A stretch of 64,000 nt of DNA from assembly GCF_003634615.1 (NCBI RefSeq), contig NZ_RBKX01000001.1, forward strand, positions 1,116,001 through 1,180,000. Direction: 5' to 3'. A model generated the notes under the pieces. That model did no database searches and was not told the DNA's origin. It saw only the letters and a program-made list of their open reading frames with translations. This DNA is from Flavobacterium sp. 102 (GTDB lineage: Bacteria; Bacteroidota; Bacteroidia; Flavobacteriales; Flavobacteriaceae). The position numbers and the translations under genes are program-made. The stretch's first letter is position 1. The number at the start of each line of letters is the position of its first letter. This document shows positions 1-64,000 of the stretch, one piece after another.

Positions 1-550
1 GCTGCTTATCGATTATTTTTTTGAATTTATAAGCAGCCGAATCAATTTTAGCGATTTTATCTTTGGTTGCAGCATTGACAAAAACAGTATCAATTTTGCC
101 CGAAATAGAATCAGGATTGGCAGTTACCAATAATTTATTATACGTTTTATATTGAAAAGTATTGAGTTTTTTTTCGGGATTGTTGGCCTCTTTTTGTCTG
201 ATTACCTTTTTGATAATGCTGTTGGCCGGATTTTCACGGGATAAAACTACTTCTTTCAGTTCGTCTGTTTTTGGCGAAAGCCTAATGTTGAAGTACGTTT
301 TTTTTTCAAAAAGCGAAATAGTCTGTGAAGCATAGCCAACATAAGAAATGGTAAGTGCTTCCGGTTGCGATGTCAAATCCAAATGAAATTTTCCATCGAC
401 ATCAGTTATCGTTGCCGTGCCATTTCCGGTGGTGATGTTTGCAAAGGGTAAGGGTTTTTTATTTTCCGCATCTTTAACCACGCCATTGACTTGAAATTGA
501 GCCTGAAGCGATAGGGTGAAGAAAGAAAAGAAAATTAGCAGTTGCTTCAT
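1..550 (-). CDS. DUF5686 / carboxypeptidase-regulatory-like protein, N-terminal part only (runs off the left edge)
   Basis: Reading the minus strand from the ATG at 548-550 gives 183 open codons to the window edge, so the C-terminus is missing. The first 18 residues (MKQLLIFFSFFTLSLQAQ) are a clear signal peptide. Residues about 20-100 look like a CarboxypepD_reg-like beta-sandwich (VNGVVKDAENKKPLPFANI). The following SRENPANSIIKKVI stretch is typical of the DUF5686 family, large outer-membrane-associated Bacteroidota proteins of unknown function that normally exceed 800 residues. The family call comes from remembered patterns, not from a search. Confidence 0.75.
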   Translation of the reverse strand, partial: MKQLLIFFSFFTLSLQAQFQVNGVVKDAENKKPLPFANITTGNGTATITDVDGKFHLDLTSQPEALTISYVGYASQTISLFEKKTYFNIRLSPKTDELKEVVLSRENPANSIIKKVIRQKEANNPEKKLNTFQYKTYNKLLVTANPDSISGKIDTVFVNAATKDKIAKIDSAAYKFKKIIDKQ

Positions 551-634
551 TTGAAAGGGATTGGCACAATCGCTTACAAAAATAGGAATAAAAAAATCCG
601 TACGAGACGGATTTTAATATTGAATTAACAAAAG

Positions 635-1195
635 TTACACTTTCATGATTTCGGCTTCTTTAACAGCCAAATGTTCATCAATTTTTCTGATGAATGCATC
701 GGTTAGTTTTTGAACATCGTCTTCAGCGGTTTTACAAATGTCTTCTGAAGTTCCGTCTTTCTCTAATTTTTTGATATCAGTGTTGGCATCTTTACGCGCA
801 TTTCTGATTCCGATTTTGGCGTCTTCTGCTTCTGCTTTGGCTTGTTTTACCAAGTCGCGTCTTCTTTCTTCGGTCAAAGCGGGAACACTGATGATGATGT
901 TATCACCATTGTTCATTGGGTTAAACCCAAGATTAGCAATCATAATTGCTTTCTCAATTGGGTGCAACATATTTTTTTCCCAAGGCGTAACCGTAATCGT
1001 TCTTGCATCGGGCACATTGATGTTGGCTACCTGAGACAGTGGCGTTTGTGAACCATAATAATCTACAAAAACACCGCCTAACATTTGAGGCGTAGCTTTT
1101 CCGGCGCGGATGTTTAAAAATTCTTTTTCTAAATGCGCAATAGAACCTTCCATTGATTCTTTTGTGCTGTCTAAAATAAATTCAATTTCTTCCAT
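635..1195 (-). CDS. frr: Ribosome recycling factor
   Basis: A 186-residue protein, the usual RRF length (about 185), that with EF-G splits post-termination ribosomes in the cytoplasm. The N-terminus (LEKEFLNIRAGKATP), the central VNINVPDART-type region and the LTEERRRDLVKQAK helix are characteristic RRF segments. It lies 78 nt downstream of pyrH on the same strand, the classic pyrH-frr order, and is probably cotranscribed with it. The space between the two genes is filled almost exactly by octamer repeats. No defect is visible. Confidence 0.97.
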   Translation of the reverse strand: MEEIEFILDSTKESMEGSIAHLEKEFLNIRAGKATPQMLGGVFVDYYGSQTPLSQVANINVPDARTITVTPWEKNMLHPIEKAIMIANLGFNPMNNGDNIIISVPALTEERRRDLVKQAKAEAEDAKIGIRNARKDANTDIKKLEKDGTSEDICKTAEDDVQKLTDAFIRKIDEHLAVKEAEIMKV

Positions 1196-1273
1196 TTTCT
1201 GATTTAGATTTTTAGATAGTTAGACTGACTTAGATAGTTAGACCTTTCTAATAATCTAATAAGTCTAATTGGT
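1196..1273. repeat. Octamer tandem array between pyrH and frr
   Basis: Units TTAGATTT (1204-1211), TTAGATAG (1212-1219) and TTAGACTG (1220-1227) follow one another directly. After two extra bases come TTAGATAG (1230-1237) and TTAGACCT (1238-1245), then inverted TCTAATAA-type units up to the pyrH stop. The two orientations can fold back on each other as a hairpin in the pyrH-frr transcript. Confidence 0.85.
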
Positions 1274-1981
1274 CTATATTTTAACTACAGTTCCTATATT
1301 TTCGCCTTCGCAAATTTTCAATAAATTTCCTTTTTGATTCATATCGAATACTACGATTGGCAACTCATTTTCTTGGCTTAAAGTGAAAGCCGTTGAATCC
1401 ATTACGTTCAATCCTTTTTTGATGACATCATCAAAACTGATACTTTCAAATTTCACCGCATTGGCATTTTTTTCAGGATCAGAATCGTAGATTCCGTCAA
1501 CGCGAGTTCCTTTCAAAATCACATCGGCATGGACTTCAACGCCGCGTAAAACAGCCGCAGTATCAGTGGTAAAGTAGGGATTTCCTGTTCCGGCTCCGAA
1601 GATTACGATTCTGCCTTTTTCCAGGTGACGAACTGCTCTTCTTTTGATATAGGGTTCAGCGATGGCTTCGATTTTTAAAGCCGTTTGCAAACGGGTTAGC
1701 ATTCCTTTGTCTTCCAAAGCGCCTTGTAAAGCCATTCCGTTAATAACGGTAGCCAACATTCCCATATAATCGCCTTGCACTCTGTCCATACCATTGCTGG
1801 CACCGGCAACTCCTCTAAAAATATTTCCACCACCAATAACGATGGCAATTTCTACGCCTTTAGAATGTATTTCTTTAATCTCTTCGGCATATTCGGCTAA
1901 GCGTTTTGGATCAATCCCGTATTGTCTGTCGCCCATGAGCGCTTCACCACTTAGTTTTAGAAGAATCCTTTTGTATTTCAT
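1274..1981 (-). CDS. pyrH: UMP kinase
   Basis: A 235-residue amino-acid-kinase-fold enzyme that phosphorylates UMP to UDP, the normal bacterial length. Visible motifs are [10 protein letters not shown] near the N-terminus, the glycine loop GGGNIFRG (residues about 50-57) and [13 protein letters not shown] (131-143), which contributes to nucleotide binding. It starts the pyrH-frr pair. A candidate -7 element TATATTTG lies at 2167-2174 on the minus strand, giving a leader of roughly 185 nt that carries two hairpins and a dispersed repeat. Confidence 0.97.
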
Positions 1982-2281
1982 TCCCGTTTATTTTTGTTTG
2001 GTTTTGAGTCATGCTGTCGCTTGCGCTCAAGTCATTACTCTTTATAATATTTAGGTGTGTTTTTTATAAATCACATTTCGGTTATAAAAACCGAATGTCC
2101 ACTGGACATTTATTTCATACAGTTCGACCTTCGGTCTCGTGTCTCCTCTTAATCTCAAATGTGATGCAAATATAAACATATTCTGTTTTTGTATCGTATT
2201 CGTTAAAAATAATGTTAAGTAACATTTATTACTTTTTTATCCTTGGTGGTTTTGTAGCTTTGTGGCATCAAATTCAAATTT
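1982..2281. promoter_or_regulatory. Divergent regulatory region between pyrH and the thioredoxin-like gene
   Basis: This 300-nt gap has no ORF of interest. It holds a minus-strand TATATTTG (2167-2174) for pyrH and a plus-strand TAGCTTTG (2255-2262) for the downstream gene, both fitting the Bacteroidota -7 consensus TAnnTTTG. Two perfect hairpins sit in the pyrH leader: TTCGGTT/AACCGAA (2077-2083 and 2089-2095) and AATGTCC/GGACATT (2094-2100 and 2104-2110). They share two bases, so they would be alternative folds. A dispersed hairpin repeat lies at 2119-2139. Confidence 0.6.
2119..2139 (-). repeat. Short dispersed hairpin repeat, copy 1 (pyrH leader)
   Basis: On the plus strand this reads ACAGTTCGACC, a TTC loop, then GGTCTCG; GACC and GGTC pair. 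The same element occurs at 27180-27203 and, modified, at 60504-60526, each time in the same orientation relative to a minus-strand gene. Confidence 0.7.
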
Positions 2282-2902
2282 ATGGTAGCCATTATCCAAG
2301 ACAGTTTAGCTAAAAGTCATTCTTACACCGAATATAGGAATATAGTTTCTTCGCTTTTGAAAGAAGGAAAGTCAACCGGAAATGAGCAATCAGAAGCCTT
2401 GACGCATTATTCCGAATTGAATGAAACGCGTATGAATCGTTTGGAGAAAACCATCAAAATCACCGATGAGTTTGCTGAAAAATTACACCAATTGCAAGGC
2501 GAATACCTTTGGTTAGTGATTTCCGAAGGTTGGTGTGGCGATGCGGCCCAACTTACCCCCATTTTTTACAAGATGGCTGAACTTTCGCCAAAAATCGAAC
2601 TTAAAATGGTGTTTCGAGATGAGAATGATGATTTGATGAATTTGTTTCTAACAAATGGCGCGAGAAGCATTCCAAAACTGATTATTCTAGACAAAAATAC
2701 TTTAGAAGTTTTAGGCGATTTTGGGCCAAGACCACAAGGTGCCAAACAATTAATTTTAGATTATAAAGCAGAACATGGTTTGGTAGATGAAACCGCTAAA
2801 ACCAATTTACAATTGTGGTATTTGCACGATAAAGGATTATCAACGCAACAAGAAATTATGGCATTGATGTCGGCGTTTGAATTAAAACACGATATAGTTT
2901 AG
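2282..2902 (+). CDS. Thioredoxin-family protein (Thioredoxin_9-like) with a single active-site cysteine
   Basis: A 206-residue cytoplasmic protein without a signal peptide. The thioredoxin-like core runs from about residue 70: a beta-strand WLVISEG, then W84-C85-G86-D87 where thioredoxin has WCGPC, and the cis-proline loop SIPKLIILD (P131). Only C85 is present, so a classical dithiol exchange is not possible; monothiol chemistry or a non-redox role is likely. A plus-strand TAGCTTTG lies 19 nt before the ATG. The 3' end overlaps the convergent next gene by 21 nt. Confidence 0.8.
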   Translation: MVAIIQDSLAKSHSYTEYRNIVSSLLKEGKSTGNEQSEALTHYSELNETRMNRLEKTIKITDEFAEKLHQLQGEYLWLVISEGWCGDAAQLTPIFYKMAELSPKIELKMVFRDENDDLMNLFLTNGARSIPKLIILDKNTLEVLGDFGPRPQGAKQLILDYKAEHGLVDETAKTNLQLWYLHDKGLSTQQEIMALMSAFELKHDIV

Positions 2903-3445
2903 TCCGATAACAAAGCTGCCAATTCTTTCGGGCGTGATTTTAGAAAAACCATATTGGCACAATTCAATATACAATCCAAAGCCACTTTCCTCGTCTTCGA
3001 CACCCAAACTTATTTTTTTAAAATTGCCTGATAATTTGTCGCCACTAATAGAAAGTGCTCTACCATAGCCAACTTCTGAGGTAATCCGCATTTCTTCGGT
3101 AATTCTTGGACTTAGGCGAAATGTTCCGAAAACGGGCACTACAACCAAACAACGGTTGGCTTTCCAGTCGATTCCGATGTTCATACCTACGCCAATCCAC
3201 TTGTCTAAATGTGTCCCAATTCCGGCTCTGGCACTTATTCCATCTAAGAGAAAAAAAGGCTCTTTTTCACCGGTATAAGGATCGATTTCGCCGGCATATT
3301 GATTCACTCTCAACGGAGCTGAAACTTCAAATTTTGTGTAAAATGGTTTAGGATCTTCAATATATTTTCTCGGTTTCACTTCTTCGTCTTGGGCAAAGCC
3401 AAATTGAAAAACTAATAAAAGAAAAAGAAGTAGTTTAGACTTCAT
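2882..3445 (-). CDS. Secreted/periplasmic hypothetical protein
   Basis: I chose the ATG at 3443-3445 because it begins directly with a signal peptide (MKSKLLLFLLLVFQFGFAQ); a longer frame starting at 3472 would add nine polar residues in front. The mature protein of about 168 residues is rich in beta-strand-like stretches with alternating hydrophobics and ends in an aromatic residue (NYIVF), as in small outer-membrane barrels, but I do not recognise a family. It overlaps the end of truB by 11 nt, so it is probably the last gene of the ftsX-uppP-truB operon. Confidence 0.65.
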   Translation of the reverse strand: MKSKLLLFLLLVFQFGFAQDEEVKPRKYIEDPKPFYTKFEVSAPLRVNQYAGEIDPYTGEKEPFFLLDGISARAGIGTHLDKWIGVGMNIGIDWKANRCLVVVPVFGTFRLSPRITEEMRITSEVGYGRALSISGDKLSGNFKKISLGVEDEESGFGLYIELCQYGFSKITPERIGSFVIGLNYIVF

Positions 3446-4139
3446 CTGAATTGATTTTTTGTTCAAATTCATGAGGCGTAATACCGTTGTCTACTGAATA
3501 ATCGCCAATCTTAGTTCGGCGTAAAACCGATAAATAGCCGCCGGAATGTAAAGCTTTTCCAAAATCAAAAGCCAGCGAACGAATATAAGTACCTTTGCTA
3601 CAGCTTACTCTAAAATCAATTTCCGGCAAAGCGATTCGCGTGATTTCAAATTCATGTATCGTTGTTTTTCGGGCTTGAATTTCCACTTCTTCTCCGGCGC
3701 GAGCGTGTTCGTACAATCGGATTCCATCTTTTTTGATGGCCGAAAACACCGGTGGTTTTTGGTCAATTTCACCCAAAAATTGCTGAATTGTTGTCTGGAT
3801 TAATTCAGCGGTAATATGTTCCGTTGGAAAAGTCGCGTTTACTTCGGTTTCTAAATCATACGATGGCGTAGTCGCGCCAACCGTAATGGTTCCGGTATAT
3901 TCTTTGGCTTGACCTTGAATTTCGGTAATTTTTTTGGTAAATTTTCCGGTGCAAACAATCAGTAAACCAGTCGCCAAAGGATCTAAAGTTCCGGCGTGAC
4001 CAATTTTGAATTTCTTAGGAAGATTGTATTGTCGTTTTAGTATGTACTTCAATTTGTTCACCGCTTGAAACGAAGACCAAGTCAAAGGTTTGTCAATTAA
4101 AAGGACTTGACCTTCTAAAAAATCTTCAGCAGTTTTCAA
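3435..4139 (-). CDS. truB: tRNA pseudouridine(55) synthase
   Basis: A 234-residue enzyme that isomerises U55 in the T-loop of tRNA. The catalytic motif GHAGTLDPLATGLL is present with the nucleophilic aspartate at D53, and the CSKGTYIRSLA motif lies near residue 180. It is shorter than the E. coli enzyme because the C-terminal PUA-like part is minimal, as in other Bacteroidota. It follows uppP by 3 nt and belongs to the conserved ftsX-DUF3098-uppP-truB run. Confidence 0.96.
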   Translation of the reverse strand: MKTAEDFLEGQVLLIDKPLTWSSFQAVNKLKYILKRQYNLPKKFKIGHAGTLDPLATGLLIVCTGKFTKKITEIQGQAKEYTGTITVGATTPSYDLETEVNATFPTEHITAELIQTTIQQFLGEIDQKPPVFSAIKKDGIRLYEHARAGEEVEIQARKTTIHEFEITRIALPEIDFRVSCSKGTYIRSLAFDFGKALHSGGYLSVLRRTKIGDYSVDNGITPHEFEQKINSDEV

Positions 4140-4142
4140 TAT

Positions 4143-4952
4143 CTATTTATTTAAAGAGAAATAGGCTAACAAGATAACACCGGCTACAATTCGGTAATAA
4201 CCCCAAGGTTTGAAACCATATTTTTTAATGATGCCAATAAAGAATTTGATGGCAATTATGGCTACAATAAAAGCGACAATGTTACCAACCAAAAACATTT
4301 TTAGGTTATCAGGAGATTGTGTCAACAATTCATATCCTTTGAGTTGAGAGGTTTCATAAGTTTTCAAAAACAAAGAATAAGTCGTCACCGCCAACATCGT
4401 TGGAACCGCTAAAAAGAAAGAGAATTCCGCAGCCGTTTCTCTCGTCAATCCTTGTTGCATACCGCCAATAATAGAAGCTGCCGAACGACTCGTGCCGGGC
4501 ATCATCGCTAAACATTGCCAAAAGCCTATCGTAACCGCTTTTTTGATGGTAATGTCTTCTTCGTGAGCGACGGTCGGACTGTGAAAACGACCATCAATAA
4601 ACAATAAAACAATACCGCCAATAATGAGCACAATTGCAATTGGGATAGGATTTCCAAGGACTGCGTCAATTTTATCATCAAATATTTTTCCTAAAACTAA
4701 GGCCGGAATAACGGCGCAAGCCAATTTGATATAAAAGTTAATCTTGCGGAAATCAAAGAACTTTTTCCAGTACAAAGCCACTACGGCTAAGATGGCGCCA
4801 AACTGTATCGAAACTTGAAACAATTTCACAAAATCATCTTCCTGAATGCCAAAAAAAGAACTGGTAAAAATCATATGAGCCGTCGAAGAAACCGGTAAGT
4901 ATTCGGTTAAACCTTCAACAATGGCGATAAGTATCGCTTGAATGTAATCCAT
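4143..4952 (-). CDS. uppP: Undecaprenyl-diphosphatase
   Basis: A 269-residue integral membrane protein (about eight hydrophobic segments) that recycles the lipid carrier for peptidoglycan and O-antigen synthesis by removing one phosphate from undecaprenyl diphosphate. The BacA/UppP motifs EGLTEYLPVSSTAH (residues 13-26) and PGTSRSA (around 154-160), which hold the catalytic Glu, His and Arg, are intact. An octamer repeat array begins three bases before its start codon. Confidence 0.96.
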   Translation of the reverse strand: MDYIQAILIAIVEGLTEYLPVSSTAHMIFTSSFFGIQEDDFVKLFQVSIQFGAILAVVALYWKKFFDFRKINFYIKLACAVIPALVLGKIFDDKIDAVLGNPIPIAIVLIIGGIVLLFIDGRFHSPTVAHEEDITIKKAVTIGFWQCLAMMPGTSRSAASIIGGMQQGLTRETAAEFSFFLAVPTMLAVTTYSLFLKTYETSQLKGYELLTQSPDNLKMFLVGNIVAFIVAIIAIKFFIGIIKKYGFKPWGYYRIVAGVILLAYFSLNK

Positions 4953-4955
4953 TGG

Positions 4956-5055
4956 TTAGATTGTTAGATGATTAGATTATTAGATTGTTAGATTTTTGCT
5001 TTGGTTGATTGTAAAGGTCCAATTATCCAAAAATCTAATAATCCAACAATCTGAG
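4956..5055. repeat. Inverted pair of octamer tandem arrays upstream of uppP
   Basis: Five exact 8-bp steps (TTAGATTG, TTAGATGA, TTAGATTA, TTAGATTG, TTAGATTT) occupy 4956-4995. After a spacer come the reverse orientation units AATCTAAT, AATCCAAC, AATCTGAG (5032-5055). The arms are complementary enough to form a long imperfect hairpin between DUF3098 and uppP. Confidence 0.85.
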
Positions 5056-5058
5056 AAG

Positions 5059-5295
5059 TTATTTACTTTTCTTAAATATCGAATAAATAGTTATCCCGAA
5101 ACCAATCAAAACTACCGTTGGTGCTAAACGAATTCTTTGAAAATTAAAAACGGCATCGTTCCAAACTTTCGGGTCATCGCTTCCGCCACCGCTCATTAGA
5201 ATAAATCCAACGGCAATCACGGCCATACCGATTAATAATATTTTGTAGTTCGCCTTCTCAAAAAGGAAATCCGGTTGTTGCTCGTTATTTTTCAT
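5059..5295 (-). CDS. DUF3098 small membrane protein
   Basis: A 78-residue protein with two hydrophobic helices (about residues 17-35 and 57-72) joined by a glycine/aspartate-rich loop (GGGSDDPK). DUF3098 proteins are found in Bacteroidota between ftsX and uppP, exactly the position seen here; their function is unknown. The neighbourhood suggests a role near the cell-wall or division machinery, which is inference only. Confidence 0.85.
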   Translation of the reverse strand: MKNNEQQPDFLFEKANYKILLIGMAVIAVGFILMSGGGSDDPKVWNDAVFNFQRIRLAPTVVLIGFGITIYSIFKKSK

Positions 5296-5327
5296 CTTAT
5301 GTTGAATGTTTTTATTTGTTTTTTAAC

Positions 5328-5355
5328 TGAACACTGCCTTCTGGGCACTGAACAC
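5328..5355. repeat. Heptamer array TGAACAC at the ftsX stop codon
   Basis: Four 7-bp steps (TGAACAC, TGCCTTC, TGGGCAC, TGAACAC) fill 5328-5355 and touch the ftsX stop codon. On the opposite strand the unit reads GTGTTCA, the same unit as the array inside leuS at 8130-8157. Confidence 0.75.
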
Positions 5356-6230
5356 TAATATAAATCGTCTGTTCTTAAATTCAAAAAGCGTTGCGTTGCA
5401 AAGTAAGTGCTGATCCAAGTAATCACAATACCCATAATCAAAACACCCAACAACACTACGCCAATTGACAATTGGTCTTCCATAATCCCCAAATTCGGGA
5501 AGTTAAATTGTATGTAAACCAGCAAACCAATCAAAGCCAAAATAGCCAAAACAGCCCCAATAAATCCAAGAATTACGCTGGTTTTGATAAAGGGTTTCCG
5601 AATGAAGGATTTGGTTGCGCCAACCATTTGCATCGTTTTAATGATAAATCTATTAGCGTAAATCGAAAGTCGCAGCGAACTGTTAATCAGCAATACCGAA
5701 ACAAATGCAAAAACACCCGTAACAATCAAAATCCACATACTGATATTTTTGATGTTGTCGTTCACCAAAGTCACCAGTTGCTTGTCATATACAATATCAG
5801 CCACCATTTCGTTTTTACGCAAACGGTTTTCAATTTTGGCAATTTCTATATTGTTTACATAATCAGCTTTCAAGTGAATATCAACCGAATTCTGCAACGG
5901 ATTCACACCCAAAAACTGCATAAAATCCTCGCCAATTACTTCTTTGTGTTGCATTGCCGCTTGCTCTTTGGAAACGTATTCAAAAGATTTGGCAAATTTT
6001 GCCGTCTTCATTTCTTCAGTAAAAGCCTTCGTGATCGAGTCATTGGCTTCATTTTTAAAGAAAACCGTCATCGCAATTTCTTCCTTGAAATTGTCTGATA
6101 AACGCTTGGAATTGATGACAAAAAGCCCCAAAGTTCCCAATAAAAACAACACCAAAAAGATACTCAACACGACCGAAAAATAGGAGGTAATTACCCTGCG
6201 TTTTTGAAACTTTTCAAATGAGTCTGACAT
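5355..6230 (-). CDS. ftsX: Cell-division ABC transporter permease FtsX
   Basis: A 291-residue FtsX: a cytoplasmic N-terminal stretch (MSDSFEKFQKRRVITSYF), one transmembrane helix, an extracellular domain of about 110 residues, then three more helices with the NSSLRLSIYANRFIIKTMQMVGATKSFIRKPF coupling region between helices two and three. I place the start at the ATG 6228-6230 because the 17 residues that an upstream ATG would add are atypical of the family. FtsX with FtsE controls peptidoglycan hydrolases at the septum. No ftsE is adjacent, which is usual in Bacteroidota. Confidence 0.93.
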   Translation of the reverse strand: MSDSFEKFQKRRVITSYFSVVLSIFLVLFLLGTLGLFVINSKRLSDNFKEEIAMTVFFKNEANDSITKAFTEEMKTAKFAKSFEYVSKEQAAMQHKEVIGEDFMQFLGVNPLQNSVDIHLKADYVNNIEIAKIENRLRKNEMVADIVYDKQLVTLVNDNIKNISMWILIVTGVFAFVSVLLINSSLRLSIYANRFIIKTMQMVGATKSFIRKPFIKTSVILGFIGAVLAILALIGLLVYIQFNFPNLGIMEDQLSIGVVLLGVLIMGIVITWISTYFATQRFLNLRTDDLY

Positions 6231-6517
6231 AAACAGTGATTTAAGCCGTAAAAATAGTAAAGAAAATTGTTTAACGTACAAACTTTTAACTTAATTATAT
6301 TAAATGTAAATTTGTCGCTTAAAATTCTTTAGAAGCGAATGGTTCAGGCAGTTTCAGCCAGCCATTTTCCCGCTTTCCGCAGTATCTTTTTTGTCACGTC
6401 GAGCGCAGTCGAGACGCCTTATTTAAAAAAGGATACTTGCTTCAATCGGGGCTAAAAAGTAAACGAATCAAAAAACCTTAGAACCTTAGCGCCTCAGTGC
6501 CTTAGAACCTTATAGTA
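6231..6517 (+). repeat. Intergenic region with dispersed repeat copy A and a CCTTAG octamer array before leuS
   Basis: About 6360-6455 is one copy of a dispersed intergenic repeat: CCCGCTTTCCGCA near one end, an inner inverted segment GTCGAGCGCAGTCGAGAC, then AAAAAAGGATA and CTTCAATCGGGGCTAA at the other end. Positions 6476-6515 hold five 8-bp units (CCTTAGAA, CCTTAGCG, CCTCAGTG, CCTTAGAA, CCTTATAG) ending two bases before the leuS ATG. No clear TAnnTTTG element was seen, so the leuS promoter is unassigned. Confidence 0.7.
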
Positions 6518-9500
6518 ATGAAATATTTCCACGAAAAAATCGAAGCCAAATGGCAACAGTATTGGGCACAAAACCAAACCTTCGCTGCCACCAACAATTC
6601 TGAAAAACCCAAATATTATGTCTTAGACATGTTTCCTTATCCATCCGGAGCAGGTTTGCACGTTGGGCATCCTCTTGGTTATATCGCTTCTGATATCGTG
6701 GCGCGTTTCAAACGCCATAAAGGCTTTAATGTTTTGCATCCGCAAGGGTATGATTCTTTCGGTCTTCCGGCGGAACAATACGCGATACAAACCGGTCAAC
6801 ATCCGGAGAAAACCACGCGTGAAAACATTGCCCGTTACCGTGAGCAATTAGACAAAATTGGTTTCTCTTTCGATTGGAGTAGAGAAGTGCGCACTTCCAA
6901 CGCCGATTATTACAAGCACACGCAATGGATTTTCATCCAATTATTCAACTCTTGGTACAACAACGACACTAACAAAGCCGAAGACATTTCGACTTTAGTT
7001 TCAATATTTTCGGCAGCAGGAAACGCTACCGTAAACGCCGTTTGCGATGACAACATTGCACCATTTACCGCAGCACAATGGAACGCTTTTTCTTCTGAAG
7101 AGCAACAAAAAATATTACTACAATACAGATTAACTTACTTGGCTGAAACCGAAGTCAACTGGTGTCCGGCTTTAGGAACCGTATTGGCGAATGACGAAAT
7201 CGTAAACGGTGTTTCCGAACGCGGCGGTCATCCGGTGATACGTAAAAAAATGACGCAATGGTCGATGCGAATTTCAGCCTATGCCGAAAGATTATTACAA
7301 GGTTTAGACACTATCGATTGGAGCGAATCGATTAAGGAAAGTCAAAGAAACTGGATTGGAAAAAGTATAGGTGCTGAAGTTCAATTCAACATTCAACATT
7401 CAACATTCAACATTTCAGTCTTCACAACCAGACCTGATACCATTTTCGGAGTGACGTTTATGACGTTAGCACCCGAACACGAATTGGTTTCCCAAATTAC
7501 AACTGCCGAACAAAAAGCAGCCGTTGAAGCATATGTTGAAGCCACTGCCAAACGTTCTGAAAGAGAAAGAATGGCCGATGTAAAAACCATATCCGGCGTA
7601 TTTACCGGCGCTTATGCCGAACATCCATTTACCAAAGAACCAATTCCGGTTTGGATTGGCGATTATGTGTTAGCAGGCTACGGAACCGGTGCCGTTATGG
7701 CTGTTCCTTGTGGTGACGAAAGAGATTATGCCTTTGCCAATTTCTTCAAAGGGCAAAAAGGCATGCCTGAAATCAAAAACATTTTCAATCAAGATATTTC
7801 TGAAGCCGCTTATGGTGAAAAATCAGGTTTCGAATTAGTCAACTCCGATTTCCTAAACGGTTTGGGTTACAAAGAAGGAACCAAAAAAATTATCGAAGAA
7901 TTAGAGAAAATCGGACAAGGAAAAGGCAAAACCAATTACCGTTTGCGTGATGCCGTATTTTCCCGTCAAAGATATTGGGGCGAACCGTTCCCAGTGTATT
8001 ATGTGAATGGCTTACCGCAAATGATTGACGCCAAATATTTGCCAATCGTTTTGCCGGAAGTAGAAAAGTATTTACCCACCGAAGACGGTCAGCCGCCATT
8101 GGGTAATGCTACGGATTGGGCGTGGGATAGTGTTCAGTGTTCAGTGGTTAGTGTTCAGTTGATTGACGACAAAACCATTTTTCCTTTAGAACTCAACACC
8201 ATGCCGGGTTGGGCAGGCAGTTCTTGGTATTGGATGCGTTATATGGATGCGCACAATGACGCCGAGTTTGCCTCAGCCGATGCTTTAAAATACTGGGAAA
8301 GCGTAGATTTATACATAGGCGGAAGCGAGCATGCAACCGGCCATTTGTTATACTCTCGTTTTTGGAACAAATTCCTAAAAGACAAAGGTTTTGCACCAAC
8401 AGAAGAACCATTCAAGAAATTGATCAATCAGGGAATGATTTTGGGGATGAGTGCGTTAGTTAATATTGATAGAGTCTATAAATTAGAATTTTCCCCACAT
8501 GTTTTTGGAACTTTTGAAAGAGGAGAAACTAAATCATTTGAATACATCAAACAAATAAATGAAAGTTTGCCACCAGTTTTTATTTCAAGTAGTTTAGTAG
8601 ACAATTCAAATTTGTCTGACCTAAATGATTATGTGAAGAATAATTATTTGGGAAGTATTTTAGATGGAATCCCATCGCAAATGATTAGAGATATTAAAGA
8701 AGAAGATAAAAAAGTCATTAATATTTTAATTAATACGGCAAATGTGACCAAGTTACATACGGATGTGAATTTGATAAATTCGTCAGATGAACTAGATGTT
8801 GAGAAATTTAAAAATCATGCCTTAAATCAAGATTATAGAGAAGCTATATTTATTAGTGACAAAAATGGATCATTCAAGGTTTCGCGCGAAGTCGAAAAAA
8901 TGTCCAAATCCAAATACAACGTCGTAAACCCGGATGACATTTGCAACGATTACGGCGCTGATACTTTGCGTTTATACGAAATGTTCCTTGGGCCATTAGA
9001 ACAAGCCAAACCATGGAATACTGCCGGAATTACCGGAGTTTCAGGTTTCTTGAAAAAACTATGGCGTTTGTATTTTGATGAAAATACCGGTTTGAATGTT
9101 ACTAACGACGAACCAACGCCGGAAATGTACAAATCACTCCACAAAACCATCAAAAAAGTGACGGAAGATATCGAGAACTTCTCGTTCAATACTTCGGTGT
9201 CGCAGTTTATGATTTGTGTGAATGAATTGGCGCAAATGAAATGCAACCACAGAGCGATTTTGGAACCATTGGCGATTGTCATTTCGCCTTATGCACCGCA
9301 TATTGCTGAAGAATTATGGAGTCAATTAGGACACGAAGGATCAATTTCAACAGTTGATTTTCCATTGGTAAACGAAAAGTATTTGGTAGAATCGGAAAAA
9401 GAATATCCGGTTTCCTTCAACGGAAAAATGCGTTTCACCATCAAATTGCCTTTGGATTTAACCGTAGCCCAAATACAAGAAATCGTAATGGCAGACGAAA

Positions 9501-9580
9501 GAACCATCAAGCAATTAGAAGGAAGAACACCGAATAAAGTGATTATCGTTCCGGGGAAAGTGATTAACTTGGTGGGATAA
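6518..9580 (+). CDS. leuS: Leucyl-tRNA synthetase with extra internal segments
   Basis: A class I synthetase that charges tRNA-Leu. The HIGH motif is HVGH (residues 48-51) in PSGAGLHVGHPLGY; the KMSKS loop is intact at 794-798; the editing-domain motif TTRPDTIFGVTFM is present. At 1020 residues it is longer than the roughly 930-950 I would expect for flavobacterial LeuRS. The excess is mainly at residues 648-770, just before KMSKS, where the DNA is visibly more AT-rich than its flanks. Two further oddities are heptamer arrays inside the frame (ATTCAAC at 7384-7411, GTGTTCA at 8130-8157). The frame is unbroken and catalytic motifs are intact, so it is probably functional. Confidence 0.96.
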   Translation: MKYFHEKIEAKWQQYWAQNQTFAATNNSEKPKYYVLDMFPYPSGAGLHVGHPLGYIASDIVARFKRHKGFNVLHPQGYDSFGLPAEQYAIQTGQHPEKTTRENIARYREQLDKIGFSFDWSREVRTSNADYYKHTQWIFIQLFNSWYNNDTNKAEDISTLVSIFSAAGNATVNAVCDDNIAPFTAAQWNAFSSEEQQKILLQYRLTYLAETEVNWCPALGTVLANDEIVNGVSERGGHPVIRKKMTQWSMRISAYAERLLQGLDTIDWSESIKESQRNWIGKSIGAEVQFNIQHSTFNISVFTTRPDTIFGVTFMTLAPEHELVSQITTAEQKAAVEAYVEATAKRSERERMADVKTISGVFTGAYAEHPFTKEPIPVWIGDYVLAGYGTGAVMAVPCGDERDYAFANFFKGQKGMPEIKNIFNQDISEAAYGEKSGFELVNSDFLNGLGYKEGTKKIIEELEKIGQGKGKTNYRLRDAVFSRQRYWGEPFPVYYVNGLPQMIDAKYLPIVLPEVEKYLPTEDGQPPLGNATDWAWDSVQCSVVSVQLIDDKTIFPLELNTMPGWAGSSWYWMRYMDAHNDAEFASADALKYWESVDLYIGGSEHATGHLLYSRFWNKFLKDKGFAPTEEPFKKLINQGMILGMSALVNIDRVYKLEFSPHVFGTFERGETKSFEYIKQINESLPPVFISSSLVDNSNLSDLNDYVKNNYLGSILDGIPSQMIRDIKEEDKKVINILINTANVTKLHTDVNLINSSDELDVEKFKNHALNQDYREAIFISDKNGSFKVSREVEKMSKSKYNVVNPDDICNDYGADTLRLYEMFLGPLEQAKPWNTAGITGVSGFLKKLWRLYFDENTGLNVTNDEPTPEMYKSLHKTIKKVTEDIENFSFNTSVSQFMICVNELAQMKCNHRAILEPLAIVISPYAPHIAEELWSQLGHEGSISTVDFPLVNEKYLVESEKEYPVSFNGKMRFTIKLPLDLTVAQIQEIVMADERTIKQLEGRTPNKVIIVPGKVINLVG
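7384..7411. repeat. In-gene heptamer array ATTCAAC x4 (leuS)
   Basis: Four perfect copies of ATTCAAC lie inside leuS at the entry to the editing domain and are translated as part of FNIQHSTFNIS, just before VFTTRPDTIFG. Arrays of this kind in the window are otherwise between genes. Confidence 0.9.
8130..8157. repeat. In-gene heptamer array GTGTTCA x4 (leuS)
   Basis: Four 7-bp units (GTGTTCA, GTGTTCA, GTGGTTA, GTGTTCA) are translated as SVQCSVVSVQ within leuS. The reverse complement of the same unit forms the array at the ftsX stop codon (5328-5355). Confidence 0.9.
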
Positions 9581-9612
9581 ATCAAACGTCATTGCGGCGA
9601 ACAAAATAAGGG

Positions 9613-9644
9613 AAACCCAAACTTCAAAAGAGTTTGGGTTTTTT
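9613..9644 (+). terminator. Rho-independent terminator of leuS
   Basis: A perfect 10-bp stem AACCCAAACT/AGTTTGGGTT (9614-9623 and 9631-9640) with a 7-nt loop is followed by a T run. Confidence 0.9.
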
Positions 9645-9685
9645 ATGGAAAAACGGAAAAAACGGTGCGACAAGCTAAAATATTA

Positions 9686-9853
9686 TTTTTCAGCATGTTG
9701 CATTTTTATTTTAAAGTGTCGCAGTAGTATTTTAAGGTGTCGCACTGATAATTTACTATGTCGCAGTGCTATTTTAGTATGTTGCAAAATGATTTTACAG
9801 GGTTGCAGTAATAAATTGTATCATCGCAGTACTATTTTAATGTGTTGCACTCG
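9686..9853. repeat. Eight-unit 21-bp tandem repeat array
   Basis: Eight consecutive 21-bp units start at 9686, 9707, 9728, 9749, 9770, 9791, 9812 and 9833. The core is TATTTTAANGTGTCGCAGTAN; the most conserved part is TGT(C/T)GCA. Units diverge by several bases but the 21-bp register never slips. The period equals two helical turns of DNA. An open frame of 71 codons crosses it but is probably a consequence of the multiple-of-three period. Confidence 0.9.
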
Positions 9854-9957
9854 TTTTTGAAGGAAACGGAAGCAATATCTAACACTTCTAATGCATTTGA
9901 ATCCTTTTTTTGTAACCAAAAACCAAGTTCGTCGTATAAGTACCAAAAACACACACG

Positions 9958-10143
9958 ATGAAGAAACACGAAATCCACACCATTGTTGAAAAAGCAGGCT
10001 TTAGCAGCATGAAAGAAAAATTAACCGAGAAAGTGGAGCTCTTTCTAAACGAAAAAGCAAACGCCGGTTACGAAATCATCAGCGTTTCGTTTACCTATTA
10101 CGAAGGCGCCGAATTAATCGCTTTCATAACTATCTGTAGATAA
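9958..10143 (+). CDS. Small hypothetical protein (61 residues)
   Basis: A short protein with a helix-rich N-terminal half (IHTIVEKAGF, KEKLTEKVELFLNEKANAG) and a C-terminal beta-like half (YEIISVSFTYYEGAELIAFITICR). The layout, ending in G-Y-E-I-I-S-V-S-F, resembles DUF4177-type small proteins, but I cannot assign it. Balanced composition and codon use similar to neighbours support it being real. It lies 71 nt ahead of the zinc metallopeptidase gene. Confidence 0.6.
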   Translation: MKKHEIHTIVEKAGFSSMKEKLTEKVELFLNEKANAGYEIISVSFTYYEGAELIAFITICR

Positions 10144-10214
10144 ATGACAAGCTGTCACAAGTTATCCTTTGGCGTACAATTTGATAAACTTATAGAAACT
10201 AAAAATTAGAAATC

Positions 10215-10910
10215 ATGATAGGATATTATATTTTAATCGGCTTGATTGCCTTAGTCAGTTTTGCCGTAAGCTCGAAACTAAAGAGCAAATTTGTAGAATA
10301 TTCAAAAGTACACTTGCGCAATGGCATGAGTGGTGCCGAAATAGCAGCCCAAATGCTACAAGACCATGGCATTTATGACGTAAAAGTCATTTCTACACCG
10401 GGTCAATTAACCGACCATTACAATCCGGCGGACAAAACCGTAAACTTGAGTGAAGGCGTTTACAACCAAAGAAATGCCGCAGCAGCAGCCGTTGCCGCAC
10501 ACGAATGTGGTCATGCTGTCCAACACGCAACGGCGTATAGTATGTTGCAATTGCGTTCCCAATTGGTGCCGATTGTAAATGTTTCATCGACTTTATCCCA
10601 ATGGTTAATCTTTGGTGGATTAATCTTAGGAGCCGCTGCAGGTTTAGGCTTAGGGTTTTATATAGCCGTTATCGGTTTGGTATTGATGGCCATCGCAACA
10701 GCTTTCAGTTTTATTACTTTACCGGTAGAATACGATGCGAGTAACCGAGCTTTAGCATGGCTGAAAAATAAAAACATGTTGAGCCAACAAGAATATTCGG
10801 GTGCCGAAGACGCCTTAAAATGGGCCGCAAGAACTTATGTAGTCGCCGCGATTGGTGCTTTAGCCTCGCTGTTATATTGGGCGTTGCAAGTTTTTGGTTC
10901 CAGAGATTAA
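10215..10910 (+). CDS. Membrane zinc metallopeptidase (YugP-like)
   Basis: A 231-residue integral membrane protein. A first helix occupies residues 2-20. The zinc-binding HExxH-type motif is H96-E-C-G-H100 within AAVAAHECGHAVQHATAYSM, and three more hydrophobic segments follow (about 118-137, 140-165, 205-225). The pattern matches the YugP / Zn_peptidase_2 family of membrane metalloproteases of unknown substrate. It is followed by a strong terminator shared with the convergent hxlR-type gene. Confidence 0.9.
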   Translation: MIGYYILIGLIALVSFAVSSKLKSKFVEYSKVHLRNGMSGAEIAAQMLQDHGIYDVKVISTPGQLTDHYNPADKTVNLSEGVYNQRNAAAAAVAAHECGHAVQHATAYSMLQLRSQLVPIVNVSSTLSQWLIFGGLILGAAAGLGLGFYIAVIGLVLMAIATAFSFITLPVEYDASNRALAWLKNKNMLSQQEYSGAEDALKWAARTYVVAAIGALASLLYWALQVFGSRD

Positions 10911-10911
10911 T

Positions 10912-10943
10912 AAAAAACCCGTTACGAGAGTAGCGGGTTTTCT
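10912..10943. terminator. Bidirectional terminator
   Basis: The stem ACCCGTTAC/GTAGCGGGT (10917-10938) with a GAGA loop has an A run on one side and T-rich sequence on the other, so it can serve both convergent genes. The same stem recurs at 12278-12300 and 13002-13023. Confidence 0.85.
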
Positions 10944-10944
10944 T

Positions 10945-11295
10945 TTATAGTTTACTGCTGTTGCGAACGCCCCAATCGGCTAAAGCCGTTAATGCCGGAA
11001 GCAATTCGGCACCAGAATCCGAAAGGCTGTATTCTACATGCGGAGGCATAATTTCAATCACAGTTCGCAATACTAATTGATCTGATTCCAATTGTTTTAA
11101 ATGCTGAATCAACATTTTTTCGGTAATCGGCGGAATGGCTTTTTTGAGTTCACTATAACGCAATTTCCCTTCCTTGAGATTCCAAAGAATTAGCGGTTTC
11201 CATCGGCCACCAACTTTATCCAAGGCAAAACTTACCGGACAAACCGCACTAATGGCTTTTCGGTTTTCATTATTAGTTGAAGCTTCTTTAATCAT
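10945..11295 (-). CDS. HxlR-family transcriptional regulator
   Basis: A 116-residue winged-helix protein. Characteristic HxlR features are the N-terminal cysteine near residue 19 (ISAVCPVSFALDKVGGRWKPLILW), the KLRYSELKKAIPPITEKMLIQHLKQLE recognition region and the wing that follows. HxlR-type proteins often sense redox stress or electrophiles through that cysteine. It is divergent from an NmrA-like oxidoreductase gene, and both promoters overlap one inverted repeat, so it most likely controls that neighbour and itself. Confidence 0.9.
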   Translation of the reverse strand: MIKEASTNNENRKAISAVCPVSFALDKVGGRWKPLILWNLKEGKLRYSELKKAIPPITEKMLIQHLKQLESDQLVLRTVIEIMPPHVEYSLSDSGAELLPALTALADWGVRNSSKL

Positions 11296-11320
11296 TTTTT
11301 ATTGCATACTTTTTGGTAGG

Positions 11321-11354
11321 TACTTGTACAAAAGTAAGTATAAAAATACCTTTG
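11321..11354. promoter_or_regulatory. Divergent promoters with HxlR operator
   Basis: The dyad TACTT-N6-AAGTA spans 11321-11336. It contains a minus-strand -7 element TACTTTTG (11329-11336) for the regulator, 33 nt from its ATG. A plus-strand TACCTTTG (11347-11354) lies just beside it, with a TTG 20 nt upstream inside the dyad. Binding there would block both promoters. Confidence 0.7.
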
Positions 11355-11379
11355 TACAATAATATTAAAAATAAAAATC

Positions 11380-12270
11380 ATGAAATACATTTTAACCGGT
11401 TCCATCGGGAACATTAGCAAACCTTTGGCAAACACCTTAATTGCAGAAGGACATCAAGTCACCATCATCAGCAACAACGAATCTAGAAAAGCCGAAATCG
11501 AGAATCTCGGAGCCAAAGCGGCTATTGGAAGTGTGTCAGACAAAATATTTTTAGCCAATACTTTTTCAGGTGCTGATGCGGTTTATTTAATGATTCCACC
11601 GACGTTTAGTGTAAGTGATTGGTTAGGCTACCAAAAAGAAATTGCAGAAAATTTTGTAATGGCTATACAACAAAGCGGTGTGAAAAACATTGTCCAACTG
11701 AGCAGTATCGGAGCGCACATGGGTGAAGGAGCCGGACCAATTGACGGATTGGCCTATTTGGAAAAAAGATTGGACGGCATTGAAGGTATTAATGTGATAA
11801 AATTGCGTCCTTCTTATTTTTACACCAATTTCTATACTTTGATTGATATGGTGAAACACGCCGGAATCCTTGGTTCCAATTTAGGGGAAGGAGACCAACC
11901 GTTTGTCCTGACGCATCCAGAAGATATCGCTGATGCTGCTGCAAAACATTTGCTAGCATTGAATTTTAAAGGACAAACGGTTGAATATGTTTCGAGTGAT
12001 ATTCGTTCGTTTTCGGAGATTGCCACTGCGTTAGGAAAAGCTATAGACAAACCTGAATTGCCATGGATTAATTTTTCAGATGAAGATACGTTACAGGGAA
12101 TGTTACAATCCGGTCTTCCTGAGGTCTTTGCTAAAAGTTATGTGCAAATGGGAAAATCAATCCGCGAAGGTTTAATTCAGGAAGATTATTTCAAAAGAAA
12201 TGAGAAGCCTCAAGGAAAAATAAAACTCGAGGATTTTGCTAAAGAATTTGCTCAAGTTTATAACAATTAA
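11380..12270 (+). CDS. NmrA-like NAD(P)-binding oxidoreductase
   Basis: A 296-residue atypical short-chain dehydrogenase. The Rossmann fold begins at the N-terminus (YILTGSIGNISKPLANTLIAEGH), where the usual GxxGxxG is relaxed to GSIGNIS; a second nucleotide-binding segment (QLSSIGAHMGEG) lies near residue 107. NmrA/QOR2-type proteins act as NAD(P)H-dependent quinone reductases or redox-sensing regulators. Partnership with a divergent HxlR regulator is typical of inducible stress genes; the substrate cannot be read from sequence. Confidence 0.85.
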   Translation: MKYILTGSIGNISKPLANTLIAEGHQVTIISNNESRKAEIENLGAKAAIGSVSDKIFLANTFSGADAVYLMIPPTFSVSDWLGYQKEIAENFVMAIQQSGVKNIVQLSSIGAHMGEGAGPIDGLAYLEKRLDGIEGINVIKLRPSYFYTNFYTLIDMVKHAGILGSNLGEGDQPFVLTHPEDIADAAAKHLLALNFKGQTVEYVSSDIRSFSEIATALGKAIDKPELPWINFSDEDTLQGMLQSGLPEVFAKSYVQMGKSIREGLIQEDYFKRNEKPQGKIKLEDFAKEFAQVYNN

Positions 12271-12275
12271 AAACA

Positions 12276-12306
12276 AAACCCGTTACGAGAGTAGCGGATT
12301 TTTTTA
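12276..12306 (+). terminator. Terminator of the NmrA-like gene
   Basis: Stem ACCCGTTAC, loop GAGA, GTAGCGGAT (12278-12300) is followed by a run of T. It is nearly identical to the terminator at 10917-10938. Confidence 0.8.
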
Positions 12307-12407
12307 TAATATCTTTCTCTCATCCCATGAATAATTGGGTGTTTATTGCTTCATTTGGGTTAAAGCAAAATATTTTTTAGTAAGTTTGAAAACCAAATAC
12401 CACTATA

Positions 12408-12986
12408 ATGCTAAGATTTTACCCAAACGAAGTGTTTCGAGAAATCGAATTAGAATTCCCATTGACGTATAGATATGCGGTTTCAAATCGAGGAAGATTG
12501 ATTAGTTTTACTAATGAGTTTAAAGACGGGAATATTTTAAAAGGCTCCTATGCTGATGGTTATAAGACGCTTCGTTACGGAAAGCGCTTAAACGGAAAAA
12601 GAATTTACAAGACTATTTTTATTTATAAATTGGTAGCTGAGCTTTTTATACCAAAATCTTCAGAAGATCAGCAGTATGTTATTCATTTAGATTATGTAAG
12701 GGACAATGACACCTTAAATAATTTAAAATGGGCAACTTATGAGGAAATGATGGCGCACAGAAAGAGAAGTCCGCACGTTATCAAAGCGAAGCAAAACCTA
12801 CTCGAATTCAACCTAAAATCAGACGGTAGAAAATTGACGATAACTAAGGTGATTCATTTAAAAAAGTTACTCAACAAACCAAATCAGAGTACACGCATGA
12901 AAATGTTGGCCAAGCAATTCGGAATTAGTGAAATGCAGGTCAGCCGAATCAAACGCGGCGAAAATTGGAGTCACATCAAGATTTAA
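12408..12986 (+). CDS. NUMOD4/HNH-type protein with C-terminal helix-turn-helix
   Basis: A 192-residue orphan. Residues 14-60 resemble NUMOD4 (PLTYRYAVSNRGRLISF then KTLRYGKR). Residues about 85-115 resemble an HNH_3 nuclease core: VIHLD carries the expected histidine and aspartate, and LNNLKWATYEEMMAHRKRS carries the asparagine segment. Residues 160-192 look like a helix-turn-helix (MLAKQFGISEMQVSRIKRGENW). Such proteins are found as homing-endonuclease relatives in phages and bacterial genomes. No intron or intein is visible around it. It may be a domesticated or stand-alone mobile gene. Confidence 0.8.
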   Translation: MLRFYPNEVFREIELEFPLTYRYAVSNRGRLISFTNEFKDGNILKGSYADGYKTLRYGKRLNGKRIYKTIFIYKLVAELFIPKSSEDQQYVIHLDYVRDNDTLNNLKWATYEEMMAHRKRSPHVIKAKQNLLEFNLKSDGRKLTITKVIHLKKLLNKPNQSTRMKMLAKQFGISEMQVSRIKRGENWSHIKI

Positions 12987-12999
12987 TTACTCAAAAATA

Positions 13000-13028
13000 A
13001 AACCCGTTATCAATGTAGCGGGTTTTTT
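13000..13028 (+). terminator. Terminator of the NUMOD4 gene
   Basis: Stem ACCCGTTA/TAGCGGGT (13002-13023) is followed by seven T. It is a third version of the terminator stem seen at 10917 and 12278. Confidence 0.8.
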
Positions 13029-13036
13029 TATTAGGA

Positions 13037-13190
13037 GCGATAGTTTCGGGCATTTTTGGCCCCGAAGCTTCGGGGGTATTTCCCGCTTTTCGTTGCAATC
13101 TTTTTTATTGTTTTGTCATGCTGTCCCGAGACTTCGGGAGTCGAAGTACAAAACAATAAAAAAGGATTTCCTCTTCAATCGGGGCTAAAG
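13037..13190 (+). repeat. Dispersed intergenic repeat, copy B (longest)
   Basis: Begins with nested inverted segments (CCCCGAAGCTTCGGGG at 13060-13075), then CCCGCTTTT and CGTTGCAATCTTTT (13091-13104). A central ACAAAACAATA/TATTGTTTTGT-type inverted pair surrounds CCCGAGACTTCGGG. The element ends AAAAAAGGATTTCC and CTTCAATCGGGGCTAA. The outer CCCG and CGGGG can pair. No ORF or transposase is present. Confidence 0.75.
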
Positions 13191-13228
13191 GATAAACCAT
13201 TTGAATTTCTGTAGATTCAAACTGACCA

Positions 13229-13699
13229 CTACAACTGTATCTGTCGTTCAATCTGCTGTTCTAAAGAAATAAAAGTCTCCGTTCTCGAAACGCCGTCAAT
13301 AGGCTGTACTTTTTTGTTGAGTAGTTGCATCAAATGTTCGTTATCGCGACAAATCATTTTAATCAGAATCGACCAGTTTCCTGTGGTATAATGACATTCC
13401 AACACTTCCGGAATCTTCTTCAGTTCGCGAACCGCATCCGAATTGCTTGAGGCTTTATCCAAATAAATCCCAATAAACGCCATTGTTTTATAACCTAAAA
13501 CTTTGTTGTCAATAATAAATTTAGATCCCGAAATCACACCGGCATCTTCCAATTTACGCAACCGTTGGTGAATTGCCGCACCCGAAATACCAATCTTGTT
13601 GGCAATTTGTAAAATGGGTTTTCGGGCATCTATCATTAAGTCGCGAAGGATTTCTTTGTCTATCCCATCAATTTCTATTTGTAGTTGATTGATCTTCAT
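13229..13699 (-). CDS. Lrp/AsnC-family transcriptional regulator
   Basis: A 156-residue protein with the standard two-domain layout: an N-terminal helix-turn-helix (IDKEILRDLMIDARKPILQIANKIGISGAAIHQRLRKLEDAG, residues 13-55) and a C-terminal RAM ligand-binding domain with the GNWSILIKM glycine turn. Lrp/AsnC proteins respond to amino acids. A 23-bp perfect dyad lies 5 nt upstream of its start, probably an autoregulatory site. The neighbouring saccharopine dehydrogenase-family gene suggests a link to lysine metabolism. Confidence 0.92.
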   Translation of the reverse strand: MKINQLQIEIDGIDKEILRDLMIDARKPILQIANKIGISGAAIHQRLRKLEDAGVISGSKFIIDNKVLGYKTMAFIGIYLDKASSNSDAVRELKKIPEVLECHYTTGNWSILIKMICRDNEHLMQLLNKKVQPIDGVSRTETFISLEQQIERQIQL

Positions 13700-13703
13700 T
13701 GCT

Positions 13704-13726
13704 GTTATATTTAAAGTAAATATAAC
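13704..13726. promoter_or_regulatory. Perfect dyad, likely Lrp-type operator
   Basis: GTTATATTTA (13704-13713), AAG, TAAATATAAC (13717-13726): a 10-bp perfect inverted repeat immediately upstream of the regulator start codon. Confidence 0.75.
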
Positions 13727-13820
13727 AATTCACTTTAAATTTTTAACCACAAACCTATATTTAAGTTCACTGCAGATTTATAGATTTTTATTTTTTAATC
13801 TGCGAATCTGCGGTTTTTTT

Positions 13821-15197
13821 TTAATTTCCCAACAGCTTATCCGGATTATAGCCAATATAAGGCATTTCGGTTTCTTTGAAAATCACCCCGAAATCTTCCA
13901 ATTCTTTTAAGATGGGTTCGTAAACTTCTTTGCGAATCGGCAATTGCACGCCGGGCGTTTTGATGTTACCGTTTAGGATTTGTAAAGTGGCCATCGCTAC
14001 CGGTAAACCTACGGTTTTGGCCATCGCGGTATAGGTTTGGTCATCGCCTATGCAAACCATTTTGGAGTCGATTTGCTTTCTTTCGCCATTGATTTCGTAG
14101 CCAAATTTGTGGTACATGACAATCATGTCTTTGTCTTCAGGTTGGAGTGACCAACTTTCACTTAAAATGTGTTCTAAGATTTGCGCCGGAGAAGCATTTT
14201 TAAGTCCTACTTTTTTATTTGGGTTGAACAAATCCAGTTCCAATAATTTGTCCCACATGATGTCGTCTTGCTCGATTCCCAATTGGATTCGGGTTTTGAT
14301 TTCCACAGAATCCGTTGGTGAATAAGGCAAAAACGAATTGATGAAATCGCGGTAGCTCATGTTTTCGGAATCTTCCATCACATAAGTGTCATCGGTCATC
14401 CCGAGTTGGACAAACATGTTCCAAGCTTTGGAATAACCTACACGACGAATTGTTCCTCTGTATAAAGTTAGGATATCATCTAAGCCGTATACGCTTCGGT
14501 ATTTAAGAGAATCACGGTTGCCATAACCTTCAAATTTGCCATAACCTTCGACTTCCAAAAACTCTGTTCTGCGGAATAATTTGTGGTACGGAATGTATTT
14601 GTATTTGCCTTCTTGGATAAACTTGGCTGCGCCACCTTGTCCCGCCAAGACTACGTTTCTCGGTGCCCAAGTGAATTTGTAATTCCATAAATTGGTATCG
14701 CTTTCCGGAGCGACTAAACCACCACAAAAGGACTCGAATAAAATCATTTTTCCACCTTTGCTTTTGATTTCATCAATGACTTTCATCGCGCTCATGTGGT
14801 CGATTCCCGGATCAAGTCCGATTTCGTTCATAAAGACTAAGCCGTTTGCTTTCACTTCGGCATCCAAACTTTGCATCGCATCTGAAACATAAGAAGCCGT
14901 CACCATGTTTTTCTTGAAAGTTACACAGTCTTTTGCCACATCAATATGCATGTGCGCCGGCAACATCGAGATGACGATATCGGCTTTTTGAATTTCGGTT
15001 TGGCGTTGGTTTACGTTATTAATATCCAAAGCAATGGCTGTCGCGTTTGGATGGTTGTTGGTTTTGCGTTGGGCTAACTCTAAAGACAAATCGCCAATCG
15101 TCAAGTGCAAATTCTCTTGAGCCGATTTGTTTAAAAGGTATTGTATCAGTGATGATGCCGAACGTCCGGCGCCTATGATTAAAATATTTTTACTCAC
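13821..15197 (-). CDS. Saccharopine dehydrogenase-family oxidoreductase
   Basis: A 458-residue enzyme. The N-terminal Rossmann motif is NILIIGAGRSASSLIQYL; ADIVISMLPAHMHIDVAKDC and NEIGLDPGIDHMSAMKVIDEI are typical of the LYS9/saccharopine dehydrogenase (glutamate-forming) group, and the C-terminal domain is complete. It would oxidise saccharopine or reduce a related semialdehyde during lysine breakdown. No lysine-ketoglutarate reductase is adjacent, so the exact reaction is not certain. A minus-strand -7 element TACATTTG lies at 15260-15267. Confidence 0.88.
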   Translation of the reverse strand: MSKNILIIGAGRSASSLIQYLLNKSAQENLHLTIGDLSLELAQRKTNNHPNATAIALDINNVNQRQTEIQKADIVISMLPAHMHIDVAKDCVTFKKNMVTASYVSDAMQSLDAEVKANGLVFMNEIGLDPGIDHMSAMKVIDEIKSKGGKMILFESFCGGLVAPESDTNLWNYKFTWAPRNVVLAGQGGAAKFIQEGKYKYIPYHKLFRRTEFLEVEGYGKFEGYGNRDSLKYRSVYGLDDILTLYRGTIRRVGYSKAWNMFVQLGMTDDTYVMEDSENMSYRDFINSFLPYSPTDSVEIKTRIQLGIEQDDIMWDKLLELDLFNPNKKVGLKNASPAQILEHILSESWSLQPEDKDMIVMYHKFGYEINGERKQIDSKMVCIGDDQTYTAMAKTVGLPVAMATLQILNGNIKTPGVQLPIRKEVYEPILKELEDFGVIFKETEMPYIGYNPDKLLGN

Positions 15198-15259
15198 CGT
15201 TAAAATTGTTTTTTTTGTGTTCGTAAATCTTCGATTTCATTCGTTTGTTTGTTGTGTCG

Positions 15260-15267
15260 CAAATGTA
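15260..15267 (-). promoter_or_regulatory. -7 promoter element for the saccharopine dehydrogenase-family gene
   Basis: TACATTTG on the minus strand matches TAnnTTTG and lies 62 nt upstream of the start codon. Confidence 0.5.
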
Positions 15268-15283
15268 TGAATTTGATTCCAAC

Positions 15284-15314
15284 AAAAAAGCCCATCGTTT
15301 CGGATGGGCTTTTG
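15284..15314. terminator. Terminator after the DUF3108 / small membrane protein pair
   Basis: AAAAAGCCCATC and GGATGGGCTTTT form a long stem that ends one base before the stop codon of the minus-strand gene at 15316. Confidence 0.85.
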
Positions 15315-15315
15315 T

Positions 15316-15639
15316 TTATTCTAAACCTTCTAACTCTTCGAGTTCTTTTTTAGCTTCTTGTTTGGTTTCTATTTTTTGTTGTTCGAATTGGGTATCTATG
15401 GCAACTTCGTCTTCAATCAATAAAGTTTTGCCAAGGACCACAACAGAGCAGAGCGCTGCTATTATTAGTATTATTTTCGGGAACTTCTTTTCACTTTCTT
15501 CCGATTTTTTTAAAGTCAGTAAACCAAAAATAATAGCCAAACCAATAGGTAGGAAAGCCAACGTATCCATTGGTAAAATGGTAAAGGCGATGCCAAGCGC
15601 GCCAAAAAAACAGGCTAAAATTAAAAACAGTTTTCTCAT
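15316..15639 (-). CDS. Small hypothetical membrane protein
   Basis: A 107-residue protein with three hydrophobic segments (about 3-22, 25-43, 55-72) and a highly charged C-terminal tail with coiled-coil character (EQQKIETKQEAKKELEELEGLE). I do not recognise a family. It starts 12 nt downstream of the DUF3108 gene and is followed directly by a terminator, so the two are probably one transcript. Confidence 0.7.
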   Translation of the reverse strand: MRKLFLILACFFGALGIAFTILPMDTLAFLPIGLAIIFGLLTLKKSEESEKKFPKIILIIAALCSVVVLGKTLLIEDEVAIDTQFEQQKIETKQEAKKELEELEGLE

Positions 15640-15651
15640 GATTTCTTTACA

Positions 15652-16413
15652 TTAAATTCCGGTTGCTGAGGTTAAAACCAATTGTCCGGTACCGACAGGA
15701 ATGCTGAATTTCAACAAAGCCGGTACTTTTTTCGCATCAGCGGTTAGCCAAATTAGGTTTTTATCTTTACCGCGTAAGGCATCAGTTTTAGCGCCAATCG
15801 AAAGTTTGTAACATTCTTTTTTGCCTAAATTTCCAGCGTTAACGGTTTCTTTCCCCATGTATTTTAAGGTGACCGGAATTTGTTTTTCGTCGAAAACAAT
15901 CATTAAAGATTGGGTTTGTCCCACTTTAAATTTGCTAAAATCCATCGTTCTCACTTTATACAAAAGAGAAATAACATCTTGTGTAGAACCGCCAATAGTA
16001 AAGGTTTTATGGGTTTCGGGCTTGTTTCTTTTCTTGACTATGCTGTTTACGGTATTGCCTTTGAAAGTGTATTTTTCTTTTTTGGTATAACCGCCTTCAT
16101 CTATGCTTCTTTTGTACAAACTCGGTTTTAGATTCACCGGATTGACATAAGATTCGTAAATATCTCTAATTTTAAAAAATGAATCCCATTTACTGTAAGT
16201 AGATAATTCACAACTCATATGCAAATAGGAATTTTTAGCAGTGGTAACGGTTTCGGTACTCATGGTAACTTGTGCCAATTGCGTCAATAAACCACTCATG
16301 TTATAGGAACCTGCAAAAACCAATTTTTCACCTGATTTGATAGGTTGGCTTTTTTGAGGAGCAAACGAGCTAAAAACAAAAACAGCACTTAGTATGTAAA
16401 GTAATCTCTTCAT
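15652..16413 (-). CDS. DUF3108 domain protein
   Basis: A 253-residue exported protein. A signal peptide covers residues 1-19 (MKRLLYILSAVFVFSSFAP). The rest fits DUF3108: an early GEKLVFAGSYN strand, a central KEKYTFKGN segment, DVISLLYKVRTMDFSKFKVGQ and VPVTLKYMGKETV-type strands, with WLTADAKKVPALLKFSIPVG near the end. These periplasmic beta-rich proteins have no established function. A minus-strand TATATTTG at 16431-16438 is a plausible promoter. Confidence 0.82.
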   Translation of the reverse strand: MKRLLYILSAVFVFSSFAPQKSQPIKSGEKLVFAGSYNMSGLLTQLAQVTMSTETVTTAKNSYLHMSCELSTYSKWDSFFKIRDIYESYVNPVNLKPSLYKRSIDEGGYTKKEKYTFKGNTVNSIVKKRNKPETHKTFTIGGSTQDVISLLYKVRTMDFSKFKVGQTQSLMIVFDEKQIPVTLKYMGKETVNAGNLGKKECYKLSIGAKTDALRGKDKNLIWLTADAKKVPALLKFSIPVGTGQLVLTSATGI

Positions 16414-16430
16414 AATTAAAAATTAAGGTG

Positions 16431-16438
16431 CAAATATA
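16431..16438 (-). promoter_or_regulatory. -7 promoter element for the DUF3108 gene
   Basis: TATATTTG on the minus strand, 17 nt upstream of the ATG; matches TAnnTTTG and implies a very short leader. Confidence 0.5.
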
Positions 16439-16546
16439 AAATTTTAAAAAAGTAATCCCGAAACTTCAGGAAAAAGAAAAGTGAAATTTCTTTATTTCTA
16501 AGAAGATAACGGATAAATTAGCGAATTAGTATTCAAATCAAAACCA

Positions 16547-16933
16547 ATGGAAAGAAAAATTAGCAGTGTTGCAGTTATAATGGGAATGACCGCAATCATT
16601 TTAGGTGCATTTGGCGCACACGCTTTGAAGAAACAATTAACCGTTGAAGAGTTGGTGACTTTTGAAACCGGTGTCAAATATCAAATGTATCATGCTTTAT
16701 TTTTACTGTTTTTAGGCCTTACTTCTTTGGTAACTGAAAAAAGCAAAAAAATGATTTTTCAATTAGTGATTTTTGGCGTGATTTTCTTCTCGGGGTCAAT
16801 TTATTTATTGGCGACCAAAACCATAACCGGAATCGATTTTAAACCTTTGGGAATCATAACGCCTATCGGTGGAACCTTGTTAATATTGGGCTGGATAGTT
16901 TTGTTGTGGAACATTCTTAAAGATAAAAGATAA
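16547..16933 (+). CDS. DUF423 membrane protein
   Basis: A 128-residue protein with four hydrophobic helices. The DUF423 (YwdK-like) signatures are ILGAFGAHALKK near residue 20, TGVKYQMYHALFLLFLG (46-62), FFSGSIYLL and ITPIGGTLLILGW near the end. It is of unknown function, in the inner membrane, transcribed away from the DUF3108 gene. Confidence 0.9.
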   Translation: MERKISSVAVIMGMTAIILGAFGAHALKKQLTVEELVTFETGVKYQMYHALFLLFLGLTSLVTEKSKKMIFQLVIFGVIFFSGSIYLLATKTITGIDFKPLGIITPIGGTLLILGWIVLLWNILKDKR

Positions 16934-16972
16934 TATTTTTAATAAAAAAAATAGTTTCTATAATTTAATTTT

Positions 16973-16980
16973 TACCTTTG
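16973..16980 (+). promoter_or_regulatory. -7 promoter element for pckA
   Basis: TACCTTTG, 34 nt upstream of the pckA ATG, matches TAnnTTTG in an otherwise very AT-rich stretch. Confidence 0.6.
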
Positions 16981-17014
16981 TCGTCTGATTCATAATACAA
17001 CACAAACTAAATTT

Positions 17015-18640
17015 ATGGAGAACTACGCTCAAATTACGAAATCGATTTCGTTAGAACAATACGGAATCAAAAACGTTAACGAAATTATCCACAACCCATC
17101 TTTCGAAAAATTATACAATGACGAGTTAAATCCAAACTTAGAAGGTTACGAAAAAGGGCAACTGACAGAACTTGGAGCCGTAAATGTTATGACCGGTGTT
17201 TTTACCGGTAGATCGCCAAAAGACAAATACATAGTCAAAGACAATATCACCGAAAACAGTATTTGGTGGACTTCAGATAAAGCGGTTAACGACAACAAAC
17301 CGATCAATCAAAACACTTGGGAAGCTTTAAAAGAAACTACAGTTGACCAACTTTCAGGAAAAAAATTATATGTGGTAGATGCTTTTTGCGGTGCCAATGA
17401 AAATACTAGATTAAAAGTACGCTTCATCATGGAAGTGGCTTGGCAAGCGCATTTTGTAACCAATATGTTTATTCGTCCGACGGAAGAAGAGTTGGCGAAT
17501 TTTGGCGAGCCTGATTTTATCGTGATGAACGGTTCTAAAACTTCTTTCAAAGATTATGCGGCTCACGGATTGAATTCAGAAGTTTATGTGGCTTTCAATT
17601 TAACTGAAAAAATGCAGTTGATTGGCGGTACTTGGTACGGTGGCGAAATGAAAAAAGGAATGTTCGCTATGATGAACTACTACTTGCCATTACAAGGAAT
17701 TGCTTCAATGCACTGTTCGGCCAATAAAGGGAAAGACGGCGATGTTGCGGTTTTCTTCGGATTATCAGGAACTGGAAAAACGACTTTATCTACTGATCCA
17801 AAACGGGAATTAATCGGTGACGATGAGCATGGTTGGGATAGCGAAGGTGTTTTCAACTTTGAAGGAGGTTGTTATGCTAAAACGATAGATTTAAGCAAAG
17901 AAAACGAACCGGATATTTATGGTGCTATTAAAAGAGATGCCTTATTAGAAAACGTAACGGTTGATGCTGATGGCGTAATTGATTTCAAAGATGGTTCGGT
18001 AACACAAAACACCCGCGTTTCTTATCCGATTAACCATATCCACAATATTGTAAAACCGGTTTCTAAAGCAGGTCATGCTACTAAAGTAATCTTCTTAACG
18101 GCTGATGCTTTTGGAGTAATGCCGCCGGTTTCTAAATTAACTCCGGAGCAAACACAATATTATTTCCTTTCAGGATTTACGGCTAAATTAGCCGGAACAG
18201 AAAGAGGTGTTACGCAACCGGAACCAACATTCTCTGCGTGTTTTGGGAAAGCATTTTTGACTTTGCATCCAACAAAATACGGCGCAGAATTGGTCAAGAA
18301 AATGGAAGAAAACAATGCGAAAGCTTACATGGTAAATACCGGATGGAATGGAACCGGAAAACGTATTTCAATCAAAGATACCAGAGCAATTATAGATGCT
18401 ATCTTAGATGGTTCTATTGAAAAAGCTACAACTAAAACTATTCCGGTTTTCAATCTAGAAGTGCCAACTTCTTTACATGATGTTAATCCGGCAATTTTAG
18501 ACCCTAGAGATACTTATGCAGACGCCGCTGAATGGAATGCAAAAGTATCCGATTTGGCTTCAAGATTTATTAAAAATTTCGCTCAATATACCGATAATGA
18601 GCAAGGGCAAAGCTTAGTAAAAGCAGGGCCACAGGTATAA
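17015..18640 (+). CDS. pckA: Phosphoenolpyruvate carboxykinase (ATP)
   Basis: A 541-residue enzyme, the normal length, that converts oxaloacetate and ATP to phosphoenolpyruvate in gluconeogenesis. It has TGRSPKDKY (substrate site, residues 64-72), the metal/substrate segment [13 protein letters not shown] (205-217), the P-loop [11 protein letters not shown] (249-259) and the kinase-2 motif GDDEHGW (268-274). It is monocistronic: its own -7 element upstream and a strong terminator downstream. Confidence 0.98.
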
Positions 18641-18660
18641 CAAACAAACCTAACCAAAGA

Positions 18661-18690
18661 AAAAAGCCATTCAATTTGAATGGCTTTTTT
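18661..18690. terminator. Bidirectional terminator between pckA and hemD
   Basis: AAAAAGCCATTCAA and TTGAATGGCTTTTT form a near-perfect 14-bp stem with T runs on both strands, serving the two convergent genes. Confidence 0.9.
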
Positions 18691-18711
18691 TGATTCTATC
18701 TAATAGTATTT

Positions 18712-19470
18712 TTATTTTCCTTTATTGGCGTCAGCAATATACTTTTCCAAAGCCATAGTCATCGATGGTGTTTCCGGTGTTGGTGCTAAGATATCTATAC
18801 GCAATCCATGCTCTAGAGCTTCTTTTTGTGTTGTGCTTCCAAAAACTGCAATACGTGTATTGTTTTGTTGGAAATCAGGGAAGTTTTTGAATAATGATTT
18901 GATTCCGGTTGGACTAAAGAAAGCCAAAACATCATAATATACATCTGCCAAATCAGACAAATCACTCATTACGGTTTTGTAGAAAGTCGCTTGTGTCCAA
19001 TCAACTTTTAAATTGTTTAGTGTTTGAGGCACGTCATAATTCAATTGGTCTGAAGCCGGTAATAAGAATTTTTCTTCTTTGTATTTTTTTATCAATGGTG
19101 ATAAATCAACAAAGTCTTTTTGACCCACATATATTTTGCGTTTTCTGTACACTACATATTTCTGTAGGTAAAAAGCAATCGCTTCTGATTGGCAAAAATA
19201 TTTTAAATCTTCCGGAACTTTATAACGCATTTCTTCAGCCACTCTAAAAAAGTGATCTACCGAATTTCTACTAGTCAAAATTATTGCTGTATAGTTGTTA
19301 AGGTCAATTTTTTGAGCCCTAACGTCTTTTGCACTAACTCCTTCTACATGTATAAATGAGCGGAAATCAACTTTTACTTTGTGTTTTTGCTGTAATTCAA
19401 AATAAGGAGAATTCTCCACTTTTGGTTCCGGTTGTGACACCAGAATTGTTTTCACTTTCAAATTTGACAT
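18712..19470 (-). CDS. hemD: Uroporphyrinogen-III synthase
   Basis: A 252-residue protein that closes hydroxymethylbilane to uroporphyrinogen III in haem synthesis. HemD is poorly conserved, but the YTAIILTSRNSVDHFF motif (about residue 60), KIYVGQKDF and VLAFFSPTGIKSLFKNFPDF near residue 185 are typical of the Bacteroidota form. It starts one base after the DUF4271 gene ends, so the two are translationally linked. No other haem gene lies nearby. Confidence 0.85.
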   Translation of the reverse strand: MSNLKVKTILVSQPEPKVENSPYFELQQKHKVKVDFRSFIHVEGVSAKDVRAQKIDLNNYTAIILTSRNSVDHFFRVAEEMRYKVPEDLKYFCQSEAIAFYLQKYVVYRKRKIYVGQKDFVDLSPLIKKYKEEKFLLPASDQLNYDVPQTLNNLKVDWTQATFYKTVMSDLSDLADVYYDVLAFFSPTGIKSLFKNFPDFQQNNTRIAVFGSTTQKEALEHGLRIDILAPTPETPSMTMALEKYIADANKGK

Positions 19471-19471
19471 T

Positions 19472-20146
19472 TTAATGCGCTAAATTTTTTGTAATCATAT
19501 AATAAATGAAATAGTATGGAGCTATTTCAAGTGCGCAAAGATACAAAATAAAATAAAACAACTTCCCGATGATTAAGTTTTGATAAATCTTCAACGAAAC
19601 CAAATAAGAATACAAGTTTATTATTAAAATGACACCAATAACGCAAAAAATCAAAACATTTGATGAAGTATTGTTATAAAACAAGTAAATGTTAATAGGC
19701 AACAAGAGCAATCCGATAAACGTTCTGTAACTCACTTTCTGCAAATTGAGTTGTTCTGTGAATTCCTCAATGTTGAATGTGGTTGCAATAATCTTTTCAA
19801 TTAAGAATTTGGAAAGTACAAAGACACCGAAGAAAGTAAAAATTCGAATAAAAAGCACCCAATCGGTTTTAGAAATATAACCAAAGTGACTGAGAACAAT
19901 TTGAATGAAAAACGAAAAGGAAATGATTTGAACAATGAATAACAATATGGTAAAACCACTCATCAAATGGGAAGTGTCTTTATAAACCTTAATGTATTTG
20001 TCCGATACTAAAATCCTTAGAAAATCATTGAATCTGGTTTCAAAAGCAGTTCTGGTGATTGCAATTAAAGCAAACGAAAAAACAAAAAGAGAGGTTGCCC
20101 AATCTTGGCTTTCTAAAACTCTCGGCACTAAAACAGTTTCTATCAT
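19472..20146 (-). CDS. DUF4271 membrane protein
   Basis: A 224-residue integral membrane protein with about six hydrophobic helices; it ends with the very hydrophobic LFYFILYLCALEIAPYYFIYYM. DUF4271 is a Bacteroidota family usually found directly upstream of hemD, as here, and its function is unknown. Overlap-level spacing with hemD implies a two-gene operon. Confidence 0.85.
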   Translation of the reverse strand: MIETVLVPRVLESQDWATSLFVFSFALIAITRTAFETRFNDFLRILVSDKYIKVYKDTSHLMSGFTILLFIVQIISFSFFIQIVLSHFGYISKTDWVLFIRIFTFFGVFVLSKFLIEKIIATTFNIEEFTEQLNLQKVSYRTFIGLLLLPINIYLFYNNTSSNVLIFCVIGVILIINLYSYLVSLKIYQNLIIGKLFYFILYLCALEIAPYYFIYYMITKNLAH

Positions 20147-20222
20147 AATCTCGACAAAATTACTAATTTTTTATTTGTTAAATTATTATATAATTATTAA
20201 GATTGGACGAAGATAAAAAGTT

Positions 20223-20230
20223 TATTTTTG
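20223..20230 (+). promoter_or_regulatory. Promoter of the glycosyltransferase gene
   Basis: TATTTTTG with TTG 17 nt upstream (20203-20205). Its position supports the ATG at 20254 rather than an upstream start, because an earlier start would lie before the promoter. Confidence 0.65.
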
Positions 20231-20253
20231 CACAAAAGTATGACTGTATCTAT

Positions 20254-20979
20254 ATGAGCGACGCCATTGTAATTATTCCTACCTATAACGAAATTGAAAA
20301 TATCGAAAGCATTATTCGAGCCGTTTTTGCTTTGCCAAAAACTTTTCATGTTTTAATTGTTGATGATAATTCACCCGATAAAACTGCGGATAGAGTAATG
20401 GAGTTACAAAAGGAATTTCCAAACCAATTGTTTCTGGCTTTAAGAAAGAAGAAATCCGGATTAGGAACAGCTTATGTACACGGTTTTAAATGGGCATTGC
20501 AAAATGATTACAATTATATTTTCGAAATGGATGCCGATTTTTCACATAACCCGAATGATTTGGAAAAATTGTACGATGCTTGCCATGAAAATGGCGCTGA
20601 TTTATCCATTGGGTCACGTTATGTAACCGGTGTTAATGTGGTGAATTGGCCTTTGAGTCGCGTATTATTGTCTTATTTTGCTTCGGTGTATGTTCGAATG
20701 ATTACCGGAATGAAAATCATGGATGCTACCGCCGGATTTATTTGCTACCGCCGCGAAGTGTTAGAGAAAATAAATTTAGATGCCATCAAGTTTATTGGTT
20801 ATGCGTTCCAAATAGAAATGAAATATAGGGCTTTTGCCAAAAATTTCAACATACAGGAAGTTCCGGTTATCTTTACCGATAGAACCAAAGGACAATCCAA
20901 AATGAGTGGCGCCATTATCAAAGAAGCCATCTTCGGCGTTATTTCGCTGAGATTTAGGAAGTTTTTAAACCGATTATAA
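20254..20979 (+). CDS. Polyprenol-phosphate mannosyltransferase-like glycosyltransferase (GT2)
   Basis: A 241-residue family-2 glycosyltransferase resembling dolichol-phosphate mannose synthase. Motifs: VIIPTYNEIENI at the start, VDDNSPDKTAD (about 35-45), the DXD-type MDADFSHNP (about 88-96), GSRYVTGVNVVNWPLSR, and RTKGQSKMSGAI near the C-terminus. It lacks a C-terminal membrane domain. It would transfer a sugar from a nucleotide donor to a polyprenyl phosphate on the inner membrane. The start used here follows the promoter; dihydroorotase lies 11 nt downstream in the same direction. Confidence 0.9.
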   Translation: MSDAIVIIPTYNEIENIESIIRAVFALPKTFHVLIVDDNSPDKTADRVMELQKEFPNQLFLALRKKKSGLGTAYVHGFKWALQNDYNYIFEMDADFSHNPNDLEKLYDACHENGADLSIGSRYVTGVNVVNWPLSRVLLSYFASVYVRMITGMKIMDATAGFICYRREVLEKINLDAIKFIGYAFQIEMKYRAFAKNFNIQEVPVIFTDRTKGQSKMSGAIIKEAIFGVISLRFRKFLNRL

Positions 20980-20990
20980 AATACCCAAAA

Positions 20991-22331
20991 ATGAATACCG
21001 TTTTAATTAAGAATGCCAAAATAGTAAATGAAGGAAAGGTTTTTGAAGGCGATGTTTTGATTGAAAACGAATTTATTGTCGAAATAGCCGAAAGCATTAG
21101 TGCCAAATCAGCCAGTTGCAAAATCATCGATGCCGAAGGAAGTTATTTAATTCCCGGAGCGATTGACGATCAAGTGCATTTTCGGGAACCCGGATTAACG
21201 CACAAAGGCGATATCGCTTCCGAAAGCAGAGCTGCGGTTGCCGGCGGAATCACATCATTCATTGAACAACCGAATACCGTTCCGAATGCGGTTACCCAAG
21301 AACTTTTAGAAGATAAGTACCAAATAGCAGCCAAAACTTCTTATGCGAATTATTCGTTTATGATGGGCGGAACCAATGACAATTTGGAAGAAATTTTAAA
21401 AACCAATCCCAAAAATGTCGCCGGAATCAAATTGTTTCTAGGCTCGTCAACCGGCAATATGTTGGTAGATAATCAAGAAACTTTAGAAAAAATATTTTCG
21501 TCTACCAAAATGCTGATTGCTGTTCATTGCGAAGATGAAGCAACGATTAAAGCCAATTTAGAACGATACAAACTCCAATTTGGTGAAGACATTCCGGTAG
21601 AATTTCACCATTTAATCCGAAGCGAAGAGGCTTGTTATTTGTCGTCATCCAAAGCGATTGAATTAGCCAAGAAAACCGGTGCGAGATTACACGTTTTTCA
21701 TTTGTCAACAGCGAAGGAAATGGATTTGTTTACCAACAAAATTCCGTTAGAAGAAAAGCAAATCACCGCTGAAGTTTGTATACACCATTTATGGTTTTCT
21801 GACGCCGATTATAAAACCAAAGGCAATTTAATCAAATGGAATCCGGCGGTGAAAACTGCAGATGACAGAGAGGCTTTGTGGAAAGCTTTATTGGATGACA
21901 GAATTGACGTAATCGCTACTGATCATGCGCCACATACCTTAGAAGAGAAAAGGCAGACATATCTGAAAGCTCCATCTGGCGGACCATTAGTACAACATGC
22001 TGTAGTAGCAATGTTTGAAGCAGCCCATCAAGGAAAGATTTCGATTGAGAAAATTGTAGAGAAAATGTGTCACAATCCGGCGAAGATTTTTAAAATTGAA
22101 AAGCGAGGATTTATCAAAGAAGGTTACTATGCCGATTTGGTTTTAGTGAATACCGGTTTGCCATGGAATGTAAAAAAGGAAAATATTTTGGCCAAATGTG
22201 GTTGGTCGCCATTTGAAGGCTATAATTTTAAATCGAGAATTACCCATACTTTTGTGAATGGTGAATTGGTTTATAAGAACTTTAAAGTAATTGAAAAGCC
22301 TGTTGGGAAACGATTGTTATTCGACAGATAA
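20991..22331 (+). CDS. pyrC: Dihydroorotase (Bacteroidota type)
   Basis: A 446-residue amidohydrolase of pyrimidine synthesis. The metal site is largely intact: carbamylated lysine K147 (AGIKLFLGSS), H179 (AVHCEDE), H237 region (LHVFHLST) and D311 (ATDHAPHT). The first histidine of the usual HxH is glutamine here (Q61-V-H63 in DDQVHFREPGLTH). I recall the same DDQVHF form from other Bacteroidota, so it appears to be a lineage feature. It probably shares a transcript with the glycosyltransferase and the DUF4296 lipoprotein. Confidence 0.88.
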   Translation: MNTVLIKNAKIVNEGKVFEGDVLIENEFIVEIAESISAKSASCKIIDAEGSYLIPGAIDDQVHFREPGLTHKGDIASESRAAVAGGITSFIEQPNTVPNAVTQELLEDKYQIAAKTSYANYSFMMGGTNDNLEEILKTNPKNVAGIKLFLGSSTGNMLVDNQETLEKIFSSTKMLIAVHCEDEATIKANLERYKLQFGEDIPVEFHHLIRSEEACYLSSSKAIELAKKTGARLHVFHLSTAKEMDLFTNKIPLEEKQITAEVCIHHLWFSDADYKTKGNLIKWNPAVKTADDREALWKALLDDRIDVIATDHAPHTLEEKRQTYLKAPSGGPLVQHAVVAMFEAAHQGKISIEKIVEKMCHNPAKIFKIEKRGFIKEGYYADLVLVNTGLPWNVKKENILAKCGWSPFEGYNFKSRITHTFVNGELVYKNFKVIEKPVGKRLLFDR

Positions 22332-22369
22332 AATCGAAGATTTAAGAATTCCTATTTAAAAAAATAAAG

Positions 22370-22750
22370 ATGAGTAATAGATTTATTTTAATTGGTTTGC
22401 TTTTAGCGTTTATCGGTTGTAACCATACGATTGATAAGCCCGATAATCTGATTGAGAAAGACAAGATGATTGATATACTGTATGATATATCATTACTCGA
22501 AGCCATAAAATCTCAAAATATTAGTGGTGGAATAAGCAACAATAATGCTAATACTTACCTCTACAAAAAATACAAAATCGACAGTATTCAGTTTGCCCAA
22601 AGCAACAAATACTATGCGTCAGATATTGAGGAATACAAGAAAATGTTTGAAGAAGTCAAAAGCAGATTAGAAAAGCAAATCCAAAAGATTGGAGGAAATC
22701 CTAATGAAGTCGGTGCGCCTATAAATCCTGAAACGCCTCAAGTACAATAA
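22370..22750 (+). CDS. DUF4296 lipoprotein
   Basis: A 126-residue protein with a lipoprotein signal (LLLAFIGC, lipid-bearing cysteine C17), the DUF4296 core DKMIDILYDISLLEA, and KYKIDSIQFAQSNKYYASDIEEYKKMFEEVKSRLEKQ, a helical segment. Known only from Bacteroidota and commonly next to dihydroorotase, as here; function unknown. Confidence 0.85.
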   Translation: MSNRFILIGLLLAFIGCNHTIDKPDNLIEKDKMIDILYDISLLEAIKSQNISGGISNNNANTYLYKKYKIDSIQFAQSNKYYASDIEEYKKMFEEVKSRLEKQIQKIGGNPNEVGAPINPETPQVQ

Positions 22751-22756
22751 ATGTTG

Positions 22757-23749
22757 TTATTGTAATTCAACCACTTCTTGAATAACGAAATCAATGCTTT
22801 GGAACTCAAAATCCAGAGCATTTTTTATTTTGTCATTCGATATAAATTCGTTTGACAGTAGGGCGTTGGCGCTGTATTTTGATAGTTTTCTTTTAGTTCT
22901 GAAGAAAGTAGAACAAAACCAATCCATTCGCCAACCCATGGCGAGCATCCAAGGTTTGGCTTCCATTTTAGGTTTTTTGACCATTAGTCTTTCGGCGATT
23001 TCAAAAATTACTTTTTTGAAAGTCAGGTTTTCGGCTACAACCGAAAAACGTTCTCCGACAATGTCGCTTTTCATCAATTGGACCATGATTTTAACTACAT
23101 CGGTAACGCCAACATAACCGGTTGAACCATTGGTGTAAAACGGAAAGCCTTTTTTGATGGCCGAAAAGAAAACACCGCTTCCTTGATGCCAAAAACCTGC
23201 GCCAAAAATCACACCGGGATTGACAATTACAACATTTAAACCTTCTTGTTGACCGCGCCAAATTTCCATTTCGGCACCATATTTTGAGATGGCGTAATCA
23301 CTGTGTAAGGCTTCGGGATTCCATTCGGTTTCTTCGGTGATTTGTTTTTCGTGAGGTTTTAAGTCGCCCAAAGCGGCAATAGAACTCACATGACAAAGTT
23401 TTTTTACTTTGTGGTCAATACAAAGATTGACAATGTTGGCTGTACCTTCGATATTTACTTTTCGAAGTTGGTCTTCGTCATTGGGATCATACGAAATTAA
23501 GGCGGCGCAATGGTAAACATATTCGATATCTTCGAAAGCCTTTTCTAACGCCGGAATATTGTTAACATCGGCTTGAAACCACTCAATTCTTCTAAACAAA
23601 TGGTCGCTCAGATAAAGCGAAAAAAGATCCATTGTTTTTTTGATGGTGTGCGCTTGGCGATAAGTAGCGCGAACTCTATCGCCATTTTCTACCAATTGTA
23701 GTAGTAAATGCGCTCCGACTAAACCAGTTCCGCCTGTGACTAAAATCAT
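22757..23749 (-). CDS. NAD-dependent epimerase/dehydratase (extended SDR)
   Basis: A 330-residue extended short-chain dehydrogenase. The nucleotide-binding motif is TGGTGLVGAHLL (residues 5-16), the acidic residue and CAALISYDP segment follow, and the catalytic pair is in SDYAISKYGAE (YxxxK). VVIVNPGVIFG is also typical. It probably acts on a nucleotide sugar or a similar sugar or sterol-like substrate, which cannot be told from sequence. Convergent with the DUF4296 gene with only 6 nt between. Confidence 0.88.
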   Translation of the reverse strand: MILVTGGTGLVGAHLLLQLVENGDRVRATYRQAHTIKKTMDLFSLYLSDHLFRRIEWFQADVNNIPALEKAFEDIEYVYHCAALISYDPNDEDQLRKVNIEGTANIVNLCIDHKVKKLCHVSSIAALGDLKPHEKQITEETEWNPEALHSDYAISKYGAEMEIWRGQQEGLNVVIVNPGVIFGAGFWHQGSGVFFSAIKKGFPFYTNGSTGYVGVTDVVKIMVQLMKSDIVGERFSVVAENLTFKKVIFEIAERLMVKKPKMEAKPWMLAMGWRMDWFCSTFFRTKRKLSKYSANALLSNEFISNDKIKNALDFEFQSIDFVIQEVVELQ

Positions 23750-24146
23750 TTGGTAAAGATAATTAGATTGTTAGATTTTTAGATGATTAGATTTGAGAAA
23801 AAGTAAGCCTTTGGTTAATCTTTTAGCCTTGATTGTAATGGCACGAAGTATAATGGAAAGCAGATTTGATATTAAGAGGAGGACTGCCAGTGGCAGTCAG
23901 GTATTTTTAATTTGACTTAAAATAGAATAACCTGAATAATAGCCCCGATTGAAGCAAGCTACCGTGTAGCGCGTAAAGCGGGAGCAAGTGTCTTACAAAA
24001 AGAAAAAGCCGTGCTCCTAAAAATTCGTAATTCGTAATTTGTAATTCCTAATTCTGTTTATCTTTGCGCTCATTAGAATAATTACGTTGGCACGAGCCTG
24101 CAAGGCGACTGCATCGAACACCAATAACAAATATTGACTTAGTGAG
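23750..24146. repeat. Gene-free interval with several repeat types and the tyrS promoter
   Basis: Contains an octamer array (TTAGATTG, TTAGATTT, TTAGATGA, TTAGATTT; 23763-23794) before the epimerase start, a perfect hairpin GACTGCC-AGT-GGCAGTC (23882-23898), a shortened reverse copy of the dispersed repeat (from AGCCCCGATTGAAGC at 23941, about 23941-24017), a heptamer array (24023-24057) and the tyrS promoter (24059-24066). I see no gene. Confidence 0.7.
24023..24066 (+). promoter_or_regulatory. tyrS promoter built into a heptamer array
   Basis: Units ATTCGTA, ATTCGTA, ATTTGTA, ATTCCTA, ATTCTGT occupy 24023-24057 in strict 7-bp register. TATCTTTG (24059-24066) is the -7 element. The TTTG inside the third unit (24038-24041) lies 17 nt upstream, where a -33 element is expected. 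Confidence 0.65.
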
Positions 24147-25439
24147 ATGAATAATTTAGTAGCAGAATTGCAATGGCGTGGCTTGGTTCACGATATAATG
24201 CCCGGAACAGAAGAGCAACTTTTAAAGGAAATGACCACGACTTATATTGGGTTTGACCCAACAAGTGATTCGTTGCATATTGGGAGTTTGGTGCCGATTA
24301 TTTTATTGGTTCACCTGGAGAAATTTGGGCACAAACCAATCGCTTTGGTTGGTGGCGCTACCGGTATGATTGGTGATCCTTCGGGGAAATCTGACGAGAG
24401 AAACTTATTGGACGAAGCAACTTTGGAGAAAAATGTGGCGGGAATCAAAGCGGTTTTGTCACGTTTTTTGGATTTCAATTCGACTGCTGCGAATGCGCCG
24501 ATTTTGGTGAACAATTATGATTGGATGAAAGATTTTTCATTTATCAATTTTGCGCGTGATGTTGGTAAAAGAATTACCGTGAACTACATGATGGCGAAAG
24601 ATTCGGTAAAGAAACGTTTGAGCGCGGAAGGCGAAGGCATGAGTTTCACGGAGTTTACGTACCAATTGATTCAAGGGTACGATTTTCATCATTTGTATAA
24701 AACATATAATTGTTTGTTGCAAATGGGCGGAAGCGACCAATGGGGAAATATTACTACGGGAACGGAATTAGTGCGAAGAATGAATGGAGAAGGTGCAAAA
24801 GCTTATGCGATGACTTGTCCGTTAATTACGAAAGCCGATGGTTCTAAATTCGGGAAATCCGAAGGCGGCAATGTTTGGTTGACTGCGGATAAGACTTCGG
24901 TTTACAAGTTTTACCAGTTTTGGGTAAATACGACCGATGTTGATGCAGAGAAATACATTAAGATTTTTACGTTTTTAGATGCAGCGACTATTGATGCTTT
25001 GATTGTTGAACACCAAACGGCACCACATTTGCGTGTGTTGCAGAAACGTTTGGCAGAAGAAGTGACGACTTTAGTTCACAGTGCAGTTGAGTTGGAGAAA
25101 GCGGTTTTTGCTTCGGGCGCATTTTTTAGTCCGACCATGGATGATTTGAAACAATTGGACACTAAGACTTTCTTAGAAGTTTTTGAAGGCGTTCCGCAAG
25201 CGGAAGTTGAAAAAGCAGCATTAGAAAACGGATTAGATATGATTGCGGCGCTTTCAGCTAAAACAGGTTTCTTGGCTTCGAATAGCGATGCGCGTCGAGA
25301 GTTGCAACAAAATTCGATTTCGTTGAATAAAGAAAAAGTAGCTACGGATTATTTGATCACTGAAAAGGATTTGATTAACAACCAGTTTTTGATGCTGCAA
25401 AAAGGGAAGAAAAATTACTATTTAATCAAAGTGATATAA
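24147..25439 (+). CDS. tyrS: Tyrosyl-tRNA synthetase
   Basis: A 430-residue class I synthetase that charges tRNA-Tyr. The HIGH-type motif is HIGS (residues 44-47) in [10 protein letters not shown], the tyrosine-binding [10 protein letters not shown] lies at 192-201, the KMSKS-type loop is KFGKS (234-238), and an S4-like RNA-binding domain covers about 365-430. Length and motifs are normal. It has a promoter 80 nt upstream and a terminator right after the stop. Confidence 0.97.
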
Positions 25440-25442
25440 CAT

Positions 25443-25472
25443 AAAAAGGAATCGAATAGGTTCCTTTTTTTA
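25443..25472. terminator. Terminator of tyrS
   Basis: AAAAAGGAA and TTCCTTTTTT flank a loop of about 11 nt; the T run reaches the convergent gene. Confidence 0.75.
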
Positions 25473-26138
25473 TTCGCCTAAGTCGATTGCTATTTTATTG
25501 GAAGTAAACCAGCCTTTGGTTAGGGTTTTGTCATGTAGCACTTCTTTTTTTTCTTCTTCAGTGAAATTTTGTAGCAGTTCTTCAGCCATTAAGTTGATGT
25601 GGAGCTCGAGATAGTGCTTTTCTTTTTCTTCTATATAGTATTCGATAACATCATTTTTATGGTATCGGGTTTTGTCCCAAACCAGAATCGCTTTAAAATT
25701 TTTCGTTTCTTTTGGTTCCAATTTTTGAATGTTTTCTAAAAAGCTTTCTTTTCTTATTTGGGATAATTGTTCGGGTGTTCGGCTTTTTATATAATTCATC
25801 AAAGAATCTCTGTACGTATTGTAAGCTGCTTCGTCTTTGAAGTGGCGGGTTTTTCCTTTTCCGGTAAAGATTCCGTTGACCTCTACTGACGCTTCGTTTT
25901 CATAAACTTTATAATAGGGATTTGGGCGTAACGAACCGCCGCCAATTGGAATTACACTCGTGGTGTCTAAAACAAAAGAAATGGGTTTGTCGGTGAGATT
26001 GGTGATCTGATATTGCAAAGTGAATTCTCTGCTGCCGTCATCAGTATTGGAAGTTTTAATCGAATTGATTTTTAACTCAATGGGTTTTGATTGAGAAAAA
26101 ACAGTAATCGAAAAAAGGAATAGGACTAAATATCTCAA
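25470..26138 (-). CDS. Exported hypothetical protein
   Basis: A 222-residue protein with a signal peptide (MRYLVLFLFSITVFSQ). The mature part begins with a beta-sandwich-like stretch (FTLQYQITNLTDKPISFVLDT) reminiscent of intracellular-proteinase-inhibitor-like or DUF-type Ig folds; a helical, charged C-terminal half follows. I do not recognise the family. It lies 39 nt downstream of the LuxE-like gene on the same strand and may share its transcript. Confidence 0.7.
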   Translation of the reverse strand: MRYLVLFLFSITVFSQSKPIELKINSIKTSNTDDGSREFTLQYQITNLTDKPISFVLDTTSVIPIGGGSLRPNPYYKVYENEASVEVNGIFTGKGKTRHFKDEAAYNTYRDSLMNYIKSRTPEQLSQIRKESFLENIQKLEPKETKNFKAILVWDKTRYHKNDVIEYYIEEKEKHYLELHINLMAEELLQNFTEEEKKEVLHDKTLTKGWFTSNKIAIDLGE

Positions 26139-26177
26139 GGTTGTATTTTTTATAGAAACGCAGAAAAACGAATTTTA

Positions 26178-27158
26178 TTATAGCACCATCAAATTGCAAC
26201 CGCGAATATCTGAATTGTCAAAGCGACCCAGTATTTCAAAAGAATTGTTGGTGTATTTTTTTCCTAAATCTTGCGTAGCGATAAAGGAACACGAATTGAT
26301 ATTCGCCAAGTCAATTACGTTTACACCGCCGGTTTTTCCGAAATCGACGTAAGTCAAAGCGTCTTCAGTGTCACGAACAAGGATTTGCGTCCAAGCCGGA
26401 CACTCGAAAATACCATTGCCTAAAGAATACGCTTGCGATAACAATTCAGTCATGCCATATTCAGAATGGATACTCGAAACCCCAAAACCTAGGCACAAGA
26501 TTTCATGCAATTCTTCGCGGATGATTTCTTTGCGTTTGCCTTTCATGCCACCGGTTTCCATGATGATGGTGTTTTTTAATTGAAAATTTTGTTTCTCAAT
26601 CAAATCCAATAAAGCATAAGTGACACCAATCAAGATTACATTCTGACCTGAGTTATCCAATTCAATCAATTTCGAAATCAATTCGTCGTAATTGTTCAGG
26701 TAAAAACCGCTGTGCTCATTGTTAGACAATTCGATTAAATCTTTCACCATGTAAATCAAAGACGAACCACTGCGCTCCAAATAGGATGGAAGCAAGGCCA
26801 AAACGGCGTAGTCTTCGATGTTGCCATAAAATTCGGAGAAAGCCAAGCGGTAACTTTGTTCGTAAAGTGAAACATCAGTAACTAAGTGTTTGCTGGTAAT
26901 CATTCCGGTGGTTCCGCTGCTGGTGAAGGTTTCCTGAATTTCATCGGTATTAGAAACGACAGTATGACTTTTAAAAAACTGGATCGGGAGAAACGGAATT
27001 TGTTGTAATGATTTTACTTTTTTAACATCGGTATTTAAAAAATCACAGAATTCACGATAGACTAAATTATTTTCGTATTGGTAACGAAAAACCTTTAGCG
27101 CTATTTTTTCAAATTGCTTTTGAGAAGAAATGGTGAATAGGTCTTGTGAATCAATCAA
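26178..27158 (-). CDS. LuxE-like acyl-protein synthetase / acyltransferase
   Basis: A 326-residue protein of the acyl-adenylate-forming superfamily. It has the AMP-binding-type loop TSSGTTGMITSKH (about residues 81-93), a central METGGMKGKRKE segment and HSEYGMTELLSQAY near residue 235, the equivalent of the YGxTE motif. LuxE-like proteins activate fatty acids or transfer acyl groups; in flavobacteria they are often near flexirubin or lipid genes, but none is visible here. The -7 element is TACTTTTG at 27207-27214, and a dispersed hairpin repeat sits in its short leader. Confidence 0.8.
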   Translation of the reverse strand: MIDSQDLFTISSQKQFEKIALKVFRYQYENNLVYREFCDFLNTDVKKVKSLQQIPFLPIQFFKSHTVVSNTDEIQETFTSSGTTGMITSKHLVTDVSLYEQSYRLAFSEFYGNIEDYAVLALLPSYLERSGSSLIYMVKDLIELSNNEHSGFYLNNYDELISKLIELDNSGQNVILIGVTYALLDLIEKQNFQLKNTIIMETGGMKGKRKEIIREELHEILCLGFGVSSIHSEYGMTELLSQAYSLGNGIFECPAWTQILVRDTEDALTYVDFGKTGGVNVIDLANINSCSFIATQDLGKKYTNNSFEILGRFDNSDIRGCNLMVL

Positions 27159-27179
27159 GGGATAAATTTTTTACTTCGT

Positions 27180-27203
27180 ACAGTTCGACCTAAAGGTCTC
27201 GAG
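27180..27203 (-). repeat. Short dispersed hairpin repeat, copy 2 (LuxE-like leader)
   Basis: ACAGTTCGACCT-AA-AGGTCTCGAG on the plus strand. GACCT pairs with AGGTC. It lies between the -7 element (27207-27214, minus strand) and the gene, so it would form the very 5' end of the mRNA. Confidence 0.75.
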
Positions 27204-27222
27204 TGGCAAAAGTAATAAAAAT

Positions 27223-27256
27223 AAAAAAGCCCTCTTTTTAAGTAGAGGGCTTTTTG
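27223..27256 (-). terminator. Terminator of the first T9SS cargo gene
   Basis: AAAAAAGCCCTCT and AGAGGGCTTTTT form a long stem, with an A run on the plus strand that is a T run for the minus-strand gene. Confidence 0.85.
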
Positions 27257-27272
27257 GTATAGAGTTTAGAAA

Positions 27273-29000
27273 TTAGTTGATGACTAATTTTCTCGCAGTT
27301 GTTTTACCTTCTTCAGTAATTTTAACCACATAAACACCGTCTCTAAGGTTGCTTACGTTGATGGCATTGTCAGAAGTGGTTGTGTTTAAAACTTGTTTGC
27401 CTAAGATGTCGTAAACAATAACTGTTTTTTCTCCATTAACCGCAGTTTCGATAAACAAAGTTCCGTTAGAAACCGGGTTTGGATATACTTTTAAGCCAGT
27501 GATTTCGTTTTGTTGTGTTCCTAAAGTAAAGTTAGGTGTTACCTCAATTCTTAATTCGTCAGCAATGATGTTTGGGGTGTTGTTTGCATTTTCTTGTCTG
27601 AACATGAATCCACCTAAATTAGCGAATGCAGTTGCAGGCGTAACACTAATTGTTGGAGCCGCACTTCCGCCAACTGTAGGATTGATGAATAACGATAAAG
27701 TGTTTCCTGTGAAATTATAACTCAACACAACATATTGAATGTCGCCGGCATTATATAAAGTCGGATCCCAAGCAGTTGGACTTCCAGCAGTTCCTAAGCC
27801 ATATTGGTATTTATTTGCATTTTTTCTTATCCAAAGTCTGGCATTAGTTGTAGCGCCAGCGTTATCTGTAAACAAAGCAAAATAAGTGTTGGCTAGATCG
27901 TTCGTAACATTGGTTAAATCACTTGCAGTCATTATAAATGAAGCATATACAAAACCGCTGTTTGTACTGGTAAATAATGTTCTTGATTCTCCACCGGTAC
28001 CTACAAAAGTGATTGAATTTCCAGAAGCCGTAATTCCCGGATAAGCCAAACTTCCTGCTGCGATAGTAATATTATCACCAGTGTTTACCAATGTCCACTT
28101 TTGCTCAGCGTTTAACGAACCACCAACAGTGTATGGGAATGATTCAAGATAAGGTAAAGGATTAACCGGTTTGCATTCAGGAGAAGTAATAATTGATTGG
28201 TATGGACAAGTGCCATTTGTAATACTTAAAGTTAGGGCTGTGTTTTCTGCAACGCCTGAAACAATAATATCGCCTTCTGCGACACTACCGGGATTGTCAC
28301 CGCTTACAGTACCAGAAGATGGAGTGATAGTATAACTTCCTGAACCGCCACCTGTATAATGAATAGTTGCTGTGTAAGTGTCTAAACTTAAAGTTGAAGC
28401 ATCACACACGGTGGTTGGAATTCCCAATACTAAAGTACAGGAAGGGTCAAAGCTTGATAGACTTATGTCATCAATTCTGATTTGGGCACCGACTAAGTTG
28501 GGTTGCGTAAATCGTAAACTTAAAGTGCTTGAAGAAGGAATAACGCCACCGCCGATAGTGATTAAATTCCAGCTTGCATTGGCGTTAGGGGTATAAGTCA
28601 ATGAAGTCCAAGTAGTTCCATTGGTGCTATATTCAACAATCAAGACTGCATTTGCAGGAGTTGTATTATAGTTGGCTTGATAAGCAAATTTCAATTGTAA
28701 GTTCGCAGCAATGTAAGTCGAAGTATCTAAACCGTCAATTTGAAAATACTCATTAGCATCTGTTGTATCTGATAAAAAAACATTTACACTTCCCGAAGCG
28801 CCAACATATCCGGTTGAAGGGGTAGACGTTCTCATGTCGCCTGTACCTGAATAGACAATTGGGGATGGGTTTTGAAATCCTGTATAGGCAGTAATAACAG
28901 GGTTTCCGCTTGCTGTTGTTCCCATGTTTTCAGAATAAAACGTCTGTCCAAAAGAAACAGAAGTCATTGCTAAAAGCAATAAAGAGTAGATTTTTCTCAT
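27273..29000 (-). CDS. T9SS type A sorting-domain cargo protein (paralogue 1)
   Basis: A 575-residue secreted protein. A signal peptide covers MRKIYSLLLLAMTSVSFGQ. Two beta-sandwich regions follow (one with YFQIDGLDTS and LQLKF repeats, about residues 40-190; a second about 285-490), joined by a PKD-like region with Ser/Gly/Thr turns. The last 80 residues are a type A sorting domain (LKVYPNPVSNGTLFIET, VYDILGKQVLNT, GVYVVKITEEGK, RKLVIN), cleaved during export by the type IX system. Function of the body is unknown; adhesion or carbohydrate binding is possible. A -7 element TATATTTG lies at 29020-29027. Confidence 0.9.
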   Translation of the reverse strand: MRKIYSLLLLAMTSVSFGQTFYSENMGTTASGNPVITAYTGFQNPSPIVYSGTGDMRTSTPSTGYVGASGSVNVFLSDTTDANEYFQIDGLDTSTYIAANLQLKFAYQANYNTTPANAVLIVEYSTNGTTWTSLTYTPNANASWNLITIGGGVIPSSSTLSLRFTQPNLVGAQIRIDDISLSSFDPSCTLVLGIPTTVCDASTLSLDTYTATIHYTGGGSGSYTITPSSGTVSGDNPGSVAEGDIIVSGVAENTALTLSITNGTCPYQSIITSPECKPVNPLPYLESFPYTVGGSLNAEQKWTLVNTGDNITIAAGSLAYPGITASGNSITFVGTGGESRTLFTSTNSGFVYASFIMTASDLTNVTNDLANTYFALFTDNAGATTNARLWIRKNANKYQYGLGTAGSPTAWDPTLYNAGDIQYVVLSYNFTGNTLSLFINPTVGGSAAPTISVTPATAFANLGGFMFRQENANNTPNIIADELRIEVTPNFTLGTQQNEITGLKVYPNPVSNGTLFIETAVNGEKTVIVYDILGKQVLNTTTSDNAINVSNLRDGVYVVKITEEGKTTARKLVIN

Positions 29001-29019
29001 TTTAAATTTATTTATCTTA

Positions 29020-29027
29020 CAAATATA
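29020..29027 (-). promoter_or_regulatory. -7 promoter element of paralogue 1
   Basis: TATATTTG, minus strand, 19 nt upstream of the ATG. The paralogue at 30915 has the same element, so the promoter appears to have been duplicated with the gene. Confidence 0.55.
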
Positions 29028-29121
29028 ATGACAATATTAAAAACAAGAACGATAAGTTTGGTTGTTATAACAAGTATTGAGGAATATTTTTAAAATATTT
29101 TGTTTAAGATTATTTAAAATC

Positions 29122-29155
29122 AAAAAGCCCTAACTTTCGTCAGGGCTTTTTTTTA
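29122..29155 (-). terminator. Terminator of the second T9SS cargo gene
   Basis: AAAAAGCCCT and AGGGCTTTTTT flank a short loop just past the stop codon of the minus-strand gene. Confidence 0.8.
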
Positions 29156-29169
29156 TAGATATTACTAAA

Positions 29170-30915
29170 TTAGTTTACCACTAATTTTCTTGTAGCCGTT
29201 TTACCTTCTTCAGTAATTTTAACCACATAAACACCACCTCTAAGGTTACTTACGTTAATAGCATTATCTGAAGTGGTAGTATTTAAAACTTGTTTTCCTA
29301 AGATGTCATAAACAGTAACTGTTTTTTCAACATTAGTAGCAGTTTCGATAAACAAAGTTCCGTTAGAAACCGGGTTTGGATATACTTTTAGTCCAGCAAT
29401 ATCATTTTGTCTGATGCCTAACGCTGAAGTTGTAACATAAGCCCAATCTGTAGCGATTCTTAGTTCGTCAATCTGAACGTCTGGTGTTTCAGTAGTGCTG
29501 TCCTGTCTCAAGATAAAATTAGAAACTGTCGCTAAATCTGTACCAGTATGTGTGTCGGTTATTGTGGCTGCAGGTGGTGTACTGCCGTTCAGTACTGGGT
29601 TAATCCATAAGTTTACACTGTCATCACTAGCATCTGCACCGAATGTATATCCAACAACAACAAAATAAGTTTGCCCTGTAGTATAACTAGCGGATGTCCA
29701 AGTCGTGTTGGCAGCATTAGCAGTTCTAACTTCAATTCCAAGATTGTACGTTCCATCATCAACCTTTTTAGTCCATAAGGTAGCGCCAAAATTTGTACTG
29801 CTTGAACCTAGAGTTGCAAAGTAACCACCATTAACATCTGTTACCAATGCCATAGAACCAACGTTTAAGATAAATGAATAATAAACAGTTCCGGTTGTTT
29901 GTGGTGTGAATTGAGTTGAAACATCATTTCCTGCTCCGCCATAGATTACAAAACCATTAGTAGATGTTAAACCCGGATAGGCGGCCATGGTTCCACCTGC
30001 AACAATGATTTCGTCACCACCAGCAGTGATATTTGACCATTTTTGGCTTTGTGATAAATTACTTGCTTCAGCATAGTTAAATGGCTCAGCATACGGCAAT
30101 GTATTGATTGGTTTACACTCCGGTGCGTTTGCACTAGTATTCAAATTACACGTTCCGCCTGTTATTGTTGCTGAAAAATTTGTTCCTTCAGCTACACCAG
30201 AAATAGTGATGTTACCAGCAGCAACAGTACTTGGATTGTCGCCACCAACAGTTCCTGAGGTAGGTGTTATAACATAAGTTGCATTGCCACCACCAGTGTA
30301 TGGAATGGTTACGGTATATGTGTCAAGCCCATAAGTTGAGGCATTACACAAAGTTGTAGGAGTGCCTAAAGCTAAGGTACATGAAGAAGATACACTACTT
30401 AATTTTACATCATCAATTCTGAATTGTCCAAATGCAGGATTTGGTTGTCTGAATTTTAAAGACAAAGTAGTTGATGAAGGAATTTGTCCGCCAGCAACAG
30501 TTACTAATGACCATCCTGTAGCACTCGCTGTAAAGGTAAGAGGTGTCCAAGTAGTTCCGTTAGTACTATACTCAACTGTTAGTAAATTTGTGATGGAAGT
30601 TGTGTTTAGACCAAACGATAACTGAAGGTCTGCTGATTGGTATGCTGAAGTATTTAATCCGTCAATTTGGAAATACACATCGGCAACATTAGTTATAAAA
30701 ACATTTCTCCCTGCAGAAGCTCCGGTGTAAGTGCCTGAAACTAAAGTAGACCTTGTGTCAGCTGTGCCAGAGTACAAAATAGGACTAGAGTTTTCAAATA
30801 CATTGGCAGCAATTGAAAGTGTTCCTGTTGCAGTTCCCATGTTTTCAGAATAAAACGTCTGTCCAAAAGAAACAGAAGTCATTACCAAAAGTAATAAAGA
30901 GTAGATTTTTTTCAT
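29170..30915 (-). CDS. T9SS type A sorting-domain cargo protein (paralogue 2)
   Basis: A 581-residue secreted protein with the same architecture as the neighbour at 27273: signal peptide MKKIYSLLLLVMTSVSFGQ, first beta-sandwich with YFQIDGLNTS, linker with CTLALGTPTTLCNAST, second beta-sandwich and a C-terminal sorting domain differing from the neighbour by only a few residues. The ends are close to identical while the middle domains differ strongly, suggesting duplication followed by diversification or gene conversion of the ends. Substrate and function are unknown. The -7 element TATATTTG lies at 30940-30947. Confidence 0.9.
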   Translation of the reverse strand: MKKIYSLLLLVMTSVSFGQTFYSENMGTATGTLSIAANVFENSSPILYSGTADTRSTLVSGTYTGASAGRNVFITNVADVYFQIDGLNTSAYQSADLQLSFGLNTTSITNLLTVEYSTNGTTWTPLTFTASATGWSLVTVAGGQIPSSTTLSLKFRQPNPAFGQFRIDDVKLSSVSSSCTLALGTPTTLCNASTYGLDTYTVTIPYTGGGNATYVITPTSGTVGGDNPSTVAAGNITISGVAEGTNFSATITGGTCNLNTSANAPECKPINTLPYAEPFNYAEASNLSQSQKWSNITAGGDEIIVAGGTMAAYPGLTSTNGFVIYGGAGNDVSTQFTPQTTGTVYYSFILNVGSMALVTDVNGGYFATLGSSSTNFGATLWTKKVDDGTYNLGIEVRTANAANTTWTSASYTTGQTYFVVVGYTFGADASDDSVNLWINPVLNGSTPPAATITDTHTGTDLATVSNFILRQDSTTETPDVQIDELRIATDWAYVTTSALGIRQNDIAGLKVYPNPVSNGTLFIETATNVEKTVTVYDILGKQVLNTTTSDNAINVSNLRGGVYVVKITEEGKTATRKLVVN

Positions 30916-30939
30916 TTTTTTAAATTTAATTAGCCTACA

Positions 30940-30947
30940 AATATAAT
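30940..30947 (-). promoter_or_regulatory. -7 promoter element of paralogue 2
   Basis: TATATTTG on the minus strand, 24 nt upstream of the ATG; neighbouring bases (AATATAATGACAATAT on the plus strand) match the paralogue promoter. Confidence 0.55.
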
Positions 30948-31018
30948 GACAATATTTGTTAGCCGAAAAAAAGAATGTAAAAAAATGATTAAATAAAAGT
31001 TAAAACTACAAAGAATAA

Positions 31019-31330
31019 CTATCTGACAATTAGTTTTCTAGTGGTAGTGGTTTCTCCTTCTGTAATTTTAATGATATAAACGCCGGGAGGAATAGAAGTA
31101 ATGTTCAATTCTTTAGAAGAAATGGTAGTTTGGAGTACCTTTTTACCTAAAACATCAAAGATAAGAATCTCTTTATCCAAAGAAGTTTTTGAAGTGATGT
31201 AAATTTTTCCGTTACTAACAGGGTTAGGATAGAAACCAAGCGTTTCTCCTTGTTGCTTTCCGTCTTGTGCCATTGACACTAACGTAAACAATAAGAAAAA
31301 GCAAGTAGTTAAAAAGTAGTTTCTTTTCAT
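31019..31330 (-). CDS. Minimal T9SS protein: signal peptide plus sorting domain
   Basis: A 103-residue protein. After the signal peptide (MKRNYFLTTCFFLLFTLVSMAQ) only about eight residues separate it from a type A sorting domain (LGFYPNPVSNGKIYITS, IFDVLGKKVLQT, PPGVYIIKITEGE, RKLIVR). I use the ATG at 31328-31330: an upstream frame would run through the neighbouring terminator (31389-31418), and TATCTTTG lies at 31350-31357. With no cargo it may be a surface modifier, a decoy or a remnant of a larger gene. Confidence 0.8.
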   Translation of the reverse strand: MKRNYFLTTCFFLLFTLVSMAQDGKQQGETLGFYPNPVSNGKIYITSKTSLDKEILIFDVLGKKVLQTTISSKELNITSIPPGVYIIKITEGETTTTRKLIVR

Positions 31331-31349
31331 GACACTAATTTGGTTATTA

Positions 31350-31357
31350 CAAAGATA
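31350..31357 (-). promoter_or_regulatory. -7 promoter element of the minimal T9SS protein
   Basis: TATCTTTG, minus strand, 19 nt upstream of the chosen ATG. Confidence 0.6.
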
Positions 31358-31382
31358 TAAAATATATTTCAAATATTGTACC

Positions 31383-31418
31383 AAAAAAAATCCCTCAATC
31401 ACAATTAATTGAGGGATT
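31383..31418 (-). terminator. Terminator after the lipoprotein gene
   Basis: AATCCCTCAAT/ATTGAGGGATT (31389-31399 and 31408-31418), with a run of A on the plus strand that becomes the T run of the minus-strand transcript. Confidence 0.85.
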
Positions 31419-31439
31419 AAATTTATTTGTATGGTTTTT

Positions 31440-32600
31440 TTATGGCGCTAAGTTAGTTCCGTTTACAGTTGCCCATACTCCTGTTGAAATATTTGCTCCT
31501 GTTGCACTAGCACTTGTTGTGTATTGTCCGGTTGGGAAAGTAACACTCAAGGCTCCGGCTCCTAAGTACTGAGAAGTTCCATCATTGATTTTTACAGTAG
31601 TCAACTTTATTTTGTTTGCGTTAACTTGGTCTGTATTGGTTGCAGCATCTTGAATTCTAACAGCTGTCGAATTGGCAGTAGTATATCCTGAAATTACAAC
31701 ATTAGTAAAATCACCATTTCCTTGTTTTTTGAATTGGATAGCATCATATTCCGCTGCTGAAGAACCGCCTTCTGTAACTGTTCCGGCTGCTCTTACTAAT
31801 GTAATGTTTGAAATTACCGGCCAATAAGCGTTGTTGTTATTTGAAGCTTCGATTTCCATTCCGAAATTACCTGTTCCCACTTGGTATGCATACCAGTTAG
31901 AATTGTTTTGGCCTTTCCATCCATCTTGCCAGTCAAATGAATCATCATAATTTCCATAAGAAATTATATTGGTAGCGCTCACAGTTCCACCGTAAAACTC
32001 ATAACCGTCATCAGCTCCTTTGTATGAAACTAAATGGTCTAAAACTGTCCCTGATCCAACTGAATAGAATGAAAATCCGTTCATTTCACTTGTTCCGTCA
32101 GTAATTTTTTTACCGGCATATTCCACTCTTACATAACGCAAAGTTCCACCATTATGAGTAGCATTTGTTCCGCCATAAGATAGATTTAATCCATCTTCAG
32201 AAGTTTTTGTAGTTACACCACCAGCACCATTAATTGGAGCATCACCATACATGATGATACCGCCCCAAGAGCCTGGTGTTGCAGAAGGCTCTGTCAATAC
32301 AATCGGTTGAGCAGCCGTTCCGTTCATAATTAATTTTCCGCCATTTTTTACAACGATAGCATCAACACCATTAGCAGCATTAGCAGTGATTGTTGAACCT
32401 GCATCAAAAGTTACTGTAACACCATTTTCTATAGTTACAATTCCATTCAAAGTATAATTTCCAAAAGCATATGTTTTGTTTGTAGTGATTGATCCGGTTA
32501 ATTCTCCTTCTACCGGTTGAATTGTTCCTTCATCATCATCAGATGAACAGCCAACAAATAATGTTGATAAAATTGTAAGACTTAAAAATAAATTTTTCAT
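31440..32600 (-). CDS. Beta-helix-type lipoprotein paired with a TonB receptor
   Basis: A 386-residue lipoprotein. The lipobox is LSTLFVGC with SSDDDEG after the cysteine, a typical Bacteroidota surface-export signal. The body is rich in short Gly/Asn turns and repeated strands (ITVEN-like NGVTVTFDAGSTITANA, GSWGGIIMYGDAP, RYVRVEYAG), consistent with a right-handed beta-helix. The start at 32598-32600 gives a proper signal; an upstream ATG would not. A -7 element TAGTTTTG lies at 32628-32635. It lies downstream of a TonB-dependent receptor on the same strand and probably works with it at the cell surface. Confidence 0.75.
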   Translation of the reverse strand: MKNLFLSLTILSTLFVGCSSDDDEGTIQPVEGELTGSITTNKTYAFGNYTLNGIVTIENGVTVTFDAGSTITANAANGVDAIVVKNGGKLIMNGTAAQPIVLTEPSATPGSWGGIIMYGDAPINGAGGVTTKTSEDGLNLSYGGTNATHNGGTLRYVRVEYAGKKITDGTSEMNGFSFYSVGSGTVLDHLVSYKGADDGYEFYGGTVSATNIISYGNYDDSFDWQDGWKGQNNSNWYAYQVGTGNFGMEIEASNNNNAYWPVISNITLVRAAGTVTEGGSSAAEYDAIQFKKQGNGDFTNVVISGYTTANSTAVRIQDAATNTDQVNANKIKLTTVKINDGTSQYLGAGALSVTFPTGQYTTSASATGANISTGVWATVNGTNLAP

Positions 32601-32627
32601 TTTAAATTGTGTTTTAAATTGTTTCGA

Positions 32628-32635
32628 CAAAACTA
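32628..32635 (-). promoter_or_regulatory. Possible -7 element of the lipoprotein gene
   Basis: TAGTTTTG on the minus strand, 27 nt before the ATG. Together with the terminator at 32731-32754 it suggests the lipoprotein can be transcribed separately from the receptor. Confidence 0.45.
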
Positions 32636-32728
32636 ACTCAGGTGTGTTTTTTAAATGTTTGGTTATCATTATTTAAAGGTTATCGCTAAATTATTTAATT
32701 GTAAAACCAATGTTTCCTTATCATAAAC

Positions 32729-32756
32729 AAAAAAGAACTCCGAAGAGTTCTTTTAC
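32729..32756 (-). terminator. Terminator of the TonB receptor gene
   Basis: AAAAGAACT/AGTTCTTTT (32731-32739 and 32746-32754), immediately past the stop codon. Confidence 0.8.
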
Positions 32757-32759
32757 TTT

Positions 32760-35528
32760 TTAGAATGTATAAGATAAACTGGTTGAGAATCCTATACCTC
32801 TTTTGTAACTTTCTAACAGAAGTGAAGATTCGTCGATACTAATTTCGCTCTTGTCTCCCAATTCTCTTTTATAAGTAGGATTCAAAATATTGTCTATCGA
32901 AAATTTGATATCCCATTTTTTATTGATAGTACTTCCCCATACAAAATCCAGTTTGTGAAAAGGTTTTTCATAGATATGGTCATTACCGGCAACACCAACA
33001 GCATAGATTCTTTCGCCATAAACATTATATACCAATGAAGTCGTGTTTTTCCACTTTGGATTTAAAAGGAATTCATATTTTAAATCGGAATTGATTAACC
33101 AACTTGAAGCTCCTTGTAATTTTCTCTTTTCAAAAGTGTCAAAATAGCCATCACGGTTTTTGTCAACTGTCGCTTCCGTAATCATGAAAGAAGTGTTGGT
33201 TCCAAAGGAAAAACCTTCAAGATTTTTATTTAAACGACTCAATTGAACAAGGAATTCGAACTCGGCACCGAAAAGTGTGGCACTTTTATTATTGAAATAA
33301 GTTATGGTTTGTCCGCTTCCGGTAGCACTTGCTTGAACCGTTCTTTCTATTGGATTGTCAATGTATTTGGTAAATAAAGTGGCAGCAAATAATTCGTTTT
33401 TGGTTGGAAACAATTCGAATTTTACGTCAATATTGTAATTTTCACTGTTTTCAATATTTGAGTTACCTCTTTCGGTTGTTCCGTCAGCGTTGATTAAGTT
33501 GATATCTAAACTTTCAAAAAGTACCGGTTTTGTATACGTTTTGGAAGCTGCGAAACGAAGATTGCTATTGTCATTAACAGCATACTTAACATTGATAGAA
33601 GGTAAGATGTACAGATTTTCGTTGGTTTTCTTTCTGTAAGGATTACTAATTGGGTCCACAATCGATTTGAATTTGTACTCACGGATTGTATTCTCTGCCC
33701 GAAGTCCTATGTTAAATTCCAGTTTTTCAGAAAAATTATATAGAAATTTAGTGTACAAAGCATCGGCTCTTTGCATTACTTTGGTTTTCCATTCGGCAGA
33801 AGATTGTTCCGTAAACGAAAGAAAGTTGCTGGCAATATCATCTTGAATCGCTTGGTCAATATCATTCACTACTACGTTGTATGGTGTAGCACCTGAGTTT
33901 GGCACACCAAAAGTAAATCTGAATTTTGACACCATGTATTCCGCAAAACCATTATATCCGAAAGAGAATTTGTGTTTTTTGTCTTCGCTTTTGCCAAATT
34001 TATAGTTGTATTCTAAATTACCTGACATATGGTAATTGTTGTCAATATTGAAAAACTGACGCAATAAGTTGTTACTACCGTATTGAGTGTTGATTTCAGT
34101 TTCGCTGATTTTAGTTCCGGTGATGAATTTTCGGTCCGGTTGACTGTATTTGGTTCTGGTAAAAGACAAACCACCTCTTACCGAATGCTTATCATCACTT
34201 GTAATTTTGTAGTTTCCAAAAAATTGATTGGTAAAATAATCCGATTGCTCATATTGGTTTAATCGAATAAATTCGTTTGGATTGTCTACTGCTGTTCTGG
34301 TATAACCTACTTGGTCTTGTACAATATTTTCGGTTGATTTCAAATATAAGGTATTGTATAATAGCTTTATGCGGTCTGTTTTGTACTGTAAACCAACTAA
34401 TACTGAAGATTGCGTTTGAAATTTATACTCTTCTTTCACCAAATTATTGTCGTAAATACCTTGACCTTGTGAAAAGGTTCTGTCAACTCCTTTTCGAACT
34501 TGATAGGTGTTGTCAAAATTAGTGGCGAATACATAGTTCAGTTTGTTCTTATTCTTACCCAAATAAAATTTCCCTGAATGACTTACGCCAAAACTAGTGT
34601 TTAAAGGTGATGTAGTTTTGTTAACATCCCAACTTGATTTATAGTCGTTGTCAATTCTTCCGTTAGGAATAGCGCCATATCCCGAAGGCAATTGACGTTC
34701 TTTTCCACCAAAACCAAAAAAACTTTTAGTATTGTCAGCATCCGTAGAAATTAAAAAATCACTTCCGTTGTTGTTAGTAGTATAACCAACACTGTAACTT
34801 ATTTTGGTTTGACTTTCCTGAGTTTGACTCGTAATAACATCAATAGTTGCACCGGCGAAATCACCATAAATGTCAGGATTAAAAGTTTTATAAACATCCA
34901 TATAACCCACAACATCTGTTGGAAATTGGTCTAGAGGAATTATTTTTTTAAATGGACTATTTGAAGGAACAGCCAATCCATTAAGTAATAAATTATTGTA
35001 ACGGTCTTCCAATCCTCGGATAAACAAACCTTTCGATTCTACTTTTGTAATTCCGGAGATTTTAGTTAATCCTTCTTCTACTGTTGAAACTCCTTTTCTA
35101 GACATTTCCTGTGCGCCGATACTTTGTTTGATCTCCACCGCTTTTTTCTGTTCCAATAATAAGGCAGTTTCTTTTTCACGGCTAACTGTATTTTGAATTA
35201 CCACATCTTGTAACTGATAACTTCCAGAGCCTAATGCTTTATTGATGGTAAGCGTTTCGCCAGCTTTAACTACAATTTGCTCTTCTATAGTTTCATATCC
35301 TACAAAGGTAAATTGAATGGTATAGGTTCCCGCTTCAATGGCGATTGTGTATTTTCCGGTTTCATCCGTAGTCACTCCAATTGCTGTACCTTTAATCATA
35401 ACGTTAGCAAAAGGTAAAGGTTCGTTGTTTAAATCTTTATCTGTTAATGTACCGGTGATAGTTCCTTTGTTTTGGGCAAATCCGATAACATTGATAAGTA
35501 AAAAAGTAACAATAAATTTAAGTCTCAT
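32760..35528 (-). CDS. TonB-dependent outer-membrane receptor with carboxypeptidase-like N-terminal domain
   Basis: A 922-residue receptor. I use the ATG at 35526-35528, which begins with a signal peptide (MRLKFIVTFLLINVIGFAQ). A CarboxypepD_reg-like domain covers residues about 22-105 (GTITGTLTDKDLNNEPLPFANVMIKGT). The plug is about 120-240 (SRKGVSTVEEGLTKISGITKVE; FIRGLEDRYNNLLLNGL). A 22-strand barrel follows and ends in YTF. It lacks the long SusC signature, so polysaccharide import is less likely than uptake of a small ligand. It diverges from a PhoB/PhoR-like system and precedes a surface lipoprotein. Confidence 0.9.
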   Translation of the reverse strand: MRLKFIVTFLLINVIGFAQNKGTITGTLTDKDLNNEPLPFANVMIKGTAIGVTTDETGKYTIAIEAGTYTIQFTFVGYETIEEQIVVKAGETLTINKALGSGSYQLQDVVIQNTVSREKETALLLEQKKAVEIKQSIGAQEMSRKGVSTVEEGLTKISGITKVESKGLFIRGLEDRYNNLLLNGLAVPSNSPFKKIIPLDQFPTDVVGYMDVYKTFNPDIYGDFAGATIDVITSQTQESQTKISYSVGYTTNNNGSDFLISTDADNTKSFFGFGGKERQLPSGYGAIPNGRIDNDYKSSWDVNKTTSPLNTSFGVSHSGKFYLGKNKNKLNYVFATNFDNTYQVRKGVDRTFSQGQGIYDNNLVKEEYKFQTQSSVLVGLQYKTDRIKLLYNTLYLKSTENIVQDQVGYTRTAVDNPNEFIRLNQYEQSDYFTNQFFGNYKITSDDKHSVRGGLSFTRTKYSQPDRKFITGTKISETEINTQYGSNNLLRQFFNIDNNYHMSGNLEYNYKFGKSEDKKHKFSFGYNGFAEYMVSKFRFTFGVPNSGATPYNVVVNDIDQAIQDDIASNFLSFTEQSSAEWKTKVMQRADALYTKFLYNFSEKLEFNIGLRAENTIREYKFKSIVDPISNPYRKKTNENLYILPSINVKYAVNDNSNLRFAASKTYTKPVLFESLDINLINADGTTERGNSNIENSENYNIDVKFELFPTKNELFAATLFTKYIDNPIERTVQASATGSGQTITYFNNKSATLFGAEFEFLVQLSRLNKNLEGFSFGTNTSFMITEATVDKNRDGYFDTFEKRKLQGASSWLINSDLKYEFLLNPKWKNTTSLVYNVYGERIYAVGVAGNDHIYEKPFHKLDFVWGSTINKKWDIKFSIDNILNPTYKRELGDKSEISIDESSLLLESYKRGIGFSTSLSYTF

Positions 35529-35719
35529 TTTGTCTTGTTTAATTTTGGTGCAAAGAAACCACCGTATTGTAAAGGTCATGTTACTTCATTATTACCATTT
35601 TGTTGGCTAGACATTACCAAATTGTTAACAGATTAAATTACGGTTAACTCAAGTTTCATTGTATGTAATCATTTTGTATTATCTTTACATTTACATCGAC
35701 AAAAAACAATCGTGTCCGT
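35529..35719. promoter_or_regulatory. Divergent region between TonB receptor and response regulator
   Basis: 191 nt. A plus-strand TTG (35659-35661), N18, TATCTTTA (35680-35687) is a near-consensus promoter for the regulator. On the minus strand TTTCTTTG (35551-35558) is a weaker -7 candidate for the receptor. The repeated TTAC/GTAA words around 35620-35670 may be regulator sites, but I see no clear direct repeat. Confidence 0.45.
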
Positions 35720-36403
35720 ATGAAAAAAAAAGACATCAAGATTTTATTAGTAGATGATGAGCAGGATATCCTAGAAATTGTGGGCTACAACCTTTCCCAA
35801 GAAGGATATCAAATTGTAACCGCTACCAATGGAAAAGAAGCCATTACAAAAGCTAAAAAAGAGTTACCACAGCTGATCATTATGGATGTAATGATGCCCG
35901 AAATGGATGGTATGGAAGCTTGTGAAAACATTCGCAAACTACCGGAATTAAGCAATGTAATTATCACTTTCTTAACCGCTCGAAGCGAAGATTATTCTCA
36001 AGTAGCGGGTTTTGATGCCGGTGCCGATGATTACATCACCAAACCGATCAAACCAAAATTATTGGTGAGTAAAGTAAAGGCTTTATTACGCCGATTGAAA
36101 AATGAGGAACAAAATTCAGAAACACTCAACGTTGGCGGCATTGAAATCAATCGCGAAGAATATAAAATAATCAAAGAAGGAAAAGAAATTGTACTTCCAA
36201 GAAAAGAGTTTGAATTGTTTTATCTTTTAGCTTCCAAACCCGGAAAAGTATTCAAACGCGAAGAAATTCTCGATAAAGTTTGGGGCAATGAAGTCATCGT
36301 TGGCGGAAGAACTATCGATGTTCACATTAGAAAGCTTCGCGAAAAAATTGGCGAAGAATTATTCAAAACCATCAAAGGTGTTGGCTATAAATTAGAAGTG
36401 TAA
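35720..36403 (+). CDS. OmpR/PhoB-family response regulator
   Basis: A 227-residue regulator: receiver domain (1-122) with the acidic pair D12-D13, phosphoacceptor D56 (LIIMDVMMPEMDG), T-loop FLTAR and K-containing DYITKPIKP; then a winged-helix DNA-binding domain with VLPRKEFELFYLLASKPGKVFKREEILDKVWG and RTIDVHIRKLREKIG. This is the usual PhoB-like form in Bacteroidota. The kinase gene starts at the base after the stop, so the pair is translationally coupled. Divergence from a TonB receptor suggests that receptor is a target. Confidence 0.93.
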   Translation: MKKKDIKILLVDDEQDILEIVGYNLSQEGYQIVTATNGKEAITKAKKELPQLIIMDVMMPEMDGMEACENIRKLPELSNVIITFLTARSEDYSQVAGFDAGADDYITKPIKPKLLVSKVKALLRRLKNEEQNSETLNVGGIEINREEYKIIKEGKEIVLPRKEFELFYLLASKPGKVFKREEILDKVWGNEVIVGGRTIDVHIRKLREKIGEELFKTIKGVGYKLEV

Positions 36404-37450
36404 ATGAAAGTAAATTTCAAGAAAACTTATCGTTTTGCTGTAGTTTCATCCTCTTATATTACAGTTTTTGCTACTGGTTTTCTTGGATTATTATTGTGGT
36501 TTTTTTTCCATAAATTTGATTGGCAAATCAGTTTAGTTTTTGCCTTTTGTATTTTTATTTTTTCATTCTTCGTAATCCAATACCGAGTTGAGCATTTTAT
36601 CTATCGCAGAGTAAAAAAAATCTACGACGATGTTTCCCTTTTAGAATCCACTTCTTTTCGAAACCAACCTATTACGACCGACATGGCCACTTTAACCAAA
36701 CAGGTAAAAAAGTTTGCCACCGATAAGAAAATGGAAATCGAAACCCTCAAAGTGCGTGAAGAATACCGTCGCGAGTTCTTAGGCAATGTTTCCCATGAAT
36801 TAAAAACACCTTTGTTTACGGTTCAAGGATATCTTTCTACTTTGTTGGATGGCGCCATAAATGATAAAAACGTTCGCAAAAAATATCTGGAACGTGCAGA
36901 AAAAGGCGTAGAGAGACTAATTTATATCGTCGAAGATTTAGACATGATTTCCAAACTGGAAACCGGTGATTTGAATCTCGAATTGTCTAAGTTTAACATT
37001 GTCGAATTGATTCAAAGTGTTTTCGATTTATTGGAAATGAAAGCCGATAAAAAGAATATTATCTTGATGTTCGACCGAAAGTACAGTAAACCGATTAAAG
37101 TTTTTGCTGATCAGGAAAAAATCCAACAAGTATTGACCAATTTGGTGATGAATTCCATCAAATACGGTAAAGAAAACGGCACAACCGAAGTGACGATTGA
37201 AGATTTAGTCAACGATAAAATCATAGTGCGTTTTAGAGACAACGGCGAAGGCATCGAAAAACAATACATTCCGCGTTTGTTTGAACGCTTTTTTAGAGTG
37301 GATAAAAGCGGAGCGCGAAGCGAAGGCGGTTCCGGACTCGGATTGTCAATTGTCAAACATATAATTGAAGCGCACGGCGAAAAAATTTATGTGGAAAGCG
37401 AATTCGGGAAAGGTTCTGAATTTTCATTCACTCTTGAAAAGTATAAATAA
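36404..37450 (+). CDS. Sensor histidine kinase (PhoR-like)
   Basis: A 348-residue kinase. Two transmembrane helices (about 12-34 and 43-60) are joined by only a short loop, so there is no periplasmic sensor domain; the signal is probably passed by a membrane partner or sensed in the membrane. The dimerisation/phosphoacceptor box is FLGNVSHELKTPLFTV (H131), with N-box NLVMNSIKYGKENG, G1 DNGEGIEKQYIPRLFERFFRV and G2 GGSGLGLSIVKHI. The last 27 nt overlap the convergent glycosyltransferase gene. Confidence 0.93.
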   Translation: MKVNFKKTYRFAVVSSSYITVFATGFLGLLLWFFFHKFDWQISLVFAFCIFIFSFFVIQYRVEHFIYRRVKKIYDDVSLLESTSFRNQPITTDMATLTKQVKKFATDKKMEIETLKVREEYRREFLGNVSHELKTPLFTVQGYLSTLLDGAINDKNVRKKYLERAEKGVERLIYIVEDLDMISKLETGDLNLELSKFNIVELIQSVFDLLEMKADKKNIILMFDRKYSKPIKVFADQEKIQQVLTNLVMNSIKYGKENGTTEVTIEDLVNDKIIVRFRDNGEGIEKQYIPRLFERFFRVDKSGARSEGGSGLGLSIVKHIIEAHGEKIYVESEFGKGSEFSFTLEKYK

Positions 37451-38479
37451 TTGCTTCCAATTTACGGCTTCATTCAGTTGAGGCAATCCTTTGTACAACC
37501 CTAGTTCCAGTAAATTTTCTATTCTGAAATCTTCTTGTTTGGCATACGGAGCAATACCGTTTCTTTTGAATCTTTTGGCTAAATATTCCTGCTCAAATTG
37601 TCCAGGTGTCGGAATAAAAAACGCTTTCTTTTCTAATTTCGCCAAATCCATTACAGTCGTATAGCCCGAACGACAAAGTACCATATCACTTTCATTAAAA
37701 GCAGTTTCAATTTCGGAGGAAGTCATGAAATTATAATAGGTGATATTTTTAATGACATCAACTTTCTGTTCGTTTTCGACTTTTCCTTTGATAAAAATAA
37801 TCTTGCCGTAATAGTTTTGAAGTTCGAAAGTTAATTTGTCTTCCAACATTGTACGCTGAGGTTCCGGACCGGAAAGAATGACCATTAACTCGTATTTGGA
37901 TTCCATTTCTTTTTTCTCCAAACGACTCAACGGGCCAAGATATTTTAATGATAAGTCACTATTTTTCAAATGTCCTAATTTCCCGGTGAGATTAGGTTGC
38001 TCTTTCATATCCGGAATCCAACATTCAGTAAATTTACCAATGAAATATTGATGCAGTTTACTAGAAATCCAAGTGGTTTTTCCGGATAAAACATTGAGTT
38101 GGTGTGTTATGAAAATACTAGGCACTTTTTTACTGTAAACACCCAAACGATTGTCGGAAATAATCCCTTTTAAATCGTATTGCTTGACTAATGCTTTGAC
38201 TAATTTCTTTTCTTCAAAAATAGCCTGAATCATTTTCGGACTGTTTTTAATCAGTTTCCATTTAAAATCTGCACCGTCTTTAGCATATTCAATTTCGTAG
38301 GAAGGCAGTTCCAATGATTCTAAATGAGGAAATTCTTTTTGTAAAATTTTCAAAGCAATACCATCCGAAGCAATAATAGGCGTAAAGCCATATTGTTCTA
38401 ATGCACGAATAATCGGAATGCAACGAGTGGCGTGACCTAAACCCCAATTTAATGGCGCAACGAGTATATTTTTTGACAT
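37424..38479 (-). CDS. GT28/MurG-like glycosyltransferase
   Basis: A 351-residue cytoplasmic protein with the GT-B layout: an N-terminal donor/acceptor half starting with ILVAPLNWGLGHATRCIPIIRALEQ and a C-terminal half with LMVILSGPEPQRT, DMVLCRSGYTTVMDLAKLEKKAFFIPTPGQFEQEYLAKRF, the nucleotide-sugar binding signature of the MurG/MGD1 family. It probably modifies lipid or envelope glycans. An LpxH-like phosphatase lies just upstream in the same operon, pointing to lipopolysaccharide or lipid biogenesis. Confidence 0.82.
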   Translation of the reverse strand: MSKNILVAPLNWGLGHATRCIPIIRALEQYGFTPIIASDGIALKILQKEFPHLESLELPSYEIEYAKDGADFKWKLIKNSPKMIQAIFEEKKLVKALVKQYDLKGIISDNRLGVYSKKVPSIFITHQLNVLSGKTTWISSKLHQYFIGKFTECWIPDMKEQPNLTGKLGHLKNSDLSLKYLGPLSRLEKKEMESKYELMVILSGPEPQRTMLEDKLTFELQNYYGKIIFIKGKVENEQKVDVIKNITYYNFMTSSEIETAFNESDMVLCRSGYTTVMDLAKLEKKAFFIPTPGQFEQEYLAKRFKRNGIAPYAKQEDFRIENLLELGLYKGLPQLNEAVNWKQLFILFKSE

Positions 38480-38488
38480 TATTTTTAA

Positions 38489-39328
38489 TTATTTATTCAA
38501 AATGCTGATAAATTGTTCAGCCAATTTGTCTTCGTATTCAAAATGAGGTTCGTCTTCTAAAAACGAATCATTTGGGTTGTGTTTATACAATTTCCATTTT
38601 TTATTATTGTATTCCAAAGCGGCCAAATTTTCAATCCAATCGCCCGAATTCAGATAGGTTGTTTTTCCTTTTTCGTTTTCCACCGATGAAATCTTAGGTT
38701 CATGTATGTGTCCGCAAATTACATAATCATAATGATTTTCTATCGCCAATTCGGTACAAACATTTTCAAAATTTGTGATAAACTTCACTGCCGATTTAAC
38801 GTTGTCCTTTATTTTTTTGGATAACGAATAAGGTTCTTTATTGAATTTAGCCAAAATCCAATTTAAAAAACGATTGATTAAAATCAGCATGTCATAACCC
38901 CAACCGCCAAGTTTTGCCAACCATTTAGCATGATTGATTGACGCATCAAAGACATCTCCATGGAAAAACCAAGCTTTTTTGCCATCTAAATCTAAAACCA
39001 ATTTGTTGAGTAAACTCATGTTACCAAGATGCAAATCGGTAAATTTTCTCAAGAATTCATCATGGTTTCCGGTTAAATAATAGATTTTGGTGCCTTTGGA
39101 ACTCAACGAAATAATTTTCTTAATCACCTTTAAATGTGAAGCCGGAAAGTAAGATTTTCTAAATTGCCAAATGTCAATAATGTCTCCGTTTAGAATCAAT
39201 ATTTTAGGTTTGACAGAAGATAAATAGGCCAATAATTCCTTGGCATGGCAGCCATAAGTTCCTAAGTGAACATCCGAAATAACAACAACTTCTACTTTTC
39301 TTTTTTTCAAAATAAATAAGTTTTTCAA
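38489..39328 (-). CDS. UDP-2,3-diacylglucosamine diphosphatase-like metallophosphoesterase (LpxH-like)
   Basis: A 279-residue calcineurin-type phosphoesterase. All metal-binding motifs are present: SDVHLG (residues 19-24), NGDIIDIWQF, TGNHDEFLR, FHGDVFD and CGHIHEPKI. The LpxH family cleaves UDP-diacylglucosamine to lipid X in lipid A synthesis; the longer Bacteroidota variants with RFLNWILAKF insert are less studied. It sits upstream of a glycosyltransferase with a 9-nt gap. Confidence 0.8.
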   Translation of the reverse strand: MKNLFILKKRKVEVVVISDVHLGTYGCHAKELLAYLSSVKPKILILNGDIIDIWQFRKSYFPASHLKVIKKIISLSSKGTKIYYLTGNHDEFLRKFTDLHLGNMSLLNKLVLDLDGKKAWFFHGDVFDASINHAKWLAKLGGWGYDMLILINRFLNWILAKFNKEPYSLSKKIKDNVKSAVKFITNFENVCTELAIENHYDYVICGHIHEPKISSVENEKGKTTYLNSGDWIENLAALEYNNKKWKLYKHNPNDSFLEDEPHFEYEDKLAEQFISILNK

Positions 39329-39428
39329 AGAAAGGATTTTGCTGAAACAATTAGGTTACTTAAACATTATCAAAACTTTATTTGTACTGATTTTTATTTC
39401 CTTAATTTTACCAAAAAATTTAAAGTTT

Positions 39429-40103
39429 GTGGGCAGTAAGAATAAATTAAAACGATTTAAGGAAAACGAAACTTTTCAAAATGTTTTCCAACCAACGAGA
39501 GAAGAAGTAGTAGGCGGAGAATTTCCGTTAAAAGGGAAATGGAATAGTGATTTTTTCAAAAACGACAATCCTATCATCATCGAATTAGGTTGTGGTAAAG
39601 GCGAATATTCTGTTGGTTTAGCCGAAAAATATCCGGACAAAAACTTTGTCGGCATCGATATCAAAGGCGCGAGATTTTGGCGTGGCGCAAAAACAGCGGT
39701 GGATGAAGGCCTGCACAATGTGGCTTTTGTTCGTACGCAAATCGAATTAATCGAAGATATTTTTGCCACGCATGAAGTGTCCGAAATTTGGATTACTTTC
39801 CCCGATCCGCAAATCAAATACAAACGCACCAAGCACCGAATGACCAACAGTGAGTTCTTGAAATTGTACCAAAGAATTTTAAAACCGGATGGCGTTGTAA
39901 ATCTTAAAACCGACAGCGAATTTATGCACGGTTATACTCTTGGATTACTACACGGCGAAGGACATGAAGTTTTGTATGCCAACCATAATGTCTACAAAAA
40001 CGAAGGCGCACCGGAAGAAGTTATCGGTATCCAAACGTTTTACGAAAAACAATATTTGGAAATCAACAAAGCAATTACGTATATTCGTTTCAAAATCAAA
40101 TAG
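39429..40103 (+). CDS. trmB: tRNA (guanine(46)-N7)-methyltransferase
   Basis: A 224-residue SAM-dependent methyltransferase that makes m7G46 in tRNA variable loops. SAM motif IIELGCGKGEYSVGLA, then GIDIKGARFWRGAK and the family signature WITFPDPQIKYKRTKHRMT. I choose the GTG at 39429-39431 (VGSKNKLKRF, the conserved N-terminus); the 30 residues that an upstream ATG at 39339 would add are hydrophobic and not like the family. The LysE gene starts at the base after its stop. Confidence 0.93.
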   Translation: MGSKNKLKRFKENETFQNVFQPTREEVVGGEFPLKGKWNSDFFKNDNPIIIELGCGKGEYSVGLAEKYPDKNFVGIDIKGARFWRGAKTAVDEGLHNVAFVRTQIELIEDIFATHEVSEIWITFPDPQIKYKRTKHRMTNSEFLKLYQRILKPDGVVNLKTDSEFMHGYTLGLLHGEGHEVLYANHNVYKNEGAPEEVIGIQTFYEKQYLEINKAITYIRFKIK

Positions 40104-40730
40104 ATGACCTTTATTTTGCCTCTTGTGTTGGGTTTTTGCATTTCGTTTTTAGCGGTTATACTTCCGGGTTTAATCAATATGACGGCGGCGAAAATCAGTT
40201 TGCAAGAGAGTAAAATAGAAGCCATTAGCTTTGCTGCCGGTGCTGGTACTGTAGTTTTTTTCCAAACTTTTATCGCTGTGATGTTTGCCCGATTCATCAG
40301 CAATCATGATGAAATTGTCGCTACTTTACAAGAAATCGGCATCTTCATTTTCTCCGGTTTGAGTATTTATTTTTTTTGGATAGCCAAAAAGCCTAAAAAG
40401 ATAAAAGCCCATAAAACGGTCAAAGGAAAATCCAATCGTTTCTTTTTTGGGATGTTGTTGTCCATGTTAAACTTGCTTCCCATTCCGTTCTACGTTTTTG
40501 CCAGTATGGGTTTGGCCGCAGCAGGTTATTTTAGTTTTGATAAAATTCCGGTTTCTTCTTTTGTGATTGGAGTAGTTTTGGGCTCGTTTAGTGTTTTTTA
40601 CCTCTATATCGTTGCCTTCAAAAAGATTGAAAAAAAGACCGAATTCTTGATGCAAAACATTAACATCGTCATTGGTTCTGTCACAACTTTTATGGCTGTA
40701 GTTACGTTGATCAAATTGCTGTATCATTAA
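40104..40730 (+). CDS. LysE-family transporter
   Basis: A 208-residue inner-membrane protein with six hydrophobic segments. Family hallmarks include the N-terminal LPLVLGFCISFLAVILPGLINMTAAKIS and QESKIEAISFAAGAGTVVFFQTF, and FFGMLLSMLNLLPIPFYVFASMGLA. LysE/RhtB proteins export amino acids or related small molecules. Codon-to-codon contact with trmB and a 2-nt gap to the next gene indicate a three-gene operon. Confidence 0.85.
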   Translation: MTFILPLVLGFCISFLAVILPGLINMTAAKISLQESKIEAISFAAGAGTVVFFQTFIAVMFARFISNHDEIVATLQEIGIFIFSGLSIYFFWIAKKPKKIKAHKTVKGKSNRFFFGMLLSMLNLLPIPFYVFASMGLAAAGYFSFDKIPVSSFVIGVVLGSFSVFYLYIVAFKKIEKKTEFLMQNINIVIGSVTTFMAVVTLIKLLYH

Positions 40731-40732
40731 TC

Positions 40733-41059
40733 ATGGAAGATAATTTTTTCGAAAGAGTCTACGCGATTGCACGCCAAATTCCGGAAGGGAAAGTCACTTC
40801 TTATGGCGCGATTGCCAGAGCATTAGGCACAGCACGTTCCGCTCGAATGGTTGGTTGGGCAATGAATGCTTGTCACGGTAGAGATGATGTTCCGGCACAT
40901 AGGGTGGTGAATAGAATCGGAGTGCTTTCCGGAAAACACCATTTTGAAGGAACCAATTTAATGCAACAACTACTCGAAAACGAAGGGATTATAGTTGTTG
41001 ATAATCAAATTGTAGATTTTGAGAAGCATTTTTGGCAACCTGAAATTAGTCAGCAGTAA
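40733..41059 (+). CDS. Alkyltransferase-like (ATL) DNA-binding protein
   Basis: A 108-residue protein with the C-terminal DNA-binding domain of O6-alkylguanine-DNA alkyltransferase. The active-site PCHRV is P54-A-H-R-V58 here, so the nucleophilic cysteine is alanine and no alkyl transfer is possible. The ARMVGWAMNACHG arginine-finger helix is present. ATL proteins bind O6-alkylguanine and hand it to nucleotide-excision repair. The operon context (trmB, LysE) gives no extra hint. Confidence 0.88.
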   Translation: MEDNFFERVYAIARQIPEGKVTSYGAIARALGTARSARMVGWAMNACHGRDDVPAHRVVNRIGVLSGKHHFEGTNLMQQLLENEGIIVVDNQIVDFEKHFWQPEISQQ

Positions 41060-41079
41060 TCAGTAGCAGTAGGCAGTTT

Positions 41080-42006
41080 ATGAAAAAACTTTTGTGCATA
41101 TTCTTTGTTCTATTGTTTTCTTTTTGTTCAAAAAAGGAGCAAAGCCCATATCCGCAATTTTTAGTTTCTGAGCAAGACGATGTTATCCAAGTGAATACCA
41201 AAGAAATGTTAGGCGTTCGACCTAATATGTTTGGTTGGAATTTTACAAATGGCACAGATGATACAACCCACATTTATCAACCTTATGAAAAGGTAATCGA
41301 TATAAAAAAAGAAAAAAGACCCATTTATGGTGGTTGGGCGTTGAATGAAAATTATATAAAGCTTCCATTTGCAAAAGATACAGTCATTCCGCGGATGGAT
41401 TTAAAAGTTATAGTAGATACAACTTACACTATAAGTAGGAAAAGCATTCACTACAAAAACTATTATTATCCAAAATGGAATAAGTCTACTCTTTATTCTG
41501 AAGAATCAGAAGAAAAGCTTATGGCTTCCTATCGTACCAATATTAAAAAGTTGGAAGATAATTTTGTTGAATGTTACCCTGTGTTGATTTACAATAATTC
41601 AAGAAACAATGCGGTGACAGGGACATTCATGATTCAGGAAGCGAAAGACAGTGACGGAAAATGGAAACCTATTGAATTTATAAAAAGATTAGGTATTGCT
41701 AGTTGTATTCCAAGCCCAAGTCCGTTATTGTTTTCCAAAAAATATATGGGAAGTTCAATCATAAAATATCACGGGGATTTTAAAACCAAATTGAGAGTCA
41801 AATTCGCGAACAAAAAGAACATCTATTATTCTAACGAATTTACAGGTTATATTCATAAATCTCAATTTGATAATAAGCCTTATGTAATATATTATAATAG
41901 AAATTTATCAAATTCCCTTATACCGGTGCCTTTTGAAATTTCCAAAAATTTGGATTTTTTAGATTATGATTCTAACCAAATGATAAACTGGCATGTTGAT
42001 CCTTAA
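41080..42006 (+). CDS. Hypothetical lipoprotein
   Basis: A 308-residue protein with a lipoprotein signal (MKKLLCIFFVLLFSFCSKKE). The mature part has many Tyr/Lys/Ile strands, e.g. KSIHYKNYYYPKWNK and FVECYPVLIYNNS, suggesting a beta-rich fold. I do not recognise the family. It is 20 nt after the ATL gene and convergent with the histidine kinase, with 3 nt between stops; expression as part of the trmB operon or alone cannot be told. Confidence 0.65.
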   Translation: MKKLLCIFFVLLFSFCSKKEQSPYPQFLVSEQDDVIQVNTKEMLGVRPNMFGWNFTNGTDDTTHIYQPYEKVIDIKKEKRPIYGGWALNENYIKLPFAKDTVIPRMDLKVIVDTTYTISRKSIHYKNYYYPKWNKSTLYSEESEEKLMASYRTNIKKLEDNFVECYPVLIYNNSRNNAVTGTFMIQEAKDSDGKWKPIEFIKRLGIASCIPSPSPLLFSKKYMGSSIIKYHGDFKTKLRVKFANKKNIYYSNEFTGYIHKSQFDNKPYVIYYNRNLSNSLIPVPFEISKNLDFLDYDSNQMINWHVDP

Positions 42007-42009
42007 TTA

Positions 42010-43341
42010 TTACTCCAACAAACAAACCGTAAACTTTGTCCCGTTTTCTCCATTTTCAAAGGCCAAATAACCGCCATGCGCTTCAATAATATTTTTGGAT
42101 AAAGTCAAGCCAATTCCCGCGCCGTCTTTTCTGGTAGTGAAGAACGGAAGAAAAACTTTATCTTCAATTTCGGCATCAATTCCGGTTCCGGTGTCAGTGA
42201 TGATGAGGTAAATACGTTTTTCCTTGACTTCGGCACTGATGGTAATTTCTTTGATTGCTTTCTCTTCCAAAGCATACATGCTGTTGGTCAGTAAATTGAT
42301 AAAAACTTGCTCCATTTGGTTACTGTCAACCATTATCCATCGTTTAAAATTAATCGCATTGGTCACTGTAATGTTTTCTTTTTTAAACAACGGCTGCATG
42401 ATTTTTATACAGTTTTCAACCAATTCCGATAATTCTGTTTTTTCTTTTTTAGGCGAAGGCAACATGGCCAGTTTTCGATAACTTTCTACAAATTCCTGCA
42501 AGTGATTGCTGCGGTTGTGCATCGTCGCAACACTTTGTTTGATGTCTTCCAAATCTTCTGCCGAAAGGTTATCCTGTTGGACCAATTCATTCAGATTTTG
42601 AGAAAGCGAACGAATAGGCGTCAACGAATTTAATAACTCATGCGAAATGACTTTCATCAAATTGACCCAAGCTTCTTTTTCTTTTTTCTCCACAACTTTT
42701 TGAATGCTGTCGAGTAAAATAATATAGTATTCTTGATCAAAGGTTTTCGTTGCGGAAGTCTGAATGATGAAGGTTTGCGTGTCTTGTTTGTTGACTCTGA
42801 TTTGCAACGAATGCTTCATTTCCTGAAAGCCTTGTGCTTCAATTATTTCGCAAAGCGATGGCAATTGGTTTTTCAAATAATGCCATTTAGAAACTTTCGG
42901 AACGGCAAAATGTTTCGAAAAATAATCGTTCATTAAAAAGATGTTCCAATCGCTATTTTCCTTTTGCAGAATGATAATTCCTGTTTCGATATTGTTTAAA
43001 ATGGAACGATATATAATGTCTCTCGAAAGCTGCTCGTGCTGTTTTTCTTTGAGTTTTCCATACAACTGAAAAAGACTGGAATAATTGTGATACGATTTGT
43101 GTTTGGAAAAATCTGAAGAGAAATCATTTTGTAAAATCGAAGCAATCGTTCGGTCGTAAAGCAAAAATGCATTGCGTAAAAAAAGAAACATTTCCACCAA
43201 GAATAAAAACGAAATAAAAGCAGAAAATAAACCGGTATAAACCAACGCACGAGAAAAAAGAAAAACACTCAAACCAACACTGCTTAAAATCAGTATCAGC
43301 CTAAAAAACAGCAAATGATATATCTTTTGGTTTTTGAACAT
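42010..43341 (-). CDS. NtrB-like sensor histidine kinase
   Basis: A 443-residue kinase. Two or three N-terminal transmembrane helices (about 11-30, 33-52) with short loops, a PAS-like domain (about 105-215), then the phosphoacceptor box VISHELLNSLTPIRSL (H234), N-box FINLLTNSMYALEEKA, TDTGTGIDAEIEDKVFLPFFTTRKDGAGIGLTLSKNII. Its last gene partner, the sigma-54 regulator, ends on the base where this gene begins (43341 shared), so they are coupled. Together they face the efflux operon. Confidence 0.92.
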   Translation of the reverse strand: MFKNQKIYHLLFFRLILILSSVGLSVFLFSRALVYTGLFSAFISFLFLVEMFLFLRNAFLLYDRTIASILQNDFSSDFSKHKSYHNYSSLFQLYGKLKEKQHEQLSRDIIYRSILNNIETGIIILQKENSDWNIFLMNDYFSKHFAVPKVSKWHYLKNQLPSLCEIIEAQGFQEMKHSLQIRVNKQDTQTFIIQTSATKTFDQEYYIILLDSIQKVVEKKEKEAWVNLMKVISHELLNSLTPIRSLSQNLNELVQQDNLSAEDLEDIKQSVATMHNRSNHLQEFVESYRKLAMLPSPKKEKTELSELVENCIKIMQPLFKKENITVTNAINFKRWIMVDSNQMEQVFINLLTNSMYALEEKAIKEITISAEVKEKRIYLIITDTGTGIDAEIEDKVFLPFFTTRKDGAGIGLTLSKNIIEAHGGYLAFENGENGTKFTVCLLE

Positions 43342-44687
43342 TAGGAATTGCTGATGTTGTATTTTTCCATTCGACGGTACAAAGCAGCACGCGACAAACC
43401 GAGTTCGTCCGCCGATTTGCTGATGTTGTATTGGTGTTTCGCTAACACTTTTTCAATCGTATTTTTCTCCACACCCGAAAGCGGAATGTCCTCGCGATTT
43501 TCGTAAAAAGTAACCTGTTCCAAATCCAAATCGGAAGCCGAAATCGTATTGTTTTCACATAGAATTACGGCTCGCTCAATTCGGTTTTCCATTTCGCGAA
43601 TGTTGCCGTTCCAAGCGTGTTTTTCAATTTGTTCCAATGCTTTTTCGCTGAAAATAATTTCGTTTCGGTCATATTTTGCAATGATTTTTCCCAAAAGAAA
43701 TTGGGCCAATGCGACTTTGTCTTCCTTTCGATCTCTAAGCGAAGGTAACGTGATTTCCATAGTGTTGATGCGATAATACAAATCTTCACGAAAATTCTTC
43801 TGAGTTACTTCATCCTTCAAATTTAGATTCGTAGCCGTGATAATTCTAACATTTAACGGACGAGGTTTTGATTCGCCCAAACGCGTGACGGTTTTGGTTT
43901 GAATGACTTGCAATAATTTCGATTGCAAATGCAAAGGAACATTCCCGATTTCGTCTAAGAAAATAGTGCCGTTTTGTGCATTTTCGAATCTTCCGGCAGT
44001 GTCGTTTTTAGCATCGGTAAAAGCGCCTTTGGCATAACCAAAAAGCTCGCTTTCAAAAATATTATCGTTTAATGAACCCAAATCTACATGAACAAAAGCA
44101 TTGTTTTTTCGTTCAGATTGTTGGTGAATGTATTGCGCCATCACAAATTTTCCGGTTCCGTTTTCGCCTAAAACCAAGACATTCGCATCGGTTTTGGCTA
44201 CTTTTTCACCCAAAGCATAGGCTTTTTTTATACTCATAGAATCGCCAATAAAAAACGAATCCATAATTGGTTCTTTGTCGGTTTTCTTTTTGGTTTTCCT
44301 CGATTCTTCAACGGCTTGTTTTACGGTTTCAACTAACTTTTCGTTTTCCCAAGGTTTCAAAACATAGTCGAAAGCACCATTTTTCAAACCTTCGACAGCA
44401 GTTTCTACTTTCCCGAAAGCCGTCATTAGAATGACAATGGTTTTAGGCGAAAGCGTTTTAATCTCTTTTAAAAAATACAAACCTTCGCGACCATCTTCAA
44501 ATCCAATGCGGTAATTCATGTCTAAAAGCACGACGTCAATTTCGTTTTCTGCTAACAATCGAAGTACATTTTTAGGGTTGTTGAGTGTAAAAATGGTTTC
44601 GAAATGTTTTTTCAAAAGCATTTTTGCCGCAAAAAGAATGTCTTCCTGATCGTCGATAACTAATATGTTGGCGTTCGTTTTTTTCAT
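43341..44687 (-). CDS. Sigma-54-dependent response regulator (NtrC family)
   Basis: A 448-residue regulator. Receiver domain (about 1-125) with D56 (VVLLDMNYR) as phosphoacceptor. The AAA+ domain has Walker A GENGTGK, the sigma-54 contact loop GAFTDA in place of the textbook GAFTGA, a Walker B FLDEIGN and the arginine-finger region. A Fis-type helix-turn-helix ends the protein (ISKSADELGLSRAALYRRM). It would activate a -24/-12 promoter; the candidate is in front of the divergent efflux operon. Confidence 0.93.
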   Translation of the reverse strand: MKKTNANILVIDDQEDILFAAKMLLKKHFETIFTLNNPKNVLRLLAENEIDVVLLDMNYRIGFEDGREGLYFLKEIKTLSPKTIVILMTAFGKVETAVEGLKNGAFDYVLKPWENEKLVETVKQAVEESRKTKKKTDKEPIMDSFFIGDSMSIKKAYALGEKVAKTDANVLVLGENGTGKFVMAQYIHQQSERKNNAFVHVDLGSLNDNIFESELFGYAKGAFTDAKNDTAGRFENAQNGTIFLDEIGNVPLHLQSKLLQVIQTKTVTRLGESKPRPLNVRIITATNLNLKDEVTQKNFREDLYYRINTMEITLPSLRDRKEDKVALAQFLLGKIIAKYDRNEIIFSEKALEQIEKHAWNGNIREMENRIERAVILCENNTISASDLDLEQVTFYENREDIPLSGVEKNTIEKVLAKHQYNISKSADELGLSRAALYRRMEKYNISNS

Positions 44688-44913
44688 GTGGAGCTAATAC
44701 TTGCTTTTTTATTGGAATATGTAATCGTTTTTCCGTATTTTTTATTTCTAGTTTACTTTCGAGGCGATTTCATCACTGTTCGGTTTCGTACAAATGGTGT
44801 TCGATAGTGAACACTTGAAATTTAGATTGGTTTGTAATATTCATAAAATCAGATAGTTGTTATTTTTAAAACTTTGGCACAAAATTGCTATTACACCTGC
44901 CAAAGTAATTAAA
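44688..44913. promoter_or_regulatory. Efflux operon control region: dyad sites and a sigma-54-like promoter
   Basis: The perfect dyad GTGTTC-N6-GAACAC (44797-44814) is preceded 21 bp earlier by a related half (TGTTCG at 44777-44782 versus 44798-44803), two helical turns away. About 60 bp downstream is TTGGCACAAAATTGCTA (44874-44890), very like the -24/-12 consensus, but GG and GC are 9 bases apart rather than the canonical 10. The ATG chosen for hlyD is at 44914. Confidence 0.55.
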
Positions 44914-46152
44914 ATGGACACTGTCATCAATCGTAAAAATAACAAAAAAAAGTATCTGACCATCGCAGTTTTGGCAATTGTGATTTTGGGTTACGGTGCT
45001 TTTTCTATGATTACCAAAAAAAGAAGTTTTAACGTAAAGAAAAGCGAGATAAGCATCAAAACCGTGGAAGAGGATTTCTTTGAGGATTTTATGGTGTTTC
45101 AAGCGCGAGTAGAACCAATGAATTCGATGTTGGTGAATATAGTCGAAGGTGGTTCGGTTCAGGAAATTTTTGTCAGCAATGGCGATAGGGTCATTGAAGG
45201 ACAACCGTTGGCAAGATTATACAATCCGAATACGGAACTGAATTACATGCAACAGGAAACGGCCATCATCGAACAAATCAATAATTTGAACAAAGCCAAA
45301 CTGGATTTACGCAATCAAGAACTGAATTTGGCCAAAGATTTAATCGCTATTGAACACGATTATCAGGATGCGAAAAACTTATATGATTTGAACAAGAAGT
45401 TATTCGACCAAGAAATTTTAGCCAAAAACGAATGGGAGAAAACACAAGAAAATTTTCGCTTTCAAAAAGAACGCATGAACATTATCAAACAAAGTGTCAC
45501 CAAAGAAAAGCAAGCCAATCAAATTCAAATTGGGCAACTCAATCAGTCGATTGGCATTATGGAAAAAAGCTTGGGTGTTTTGAGAACCAACAAAAAAAAT
45601 TTCTTAGTGATTGCGCCACTTTCGGGAAGATTGTCATCGTTTGAACCGGTTTTGGGACAAACCTACCAACAAGGACAAACGTTGGGAAAAATCGATGTGA
45701 TGAAAGGCTATAAATTATTGGCTGACGTAGATGAATTTTATTTGCCAAAAGTAACCCAAGGTCAAAAAGGAACTGTCGATTTTAACGGAAAAGCAGTAGA
45801 AGTTTTAATTGCTAAAGTCATTCCGGAAATCAAAGGCGGAAAATTTCAAGTGGAGCTGAATTTTACAAGCACGGAAAATTTAGATTTACAGCAAGGATTG
45901 AGTTTTGCCGTGCGATTGATTTTATCCGAAAAAGCAAAATCAATAGTGCTTTCCAAAGGCAGTTTTTATCAGGAAACCTCAGGGAAATGGATATTTGTAG
46001 TCAATGGAAATAAAGCAGAAAGAAGAAATATAGAAATTGAAGGAGAAAATCCATTGTATTACAAAATCGGCAAAGGGTTGAAACCCGGGGAAAAAGTCAT
46101 CACTTCCTCTTATAAAGATTATTTGGAAGCGGAAATATTAAATATTGAATAA
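44914..46152 (+). CDS. HlyD-type periplasmic adaptor of an ABC efflux system
   Basis: A 412-residue membrane-fusion protein. Start at 44914 (MDTVINRKNNKKKYL), since the 19 residues of the longer frame overlap the putative promoter. One membrane anchor (residues 14-32), lipoyl-like halves (NIVEGGSVQEIFVSNGDRVIEGQPL and PLSGRLSSFEPVLGQTYQQG), a coiled-coil hairpin (about 100-210) and a beta-barrel domain. It links the inner-membrane permease to TolC. It leads a five-gene operon divergent from the NtrBC-like pair. Confidence 0.9.
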   Translation: MDTVINRKNNKKKYLTIAVLAIVILGYGAFSMITKKRSFNVKKSEISIKTVEEDFFEDFMVFQARVEPMNSMLVNIVEGGSVQEIFVSNGDRVIEGQPLARLYNPNTELNYMQQETAIIEQINNLNKAKLDLRNQELNLAKDLIAIEHDYQDAKNLYDLNKKLFDQEILAKNEWEKTQENFRFQKERMNIIKQSVTKEKQANQIQIGQLNQSIGIMEKSLGVLRTNKKNFLVIAPLSGRLSSFEPVLGQTYQQGQTLGKIDVMKGYKLLADVDEFYLPKVTQGQKGTVDFNGKAVEVLIAKVIPEIKGGKFQVELNFTSTENLDLQQGLSFAVRLILSEKAKSIVLSKGSFYQETSGKWIFVVNGNKAERRNIEIEGENPLYYKIGKGLKPGEKVITSSYKDYLEAEILNIE

Positions 46153-46170
46153 AATCAAAAAACGAATACT

Positions 46171-46872
46171 ATGATACAAATCAAAAATCTTTCTAAAGTT
46201 TACAGAACCGAAGAAGTAGAGACCAAAGCGCTCAGCGAAGTTTCAATCACAATCAATCAAGGCGAATTTGTCACCATTATGGGTTCATCAGGAAGCGGGA
46301 AATCGACGCTTTTAAATCTGGTTGGGCTTTTAGACAGCGCAACATCGGGTAATTATCAACTCCTTAATCGGGAAATGATTGGTGTTAAAGAACAGGAAAA
46401 ATCTAAAATCAGAAAGCAAAACATTGGTTTCATCTTCCAAAATTTTAACTTGATTGATGAACTTTCGGTTTTTGACAACATTGAATTGCCGTTGATTTAC
46501 AATAATATTGCTGCCTCAGAAAGAAAGAAAAAAGTTGAAGAAATAGCAGAACGACTAGGCATATCACATCGATTGAAACATTATCCGCAGCAACTTTCGG
46601 GCGGACAGCAACAAAGAGTAGCTGTAGCCAGAGCGCTAATCAATGATCCGAAAATTATTTTGGCCGATGAACCTACCGGAAATTTGGACAGTAAAAACGG
46701 CAATGAAGTAATGGAACTATTAACTGATTTGCACGCTAACGGCTCGACTATTTTGATGGTAACGCATTCTGATTATGATGCTTCTTTTTCCCAAAGAACC
46801 ATTTTTATGAAAGACGGAATGATCCTTTCGGAAAAAACCAATAATAGAAATGTAGATGTTCTCGTATCTTAA
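46171..46872 (+). CDS. ABC transporter ATPase (MacB/LolD-type)
   Basis: A 233-residue ATPase. Walker A GSSGSGKSTLLNL (residues 38-50), Q-loop FIFQNFNLI, signature LSGGQQQR, Walker B IILADEPTGNLDS and the switch histidine in MVTHSD. It fuels the FtsX/MacB-type permease encoded two genes downstream. It starts 18 nt after the adaptor gene. Confidence 0.95.
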   Translation: MIQIKNLSKVYRTEEVETKALSEVSITINQGEFVTIMGSSGSGKSTLLNLVGLLDSATSGNYQLLNREMIGVKEQEKSKIRKQNIGFIFQNFNLIDELSVFDNIELPLIYNNIAASERKKKVEEIAERLGISHRLKHYPQQLSGGQQQRVAVARALINDPKIILADEPTGNLDSKNGNEVMELLTDLHANGSTILMVTHSDYDASFSQRTIFMKDGMILSEKTNNRNVDVLVS

Positions 46873-46898
46873 AATAATAATCTTAAAATAAAAAAATC

Positions 46899-47684
46899 AT
46901 GTCAAAAGTAATCGCAACCACAACCGCATTTTTATTGAGTTTAATGGCCTTTGCCCAAGTATCGGAAAGTCGAACTGTAGCCGAATTTTCAAAGTTAAAA
47001 GCCTCTCAAGGCATAGCCGTGTTTTATACCGTTTCTACCACCAATAGTATAAAAGTTGAAACCGATGACAACGAAAAAATGAAGTTTATCAAAACAGAAG
47101 TTGAAGGTGGAATACTAAAAATTTTTATTGATACTTATTCAGAGAATAACAGTAACAATAAAAGAAAGAAAAAAAATTACAACAACAATGTAAATTTTAA
47201 GACGTTAAAAGTTTTTGTTTCCGGTCCGTCTTTGCAATCAATAAAGGCCAGTTCTTCGGCCAATATTAAAATGGAAAACACAAATTCCGCCAACCAAGTT
47301 GACATTGCAGTAAGTTCATCGGGAAGTGTTTCGGGCAAATTTAATTGCAATAGTATATCGATTGATGCTTCTTCCAGCGGGGATTTTAAAGGTGAAGTCG
47401 AAGCTAAAACTGTAGCAGTAGAAACCAGTAGTTCGGCAGATGTTGACCTTAACGGAAAAACAATCCAGCTTAACATTAAATCGAGCAGTTCCTCAACTTG
47501 TAATACTGATAAATTGTTGGCAGAAGAAGTTTTGGCAACGGCCAGTAGTTCGGCTGACATTAATGTATATGCTTCAAAATCGCTGGAAGCAAAAGCTTCG
47601 TCGAGTGCCGATATCAATTATTACGGCAATCCATCACAGGTAAATGTAGAAAAAAGTTCATCGGGTTCTGTGAATAAAAGATAA
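46899..47684 (+). CDS. DUF2807 (GIN-domain) exported protein
   Basis: A 261-residue protein with a signal peptide (about MSKVIATTTAFLLSLMAFAQ). The mature region is a serine-rich beta-helix: repeated SSS/ASSSAD turns, e.g. TSSSADVDL, ATASSSADINVY, SGSVSGKFN. This is the DUF2807 head-GIN pattern, found in many Bacteroidota periplasmic or surface proteins, of unknown role. Here it sits between the ATPase and the permease genes, suggesting it is part of the efflux system or a target whose level is tuned together with it. Confidence 0.85.
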   Translation: MSKVIATTTAFLLSLMAFAQVSESRTVAEFSKLKASQGIAVFYTVSTTNSIKVETDDNEKMKFIKTEVEGGILKIFIDTYSENNSNNKRKKKNYNNNVNFKTLKVFVSGPSLQSIKASSSANIKMENTNSANQVDIAVSSSGSVSGKFNCNSISIDASSSGDFKGEVEAKTVAVETSSSADVDLNGKTIQLNIKSSSSSTCNTDKLLAEEVLATASSSADINVYASKSLEAKASSSADINYYGNPSQVNVEKSSSGSVNKR

Positions 47685-47720
47685 TCATCATCAAATCATC
47701 ATCAAAAAACGAACATAATC

Positions 47721-50153
47721 ATGATTAAAAATTGGTTGCATATATTTTTATTCCAAATCAAAAACAACAAGCTTTTCACAGCTTTAAATGTTTTGGGATT
47801 GAGTATCGGAATCGCAGGATTAATTTTTGCGATACTATATTGGAATGACGAACAAAGTTATAACGACTGGAATCCGGAAAAAGATACAGTCTTTCAATCG
47901 ATTAGTCAGGTTTCAAAAGATATGGTTTGGGCTAGCAATGTTGCGGCATTTGAACCCTATTTTAAAAAATCTTTTCCTGAGTTAGAAGCGTATTGTTACC
48001 TTGAAAATTGGTATTATGAGGAGATTGTACAGTACAAAAGCAAAAAGGAAATTTTAAGAATTACAGATGCGCAGAATACTTTTTTTGAGTTTTTTCCTTT
48101 CAATTTCTCAAAAGGATCAGCAAAAACGGCTCTTAAAGACAATAACGCTATTGCTATTTCTGAGGATGCCGCGGCACGACTTTTTGGTTCCGATGATCCT
48201 ATGGGAAAAGAAGTTCGTTACTCCGGCAGAACTCTAGTTGTCAGAGGTGTTTACACTATTCCGGGAAAATCCTCGATGGCACCAATGGCAGTTACTAATC
48301 TTATCGAACCGAAATTAAAAGAGAATGCAAATCATTGGGGCAATTTCAATCATGGCTTGCTTTTGAAATTTAAAAATCCAGCAGACAAAGACAAGGTTAT
48401 TTCCCGTATGGAAAAGATTTTGTTTGAAAACAGAGCCGTAAAATGGGCCAAAGATGAAGGGATTACCTTAGAAGAATGGATCAAAAAAAATGGAAGTGAA
48501 AGTACAGGGATAATTTTAGAACCATTGGCGAACGCTCGATTACATTCCGTTGTTGACGGTTATGCCGAAGGAAGAGGCAATTATCAATTCCTATTAATTA
48601 TGGTTGGATTGTCAATTTTAATTTTGATTTTATCTATCGTAAATTATATCAATTTGGCTACTGCCAATGCTATCAAAAGAGCCAAGGAAGTTGGGGTTCG
48701 AAAAATTTTAGGTGCTTCAAAAGTTAACATTATCAAACAGTTTATATTCGAAACTACTTTAATAACGCTGTTTTCAATATTGTTAGCTTTAGTTATCGTT
48801 GAGTTGTCTTTGCCTTATTACAACGAGTTTTTAAATAAAAAATTAATCATTCACGGCGAACAGTTTTACCTTCAATTGATAGGGATATTTTTCTTTACTA
48901 TAGCAGTAGCCGGTGTTTTTCCGGCGTTTTATGTCGCCAATTTTGAAACATTAAAAGTGTTGAAAGGTAATTTTGGCAGAAGTAAAAGCGGCGTTTGGTT
49001 GCGCAATGGTATGTTGATTCTACAGTTTTCTATTGCTACTTTTTTTATCATCGGATCTTACATTGTTTACCAGCAAGTTCAACATTTGAACACCAAAGAT
49101 TTAGGTTTTAAAGGAGAACAAGTACTTTCGGTTAGATATAGAAACACCTATGACTGGAGAGAAAAAGATTATATGAAAAAATTATTCAGTCGATATTATA
49201 CCATCAAAAATGAAGTGTCAAAAATAAAAGGTGTTGAACAGGTTTCCACTGGCTCGTTTTCTTTCGGAGGTGATTCAAGTTCTTCGTCTAGTTTTGAATA
49301 CAATGAGGTAACCATTCAAGGGCAAAATATGGGTATTGATTTCGGGATGCTCGAAATGATGAAAATACAACTAAAAGAAGGAAGATATCTCTCCGACAAG
49401 TTTGCTTCTGACACCATTAATGCAATGTTGGTCAATGAAACAACTTTAAAAATGATGAAGGAGAAAAATCCAATAGGGAAGGAAGTTGAATGGAATGGGA
49501 AGAAGTTAAAGATTGTTGGAGTAGTCAAAGATTTCAATCTTTTCAGTCCTCAATCTGAAGTGCCACCGATGGTTTTCTTTCATTTTAAAACTATCGATTG
49601 GATGTTGGGAAATGCCAGTAGAATTCATGTCAAAGTAAACGGTGAAAACATGGAACAAACTATTGCCGATATTGAAAAATTTTGGTTAAAAAATGTAGAT
49701 AATGAATATCCTTTTGAATATGATTTTGTGGATAAAGCCTTCGCACGAACATTTGAAACTTATGTAAAGCAGAGAAACCTTTTTTCGCTATTGAATTTTA
49801 TCGTCATTCTGATTGCTCTTTTTGGATTGTTTGCCTTAGCCTCTTATTCAATCCAACGAAGAATGAAAGAAATCGCTATCCGAAAAACATTAGGTGCCGA
49901 AACAGCTGTTTTGCTCAAAGAACTGTCCAAGCAATATATCATTTTCTGTCTGATAGGTTTTGCAATCGCTTTATTTCCGGTGTATTATTTGCTTAATAAA
50001 TGGTTGGAAAATTTCGCTTACCGAATAGAAATCAGTTTTATTCCGTTTGTTGTTGGATTTATTGTTTTATTGATTTTAACCTTGATAGTTGTGCTTTCCC
50101 GAGCTTATCAAGCCACAAGATTAGACGTTTTGAAATACTTGAAATATGAATAA
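47721..50153 (+). CDS. MacB/FtsX-type ABC transporter permease
   Basis: An 810-residue permease with two FtsX units. An N-terminal helix (about 19-40, FTALNVLGLSIGIAGLIFAILYW), a large periplasmic domain, three helices near 285-400, a further helix near 425-450, a second extracellular domain and three helices at the end (about 680-800) can be seen. AIKRAKEVGVRKILGASKVNII and RRMKEIAIRKTLGAETAVL are the coupling segments. It probably exports peptides, lipids or drugs with the adaptor and TolC; substrate not identifiable. Confidence 0.92.
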   Translation: MIKNWLHIFLFQIKNNKLFTALNVLGLSIGIAGLIFAILYWNDEQSYNDWNPEKDTVFQSISQVSKDMVWASNVAAFEPYFKKSFPELEAYCYLENWYYEEIVQYKSKKEILRITDAQNTFFEFFPFNFSKGSAKTALKDNNAIAISEDAAARLFGSDDPMGKEVRYSGRTLVVRGVYTIPGKSSMAPMAVTNLIEPKLKENANHWGNFNHGLLLKFKNPADKDKVISRMEKILFENRAVKWAKDEGITLEEWIKKNGSESTGIILEPLANARLHSVVDGYAEGRGNYQFLLIMVGLSILILILSIVNYINLATANAIKRAKEVGVRKILGASKVNIIKQFIFETTLITLFSILLALVIVELSLPYYNEFLNKKLIIHGEQFYLQLIGIFFFTIAVAGVFPAFYVANFETLKVLKGNFGRSKSGVWLRNGMLILQFSIATFFIIGSYIVYQQVQHLNTKDLGFKGEQVLSVRYRNTYDWREKDYMKKLFSRYYTIKNEVSKIKGVEQVSTGSFSFGGDSSSSSSFEYNEVTIQGQNMGIDFGMLEMMKIQLKEGRYLSDKFASDTINAMLVNETTLKMMKEKNPIGKEVEWNGKKLKIVGVVKDFNLFSPQSEVPPMVFFHFKTIDWMLGNASRIHVKVNGENMEQTIADIEKFWLKNVDNEYPFEYDFVDKAFARTFETYVKQRNLFSLLNFIVILIALFGLFALASYSIQRRMKEIAIRKTLGAETAVLLKELSKQYIIFCLIGFAIALFPVYYLLNKWLENFAYRIEISFIPFVVGFIVLLILTLIVVLSRAYQATRLDVLKYLKYE

Positions 50154-51447
50154 AAAAGCTTTTTTAATCGTTTTACTTTATACGTTTTGCCCTTCTGTAT
50201 TTGGTCAGGATAATTCCTGGCCATTGCAGAAATGCATTGCCGAAGCGATGAAGAATTCCATTGAAATTAAGCTACAGCAACTCAGTGTCAAAAAGGCGCA
50301 GAAAGAACACAATTCTTTGGTAAACCAAATGTTGCCATCGGTTTCGTTTACCGGAAATCAGAGCTATAATTTTGGTTCAACCATCGATCCGTCAACCAAC
50401 GGAAGAGTGAGTTCCAATATCCAAAACGATAATTTCTATTTGAATGCCCAAATGAATTTAATCGATTTCAAAGCTTTCGCTACGGCGCAAAAAACTAAAA
50501 TTGATATCGAAAAATCAAAAGCCCAATTAGCCGTCATTGAAAACGAATACCAACTCCAAATCCTTGAAAGCTATTATCAAGCATTGTTTACTCAGGAATT
50601 ATTAAAGATTCAAAAAGAGCAATTCAAAAACTCGCAGTTCAATTTAGATCGAGTGCAAAAGGAAGTCAGCATTGGGAGTAAACCCAAAAGCGATTTATAC
50701 GACATGCAACTCAGTTTTGCCCAAGAGGAAATGAAAATAATGGAAACCGAACAGTTATCGGTACTTCAAAAAACACAACTTTTTCAGTTGATGAATGTGG
50801 AAAACATTTCGGTGGCTGAGGTCGTTTTAGATAACTTTATCGGAACCAATAATCTAGCTGAAACAACGGCAATTTCCAATCCGAAAATCAAGTTTGCCGA
50901 ACTCAATTACCAAAGCAGTCAAAAAGAAACCAAACTCGAAAGAGCCAATAATTTGCCGAGTTTGACCACTTATTACGGTTTTTCTACTTTCTACTACAAA
51001 CCGCTAAATCAGCCGGATGTTATTGTGGATAATTTCAACAAACAAATCAGTGATAACAAAAATCACCAAGTCGGCATTCAACTAAATGTGCCTGTTTTCA
51101 ACGGTTTCCGGAATAATAAAAGAGTTTCTGCAACCAAAATCGAATCCGAAAAATCCAAATTTGTCATTGAACAAGAAAAGCTAAAAGTCAAAAACCAAAT
51201 CGATATCGAGAACCAAAACAAAAACAATTACGCGCAATTGTATGCCAAACTACAGCAAATGAAAACCTTTGCCGAGGCTTCTTTCCGAACTTCGCAGGCC
51301 AAATTTACTTCGGGAACTATCGATGCCGTAGTCTTTTCGGCAGTGAAAAATCAATGGCTTTCCACCGAGTATGATTTGCTTAAAAATGAGCTCCAACAAC
51401 AATACATTGCGCTTAAAATAAGCCTCATTCAAGGAAATGTACTGTAA
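50146..51447 (+). CDS. TolC-family outer-membrane efflux protein
   Basis: A 433-residue protein with a signal peptide (about residues 1-20) and two repeats of the TolC helical hairpin: QKCIAEAMKNSIEIKLQQLSVKKAQKE opens repeat one, and NPKIKFAELNYQSSQKETKLERANNLPSLTTYYGFS opens repeat two. It would form the outer-membrane channel of the efflux pump. Its start overlaps the permease stop by 8 nt, showing translational coupling. Confidence 0.92.
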   Translation: MNKKAFLIVLLYTFCPSVFGQDNSWPLQKCIAEAMKNSIEIKLQQLSVKKAQKEHNSLVNQMLPSVSFTGNQSYNFGSTIDPSTNGRVSSNIQNDNFYLNAQMNLIDFKAFATAQKTKIDIEKSKAQLAVIENEYQLQILESYYQALFTQELLKIQKEQFKNSQFNLDRVQKEVSIGSKPKSDLYDMQLSFAQEEMKIMETEQLSVLQKTQLFQLMNVENISVAEVVLDNFIGTNNLAETTAISNPKIKFAELNYQSSQKETKLERANNLPSLTTYYGFSTFYYKPLNQPDVIVDNFNKQISDNKNHQVGIQLNVPVFNGFRNNKRVSATKIESEKSKFVIEQEKLKVKNQIDIENQNKNNYAQLYAKLQQMKTFAEASFRTSQAKFTSGTIDAVVFSAVKNQWLSTEYDLLKNELQQQYIALKISLIQGNVL

Positions 51448-51493
51448 ACGTTATTTGCTTATCTTTCCATCAATATTTTCAATTCTTTAACGA

Positions 51494-51522
51494 TTGTTTC
51501 CAAACATTTCGTATTATCTTTG
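51494..51522 (+). promoter_or_regulatory. Promoter of mrp
   Basis: TTG (51494-51496), N18, TATCTTTG (51515-51522): close to the Bacteroidota -33/-7 consensus, 52 nt upstream of the ATG. Confidence 0.75.
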
Positions 51523-51574
51523 CAATCTAAATTCAGTTTAAATAAACGCAACTGAAAGCATAATTATAATTCGA

Positions 51575-52711
51575 ATGAAACTAGATAGAAAAGAAATCTT
51601 AGCGGCTTTAGAAACCATTACTATTGCAGGCGAAGGAAAAAATATGGTCGAAAGCGGCGCGGTAAAAAACGTAATCACTTTTGGCAACGAAGTCGTAGTT
51701 GATTTAGTAATCTCAACGCCTGCGATGCACATTAAAAAACGTGCCGAGGACGATATTAAGAAATTAATCCACGAAAAATTCTCTCCGGATGCTGACGTAA
51801 AAGTTAATATCAAAGTGGAAACGCCAACACAAAATCCTAATGAGATCAAAGGCAAAGCCATTCCGGGTATCAGCAATATTATTGCGGTAGCTTCAGGAAA
51901 AGGCGGCGTTGGAAAATCAACCGTTACTGCAAATTTAGCCGTGACTTTAGCCAAAATGGGTTTCAAAGTTGGAATCCTTGACGCCGATATTTACGGACCA
52001 TCAATGCCGATTATGTTCGACGTGGAAAACGAAAAACCAATCTCGATTGAAGTGAACGGGAAATCCAAAATGAAACCAATCGAAAGCTACGAAATCAAAT
52101 TGCTTTCCATCGGATTCTTTACTTCTCCAAGTCAGGCCGTAATTTGGCGTGGACCAATGGCTTCGAAAGCGTTGAACCAAATGATTTTTGATGCTGATTG
52201 GGGTCAATTAGATTTCATGCTAATCGATTTACCTCCGGGAACAGGAGATATTCACTTGTCAATTATGCAATCTTTGCCAATTACCGGCGCTGTTGTCGTT
52301 AGTACACCGCAAGCCGTAGCTTTAGCAGATGCGAAAAAAGGTGTGTCGATGTTTCTATCAGACAGCATCAACGTTCCGGTATTGGGAATTATAGAAAACA
52401 TGGCATACTTCACACCGGAAGAATTGCCAAACAACAAGTATTATATTTTCGGAAAAGAAGGCGCTAAAAACCTGGCGGAAGATTTGCAAGTACCATTTCT
52501 TGGCGAAGTGCCATTGGTACAAAGCATTCGAGAAGCTGGAGATTACGGTCGTCCGGCAGCGTTGCAAACGGCTTCTGTAATTGAAAAAGTTTTTGAAGAA
52601 ATCACCAGAAATGTAGTGCAGGAAACGGTAAACCGAAATAATGATTTACCACCAACCGAAGCAATCAAAATCACAACGATGGCCGGATGTTCGGCAGTAA
52701 ATAAAAAATAG
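51575..52711 (+). CDS. mrp: Mrp/NBP35-type iron-sulfur carrier ATPase
   Basis: A 378-residue protein: an N-terminal MIP18/DUF59 domain (about residues 1-85), then a P-loop ATPase with the deviant Walker A GKGGVGKST (108-116), DADIYGPSMP and LIDLPPGTGD. Mrp proteins carry or insert Fe-S clusters into target proteins. A NifU-like scaffold gene follows, and beyond it a ferredoxin reductase/ferredoxin module that would need such clusters. Confidence 0.94.
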   Translation: MKLDRKEILAALETITIAGEGKNMVESGAVKNVITFGNEVVVDLVISTPAMHIKKRAEDDIKKLIHEKFSPDADVKVNIKVETPTQNPNEIKGKAIPGISNIIAVASGKGGVGKSTVTANLAVTLAKMGFKVGILDADIYGPSMPIMFDVENEKPISIEVNGKSKMKPIESYEIKLLSIGFFTSPSQAVIWRGPMASKALNQMIFDADWGQLDFMLIDLPPGTGDIHLSIMQSLPITGAVVVSTPQAVALADAKKGVSMFLSDSINVPVLGIIENMAYFTPEELPNNKYYIFGKEGAKNLAEDLQVPFLGEVPLVQSIREAGDYGRPAALQTASVIEKVFEEITRNVVQETVNRNNDLPPTEAIKITTMAGCSAVNKK

Positions 52712-52720
52712 ACTGCTTAG

Positions 52721-52802
52721 ATATTTTAGAGGGTTAGACTTCTTAGGAAAAATCTAACCCTCTAAAATGTCTAACCATCTGAAAATCTAAAATGTCTAAA
52801 TT
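52721..52802. repeat. Octamer array with a 16-bp perfect hairpin before nifU-like gene
   Basis: ATTTTAGAGGGTTAGA (52723-52738) and its exact complement TCTAACCCTCTAAAAT (52753-52768) form a stem with a 14-nt loop. From 52753 the sequence continues in 8-bp steps (ATCTAACC, CTCTAAAA, TGTCTAAC, CATCTGAA, AATCTAAA, ATGTCTAA) to within a few bases of the next ATG at 52803. Confidence 0.85.
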
Positions 52803-53042
52803 ATGACAAACGAAGAATTGATTTTAAACATCGAAAAAGCACTCGCCGAAATCAGACCGTTTCTGAATTCCGATGGCGGCGATATTAGTTTGGTTTCCAT
52901 CGAGGATGATAAACATGTGAAAGTGCGTCTTCAGGGCGCTTGTACTTCTTGCAGTTTGAGCATCAGCACGATGAAAGCCGGTGTGGAAACAACGATTAAA
53001 AAATACGCACCACAAATAGAAACAGTGGAGAACGTAGCTTAG
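52803..53042 (+). CDS. NifU C-terminal-domain iron-sulfur scaffold protein
   Basis: A 79-residue protein equal to a single NifU_N-like/Nfu domain, with the cluster-binding pair C47xxC50 in QGACTSCSLS and the ALAEIRPFLNSDGGDI N-terminal helix. Such small Nfu proteins pass Fe-S clusters to apoproteins. It follows mrp with a 91-nt spacer full of octamers. Confidence 0.93.
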   Translation: MTNEELILNIEKALAEIRPFLNSDGGDISLVSIEDDKHVKVRLQGACTSCSLSISTMKAGVETTIKKYAPQIETVENVA

Positions 53043-53091
53043 TTGGGCGTTACCCACGATTAGTAAAAACTACGTTCTACAAACTTGTTTT

Positions 53092-53200
53092 TGTCTATCG
53101 GGGTCGGGCTATTCGTTGCAATCTTTTCATGATTTCCCTCTCGCTACGCTTCAGGGCAATCCTAAAAAGGATTTCCACTTCTATCCCTAACGCATTCGTG
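53092..53200 (+). repeat. Dispersed intergenic repeat, copy D
   Basis: Contains CGTTGCAATCTTTT (53114-53127), an internal inverted portion, then AAAAAGGATTTCC and a decayed CTTCTATCCCTAACG end where other copies have CTTCAATCGGGGCTAA. No ORF. Confidence 0.65.
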
Positions 53201-53244
53201 CTGAACATGACAAAAATCATAAAATAAAAGTTCCGGTTTAAAGA

Positions 53245-53284
53245 CCTTAGCGCCTTTGAACCTTAGAACCTCAGAACCTCAAAA
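53245..53284. repeat. CCTTAG octamer array touching the reductase start codon
   Basis: CCTTAGCG, CCTTTGAA, CCTTAGAA, CCTCAGAA, CCTCAAAA in exact 8-bp register; the ATG begins one base later. It is the same family as the array before leuS (6476-6515). Confidence 0.9.
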
Positions 53285-53285
53285 A

Positions 53286-54344
53286 ATGATTGAAACAGAT
53301 ATACTAATAATCGGTGCCGGTCCAACAGGACTTTTTACTGTTTTCGAAGCAGGATTATTAAAATTAAAATGCCACATAATTGACGCTTTGCCACAACCCG
53401 GAGGACAATTAGCAGAATTGTATCCCAAAAAACCCATTTACGATATTCCCGGTTATCCGGAAGTATTGGCGGGTGATTTGGTGACCAATTTAATGGAGCA
53501 AATCAAACAATTCCAACCCGGATTTACCTTAGGACAAACCGCCGAAACCATTGAAAAACTAGAAGACGGAAGTTTTATTGTAACCACTAATGAAGGTACT
53601 AAGCATAAAGCTAAAGCGATTGCGATTGCCGGTGGCTTGGGAACATTTGAACCAAGAAAACCAATTCTGAAAGACATAGAATTTTACGAAAAAGAAGATC
53701 GTGGCGTGGATTACTTCGTCAAAGATCCTGAAAAATACCGAGGAAAAAACATCGTGATTTCCGGTGGTGGCGATTCTGCCTTGGATTGGAGTATTTTCCT
53801 TTCTGATGTAGCGTCTTCAGTGACTTTGGTACACCGAAGAAATGAATTTCGCGGCGCTTTAGACTCTGTTGAAAAAGTGCAAGAATTGAAATCGGCAGGA
53901 AAAATAAAGTTAATTACTCCCGGAGAGGTTGTCGGATTCAAAGGTTCAGAACGAATCGAATCTGTAGATATTGAAGTTAACGGCGCTCGCATGAATGTCG
54001 TGACCGATTATTTTATTCCGCTTTTTGGGTTGACGCCAAAACTAGGGCCTATCGCCAATTGGGGATTAGAAATCGAGAAGAATGCGATTAAAGTGAACAA
54101 CGCTTTAGACTATCAAACCAATATCGAAGGTATTTACGCTATCGGTGATGTCAATATTTATCCGGGCAAATTGAAGTTGATTCTTTGTGGTTTCCACGAA
54201 GCGACTTTGATGTGCCAAAGTGTTTACCAAAGAGTAAATCCGGGCAAAAAATATGTATTGAAATACACCACAGTTTCCGGGATTGATGGTTTTGACGGAA
54301 CACGGAAAGAAGCCGAAAAAGCGGTAGTAAAATCGATAGACTAA
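53286..54344 (+). CDS. Ferredoxin-NADP+ reductase, thioredoxin-reductase-like (FNR2 type)
   Basis: A 352-residue FAD/NAD(P) oxidoreductase. I use the ATG at 53286, right before DILIIGAGPTGLF. Motifs: FAD GAGPTG, PGGQLAELYP, the NADP-site ISGGGDSALDW, and AIGDVNIYPGKLK for FAD. The redox-active CxxC of thioredoxin reductases is missing, as in FNR2/YumC ferredoxin reductases. It would pass electrons from NADPH to the ferredoxin encoded two genes downstream. The diiron protein gene begins at the next base after its stop. Confidence 0.9.
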   Translation: MIETDILIIGAGPTGLFTVFEAGLLKLKCHIIDALPQPGGQLAELYPKKPIYDIPGYPEVLAGDLVTNLMEQIKQFQPGFTLGQTAETIEKLEDGSFIVTTNEGTKHKAKAIAIAGGLGTFEPRKPILKDIEFYEKEDRGVDYFVKDPEKYRGKNIVISGGGDSALDWSIFLSDVASSVTLVHRRNEFRGALDSVEKVQELKSAGKIKLITPGEVVGFKGSERIESVDIEVNGARMNVVTDYFIPLFGLTPKLGPIANWGLEIEKNAIKVNNALDYQTNIEGIYAIGDVNIYPGKLKLILCGFHEATLMCQSVYQRVNPGKKYVLKYTTVSGIDGFDGTRKEAEKAVVKSID

Positions 54345-54905
54345 ATGCTAAACCATCCTGAATTAGTAGACCTGTTAAAAAAAGCTTATTCTGCCGAAAA
54401 AGCAGCTGCTTTCGCCTATCAAGGTCATGCCGGTTCAGTAAAAGATAAAGTGCAAAAAGCCGCCATTCACCAAATTGAAATTGACGAGTGGAATCATAGA
54501 AAAGAAGTGCTGGAAATCATGAACGATTTTGACATTTCCATTTCCAAATGGTATGAATTTAAATTTCATGTGATTGGCAAAGTGATTTCGGGCAGTTGTT
54601 ATGTTATCGGTTGGTTTATGCCATTCTATTTTGCCGGAAGATTGGAAAGCGGTAACGTTTGCGAGTATTTCCGAATGATGCATTTTTTTAATTCGTTAGG
54701 GATTACCAAATACGACCAAGCGTTGTACGAAATGGGCATCAAAGAGAAAGAACACGAAATTTATTTTCTGGACAAAATAAAAGACAGTAAACTGCTTCCT
54801 TTTTTTGAAAAGCTTTTTTCATGGGGAACCGGCAAAGGTTTTAACGATATTGATTTAGACAAAAAATACCCGGTGGAACAATCCAACCAATATTGCAAAA
54901 AATAA
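54345..54905 (+). CDS. COQ7-like / ferritin-like diiron hydroxylase family protein
   Basis: A 186-residue four-helix protein. Candidate diiron ligands are E18, E48xxH51 (DEWNH), E101 or E107, and E134xxH137 (EKEHE), the ferritin-like/COQ7 spacing. Hydrophobic VIGKVISGSCYVIGWFMPFYF (about 76-96) could embed in the membrane, as in demethoxyubiquinone hydroxylases. The gene is directly fused end to end with the reductase and 6 nt before a ferredoxin, so it has its own electron supply. Flavobacteria are expected to make menaquinone rather than ubiquinone, so the substrate must be something else. Confidence 0.8.
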   Translation: MLNHPELVDLLKKAYSAEKAAAFAYQGHAGSVKDKVQKAAIHQIEIDEWNHRKEVLEIMNDFDISISKWYEFKFHVIGKVISGSCYVIGWFMPFYFAGRLESGNVCEYFRMMHFFNSLGITKYDQALYEMGIKEKEHEIYFLDKIKDSKLLPFFEKLFSWGTGKGFNDIDLDKKYPVEQSNQYCKK

Positions 54906-54911
54906 ATTGAC

Positions 54912-55244
54912 ATGGCAAACGACGTTACCATAACCATAACTGATCGCGAAGGCATCAGTCACGAAGTACAAGCACCAACTGATATGAATATGAACATCAT
55001 GGAACTCGTTCGTGCTTACGAATTGGCACCCGAAGGAACCATCGGGATTTGTGGCGGCATGGCGATGTGTGCTTCTTGTCAGTGTTATGTTTTAAATGAT
55101 TTCCCGTTACCGGAGAAAAGTGATGATGAGCAAGCTATGCTTTGGGAAGCCTTTAATGTTAAGGATAACAGCCGCTTGGGTTGCCAAATTCACATCACAG
55201 AAGACCTTAACGGACTCGAAATAGAATTGGCGCCGGAAGCATAA
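54912..55244 (+). CDS. Adrenodoxin-type [2Fe-2S] ferredoxin
   Basis: A 110-residue ferredoxin. Cluster ligands C47, C53, C56 and C91 fit Cx5Cx2Cx34C, close to the adrenodoxin pattern; C58 is an extra cysteine. The acidic surface residues DDEQAMLWEA are typical of partner docking. It is the third gene of the coupled reductase/diiron/ferredoxin set, and its stop directly abuts the convergent SGNH gene. Confidence 0.93.
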   Translation: MANDVTITITDREGISHEVQAPTDMNMNIMELVRAYELAPEGTIGICGGMAMCASCQCYVLNDFPLPEKSDDEQAMLWEAFNVKDNSRLGCQIHITEDLNGLEIELAPEA

Positions 55245-55943
55245 TTAAAGTCCTAACTTTATTTTCGCTTCAGGTAAAATCCTTTCCACAAATTTAGAAT
55301 AAGCAATAGTCGATGGATGCAAGCCGTCGCTGGCAACTAATTCGGGTTGGAGCAAACCGGCTCTGGTAATGTCAGTGATGTTGACAAAAGTAATATCGTT
55401 GGCCAAACAATAATTTCTGGCAAATTCGTTATAAGCATAAACGCCTTCCGAAATGGCGATTGAACCTTGTCCGTAGGGCGTGTAAGCATAGTCTGGAATC
55501 GAAACGACAATGACTTTGTTTTTATCTCCTTTGGCCTTTGAAATGGCAGTATTTATCAATTCGGGAAATTCTTGTTCGTAGATATAGAAAGGCCTCCCTT
55601 GAAATTGATTGTTTACGCCAATCAAAAGCGTAACCAAGTCATAGTCATTTGTTATCGGTTCGCCGGCAATAACAGCTTTTAAACTGGTCGTTGTCCAACC
55701 GGTTTCGGCAATAAGTTTGATGTCAAAAGTATCACTTGTATTTAAGTATTGGCTAAGGCTGTCTTTAAGTTGTTCGGGAAATCTGCAATCGGCACAAACA
55801 CTTTGACCATAGGTATAACTGTCGCCTAAGGCTAAATATTTATAGTTTACCGGAGCAATTACAATTTCGTTTTCATCCGAACTGCAACCTATAAGCAATA
55901 AGCTAAGAAAGAGCGATGAAAATATTTTAGCCAAGTATTTCAT
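55245..55943 (-). CDS. SGNH/GDSL-family lipoprotein hydrolase
   Basis: A 232-residue lipoprotein (lipobox LLLIGC, C20). Catalytic residues: S42 in ALGDSYTYG, the block-III asparagine in LIGVNNQF and the terminal D/H pair in SDGLHPS. It probably hydrolyses an ester on a lipid or glycan in the envelope. Stop codons of this gene and the ferredoxin gene touch, with no terminator between. Confidence 0.88.
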   Translation of the reverse strand: MKYLAKIFSSLFLSLLLIGCSSDENEIVIAPVNYKYLALGDSYTYGQSVCADCRFPEQLKDSLSQYLNTSDTFDIKLIAETGWTTTSLKAVIAGEPITNDYDLVTLLIGVNNQFQGRPFYIYEQEFPELINTAISKAKGDKNKVIVVSIPDYAYTPYGQGSIAISEGVYAYNEFARNYCLANDITFVNITDITRAGLLQPELVASDGLHPSTIAYSKFVERILPEAKIKLGL

Positions 55944-55991
55944 AAGGATTATTTCAATACAAGCATTTACGGCAAAGCAACTGCTTTGGGT

Positions 55992-56774
55992 TTAAGCCAA
56001 TGCCAAACTGGCTTCTATTTTTTCTTCAATGGCATTCCAAAGCCCAATTCTTTTTTCTAAAGCTAAAATGGAAACTTCTTCGACTTCTTTCCATTTTTGA
56101 GCATCGTCCTGACAAAGTTCGTTAATCATTTGCATCGCCATTGGTCCGTGTTCGTCGGCATCTAATTCGATGTGTCTTTCGAAATAGTAAATCAATTTAG
56201 ACAAATCAACATCAGGGAAATTTTGCTGGAAGTTTTTCAGGATTTCGGTAAACATATTCGGAATCAAATCTTCTCTGCCAAAAGTAAATGCGGCCGCAAT
56301 TTTATGCACTTTACCTTCTTCAATTACGCGGAAAGTAAAGTCTAAAAATGCTTTTACGTCCGTATGTAAATCACTTTGTTTGATGGCGATGAAGACATTT
56401 TTAGTATCGATTACGTTTTGAAGAAAAGCGTCTAATTCTTGGGTACAAGCGCCACAACTTTGCATGGCATCGACATACATTTCGAAATGACTTAAACGTT
56501 TTCCGTCTAAAGTCAAATCGCTTTCTTCGGCCAAAACAATTTCGTTAATCAAATACCTGGTTTCCGGATTTGCTGTAGCAAACCAAGGTGTTGTAGTGCT
56601 GGTCAATTGGCGCTGCAATGCTTTCAACAGCGACATAAAATCCCAAACGGCATACACGTGACTTTCTAAAAATTGATGTAAATCGTCAATAGTTTTTACT
56701 TTTTCGTATAACGGATGTTGGAGTAAAATGTCTTTCTGTGATTGAATTTTCTCGTTGATGATAGATATGGTCAT
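55992..56774 (-). CDS. DUF3050 protein (haem-oxygenase-like fold)
   Basis: A 260-residue soluble protein. VWDFMSLLKALQRQLT, TRYLINEIVLAEESD and YYFERHIELDADEHGPMA are DUF3050 signatures. Helical with many Glu/His residues, placing it in the broad haem-oxygenase/diiron group; no function is established. A minus-strand TACTTTTG (56827-56834) lies 52 nt upstream of the ATG. Confidence 0.85.
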   Translation of the reverse strand: MTISIINEKIQSQKDILLQHPLYEKVKTIDDLHQFLESHVYAVWDFMSLLKALQRQLTSTTTPWFATANPETRYLINEIVLAEESDLTLDGKRLSHFEMYVDAMQSCGACTQELDAFLQNVIDTKNVFIAIKQSDLHTDVKAFLDFTFRVIEEGKVHKIAAAFTFGREDLIPNMFTEILKNFQQNFPDVDLSKLIYYFERHIELDADEHGPMAMQMINELCQDDAQKWKEVEEVSILALEKRIGLWNAIEEKIEASLALA

Positions 56775-56826
56775 AGCTTTTTTTAGTATTTACGTATTGT
56801 AAAACCGTTTTGGTTTCAGTACAACA

Positions 56827-56834
56827 CAAAAGTA
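56827..56834 (-). promoter_or_regulatory. -7 promoter element of the DUF3050 gene
   Basis: TACTTTTG on the minus strand fits TAnnTTTG; it overlaps the tail of the acyl-CoA dehydrogenase terminator. Confidence 0.5.
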
Positions 56835-56866
56835 AAAATGCTTCCCGAAACAGAGAAGCATTTTGT
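56833..56866 (-). terminator. Terminator of the acyl-CoA dehydrogenase gene
   Basis: AAAATGCTTC (56835-56844) and GAAGCATTTT (56855-56864) form a perfect 10-bp stem with T-rich sequence on the minus strand. Confidence 0.8.
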
Positions 56867-56890
56867 ATAAATTTTATTGATTGTTTAATT

Positions 56891-58069
56891 TTATTTAAAA
56901 GCCGGAATTCCTGTAATATCCGCCCCGGTAATCAACAAGTGAATGTCGTGTGTTCCTTCATAAGTAATCACGGATTCCAAGTTCATGCTGTGGCGCATAA
57001 TTGAATAATCTCCGGTAATTCCCATTCCGCCTAACATTTGACGGGCTTCGCGAGCGATGTGAATCGCCATATCCACGTTATTTCTTTTCGCCATTGAGAT
57101 TTGAGCGGTTGTCGCTTTTCCTTCGTTTCTCAAAACGCCTAAACGCCAAGTCAATAATTGTGCTTTGGTGATTTCGGTAATCATTTCGGCTAATTTCTTT
57201 TGTTGCAATTGGAAACTGGCAATCGGTTTGTCAAACTGTATTCTTTCTTTGGCATAACGCAAAGCCGTGTCGTAACAATCCATTGCAGCACCAATAGCGC
57301 CCCAAGCGATTCCGTAACGCGCTGAATCCAAACACTGCATTGGTGCCCCAAGACCAGATTTGCCCGGCATTAAGTTTTCTTTGGGTACTTTTACGTTGTC
57401 AAAAATCAATTCGCCTGTTGCCGAAGCGCGAAGTGACCATTTGTTATGCGTTTCCGGTGTGGTAAAACCTTCCATGCCTCTTTCTACGATTAAGCCGTGG
57501 ATTCTGCCTTCTTCATTTTTGGCCCAAACTACAGCGATGTCCGCAAATGGTGCGTTTGAAATCCACATTTTGGCACCATTCAACAAATAATGGTCGCCCA
57601 TATCTTTGTAGTTGGTGGTCATGCCGGAAGGATTCGAACCATGATCAGGTTCGGTCAGTCCGAAACAACCCATGAATTCTCCCGTAGCCAATTTTGGTAA
57701 ATATTTTTGACGTTGTTCTTCGGTTCCGAATTTCCATATTGGATACATCACCAAAGACGATTGTACTGATGACGTTGAACGCACACCGGAATCACCTCTT
57801 TCAATTTCTTGCATGATTAAACCGTATGAAATTTGGTCCAAACCGGCACCGCCGTATTCTTCCGGAATATAAGGTCCGAATCCGCCAATTTCACCCAAAC
57901 CTTTGATGATTTGTTTTGGAAATTCTGCACGTTGCGCATAATCTTCTATGATGGGAGAAACTTCGCGTTTCACCCAAGCACGAGCAGAATCACGCACTAA
58001 TTTGTGTTCATCCGTTAATAAATCATCTAAATTATAGTAATCCGGAGCTTGAAATAAATCTGGTTTCAT
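56891..58069 (-). CDS. gcdH: Glutaryl-CoA dehydrogenase
   Basis: A 392-residue acyl-CoA dehydrogenase, about the usual length. R97 in SGVRSTSSVQSSLVMYPI corresponds to the substrate-binding arginine of glutaryl-CoA dehydrogenases; the catalytic base is E371 in VITYEGTHDIH. GCFGLTEPDHGSNPSGM and the flavin-binding WISNAPFADIAVVWA are also typical. It degrades glutaryl-CoA from lysine and tryptophan to crotonyl-CoA. -7 element TAGCTTTG at 58113-58120. Confidence 0.9.
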   Translation of the reverse strand: MKPDLFQAPDYYNLDDLLTDEHKLVRDSARAWVKREVSPIIEDYAQRAEFPKQIIKGLGEIGGFGPYIPEEYGGAGLDQISYGLIMQEIERGDSGVRSTSSVQSSLVMYPIWKFGTEEQRQKYLPKLATGEFMGCFGLTEPDHGSNPSGMTTNYKDMGDHYLLNGAKMWISNAPFADIAVVWAKNEEGRIHGLIVERGMEGFTTPETHNKWSLRASATGELIFDNVKVPKENLMPGKSGLGAPMQCLDSARYGIAWGAIGAAMDCYDTALRYAKERIQFDKPIASFQLQQKKLAEMITEITKAQLLTWRLGVLRNEGKATTAQISMAKRNNVDMAIHIAREARQMLGGMGITGDYSIMRHSMNLESVITYEGTHDIHLLITGADITGIPAFK

Positions 58070-58112
58070 ATGTCGATTTTATAGTCTTAAATTTGGTTTA
58101 CGAAAACGTTTG

Positions 58113-58120
58113 CAAAGCTA
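58113..58120 (-). promoter_or_regulatory. -7 promoter element of gcdH
   Basis: TAGCTTTG on the minus strand, 43 nt before the ATG. Confidence 0.55.
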
Positions 58121-58164
58121 CATAATCTTAATCAAAAACGACATTAACAATTGTTATAATTTTT

Positions 58165-58262
58165 TGAAGCTTTTTCCGGCTATGCGTTGCAATCTTTTTT
58201 TGCAAAAAAGGATTTTCACTGCACACGAGCGAAGCGACGCTGAAGGAATCCGGACTAAGGTT
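58165..58262 (+). repeat. Dispersed intergenic repeat, copy E
   Basis: CGTTGCAATCTTTT (58185-58198) then a short loop and AAAAAAGGATTTTCAC, ending CGGACTAAGG. A short form without the long central inverted part of copy B. Confidence 0.65.
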
Positions 58263-58276
58263 ATTTCTACTAAAGA

Positions 58277-59008
58277 CTAACGCTCTAATTTTTTAAATGC
58301 TTCATTTTTAACCAGCAAAAAATCTAAAGCGACCAATACATCCTGTTGTTCCGAAATAGTTTTGGCTTTCGGATCTGCTTCGCAAAACGCAATAAACAAA
58401 TCGATTTCTTCGGGTTTCAATTTAAGTTTTTCGATATAAAAATCACGGTCAAAATTTAAGGTGATATATTCTTTAAAAGGAATTGGAGACAATGGTTTTT
58501 CGGGCTTTATTTTGTCTTTGTTTTTGAATAAATTGAGCAATCCTTTGCCCATTCTGACAAAGTCGATGCCGTTTTCAATGGTGCCGTCATAAACATTCTG
58601 TACTTTCAATGCGTTGGCTTGTTTGGCTAGTTTTATGGCGTCAATGTCTGCTTGTTTGATTTCGATTTTAAGACTTGTTTTTTTTAAAATTTCAACATCT
58701 TCCAATTCAATTGGTTTTTTTTCTAAACGAATGATGAGGTTGTCCTGGTTCAAATGTTCTAGTGTTAATACAATCTTTTGGTCAGTGTGTTCTTTGGTGA
58801 TGATAAAAAGTTCGTCGCCTACTTTGGCTAAAATAGTAAAGTTTCCTTCACCGTCGGTTTTGCTGTTTTTTTTAGAATTCATATTGACAATGTCAACATT
58901 TTCAATAGCTTTTCCTTCTGACAACATTTTTCCATGAAGCAACTTTTCGCTTTGTGCAAAACTTAAAAGAGAAAACAATAAAAAGAAACCACAAGTAATT
59001 TTTGCCAT
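58277..59008 (-). CDS. Carboxypeptidase-regulatory-like exported protein
   Basis: A 243-residue protein with a signal peptide (MAKITCGFFLLFSLLSFAQ). A CarboxypepD_reg-like domain follows (HGKMLSEGKAIENVDIVNMNSKKN, about 22-100), then a helical C-terminal half with KIEIKQADIDAIKLAKQANALK. A cell-envelope role is likely, otherwise unknown. A similar but unrelated-looking exported gene lies divergently next to it. Confidence 0.75.
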   Translation of the reverse strand: MAKITCGFFLLFSLLSFAQSEKLLHGKMLSEGKAIENVDIVNMNSKKNSKTDGEGNFTILAKVGDELFIITKEHTDQKIVLTLEHLNQDNLIIRLEKKPIELEDVEILKKTSLKIEIKQADIDAIKLAKQANALKVQNVYDGTIENGIDFVRMGKGLLNLFKNKDKIKPEKPLSPIPFKEYITLNFDRDFYIEKLKLKPEEIDLFIAFCEADPKAKTISEQQDVLVALDFLLVKNEAFKKLER

Positions 59009-59141
59009 ATGCTTTAAGATTAAAACCTAGAGAACTAAATTAAATAAAGCGACTTGGGTAAACTCCGAAGATTTTGTTAAATATTTTATGACAAAAAGTT
59101 AAACTTAAAAAAGTATATTGTAACTCCTTTTTATTTGTATC

Positions 59142-59963
59142 ATGAAAAAAGAAATTATCGTGTTGTTTTGTTTTATGTGTGTTTTGCTTCAGGCACAAAC
59201 GACAGTGCATTTAAAAGATAAAGAGTCAAAAATGCCAGTCGCTTATGCCAATATTTGGAAAGCCCAATCACTTTATCGAACCGCAGATTCCTCCGGTGTT
59301 TTTACTGTTGATGCCAAAGACAGGACAAACTATTTTAAAATCACTTGCGTTGGTTATCACGATACGATAGCGAAAATTACGGACGATATATATCTTCGCC
59401 CGAATAAGATTGACTTGGATGAAGTAAAGTTGGTCAAACGTAAATTTGCAAAAACAGTAAAACTAGGTAAGGCCAAAAGAGGAGATAGTCACTATGGTGT
59501 GCAATGGGATACTAAAATAGCCATGACGGCAAAATATTTTCCCAACAACAGTAACCAAGGAAAGTATCTTGGCAAAGCCAAATTCTTTACTACGACCACT
59601 GCGAAAAACCGTCTGATAAGCGTTTCGATTTATTCGGTCGGGAACGATGGTAAACCAAACGAGATACTAAATACAGATCACCTTATTTACAAACTTAAAA
59701 AAGGCACAAATGAAGTGGAAGCTGATTTAAATTTTTTGAATATTGAATTTCCGGACAATGGGATTTTTATCATCATTCAGCATCCTTTATTAGAACAAAA
59801 TAAAAGTTACAGTAAAAATAGCAATCATCCCAATGGCTTTTTTTATGAACCGTTAATCTCTATTGACAAAACAAAAGAATTTACGGATAGTTGGTATTTT
59901 CAAGAGGAATGGAAGCAAAGTCTCGGATATTCTTTAAATATTGAACTTCTACTTTCGGACTAA
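59142..59963 (+). CDS. Exported protein with carboxypeptidase-regulatory-like domain
   Basis: A 273-residue protein with signal peptide (MKKEIIVLFCFMCVLLQAQ). Residues 20-85 form a CarboxypepD_reg-like domain (TVHLKDKESKMPVAYANIWKA); the remainder has YFPNNSNQGKYLGKAKFFT and VSIYSVGNDGKP, a pattern I recall from proteins next to TonB-linked families but cannot name. Convergent with trmN6, with 2 nt between stops. Confidence 0.72.
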   Translation: MKKEIIVLFCFMCVLLQAQTTVHLKDKESKMPVAYANIWKAQSLYRTADSSGVFTVDAKDRTNYFKITCVGYHDTIAKITDDIYLRPNKIDLDEVKLVKRKFAKTVKLGKAKRGDSHYGVQWDTKIAMTAKYFPNNSNQGKYLGKAKFFTTTTAKNRLISVSIYSVGNDGKPNEILNTDHLIYKLKKGTNEVEADLNFLNIEFPDNGIFIIIQHPLLEQNKSYSKNSNHPNGFFYEPLISIDKTKEFTDSWYFQEEWKQSLGYSLNIELLLSD

Positions 59964-59965
59964 TT

Positions 59966-60709
59966 TTACATCTTCAGGTAAAAATCCTTGGTCAAAGCAA
60001 TATAATCTTCGGTATATTGATGTCTTGCTGTTTCGATGATGAGTTCATCGATAGGGAAGTTTGTTTTTTCGGCAAATGAAAAAGCGAGTAAACTTCTTTT
60101 GATTTCTGTGGTTGGTGTTCCTTTTACACGAGTAATTTTGAAAGGAAATAAGTTGCATTCTTTGGCTAAGCCAATCAATTTTGCTTCTTCTTTATATGGA
60201 ACAATCACGGCAAAAATTCCGCTTTCTGAAAGTAACATTGAAGCTGCCTCAACCAAATCTTCAAAAGGCAAAGCGTCTTGAAATCGCGCTAAATCTCTTT
60301 GTTCGCTTTCAGTTTTATAATCTTCACTATAAAATGGTGGGTTGGAAATAATCAAATCATATTCATCTTCGGGTTCTTCCATAAATTCGTCCAAACCCGC
60401 GTGATAGCAATATAACCGGTCTGACCAAGGTGAGTTTTCGAAGTTTTCCACACATTGTTCAAAGGCTTCTTCGTCGATTTCTATGGCGTCAATTTGCTGC
60501 GCCGGTTCGCCTTTCAGGCTCGAGTGCTCGGCGGAACATCTTTGGGCTAACATTAAAGCCAAAATTCCGGTTCCGGCACCAATATCTAAAACCGAAAAAG
60601 GCTGATTGTCAATTGGCGTCCAAGCACCAAGTAAAACGCCATCAGTACCTACTTTCATAGCGCAATGGTCTTGGTTAACGATAAATTGTTTGAATTGGAA
60701 TTTAGACAA
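59966..60709 (-). CDS. trmN6: tRNA1(Val) (adenine(37)-N6)-methyltransferase with a repeat inserted in frame
   Basis: A 247-residue SAM-dependent methyltransferase. SAM motif VLDIGAGTGILALML (residues 40-54), catalytic NPPF (123-126) in LIISNPPFYSED. The start is TTG at 60707-60709, with no ATG or GTG before the upstream in-frame stop; the start lies inside TTAGAC octamers. Residues 58-72 (SAEHSSLKGEPAQQ) are an insertion relative to what I expect of the family, and their DNA carries the dispersed hairpin repeat (60504-60526). Both insertions keep the frame, so the enzyme may still be made. Confidence 0.85.
   Translation of the reverse strand: MSKFQFKQFIVNQDHCAMKVGTDGVLLGAWTPIDNQPFSVLDIGAGTGILALMLAQRCSAEHSSLKGEPAQQIDAIEIDEEAFEQCVENFENSPWSDRLYCYHAGLDEFMEEPEDEYDLIISNPPFYSEDYKTESEQRDLARFQDALPFEDLVEAASMLLSESGIFAVIVPYKEEAKLIGLAKECNLFPFKITRVKGTPTTEIKRSLLAFSFAEKTNFPIDELIIETARHQYTEDYIALTKDFYLKM
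60504..60526 (-). repeat. Short dispersed hairpin repeat, copy 3 (inside trmN6)
   Basis: GGTTCGCCTTTCAGGCTCGAGTG. It aligns with the copies at 27180 and 2119 over GTTCG, the CCT/AGG inverted part and CTCGAGTG, and it is translated in trmN6 as HSSLKGEP. Confidence 0.7.
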
Positions 60710-60800
60710 CTTAGACTTCTTAGATTGTTAGACTTCTTAGATTTTTCTAAAGCGAAGCGTTTCTAATGATCTAAAAGCGCAGCACATCTAAAAATCTAAA
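60700..60800. repeat. Octamer-type repeats between rimM and trmN6, overlapping the trmN6 start
   Basis: TTAGACAA, CTTAGACTT, CTTAGATTG, TTAGACTT, CTTAGATTT run 60702-60736; inverted TCTAA units follow (60746-60800). The two sides can pair. The TTG start codon of trmN6 is part of the first unit. Confidence 0.75.
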
Positions 60801-61320
60801 GGTACATTTCGATTAGACCTTCCGGTAAATCCATCACGACTTTTTTGTTCTTGCGGTCAATTTCGACTAAGAAATGGTCAATCATCGGAATCAACATTTC
60901 CACTTCGCCATTCAATACTTCAAAAAGCGGTTGGGCTGTTGTATCGTTGATGGATTGAATAACACCAAAAATACCCAAACGTTTGTCTTCGATTTCGAAG
61001 CCAATTACTTCGTGGAAATAGAATTTATTGCCATCGAGTTTTGGCAACATAGAAAGCGGAAGATAAATTTCGCAGCCGAGAAGGGTGTCGGCTTCTGCTT
61101 CGGAGTCGACATCTTCAAATTGTACGCGAAGAAAGTCGTTTTTATGCAAGGAACTGTTTTCAATAAAAAATGGAACCAGATTTTTGTTGAACTCAACAAA
61201 TACTGATTCCATGTTTTCATATAATTCGGGTTCGTCGGTATCTAAATAGATAAGAACTTCCCCTTTGAAACTAAATTTTTTTGCAATTTTACCTAAATAG
61301 AAACAATCTTCTTTACGCAT
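60796..61320 (-). CDS. rimM: 16S rRNA maturation factor RimM
   Basis: A 174-residue protein with an N-terminal RimM beta-barrel (YLGKIAKKFSFKGEVLIYLDTDEPELY) and the PRC-barrel half (LPKLDGNKFYFHEVIGFEI, DHFLVEIDRKNKKVVMDLPEGLIEMYL). It helps 30S assembly by binding S19 and the head of 16S rRNA. It follows rpsP by 14 nt, the conserved rpsP-rimM order. Confidence 0.95.
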   Translation of the reverse strand: MRKEDCFYLGKIAKKFSFKGEVLIYLDTDEPELYENMESVFVEFNKNLVPFFIENSSLHKNDFLRVQFEDVDSEAEADTLLGCEIYLPLSMLPKLDGNKFYFHEVIGFEIEDKRLGIFGVIQSINDTTAQPLFEVLNGEVEMLIPMIDHFLVEIDRKNKKVVMDLPEGLIEMYL

Positions 61321-61334
61321 AATTGCCGGAAATA

Positions 61335-61979
61335 TTAAGCTTCTTTTTCTTCGCTGGTTTCTTCAGCAGCAGGAGTTTCTTCTACAGCCGGTGCTTCTTC
61401 AGCAACAACCTCAGGAGCTTCTTCTGCAGCAACTTCAGCAACAGTTTCTTCCACTGCAACTTCAGCAACTACTTCTGGAGCTTCAGTTTCTTCAACCGCA
61501 ACTTCTTCAGCCACTTCTTCTACTTTTGTAGCTTCAACAGCGGCAGCAGCACGTTTGTCATTAGCTTCTTTTTCTGCTTTTAAGGCTTTAACTCTTGCCG
61601 CTTCTTGTGCTTTTGATAAACCTTCTTTTTTAGCAGTTACTTTACCTGCTTTGTCTTCTAACCATTGAGCCAGTTTAGCATCAGCTTGTTCTTGCGTTAA
61701 AGCTCCTTTGCGAACGCCGCCATCAAGGTGGTGTTTCATTAAGGCACCTTTGTAAGAAAGGATAGCTCTTGCAGTGTCGGTTGGTTGAGCGCCATTGTGT
61801 AACCATTGAACCGCTTGGTCAATGTTTAAATCAATAGTGGCAGGATTGGTATTTGGATTGTAAGTTCCTAGTTTTTCTAAGAATCTACCATCTCTTTTTG
61901 AACGAGCATCAGCTGCTACGATCCAGTAAAAAGGTTTTTGTTTTTTACCGTGTCTTTGTAATCTAATTTTTACTGACAT
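61335..61979 (-). CDS. rpsP: 30S ribosomal protein S16 with long acidic tail
   Basis: S16 core at residues 1-90 (SVKIRLQRHGKKQKPFYWIVAADARSKRDGRF). The protein is 214 residues, more than twice the canonical size. A basic/helical linker (90-150) leads to an Ala/Glu/Val-rich tail (150-214) built from variants of EEAPEVVAEEA. Bacteroidota S16 proteins are often extended, but this tail is long. A 5' hairpin lies just before the start, and TATCTTTG is at 62028-62035. Confidence 0.95.
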   Translation of the reverse strand: MSVKIRLQRHGKKQKPFYWIVAADARSKRDGRFLEKLGTYNPNTNPATIDLNIDQAVQWLHNGAQPTDTARAILSYKGALMKHHLDGGVRKGALTQEQADAKLAQWLEDKAGKVTAKKEGLSKAQEAARVKALKAEKEANDKRAAAAVEATKVEEVAEEVAVEETEAPEVVAEVAVEETVAEVAAEEAPEVVAEEAPAVEETPAAEETSEEKEA

Positions 61980-61997
61980 AATCTTTTTGATTAATTT

Positions 61998-62035
61998 GAG
62001 GTACTCGACCTCGATTATTTAAGGGTGCAAAGATA
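61998..62035 (-). promoter_or_regulatory. rpsP promoter and leader hairpin
   Basis: TATCTTTG (62028-62035, minus strand) is the -7 element. The leader contains GAGGT/ACCTC arms (61998-62002 and 62008-62012) about 19 nt from the ATG, which could be an autoregulatory hairpin. Confidence 0.5.
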
Positions 62036-62150
62036 GTTATTTTTTGTAAACAAACTAATTGAGGATTGTATTTTTAAAGCTAAGTTCTTGTTTTCATCAA
62101 CTTTAACGTTATTTTTTTAAAATTTAATTAGCATTTTTATATTAAAAAGT

Positions 62151-62158
62151 TATTTTTG
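62151..62158 (+). promoter_or_regulatory. -7 promoter element of the DUF6252 lipoprotein gene
   Basis: TATTTTTG lies 20 nt upstream of the ATG at 62179, so the leader is very short; this supports that start over an upstream GTG at 62158. Confidence 0.6.
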
Positions 62159-62178
62159 TGGAGAAATACATTGAAAAA

Positions 62179-62895
62179 ATGAAAAGATTTTTGTCCCTTA
62201 TCTTAGTTGCAGTAGTGCTATCATCTTGTCAGGAAGATGTTAAATTTAATAATCCCGGTTTTCAAGGATTGAAAGATGATGTGCTTTGGATAGCCAATGA
62301 CACAAGAGCCTACATTTCGCCTACTGGTCAACTTTCTGTTGAAGCTTACACCGAATATGAACTTATAACTTTAAATACCGCTAGTGCCAATGTTGGCACA
62401 TACGTTTTAGGTACAACCAATACTAACAATTCTGCCACTTATTCTTCCACTTTTAATGAGGTTGACTTAGAGTATGCAACAATAGCAGTTCCGGGACCGG
62501 TTTCTCAAATAGCATTGTTTAATGCCGGAACAGGATATAGTAGTGGAACATCAGTGGCAACTACAGGCGGAACAGGTAGTGGTTTGACTGTAAATGTGAC
62601 TGCAAATGCTTCGGGAGTTGTTACCGCATTGACACTTTCTTCTAGGGGGAATGCCTACACAGCGGGTGATTTAATCACGGTTGCAGGTGGTAATGTCAAT
62701 TGTACATTCAGAGTTTTAAATGTTCAAAACAGTAATGGTGAAGTTAAGATCACAGAATTTGACAATGAAAATATGACTGTGTCGGGGAAATTTAAATTCA
62801 ATGCGGCTAATGCTAATAACAACCCTTTTGGTGGGCCGATTTTGAATTTTCAATATGGAGAATTTTATAAAATCCCTATTTATCCATCTCTTTAA
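62179..62895 (+). CDS. DUF6252-like lipoprotein with an internal Gly/Thr-rich repeat domain
   Basis: A 238-residue lipoprotein (lipobox VVLSSC, C17). Residues 18-105 and 185-238 match the DUF6252 type I recall: GLKDDVLWIANDTRAYI, GEVKITEFDNENMTVSGKFKFNA, GEFYKIPIY. Residues 107-182 are different: NAGTGYSSGTSVATTGGTGSG and LTLSSRGNAYTAGDLITVAGG resemble the repeated GxGY modules of phage tail and surface structural proteins, apparently inserted into the DUF. The frame is intact and it has its own promoter and terminator. Confidence 0.75.
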   Translation: MKRFLSLILVAVVLSSCQEDVKFNNPGFQGLKDDVLWIANDTRAYISPTGQLSVEAYTEYELITLNTASANVGTYVLGTTNTNNSATYSSTFNEVDLEYATIAVPGPVSQIALFNAGTGYSSGTSVATTGGTGSGLTVNVTANASGVVTALTLSSRGNAYTAGDLITVAGGNVNCTFRVLNVQNSNGEVKITEFDNENMTVSGKFKFNAANANNNPFGGPILNFQYGEFYKIPIYPSL

Positions 62896-62929
62896 GAATC
62901 AATTAATTTTAAAATATATAGGCCATCTT

Positions 62930-62955
62930 CGGATGGCTTTTTTATTTATTTATAA
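62930..62955 (+). terminator. Terminator of the DUF6252 lipoprotein gene
   Basis: GCCATC-TTCG-GATGGC (62932-62947) followed by T-rich sequence. Confidence 0.85.
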
Positions 62956-62994
62956 TAAAGTCCAAATTTATAGCGGTTTACGTTTTATTTAAGT

Positions 62995-63002
62995 TACCTT
63001 TG
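62995..63002 (+). promoter_or_regulatory. -7 promoter element of the RRM protein gene
   Basis: TACCTTTG, 23 nt upstream of the ATG. Confidence 0.65.
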
Positions 63003-63025
63003 TGGCTGAATTTTAAAATTAAAAT

Positions 63026-63403
63026 ATGAACATTTTTGTTGGAAGTCTTCCGTTTAGTATTGACGAAGCAGATTTAAAAGAATCCTTCGGGGTTTATGGT
63101 ACGGTTAATTCCGTTAAAATTATTACTGATAAATTTACTGGAAGAAGTAAAGGTTTCGGTTTTGTGGAAATGGAAAATGACACAGAAGCTGAAAAAGCAA
63201 TTCAGGAATTAAACGGTGCTACTGTTGAAGGTCGTACTATTGTGGTAAATAAATCTGAACCAAAACCGGAAGGCGAAAGAAGAACTTTTAACAACAACCG
63301 TTCAGGCGGTAGTGGTGGAGGTTATAACGGCGGTGGAAACTCACGTGGTGGCGGAAGCTACAGTGGTGGAAACAGCGGCGGTGGAAATAGAGGAAGATAC
63401 TAA
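63026..63403 (+). CDS. RRM-domain RNA-binding protein
   Basis: A 125-residue protein: one RNA-recognition motif (residues 1-78) with RNP2 IFVGSLP and RNP1 KGFGFVEM, then a glycine/asparagine/arginine-rich tail (SGGSGGGYNGGG, GGGNRGRY). Such proteins in Bacteroidota act as RNA chaperones or bind small RNAs. A structured transcript unit sits about 110 nt downstream. Confidence 0.93.
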   Translation: MNIFVGSLPFSIDEADLKESFGVYGTVNSVKIITDKFTGRSKGFGFVEMENDTEAEKAIQELNGATVEGRTIVVNKSEPKPEGERRTFNNNRSGGSGGGYNGGGNSRGGGSYSGGNSGGGNRGRY

Positions 63404-63424
63404 GTTATATACTTTATAGATATT

Positions 63425-63458
63425 TAAAAGCCAACTCAATTTGAGTTGGCTTTTTTGT
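63425..63458 (+). terminator. Terminator of the RRM gene
   Basis: AAAAGCCAACTCAA/TTGAGTTGGCTTTT (63426-63439 and 63441-63454) with a T run. Confidence 0.9.
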
Positions 63459-63477
63459 TTTTTGTTGATAACTAAAA

Positions 63478-63508
63478 TTGATTTCACAACAGGTAGTATT
63501 TATCTTTG
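63478..63508 (+). promoter_or_regulatory. Promoter of the candidate small RNA
   Basis: TTG (63478-63480), N20, TATCTTTG (63501-63508): a good -33/-7 pair with no ORF downstream. Confidence 0.7.
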
Positions 63509-63514
63509 CTTTAG

Positions 63515-63720
63515 ATGAAACAGAAACCCCGACTGTTACATCGGGGTCTGTGAGTTTACTCAATGAGTTGATGGGTTTTGGTTCAATTCATAAAGCTGAA
63601 TGCTTATGCATGACCTTTTGGAGCTTATCGTGCTCCTGTTGATTATCAAATCTCTTAAGGAATAGATGTCAACTAAACGATTTTAACAACGAGCCCTCAG
63701 TTACCGCTGGGGCTTTTTCT
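63515..63720 (+). ncRNA. Candidate structured small RNA of about 205 nt
   Basis: Promoter upstream, terminator (AGCCC...GGGCT, 63692-63713, plus T run) at the end and no credible ORF. Visible stems: ACCCCGA/TCGGGGT (about 63531-63547); TGAGT/ACTCA/TGAGT alternatives (63551-63568); GGAGC/GCTCC (63620-63636); GTTGA/TCAAC enclosing ATCT/AGAT (63638-63673). I cannot match it to tmRNA, RNase P RNA or SRP RNA. 6S RNA of flavobacteria is a possibility on size and context but was not confirmed. The 5' AGAAACCCC may also pair with the 3' GGGGCTTTTTC. Confidence 0.65.
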
Positions 63721-63933
63721 TTGACAAATATAAATCCTTGTGTTGTTATATAAAAACATTTTATATTTTTTTTGTATAAACTTGTGAGCTGGCTTGGAGA
63801 ATTTATTTATGGCGCCGCAAAAAGTTATATATCGCGAAGCATACAAATAGTTTGCAGTAGTATTAAGTCGATTCTTTTTATATGTTGGCAGAATGCATAA
63901 TCTAATGGATTAAATCATAATCGATGCCCGTTT
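63721..63933. other. Gene-free stretch
   Basis: AT-rich sequence with no convincing ORF, repeat or motif. I see nothing to annotate. Confidence 0.5.
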
Positions 63934-64000
63934 TTAATCACTATTGGATATTCTTTCGGTTTCTTCTGCTGTCATAAGTTTCTCTTCTTTTGTTGATAAC
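63934..64000 (-). CDS. Possible C-terminal end of a gene entering from the right edge
   Basis: On the minus strand one frame is open from the edge to a TAA at 63934-63936 and reads LSTKEEKLMTAEETERISNSD, with codon use like the neighbours. Only 21 residues are visible, so the product is unknown and the call may be wrong. Confidence 0.3.
   Translation of the reverse strand, partial: LSTKEEKLMTAEETERISNSD

Follow-up and report, generated by a model that had tools for sequence, protein, structure and literature searches.

What might a small ferritin-like protein do between a ferredoxin reductase and a ferredoxin, in a genus that uses menaquinone-6? The question is raised by a stretch of 64,000 nucleotides from Flavobacterium sp. 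102 (contig NZ_RBKX01000001.1, positions 1,116,001 to 1,180,000), referred to here as the window, in which the gene of a putative diiron protein of the COQ7 superfamily (DII) is enclosed by those of a reductase (FNR) and a ferredoxin (FDX) (Table 1). A first-pass annotation had taken the three genes for a self-contained module, in which a COQ7-like monooxygenase with a dedicated electron chain acts on a membrane-soluble substrate outside ubiquinone biosynthesis.

Table 1. Genes of the locus, with positions counted from the first letter of the window.
Gene product	Position	Strand	Remarks
Mrp/ApbC-type P-loop ATPase (presumed)	51575-52711	+	Upstream of FNR; context only
NifU-like Fe-S protein	52803-53042	+	PF01106, 4.5e-26; upstream of FNR; context only
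FNR: FNR2/YumC-type NADPH-ferredoxin reductase	53286-54344	+	352 aa from ATG; belongs to the older FNR-FDX pair
DII: COQ7-superfamily diiron protein (putative)	54345-54905	+	186 aa; conserved motif, predicted model
FDX: adrenodoxin/putidaredoxin-like 2Fe-2S ferredoxin	54912-55244	+	110 aa; neighbours FNR with or without DII

The three genes are as tightly packed as had been described, all on the forward strand, with spacers of 0 nt (FNR to DII) and 6 nt (DII to FDX); an alternative upstream start for FNR is possible at a TTG (53256). The names given to the two flanking products were also borne out, the FNR2-type reductase by its PDB matches (5ygq, 3.7e-100; 3lzw, 'Ferredoxin--NADP reductase 2', 3.5e-75) and the adrenodoxin-type ferredoxin by matches to adrenodoxin and putidaredoxin chains. 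Against Fer2 (Pfam) and fdx_isc (NCBIfam), FDX stays under the cut-off. The two genes further upstream, one NifU-like and the other presumably of the Mrp/ApbC type, had been called immediately upstream, which is true of their order and not of tight coupling, since there are 243 nt between FNR and the NifU-like gene. The DII gene has a GC content (0.364) close to that of the window (0.368) and is under purifying selection (dN 0.027, dS 0.889, window against locus L004). Downstream of FDX, on the reverse strand, lies the gene of a DUF3050 protein (55992-56774; PF11251, 5.1e-102). Its score to the Haem_oxygenas_2 model ('iron-containing redox enzyme') is over the cut-off as well (30.2 against 28.9 bits), which makes it another uncharacterised possible metal enzyme close to DII.

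Spread and conservation of DII

Genome contigs were scanned with short peptides of the window DII, which gave 109 confirmed relatives, from which 80 loci were kept; with such queries and such a selection, distant kin are under-counted. The kept loci are 66-96% identical to the window protein. Most come from Bacteroidota; the others are records of Verrucomicrobiota, Kapaibacterium and Ignavibacteria, and one is from a metagenome-assembled genome (MAG) of Planctomycetota. Two loci with no clean ORF, L023 and L077, were left out of the tree and the counts, although alignment A1 includes L077. The resulting set has 80 rows, namely 78 of the 80 scanned loci together with L002 and the window DII. 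The residues first named as ligands or possible ligands (E18, E48/H51, E101, E107 and E134/H137) are where they had been placed and are identical in all 80 aligned sequences, as is E136. Poor conservation of the ligands, which would have spoken against a diiron protein, is thus not what was found.

DII was present in two of 150 genomes of relatives (its own and G038), a third hit, L003 (27% over 62 residues), being excluded as non-family, and profile searches recovered it from two of 395 Bacteroidota genomes (its own and G170) and two of 240 Verrucomicrobiota genomes, one of the latter being the genome on which the sample was centred. A search of 149 Planctomycetota genomes with the Pfam COQ7 model (PF03232) put seven genomes over the cut-off, with one protein each. 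L119, L120, L121 and L123 are homologues of DII, though distant (28-31% identity), L117 and L118 are of a different, COQ7-type kind, and L122 is unclassified. When DII is aligned with the four distant homologues (13 rows), the invariant columns include E18, Y25, G27, H28, E48, H51, R52, E71 and C85 in the first half, and G89, P93, E101, N104, E107, Y108, E134, H137 and E138 in the rest. A profile of the wider subfamily, run against 148 Planctomycetota genomes, matched 14, and 12 of these strongly, among them G556, on which the sample was centred. The further members considered below number 12 (11 from Planctomycetota and one from Verrucomicrobiota), with duplicate loci (L119/L126, L120/L128, L121/L125, L123/L129 and L067/L124) counted once; one of them, L116, has 62% identity with the window DII and is hence not distant. 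H28, R52, E107 and E138 make up the signature of the subfamily, with E107 and E138 varying in a few rows once more members are added.

Plasmids gave one match (24.3% identity, E 0.8) and no credible copy of DII, phage collections gave none, and 101 pattern matches in viral contigs included no DII relative; comparison with PHROGs, PADLOC and the phage and viral collections was likewise without a match. No publication on the subfamily was found in the open-licence literature, which does not imply its absence from print. Going by these sequence comparisons, DII is best read as a sparsely spread, distinct subfamily of the COQ7 superfamily, with members in Bacteroidota, Verrucomicrobiota and Planctomycetota.

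Kinship with COQ7

The functional motif of COQ7 is given as E-X6-Y-X22-E-X2-H-X48-E-X6-Y-X28-E-X2-H, and an electron-proton relay is assigned to E60, H148 and Y149 (PMC9774615). All 80 rows of the DII set carry E18-X6-Y25-X22-E48-X2-H51-X49-E101-X6-Y108-X25-E134-X2-H137, which departs from the COQ7 motif only in two spacers (X49 for X48 and X25 for X28), and the DII spacing recurs in 11 of the 12 further members (L133 has X25 for X22). A loosened form of the motif was sought in 2,967 stop-free segments (663,375 residues), a non-random sample as it consists only of DNA fetched in the analysis. It was found in 120 of 121 family segments, a count that includes duplicate loci, and outside the family only in L117 and L118, both of them Pfam COQ7 matches; the bare E..ExxH..E..ExxH skeleton, without the tyrosines, occurs in nine non-family segments.

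Where DII parts from COQ7 is in the relay. At the position of His148 there is a glutamate (E107) in 80 of 80 rows, so that the triad is incomplete with its Glu and Tyr kept; the 12 further members have Glu (10), Asp (1) or Gln (1) there, and L117 and L118 have His. By the motif, the third glutamate ligand would be E101 and not E107, the latter taking the place of His148. A weak hhalign comparison with the single sequence L117 (E-value 0.01, probability 4%) pairs E107, and not E101, with the COQ7-type glutamate; both residues are invariant in the 80-row set, and either may face the metals. The two COQ7-type genes (L117:1360-1923 and L118:1375-1926; 55.1 and 50.3 bits to PF03232) come from two of 149 genomes of Planctomycetota, a phylum that is not known for ubiquinone.

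The window DII passes no Pfam or NCBIfam cut-off. Against PF03232 (cut-off 23.5 bits) it is unlisted at E ≤10, HMMER filters dropping most matches above 0.1, and it has no match to NF033656, the equivalog model of the DMQ monooxygenase (cut-off 180 bits). Among 30 members, 22 match PF03232 at E ≤1 (best 3.7e-4 and 20.6 bits, under the cut-off), and the distant homologues L119, L120, L121 and L123 pass it with 28.3-30.4 bits; one of six family members scanned, L119, matches NF033656 (18.2 bits). The description of DII as COQ7-like thus stands on conserved ligands and a near-exact motif, though the window protein passes no COQ7 profile, and we regard its placement in the COQ7 superfamily as very likely.

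An AlphaFold model of DII, made with 30 sequences (pLDDT 87.8, pTM 0.84), has its main helices at residues 5-31, 35-61, 68-87, 92-117 and 124-145. Foldseek found no match to this model in the PDB at E 0.001 or better; its top matches are YciE (0.0036) and YciF, both above COQ7 (7ssp_E, rank 8, E 0.047, TMq 0.60). When the A2 profile was compared with the PDB (28 matches), the best hits were a bacterioferritin (3.6e-7, best stretch 6-73) and Alr3090, and human COQ7 had the longest aligned stretch of the 28 (profile 7-131, E 0.092).

Linkage to the reductase and ferredoxin genes

FNR was found in 78 of 81 sampled Flavobacterium genomes at E ≤1e-138. The best 30 of these FNR loci were fetched, and 28 are without DII. 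FNR and FDX are separated by ≤10 nt in 17 of the 28 and by 90-685 nt (tblastn) in seven, where the 90 nt of L106 is due at least partly to an alignment ending short; in the remaining four, FDX was not found within the flank, within the limits of tblastn. Other genes occupy the gap in five of the seven wide-gap loci (L090, L093, L097, L105 and L107), and the FNR-FDX junction in Flavobacterium looks like an insertion spot inside the operon for varied small genes. The inserts are of several kinds: three loci hold nucleotidyltransferase-type ORFs with a small partner ORF (one was scanned, with DUF6036 just under the cut-off), one insert is a 23S rRNA IVP protein (PF05635, 5.3e-34), and another is a secreted-looking protein of ~191 aa with no Pfam match, which resembles by eye ORFs beside DII in L006, L008 and L024.

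DII occurs with FNR and/or FDX orthologues in Flavobacterium only, at 11 loci (L004-L009, L011, L013 and L024, in addition to the window and L002). It is downstream of FNR in all 11, with one ORF between the two in L007 and L024, and FDX is downstream of DII in eight, being missing beside it in L002, L011 and L013, whose genomes have it elsewhere. At the other 71 of the 80 loci there is no FNR or FDX orthologue in flanks of up to 6 kb (less where a contig ends); the one match in L060, to the reductase family, is 24% identical and lies on the strand opposite to DII. All three genes are thus together at eight of 11 Flavobacterium loci and at none of the 71 others, so the three-gene set is not conserved and a dedicated FNR-DII-FDX module was rejected as a general property; separation of DII from the reductase and ferredoxin, which would have told against the module, is the rule outside Flavobacterium and not within it.

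Carrier genomes were also searched for unlinked copies. FDX is present in six of six Flavobacterium carriers tested and unlinked to DII in three (G038, G538 and G539). Among 12 carriers outside Flavobacterium, two of them carriers of distant members, five have an FNR orthologue (58-63%) and four have FDX; seven are without an FNR orthologue (best matches ≤32% identity) and eight without FDX, absences that are soft since several of the tested carriers are MAGs. FNR adjoins FDX, with DII elsewhere, in G547 and G551 (Chryseolinea) and G564 (Pedobacter). In the 80-row tree the 11 Flavobacterium DIIs form one clade (support 99/94; bootstrap not settled, correlation 0.964), and hence one acquisition explains the linkage to FNR. 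The FNR-FDX pair is older than the arrival of DII in Flavobacterium, where DII entered one clade. Because DII sits inside this older pair here, and elsewhere is mostly unlinked to it, the three genes do not make up one dedicated machine, and the self-contained module of the first-pass annotation falls.

In a narrower version, FNR and FDX would serve DII, as a monooxygenase, with a dedicated chain within Flavobacterium at least, and the linkage would have been kept because FDX or FNR reduces DII. Ferredoxins commonly reduce diiron enzymes, and the invariable place of DII downstream of FNR, the FDX gene that follows in eight of 11 loci and the short spacers in the window are all in keeping with such a chain. 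We nevertheless hold it to be unlikely, as a single acquisition suffices for the linkage, FDX is elsewhere in half of the Flavobacterium carriers, most of the 12 other carriers are without FNR or FDX orthologues (softly, as said), and unrelated genes also fill the FNR-FDX gap.

Outside Flavobacterium, gene neighbours were tried as a route to function and rejected, as no function could be drawn from them. No gene family is the immediate neighbour of DII in more than seven of the 69 non-Flavobacterium loci with a DII ORF, and at 26 of the 65 with ORFs on both sides there is no same-strand neighbour within 60 nt. The families most often met nearby include a glyoxalase-fold protein, encoded within two genes of DII at nine of the 69 loci, and a GNAT acetyltransferase, at seven, each following one tree clade, and none of ten neighbour families scanned is a quinone-pathway enzyme. 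The homologue gene was recovered in eight of 11 fetched Planctomycetota stretches, with neighbours that are unrelated by eye. DII is, almost certainly, a stand-alone protein. Two further observations concern its surroundings: a B12-binding radical SAM protein (DUF4080) is encoded within two genes of DII at six of the 69 loci (L019, L021, L022, L028, L031 and L032), which are not confined to a single clade of the DII tree, and at L120:169-1787 (-) the homologue adjoins opposite-strand ORFs which, from their look, may encode NuoA and NuoB.

Function of DII and its likeness to known systems

A role in ubiquinone biosynthesis, which had been doubted from the start, is argued against by the genome content, for which COQ7 and UbiA-superfamily genes were looked at. 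There is no COQ7 match in any of 30 DII carrier genomes, that of Flavobacterium sp. 102 included. The latter encodes four UbiA-superfamily proteins (PF01040), namely heme O synthase, MenA, one of the geranylgeranylglycerol-phosphate geranylgeranyltransferase type and a fourth that reaches none of the listed NCBIfam cut-offs, and models of 4-hydroxybenzoate octaprenyltransferase score far under their cut-off in these proteins.

Our best explanation, put forward tentatively and with a little less than even confidence, is that DII is a stand-alone diiron O2 enzyme of the membrane surface, a subfamily of its own within the COQ7 superfamily, which is reduced in the style of COQ7 and oxidises a membrane-soluble ring substrate. 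With O2 and a diiron site bridged by carboxylates (E18, E48/H51, E101 and E134/H137), it would carry out this oxidation at the membrane surface. Reduction of COQ7 is by NADH, with the quinone as a possible conduit (PMC9774615). By analogy, the site of DII would probably be reduced from NAD(P)H through the substrate or quinone, with a relay of E18, E107 and Y108 carrying the reduction and Glu replacing His148; with reduction of this kind, no dedicated reductase would be needed. In one Flavobacterium lineage DII would have landed inside the existing FNR-FDX operon, where cotranscription is probable, DII may borrow electrons from the pair and its neighbours may serve it incidentally. The most hydrophobic stretch of DII (76-94) has a 19-residue Kyte-Doolittle mean of 1.35, modest for a membrane segment, and only seven of 80 members reach 1.6, so that the proposed membrane contact rests on analogy.

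That the substrate is a quinone is a plausible guess on which we would not insist; a menaquinone-type quinone or its precursor would be the most likely candidate. The boldest form of the proposal is in our view rather doubtful. In it, DII would be an O2-dependent enzyme, so far undescribed, of bacteria that use menaquinone: the product of a single, horizontally spread gene that modifies or oxidises menaquinone (or some other quinone of the membrane) and works as a COQ7 with a Glu-Tyr in place of the His-Tyr relay. Such bacteria would thereby gain either a modified quinone or an O2 sink fed by quinol.

The extra invariant glutamate recalls rubrerythrin-type sites, and DII might instead be an oxidase or peroxidase that protects the cell by reducing O2 or peroxide with quinol or NAD(P)H, and not a hydroxylase. 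E107 adds a carboxylate at the His position of COQ7, DII is a solo gene in many genomic settings, and the Rubrerythrin model (PF02915, cut-off 22.8 bits) is matched by the window DII under the cut-off (14.8 bits, E 0.039), by 16 of 30 members (best 0.0029) and by L119 over the cut-off (27.3 bits). However, L119 passes without any single passing stretch, DII keeps the COQ7 motif including both tyrosines, and the glutamate spacing of rubrerythrin is 3, against 6 for E101-E107, all of which makes this reading improbable. A ferritin-like protein that handles iron or has a structural role and catalyses no redox reaction, like YciF/YciE or encapsulin cargo, would suit the best fold matches and the EncB-type profile matches (0.0011 for the window, 2e-5 for L067), but is very improbable, as those profile matches are partial (residues 3-67 and 5-65) at 18.9 and 24.6 bits against a cut-off of 90, and the invariant Tyr/Glu relay positions would have no obvious use in storage.

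The known role of COQ7 is in ubiquinone synthesis, and DII keeps its motif in carriers that gave no COQ7 match; a solo gene shared across phyla at 66-96% identity, it points to an O2-dependent step on a membrane substrate that has gone unrecognised. The change from His to Glu at the relay position bears on how COQ7-type enzymes deliver electrons.

DII shares with the COQ7/CLK-1 demethoxyubiquinone hydroxylase (PF03232, NF033656) the same two Tyr positions and a near-identical motif spacing, and its distant members pass the Pfam COQ7 cut-off; it differs in having E107 at the His148 position, in carrier genomes without a COQ7 match, and in NF033656 scores far short of 180 bits in the six members scanned. 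L117 and L118 have the loosened motif in common with DII, but carry His before the second Tyr (ETKAVHHY and EAKAVDHY) where DII has Glu, Gln at the place of H28, Val or Tyr at that of R52 and Ile at that of E138. Rubrerythrin, bacterioferritin, EncB and YciF have the ferritin-like fold and the E..ExxH skeleton in common with DII, whereas in sequence they match it mainly over the first pair of helices, and no match of the window DII is over a cut-off. FNR and FDX themselves belong to the pairs of FNR2 (YumC-type) reductase and 2Fe-2S ferredoxin, but the pair occurs without DII, and DII without the pair.
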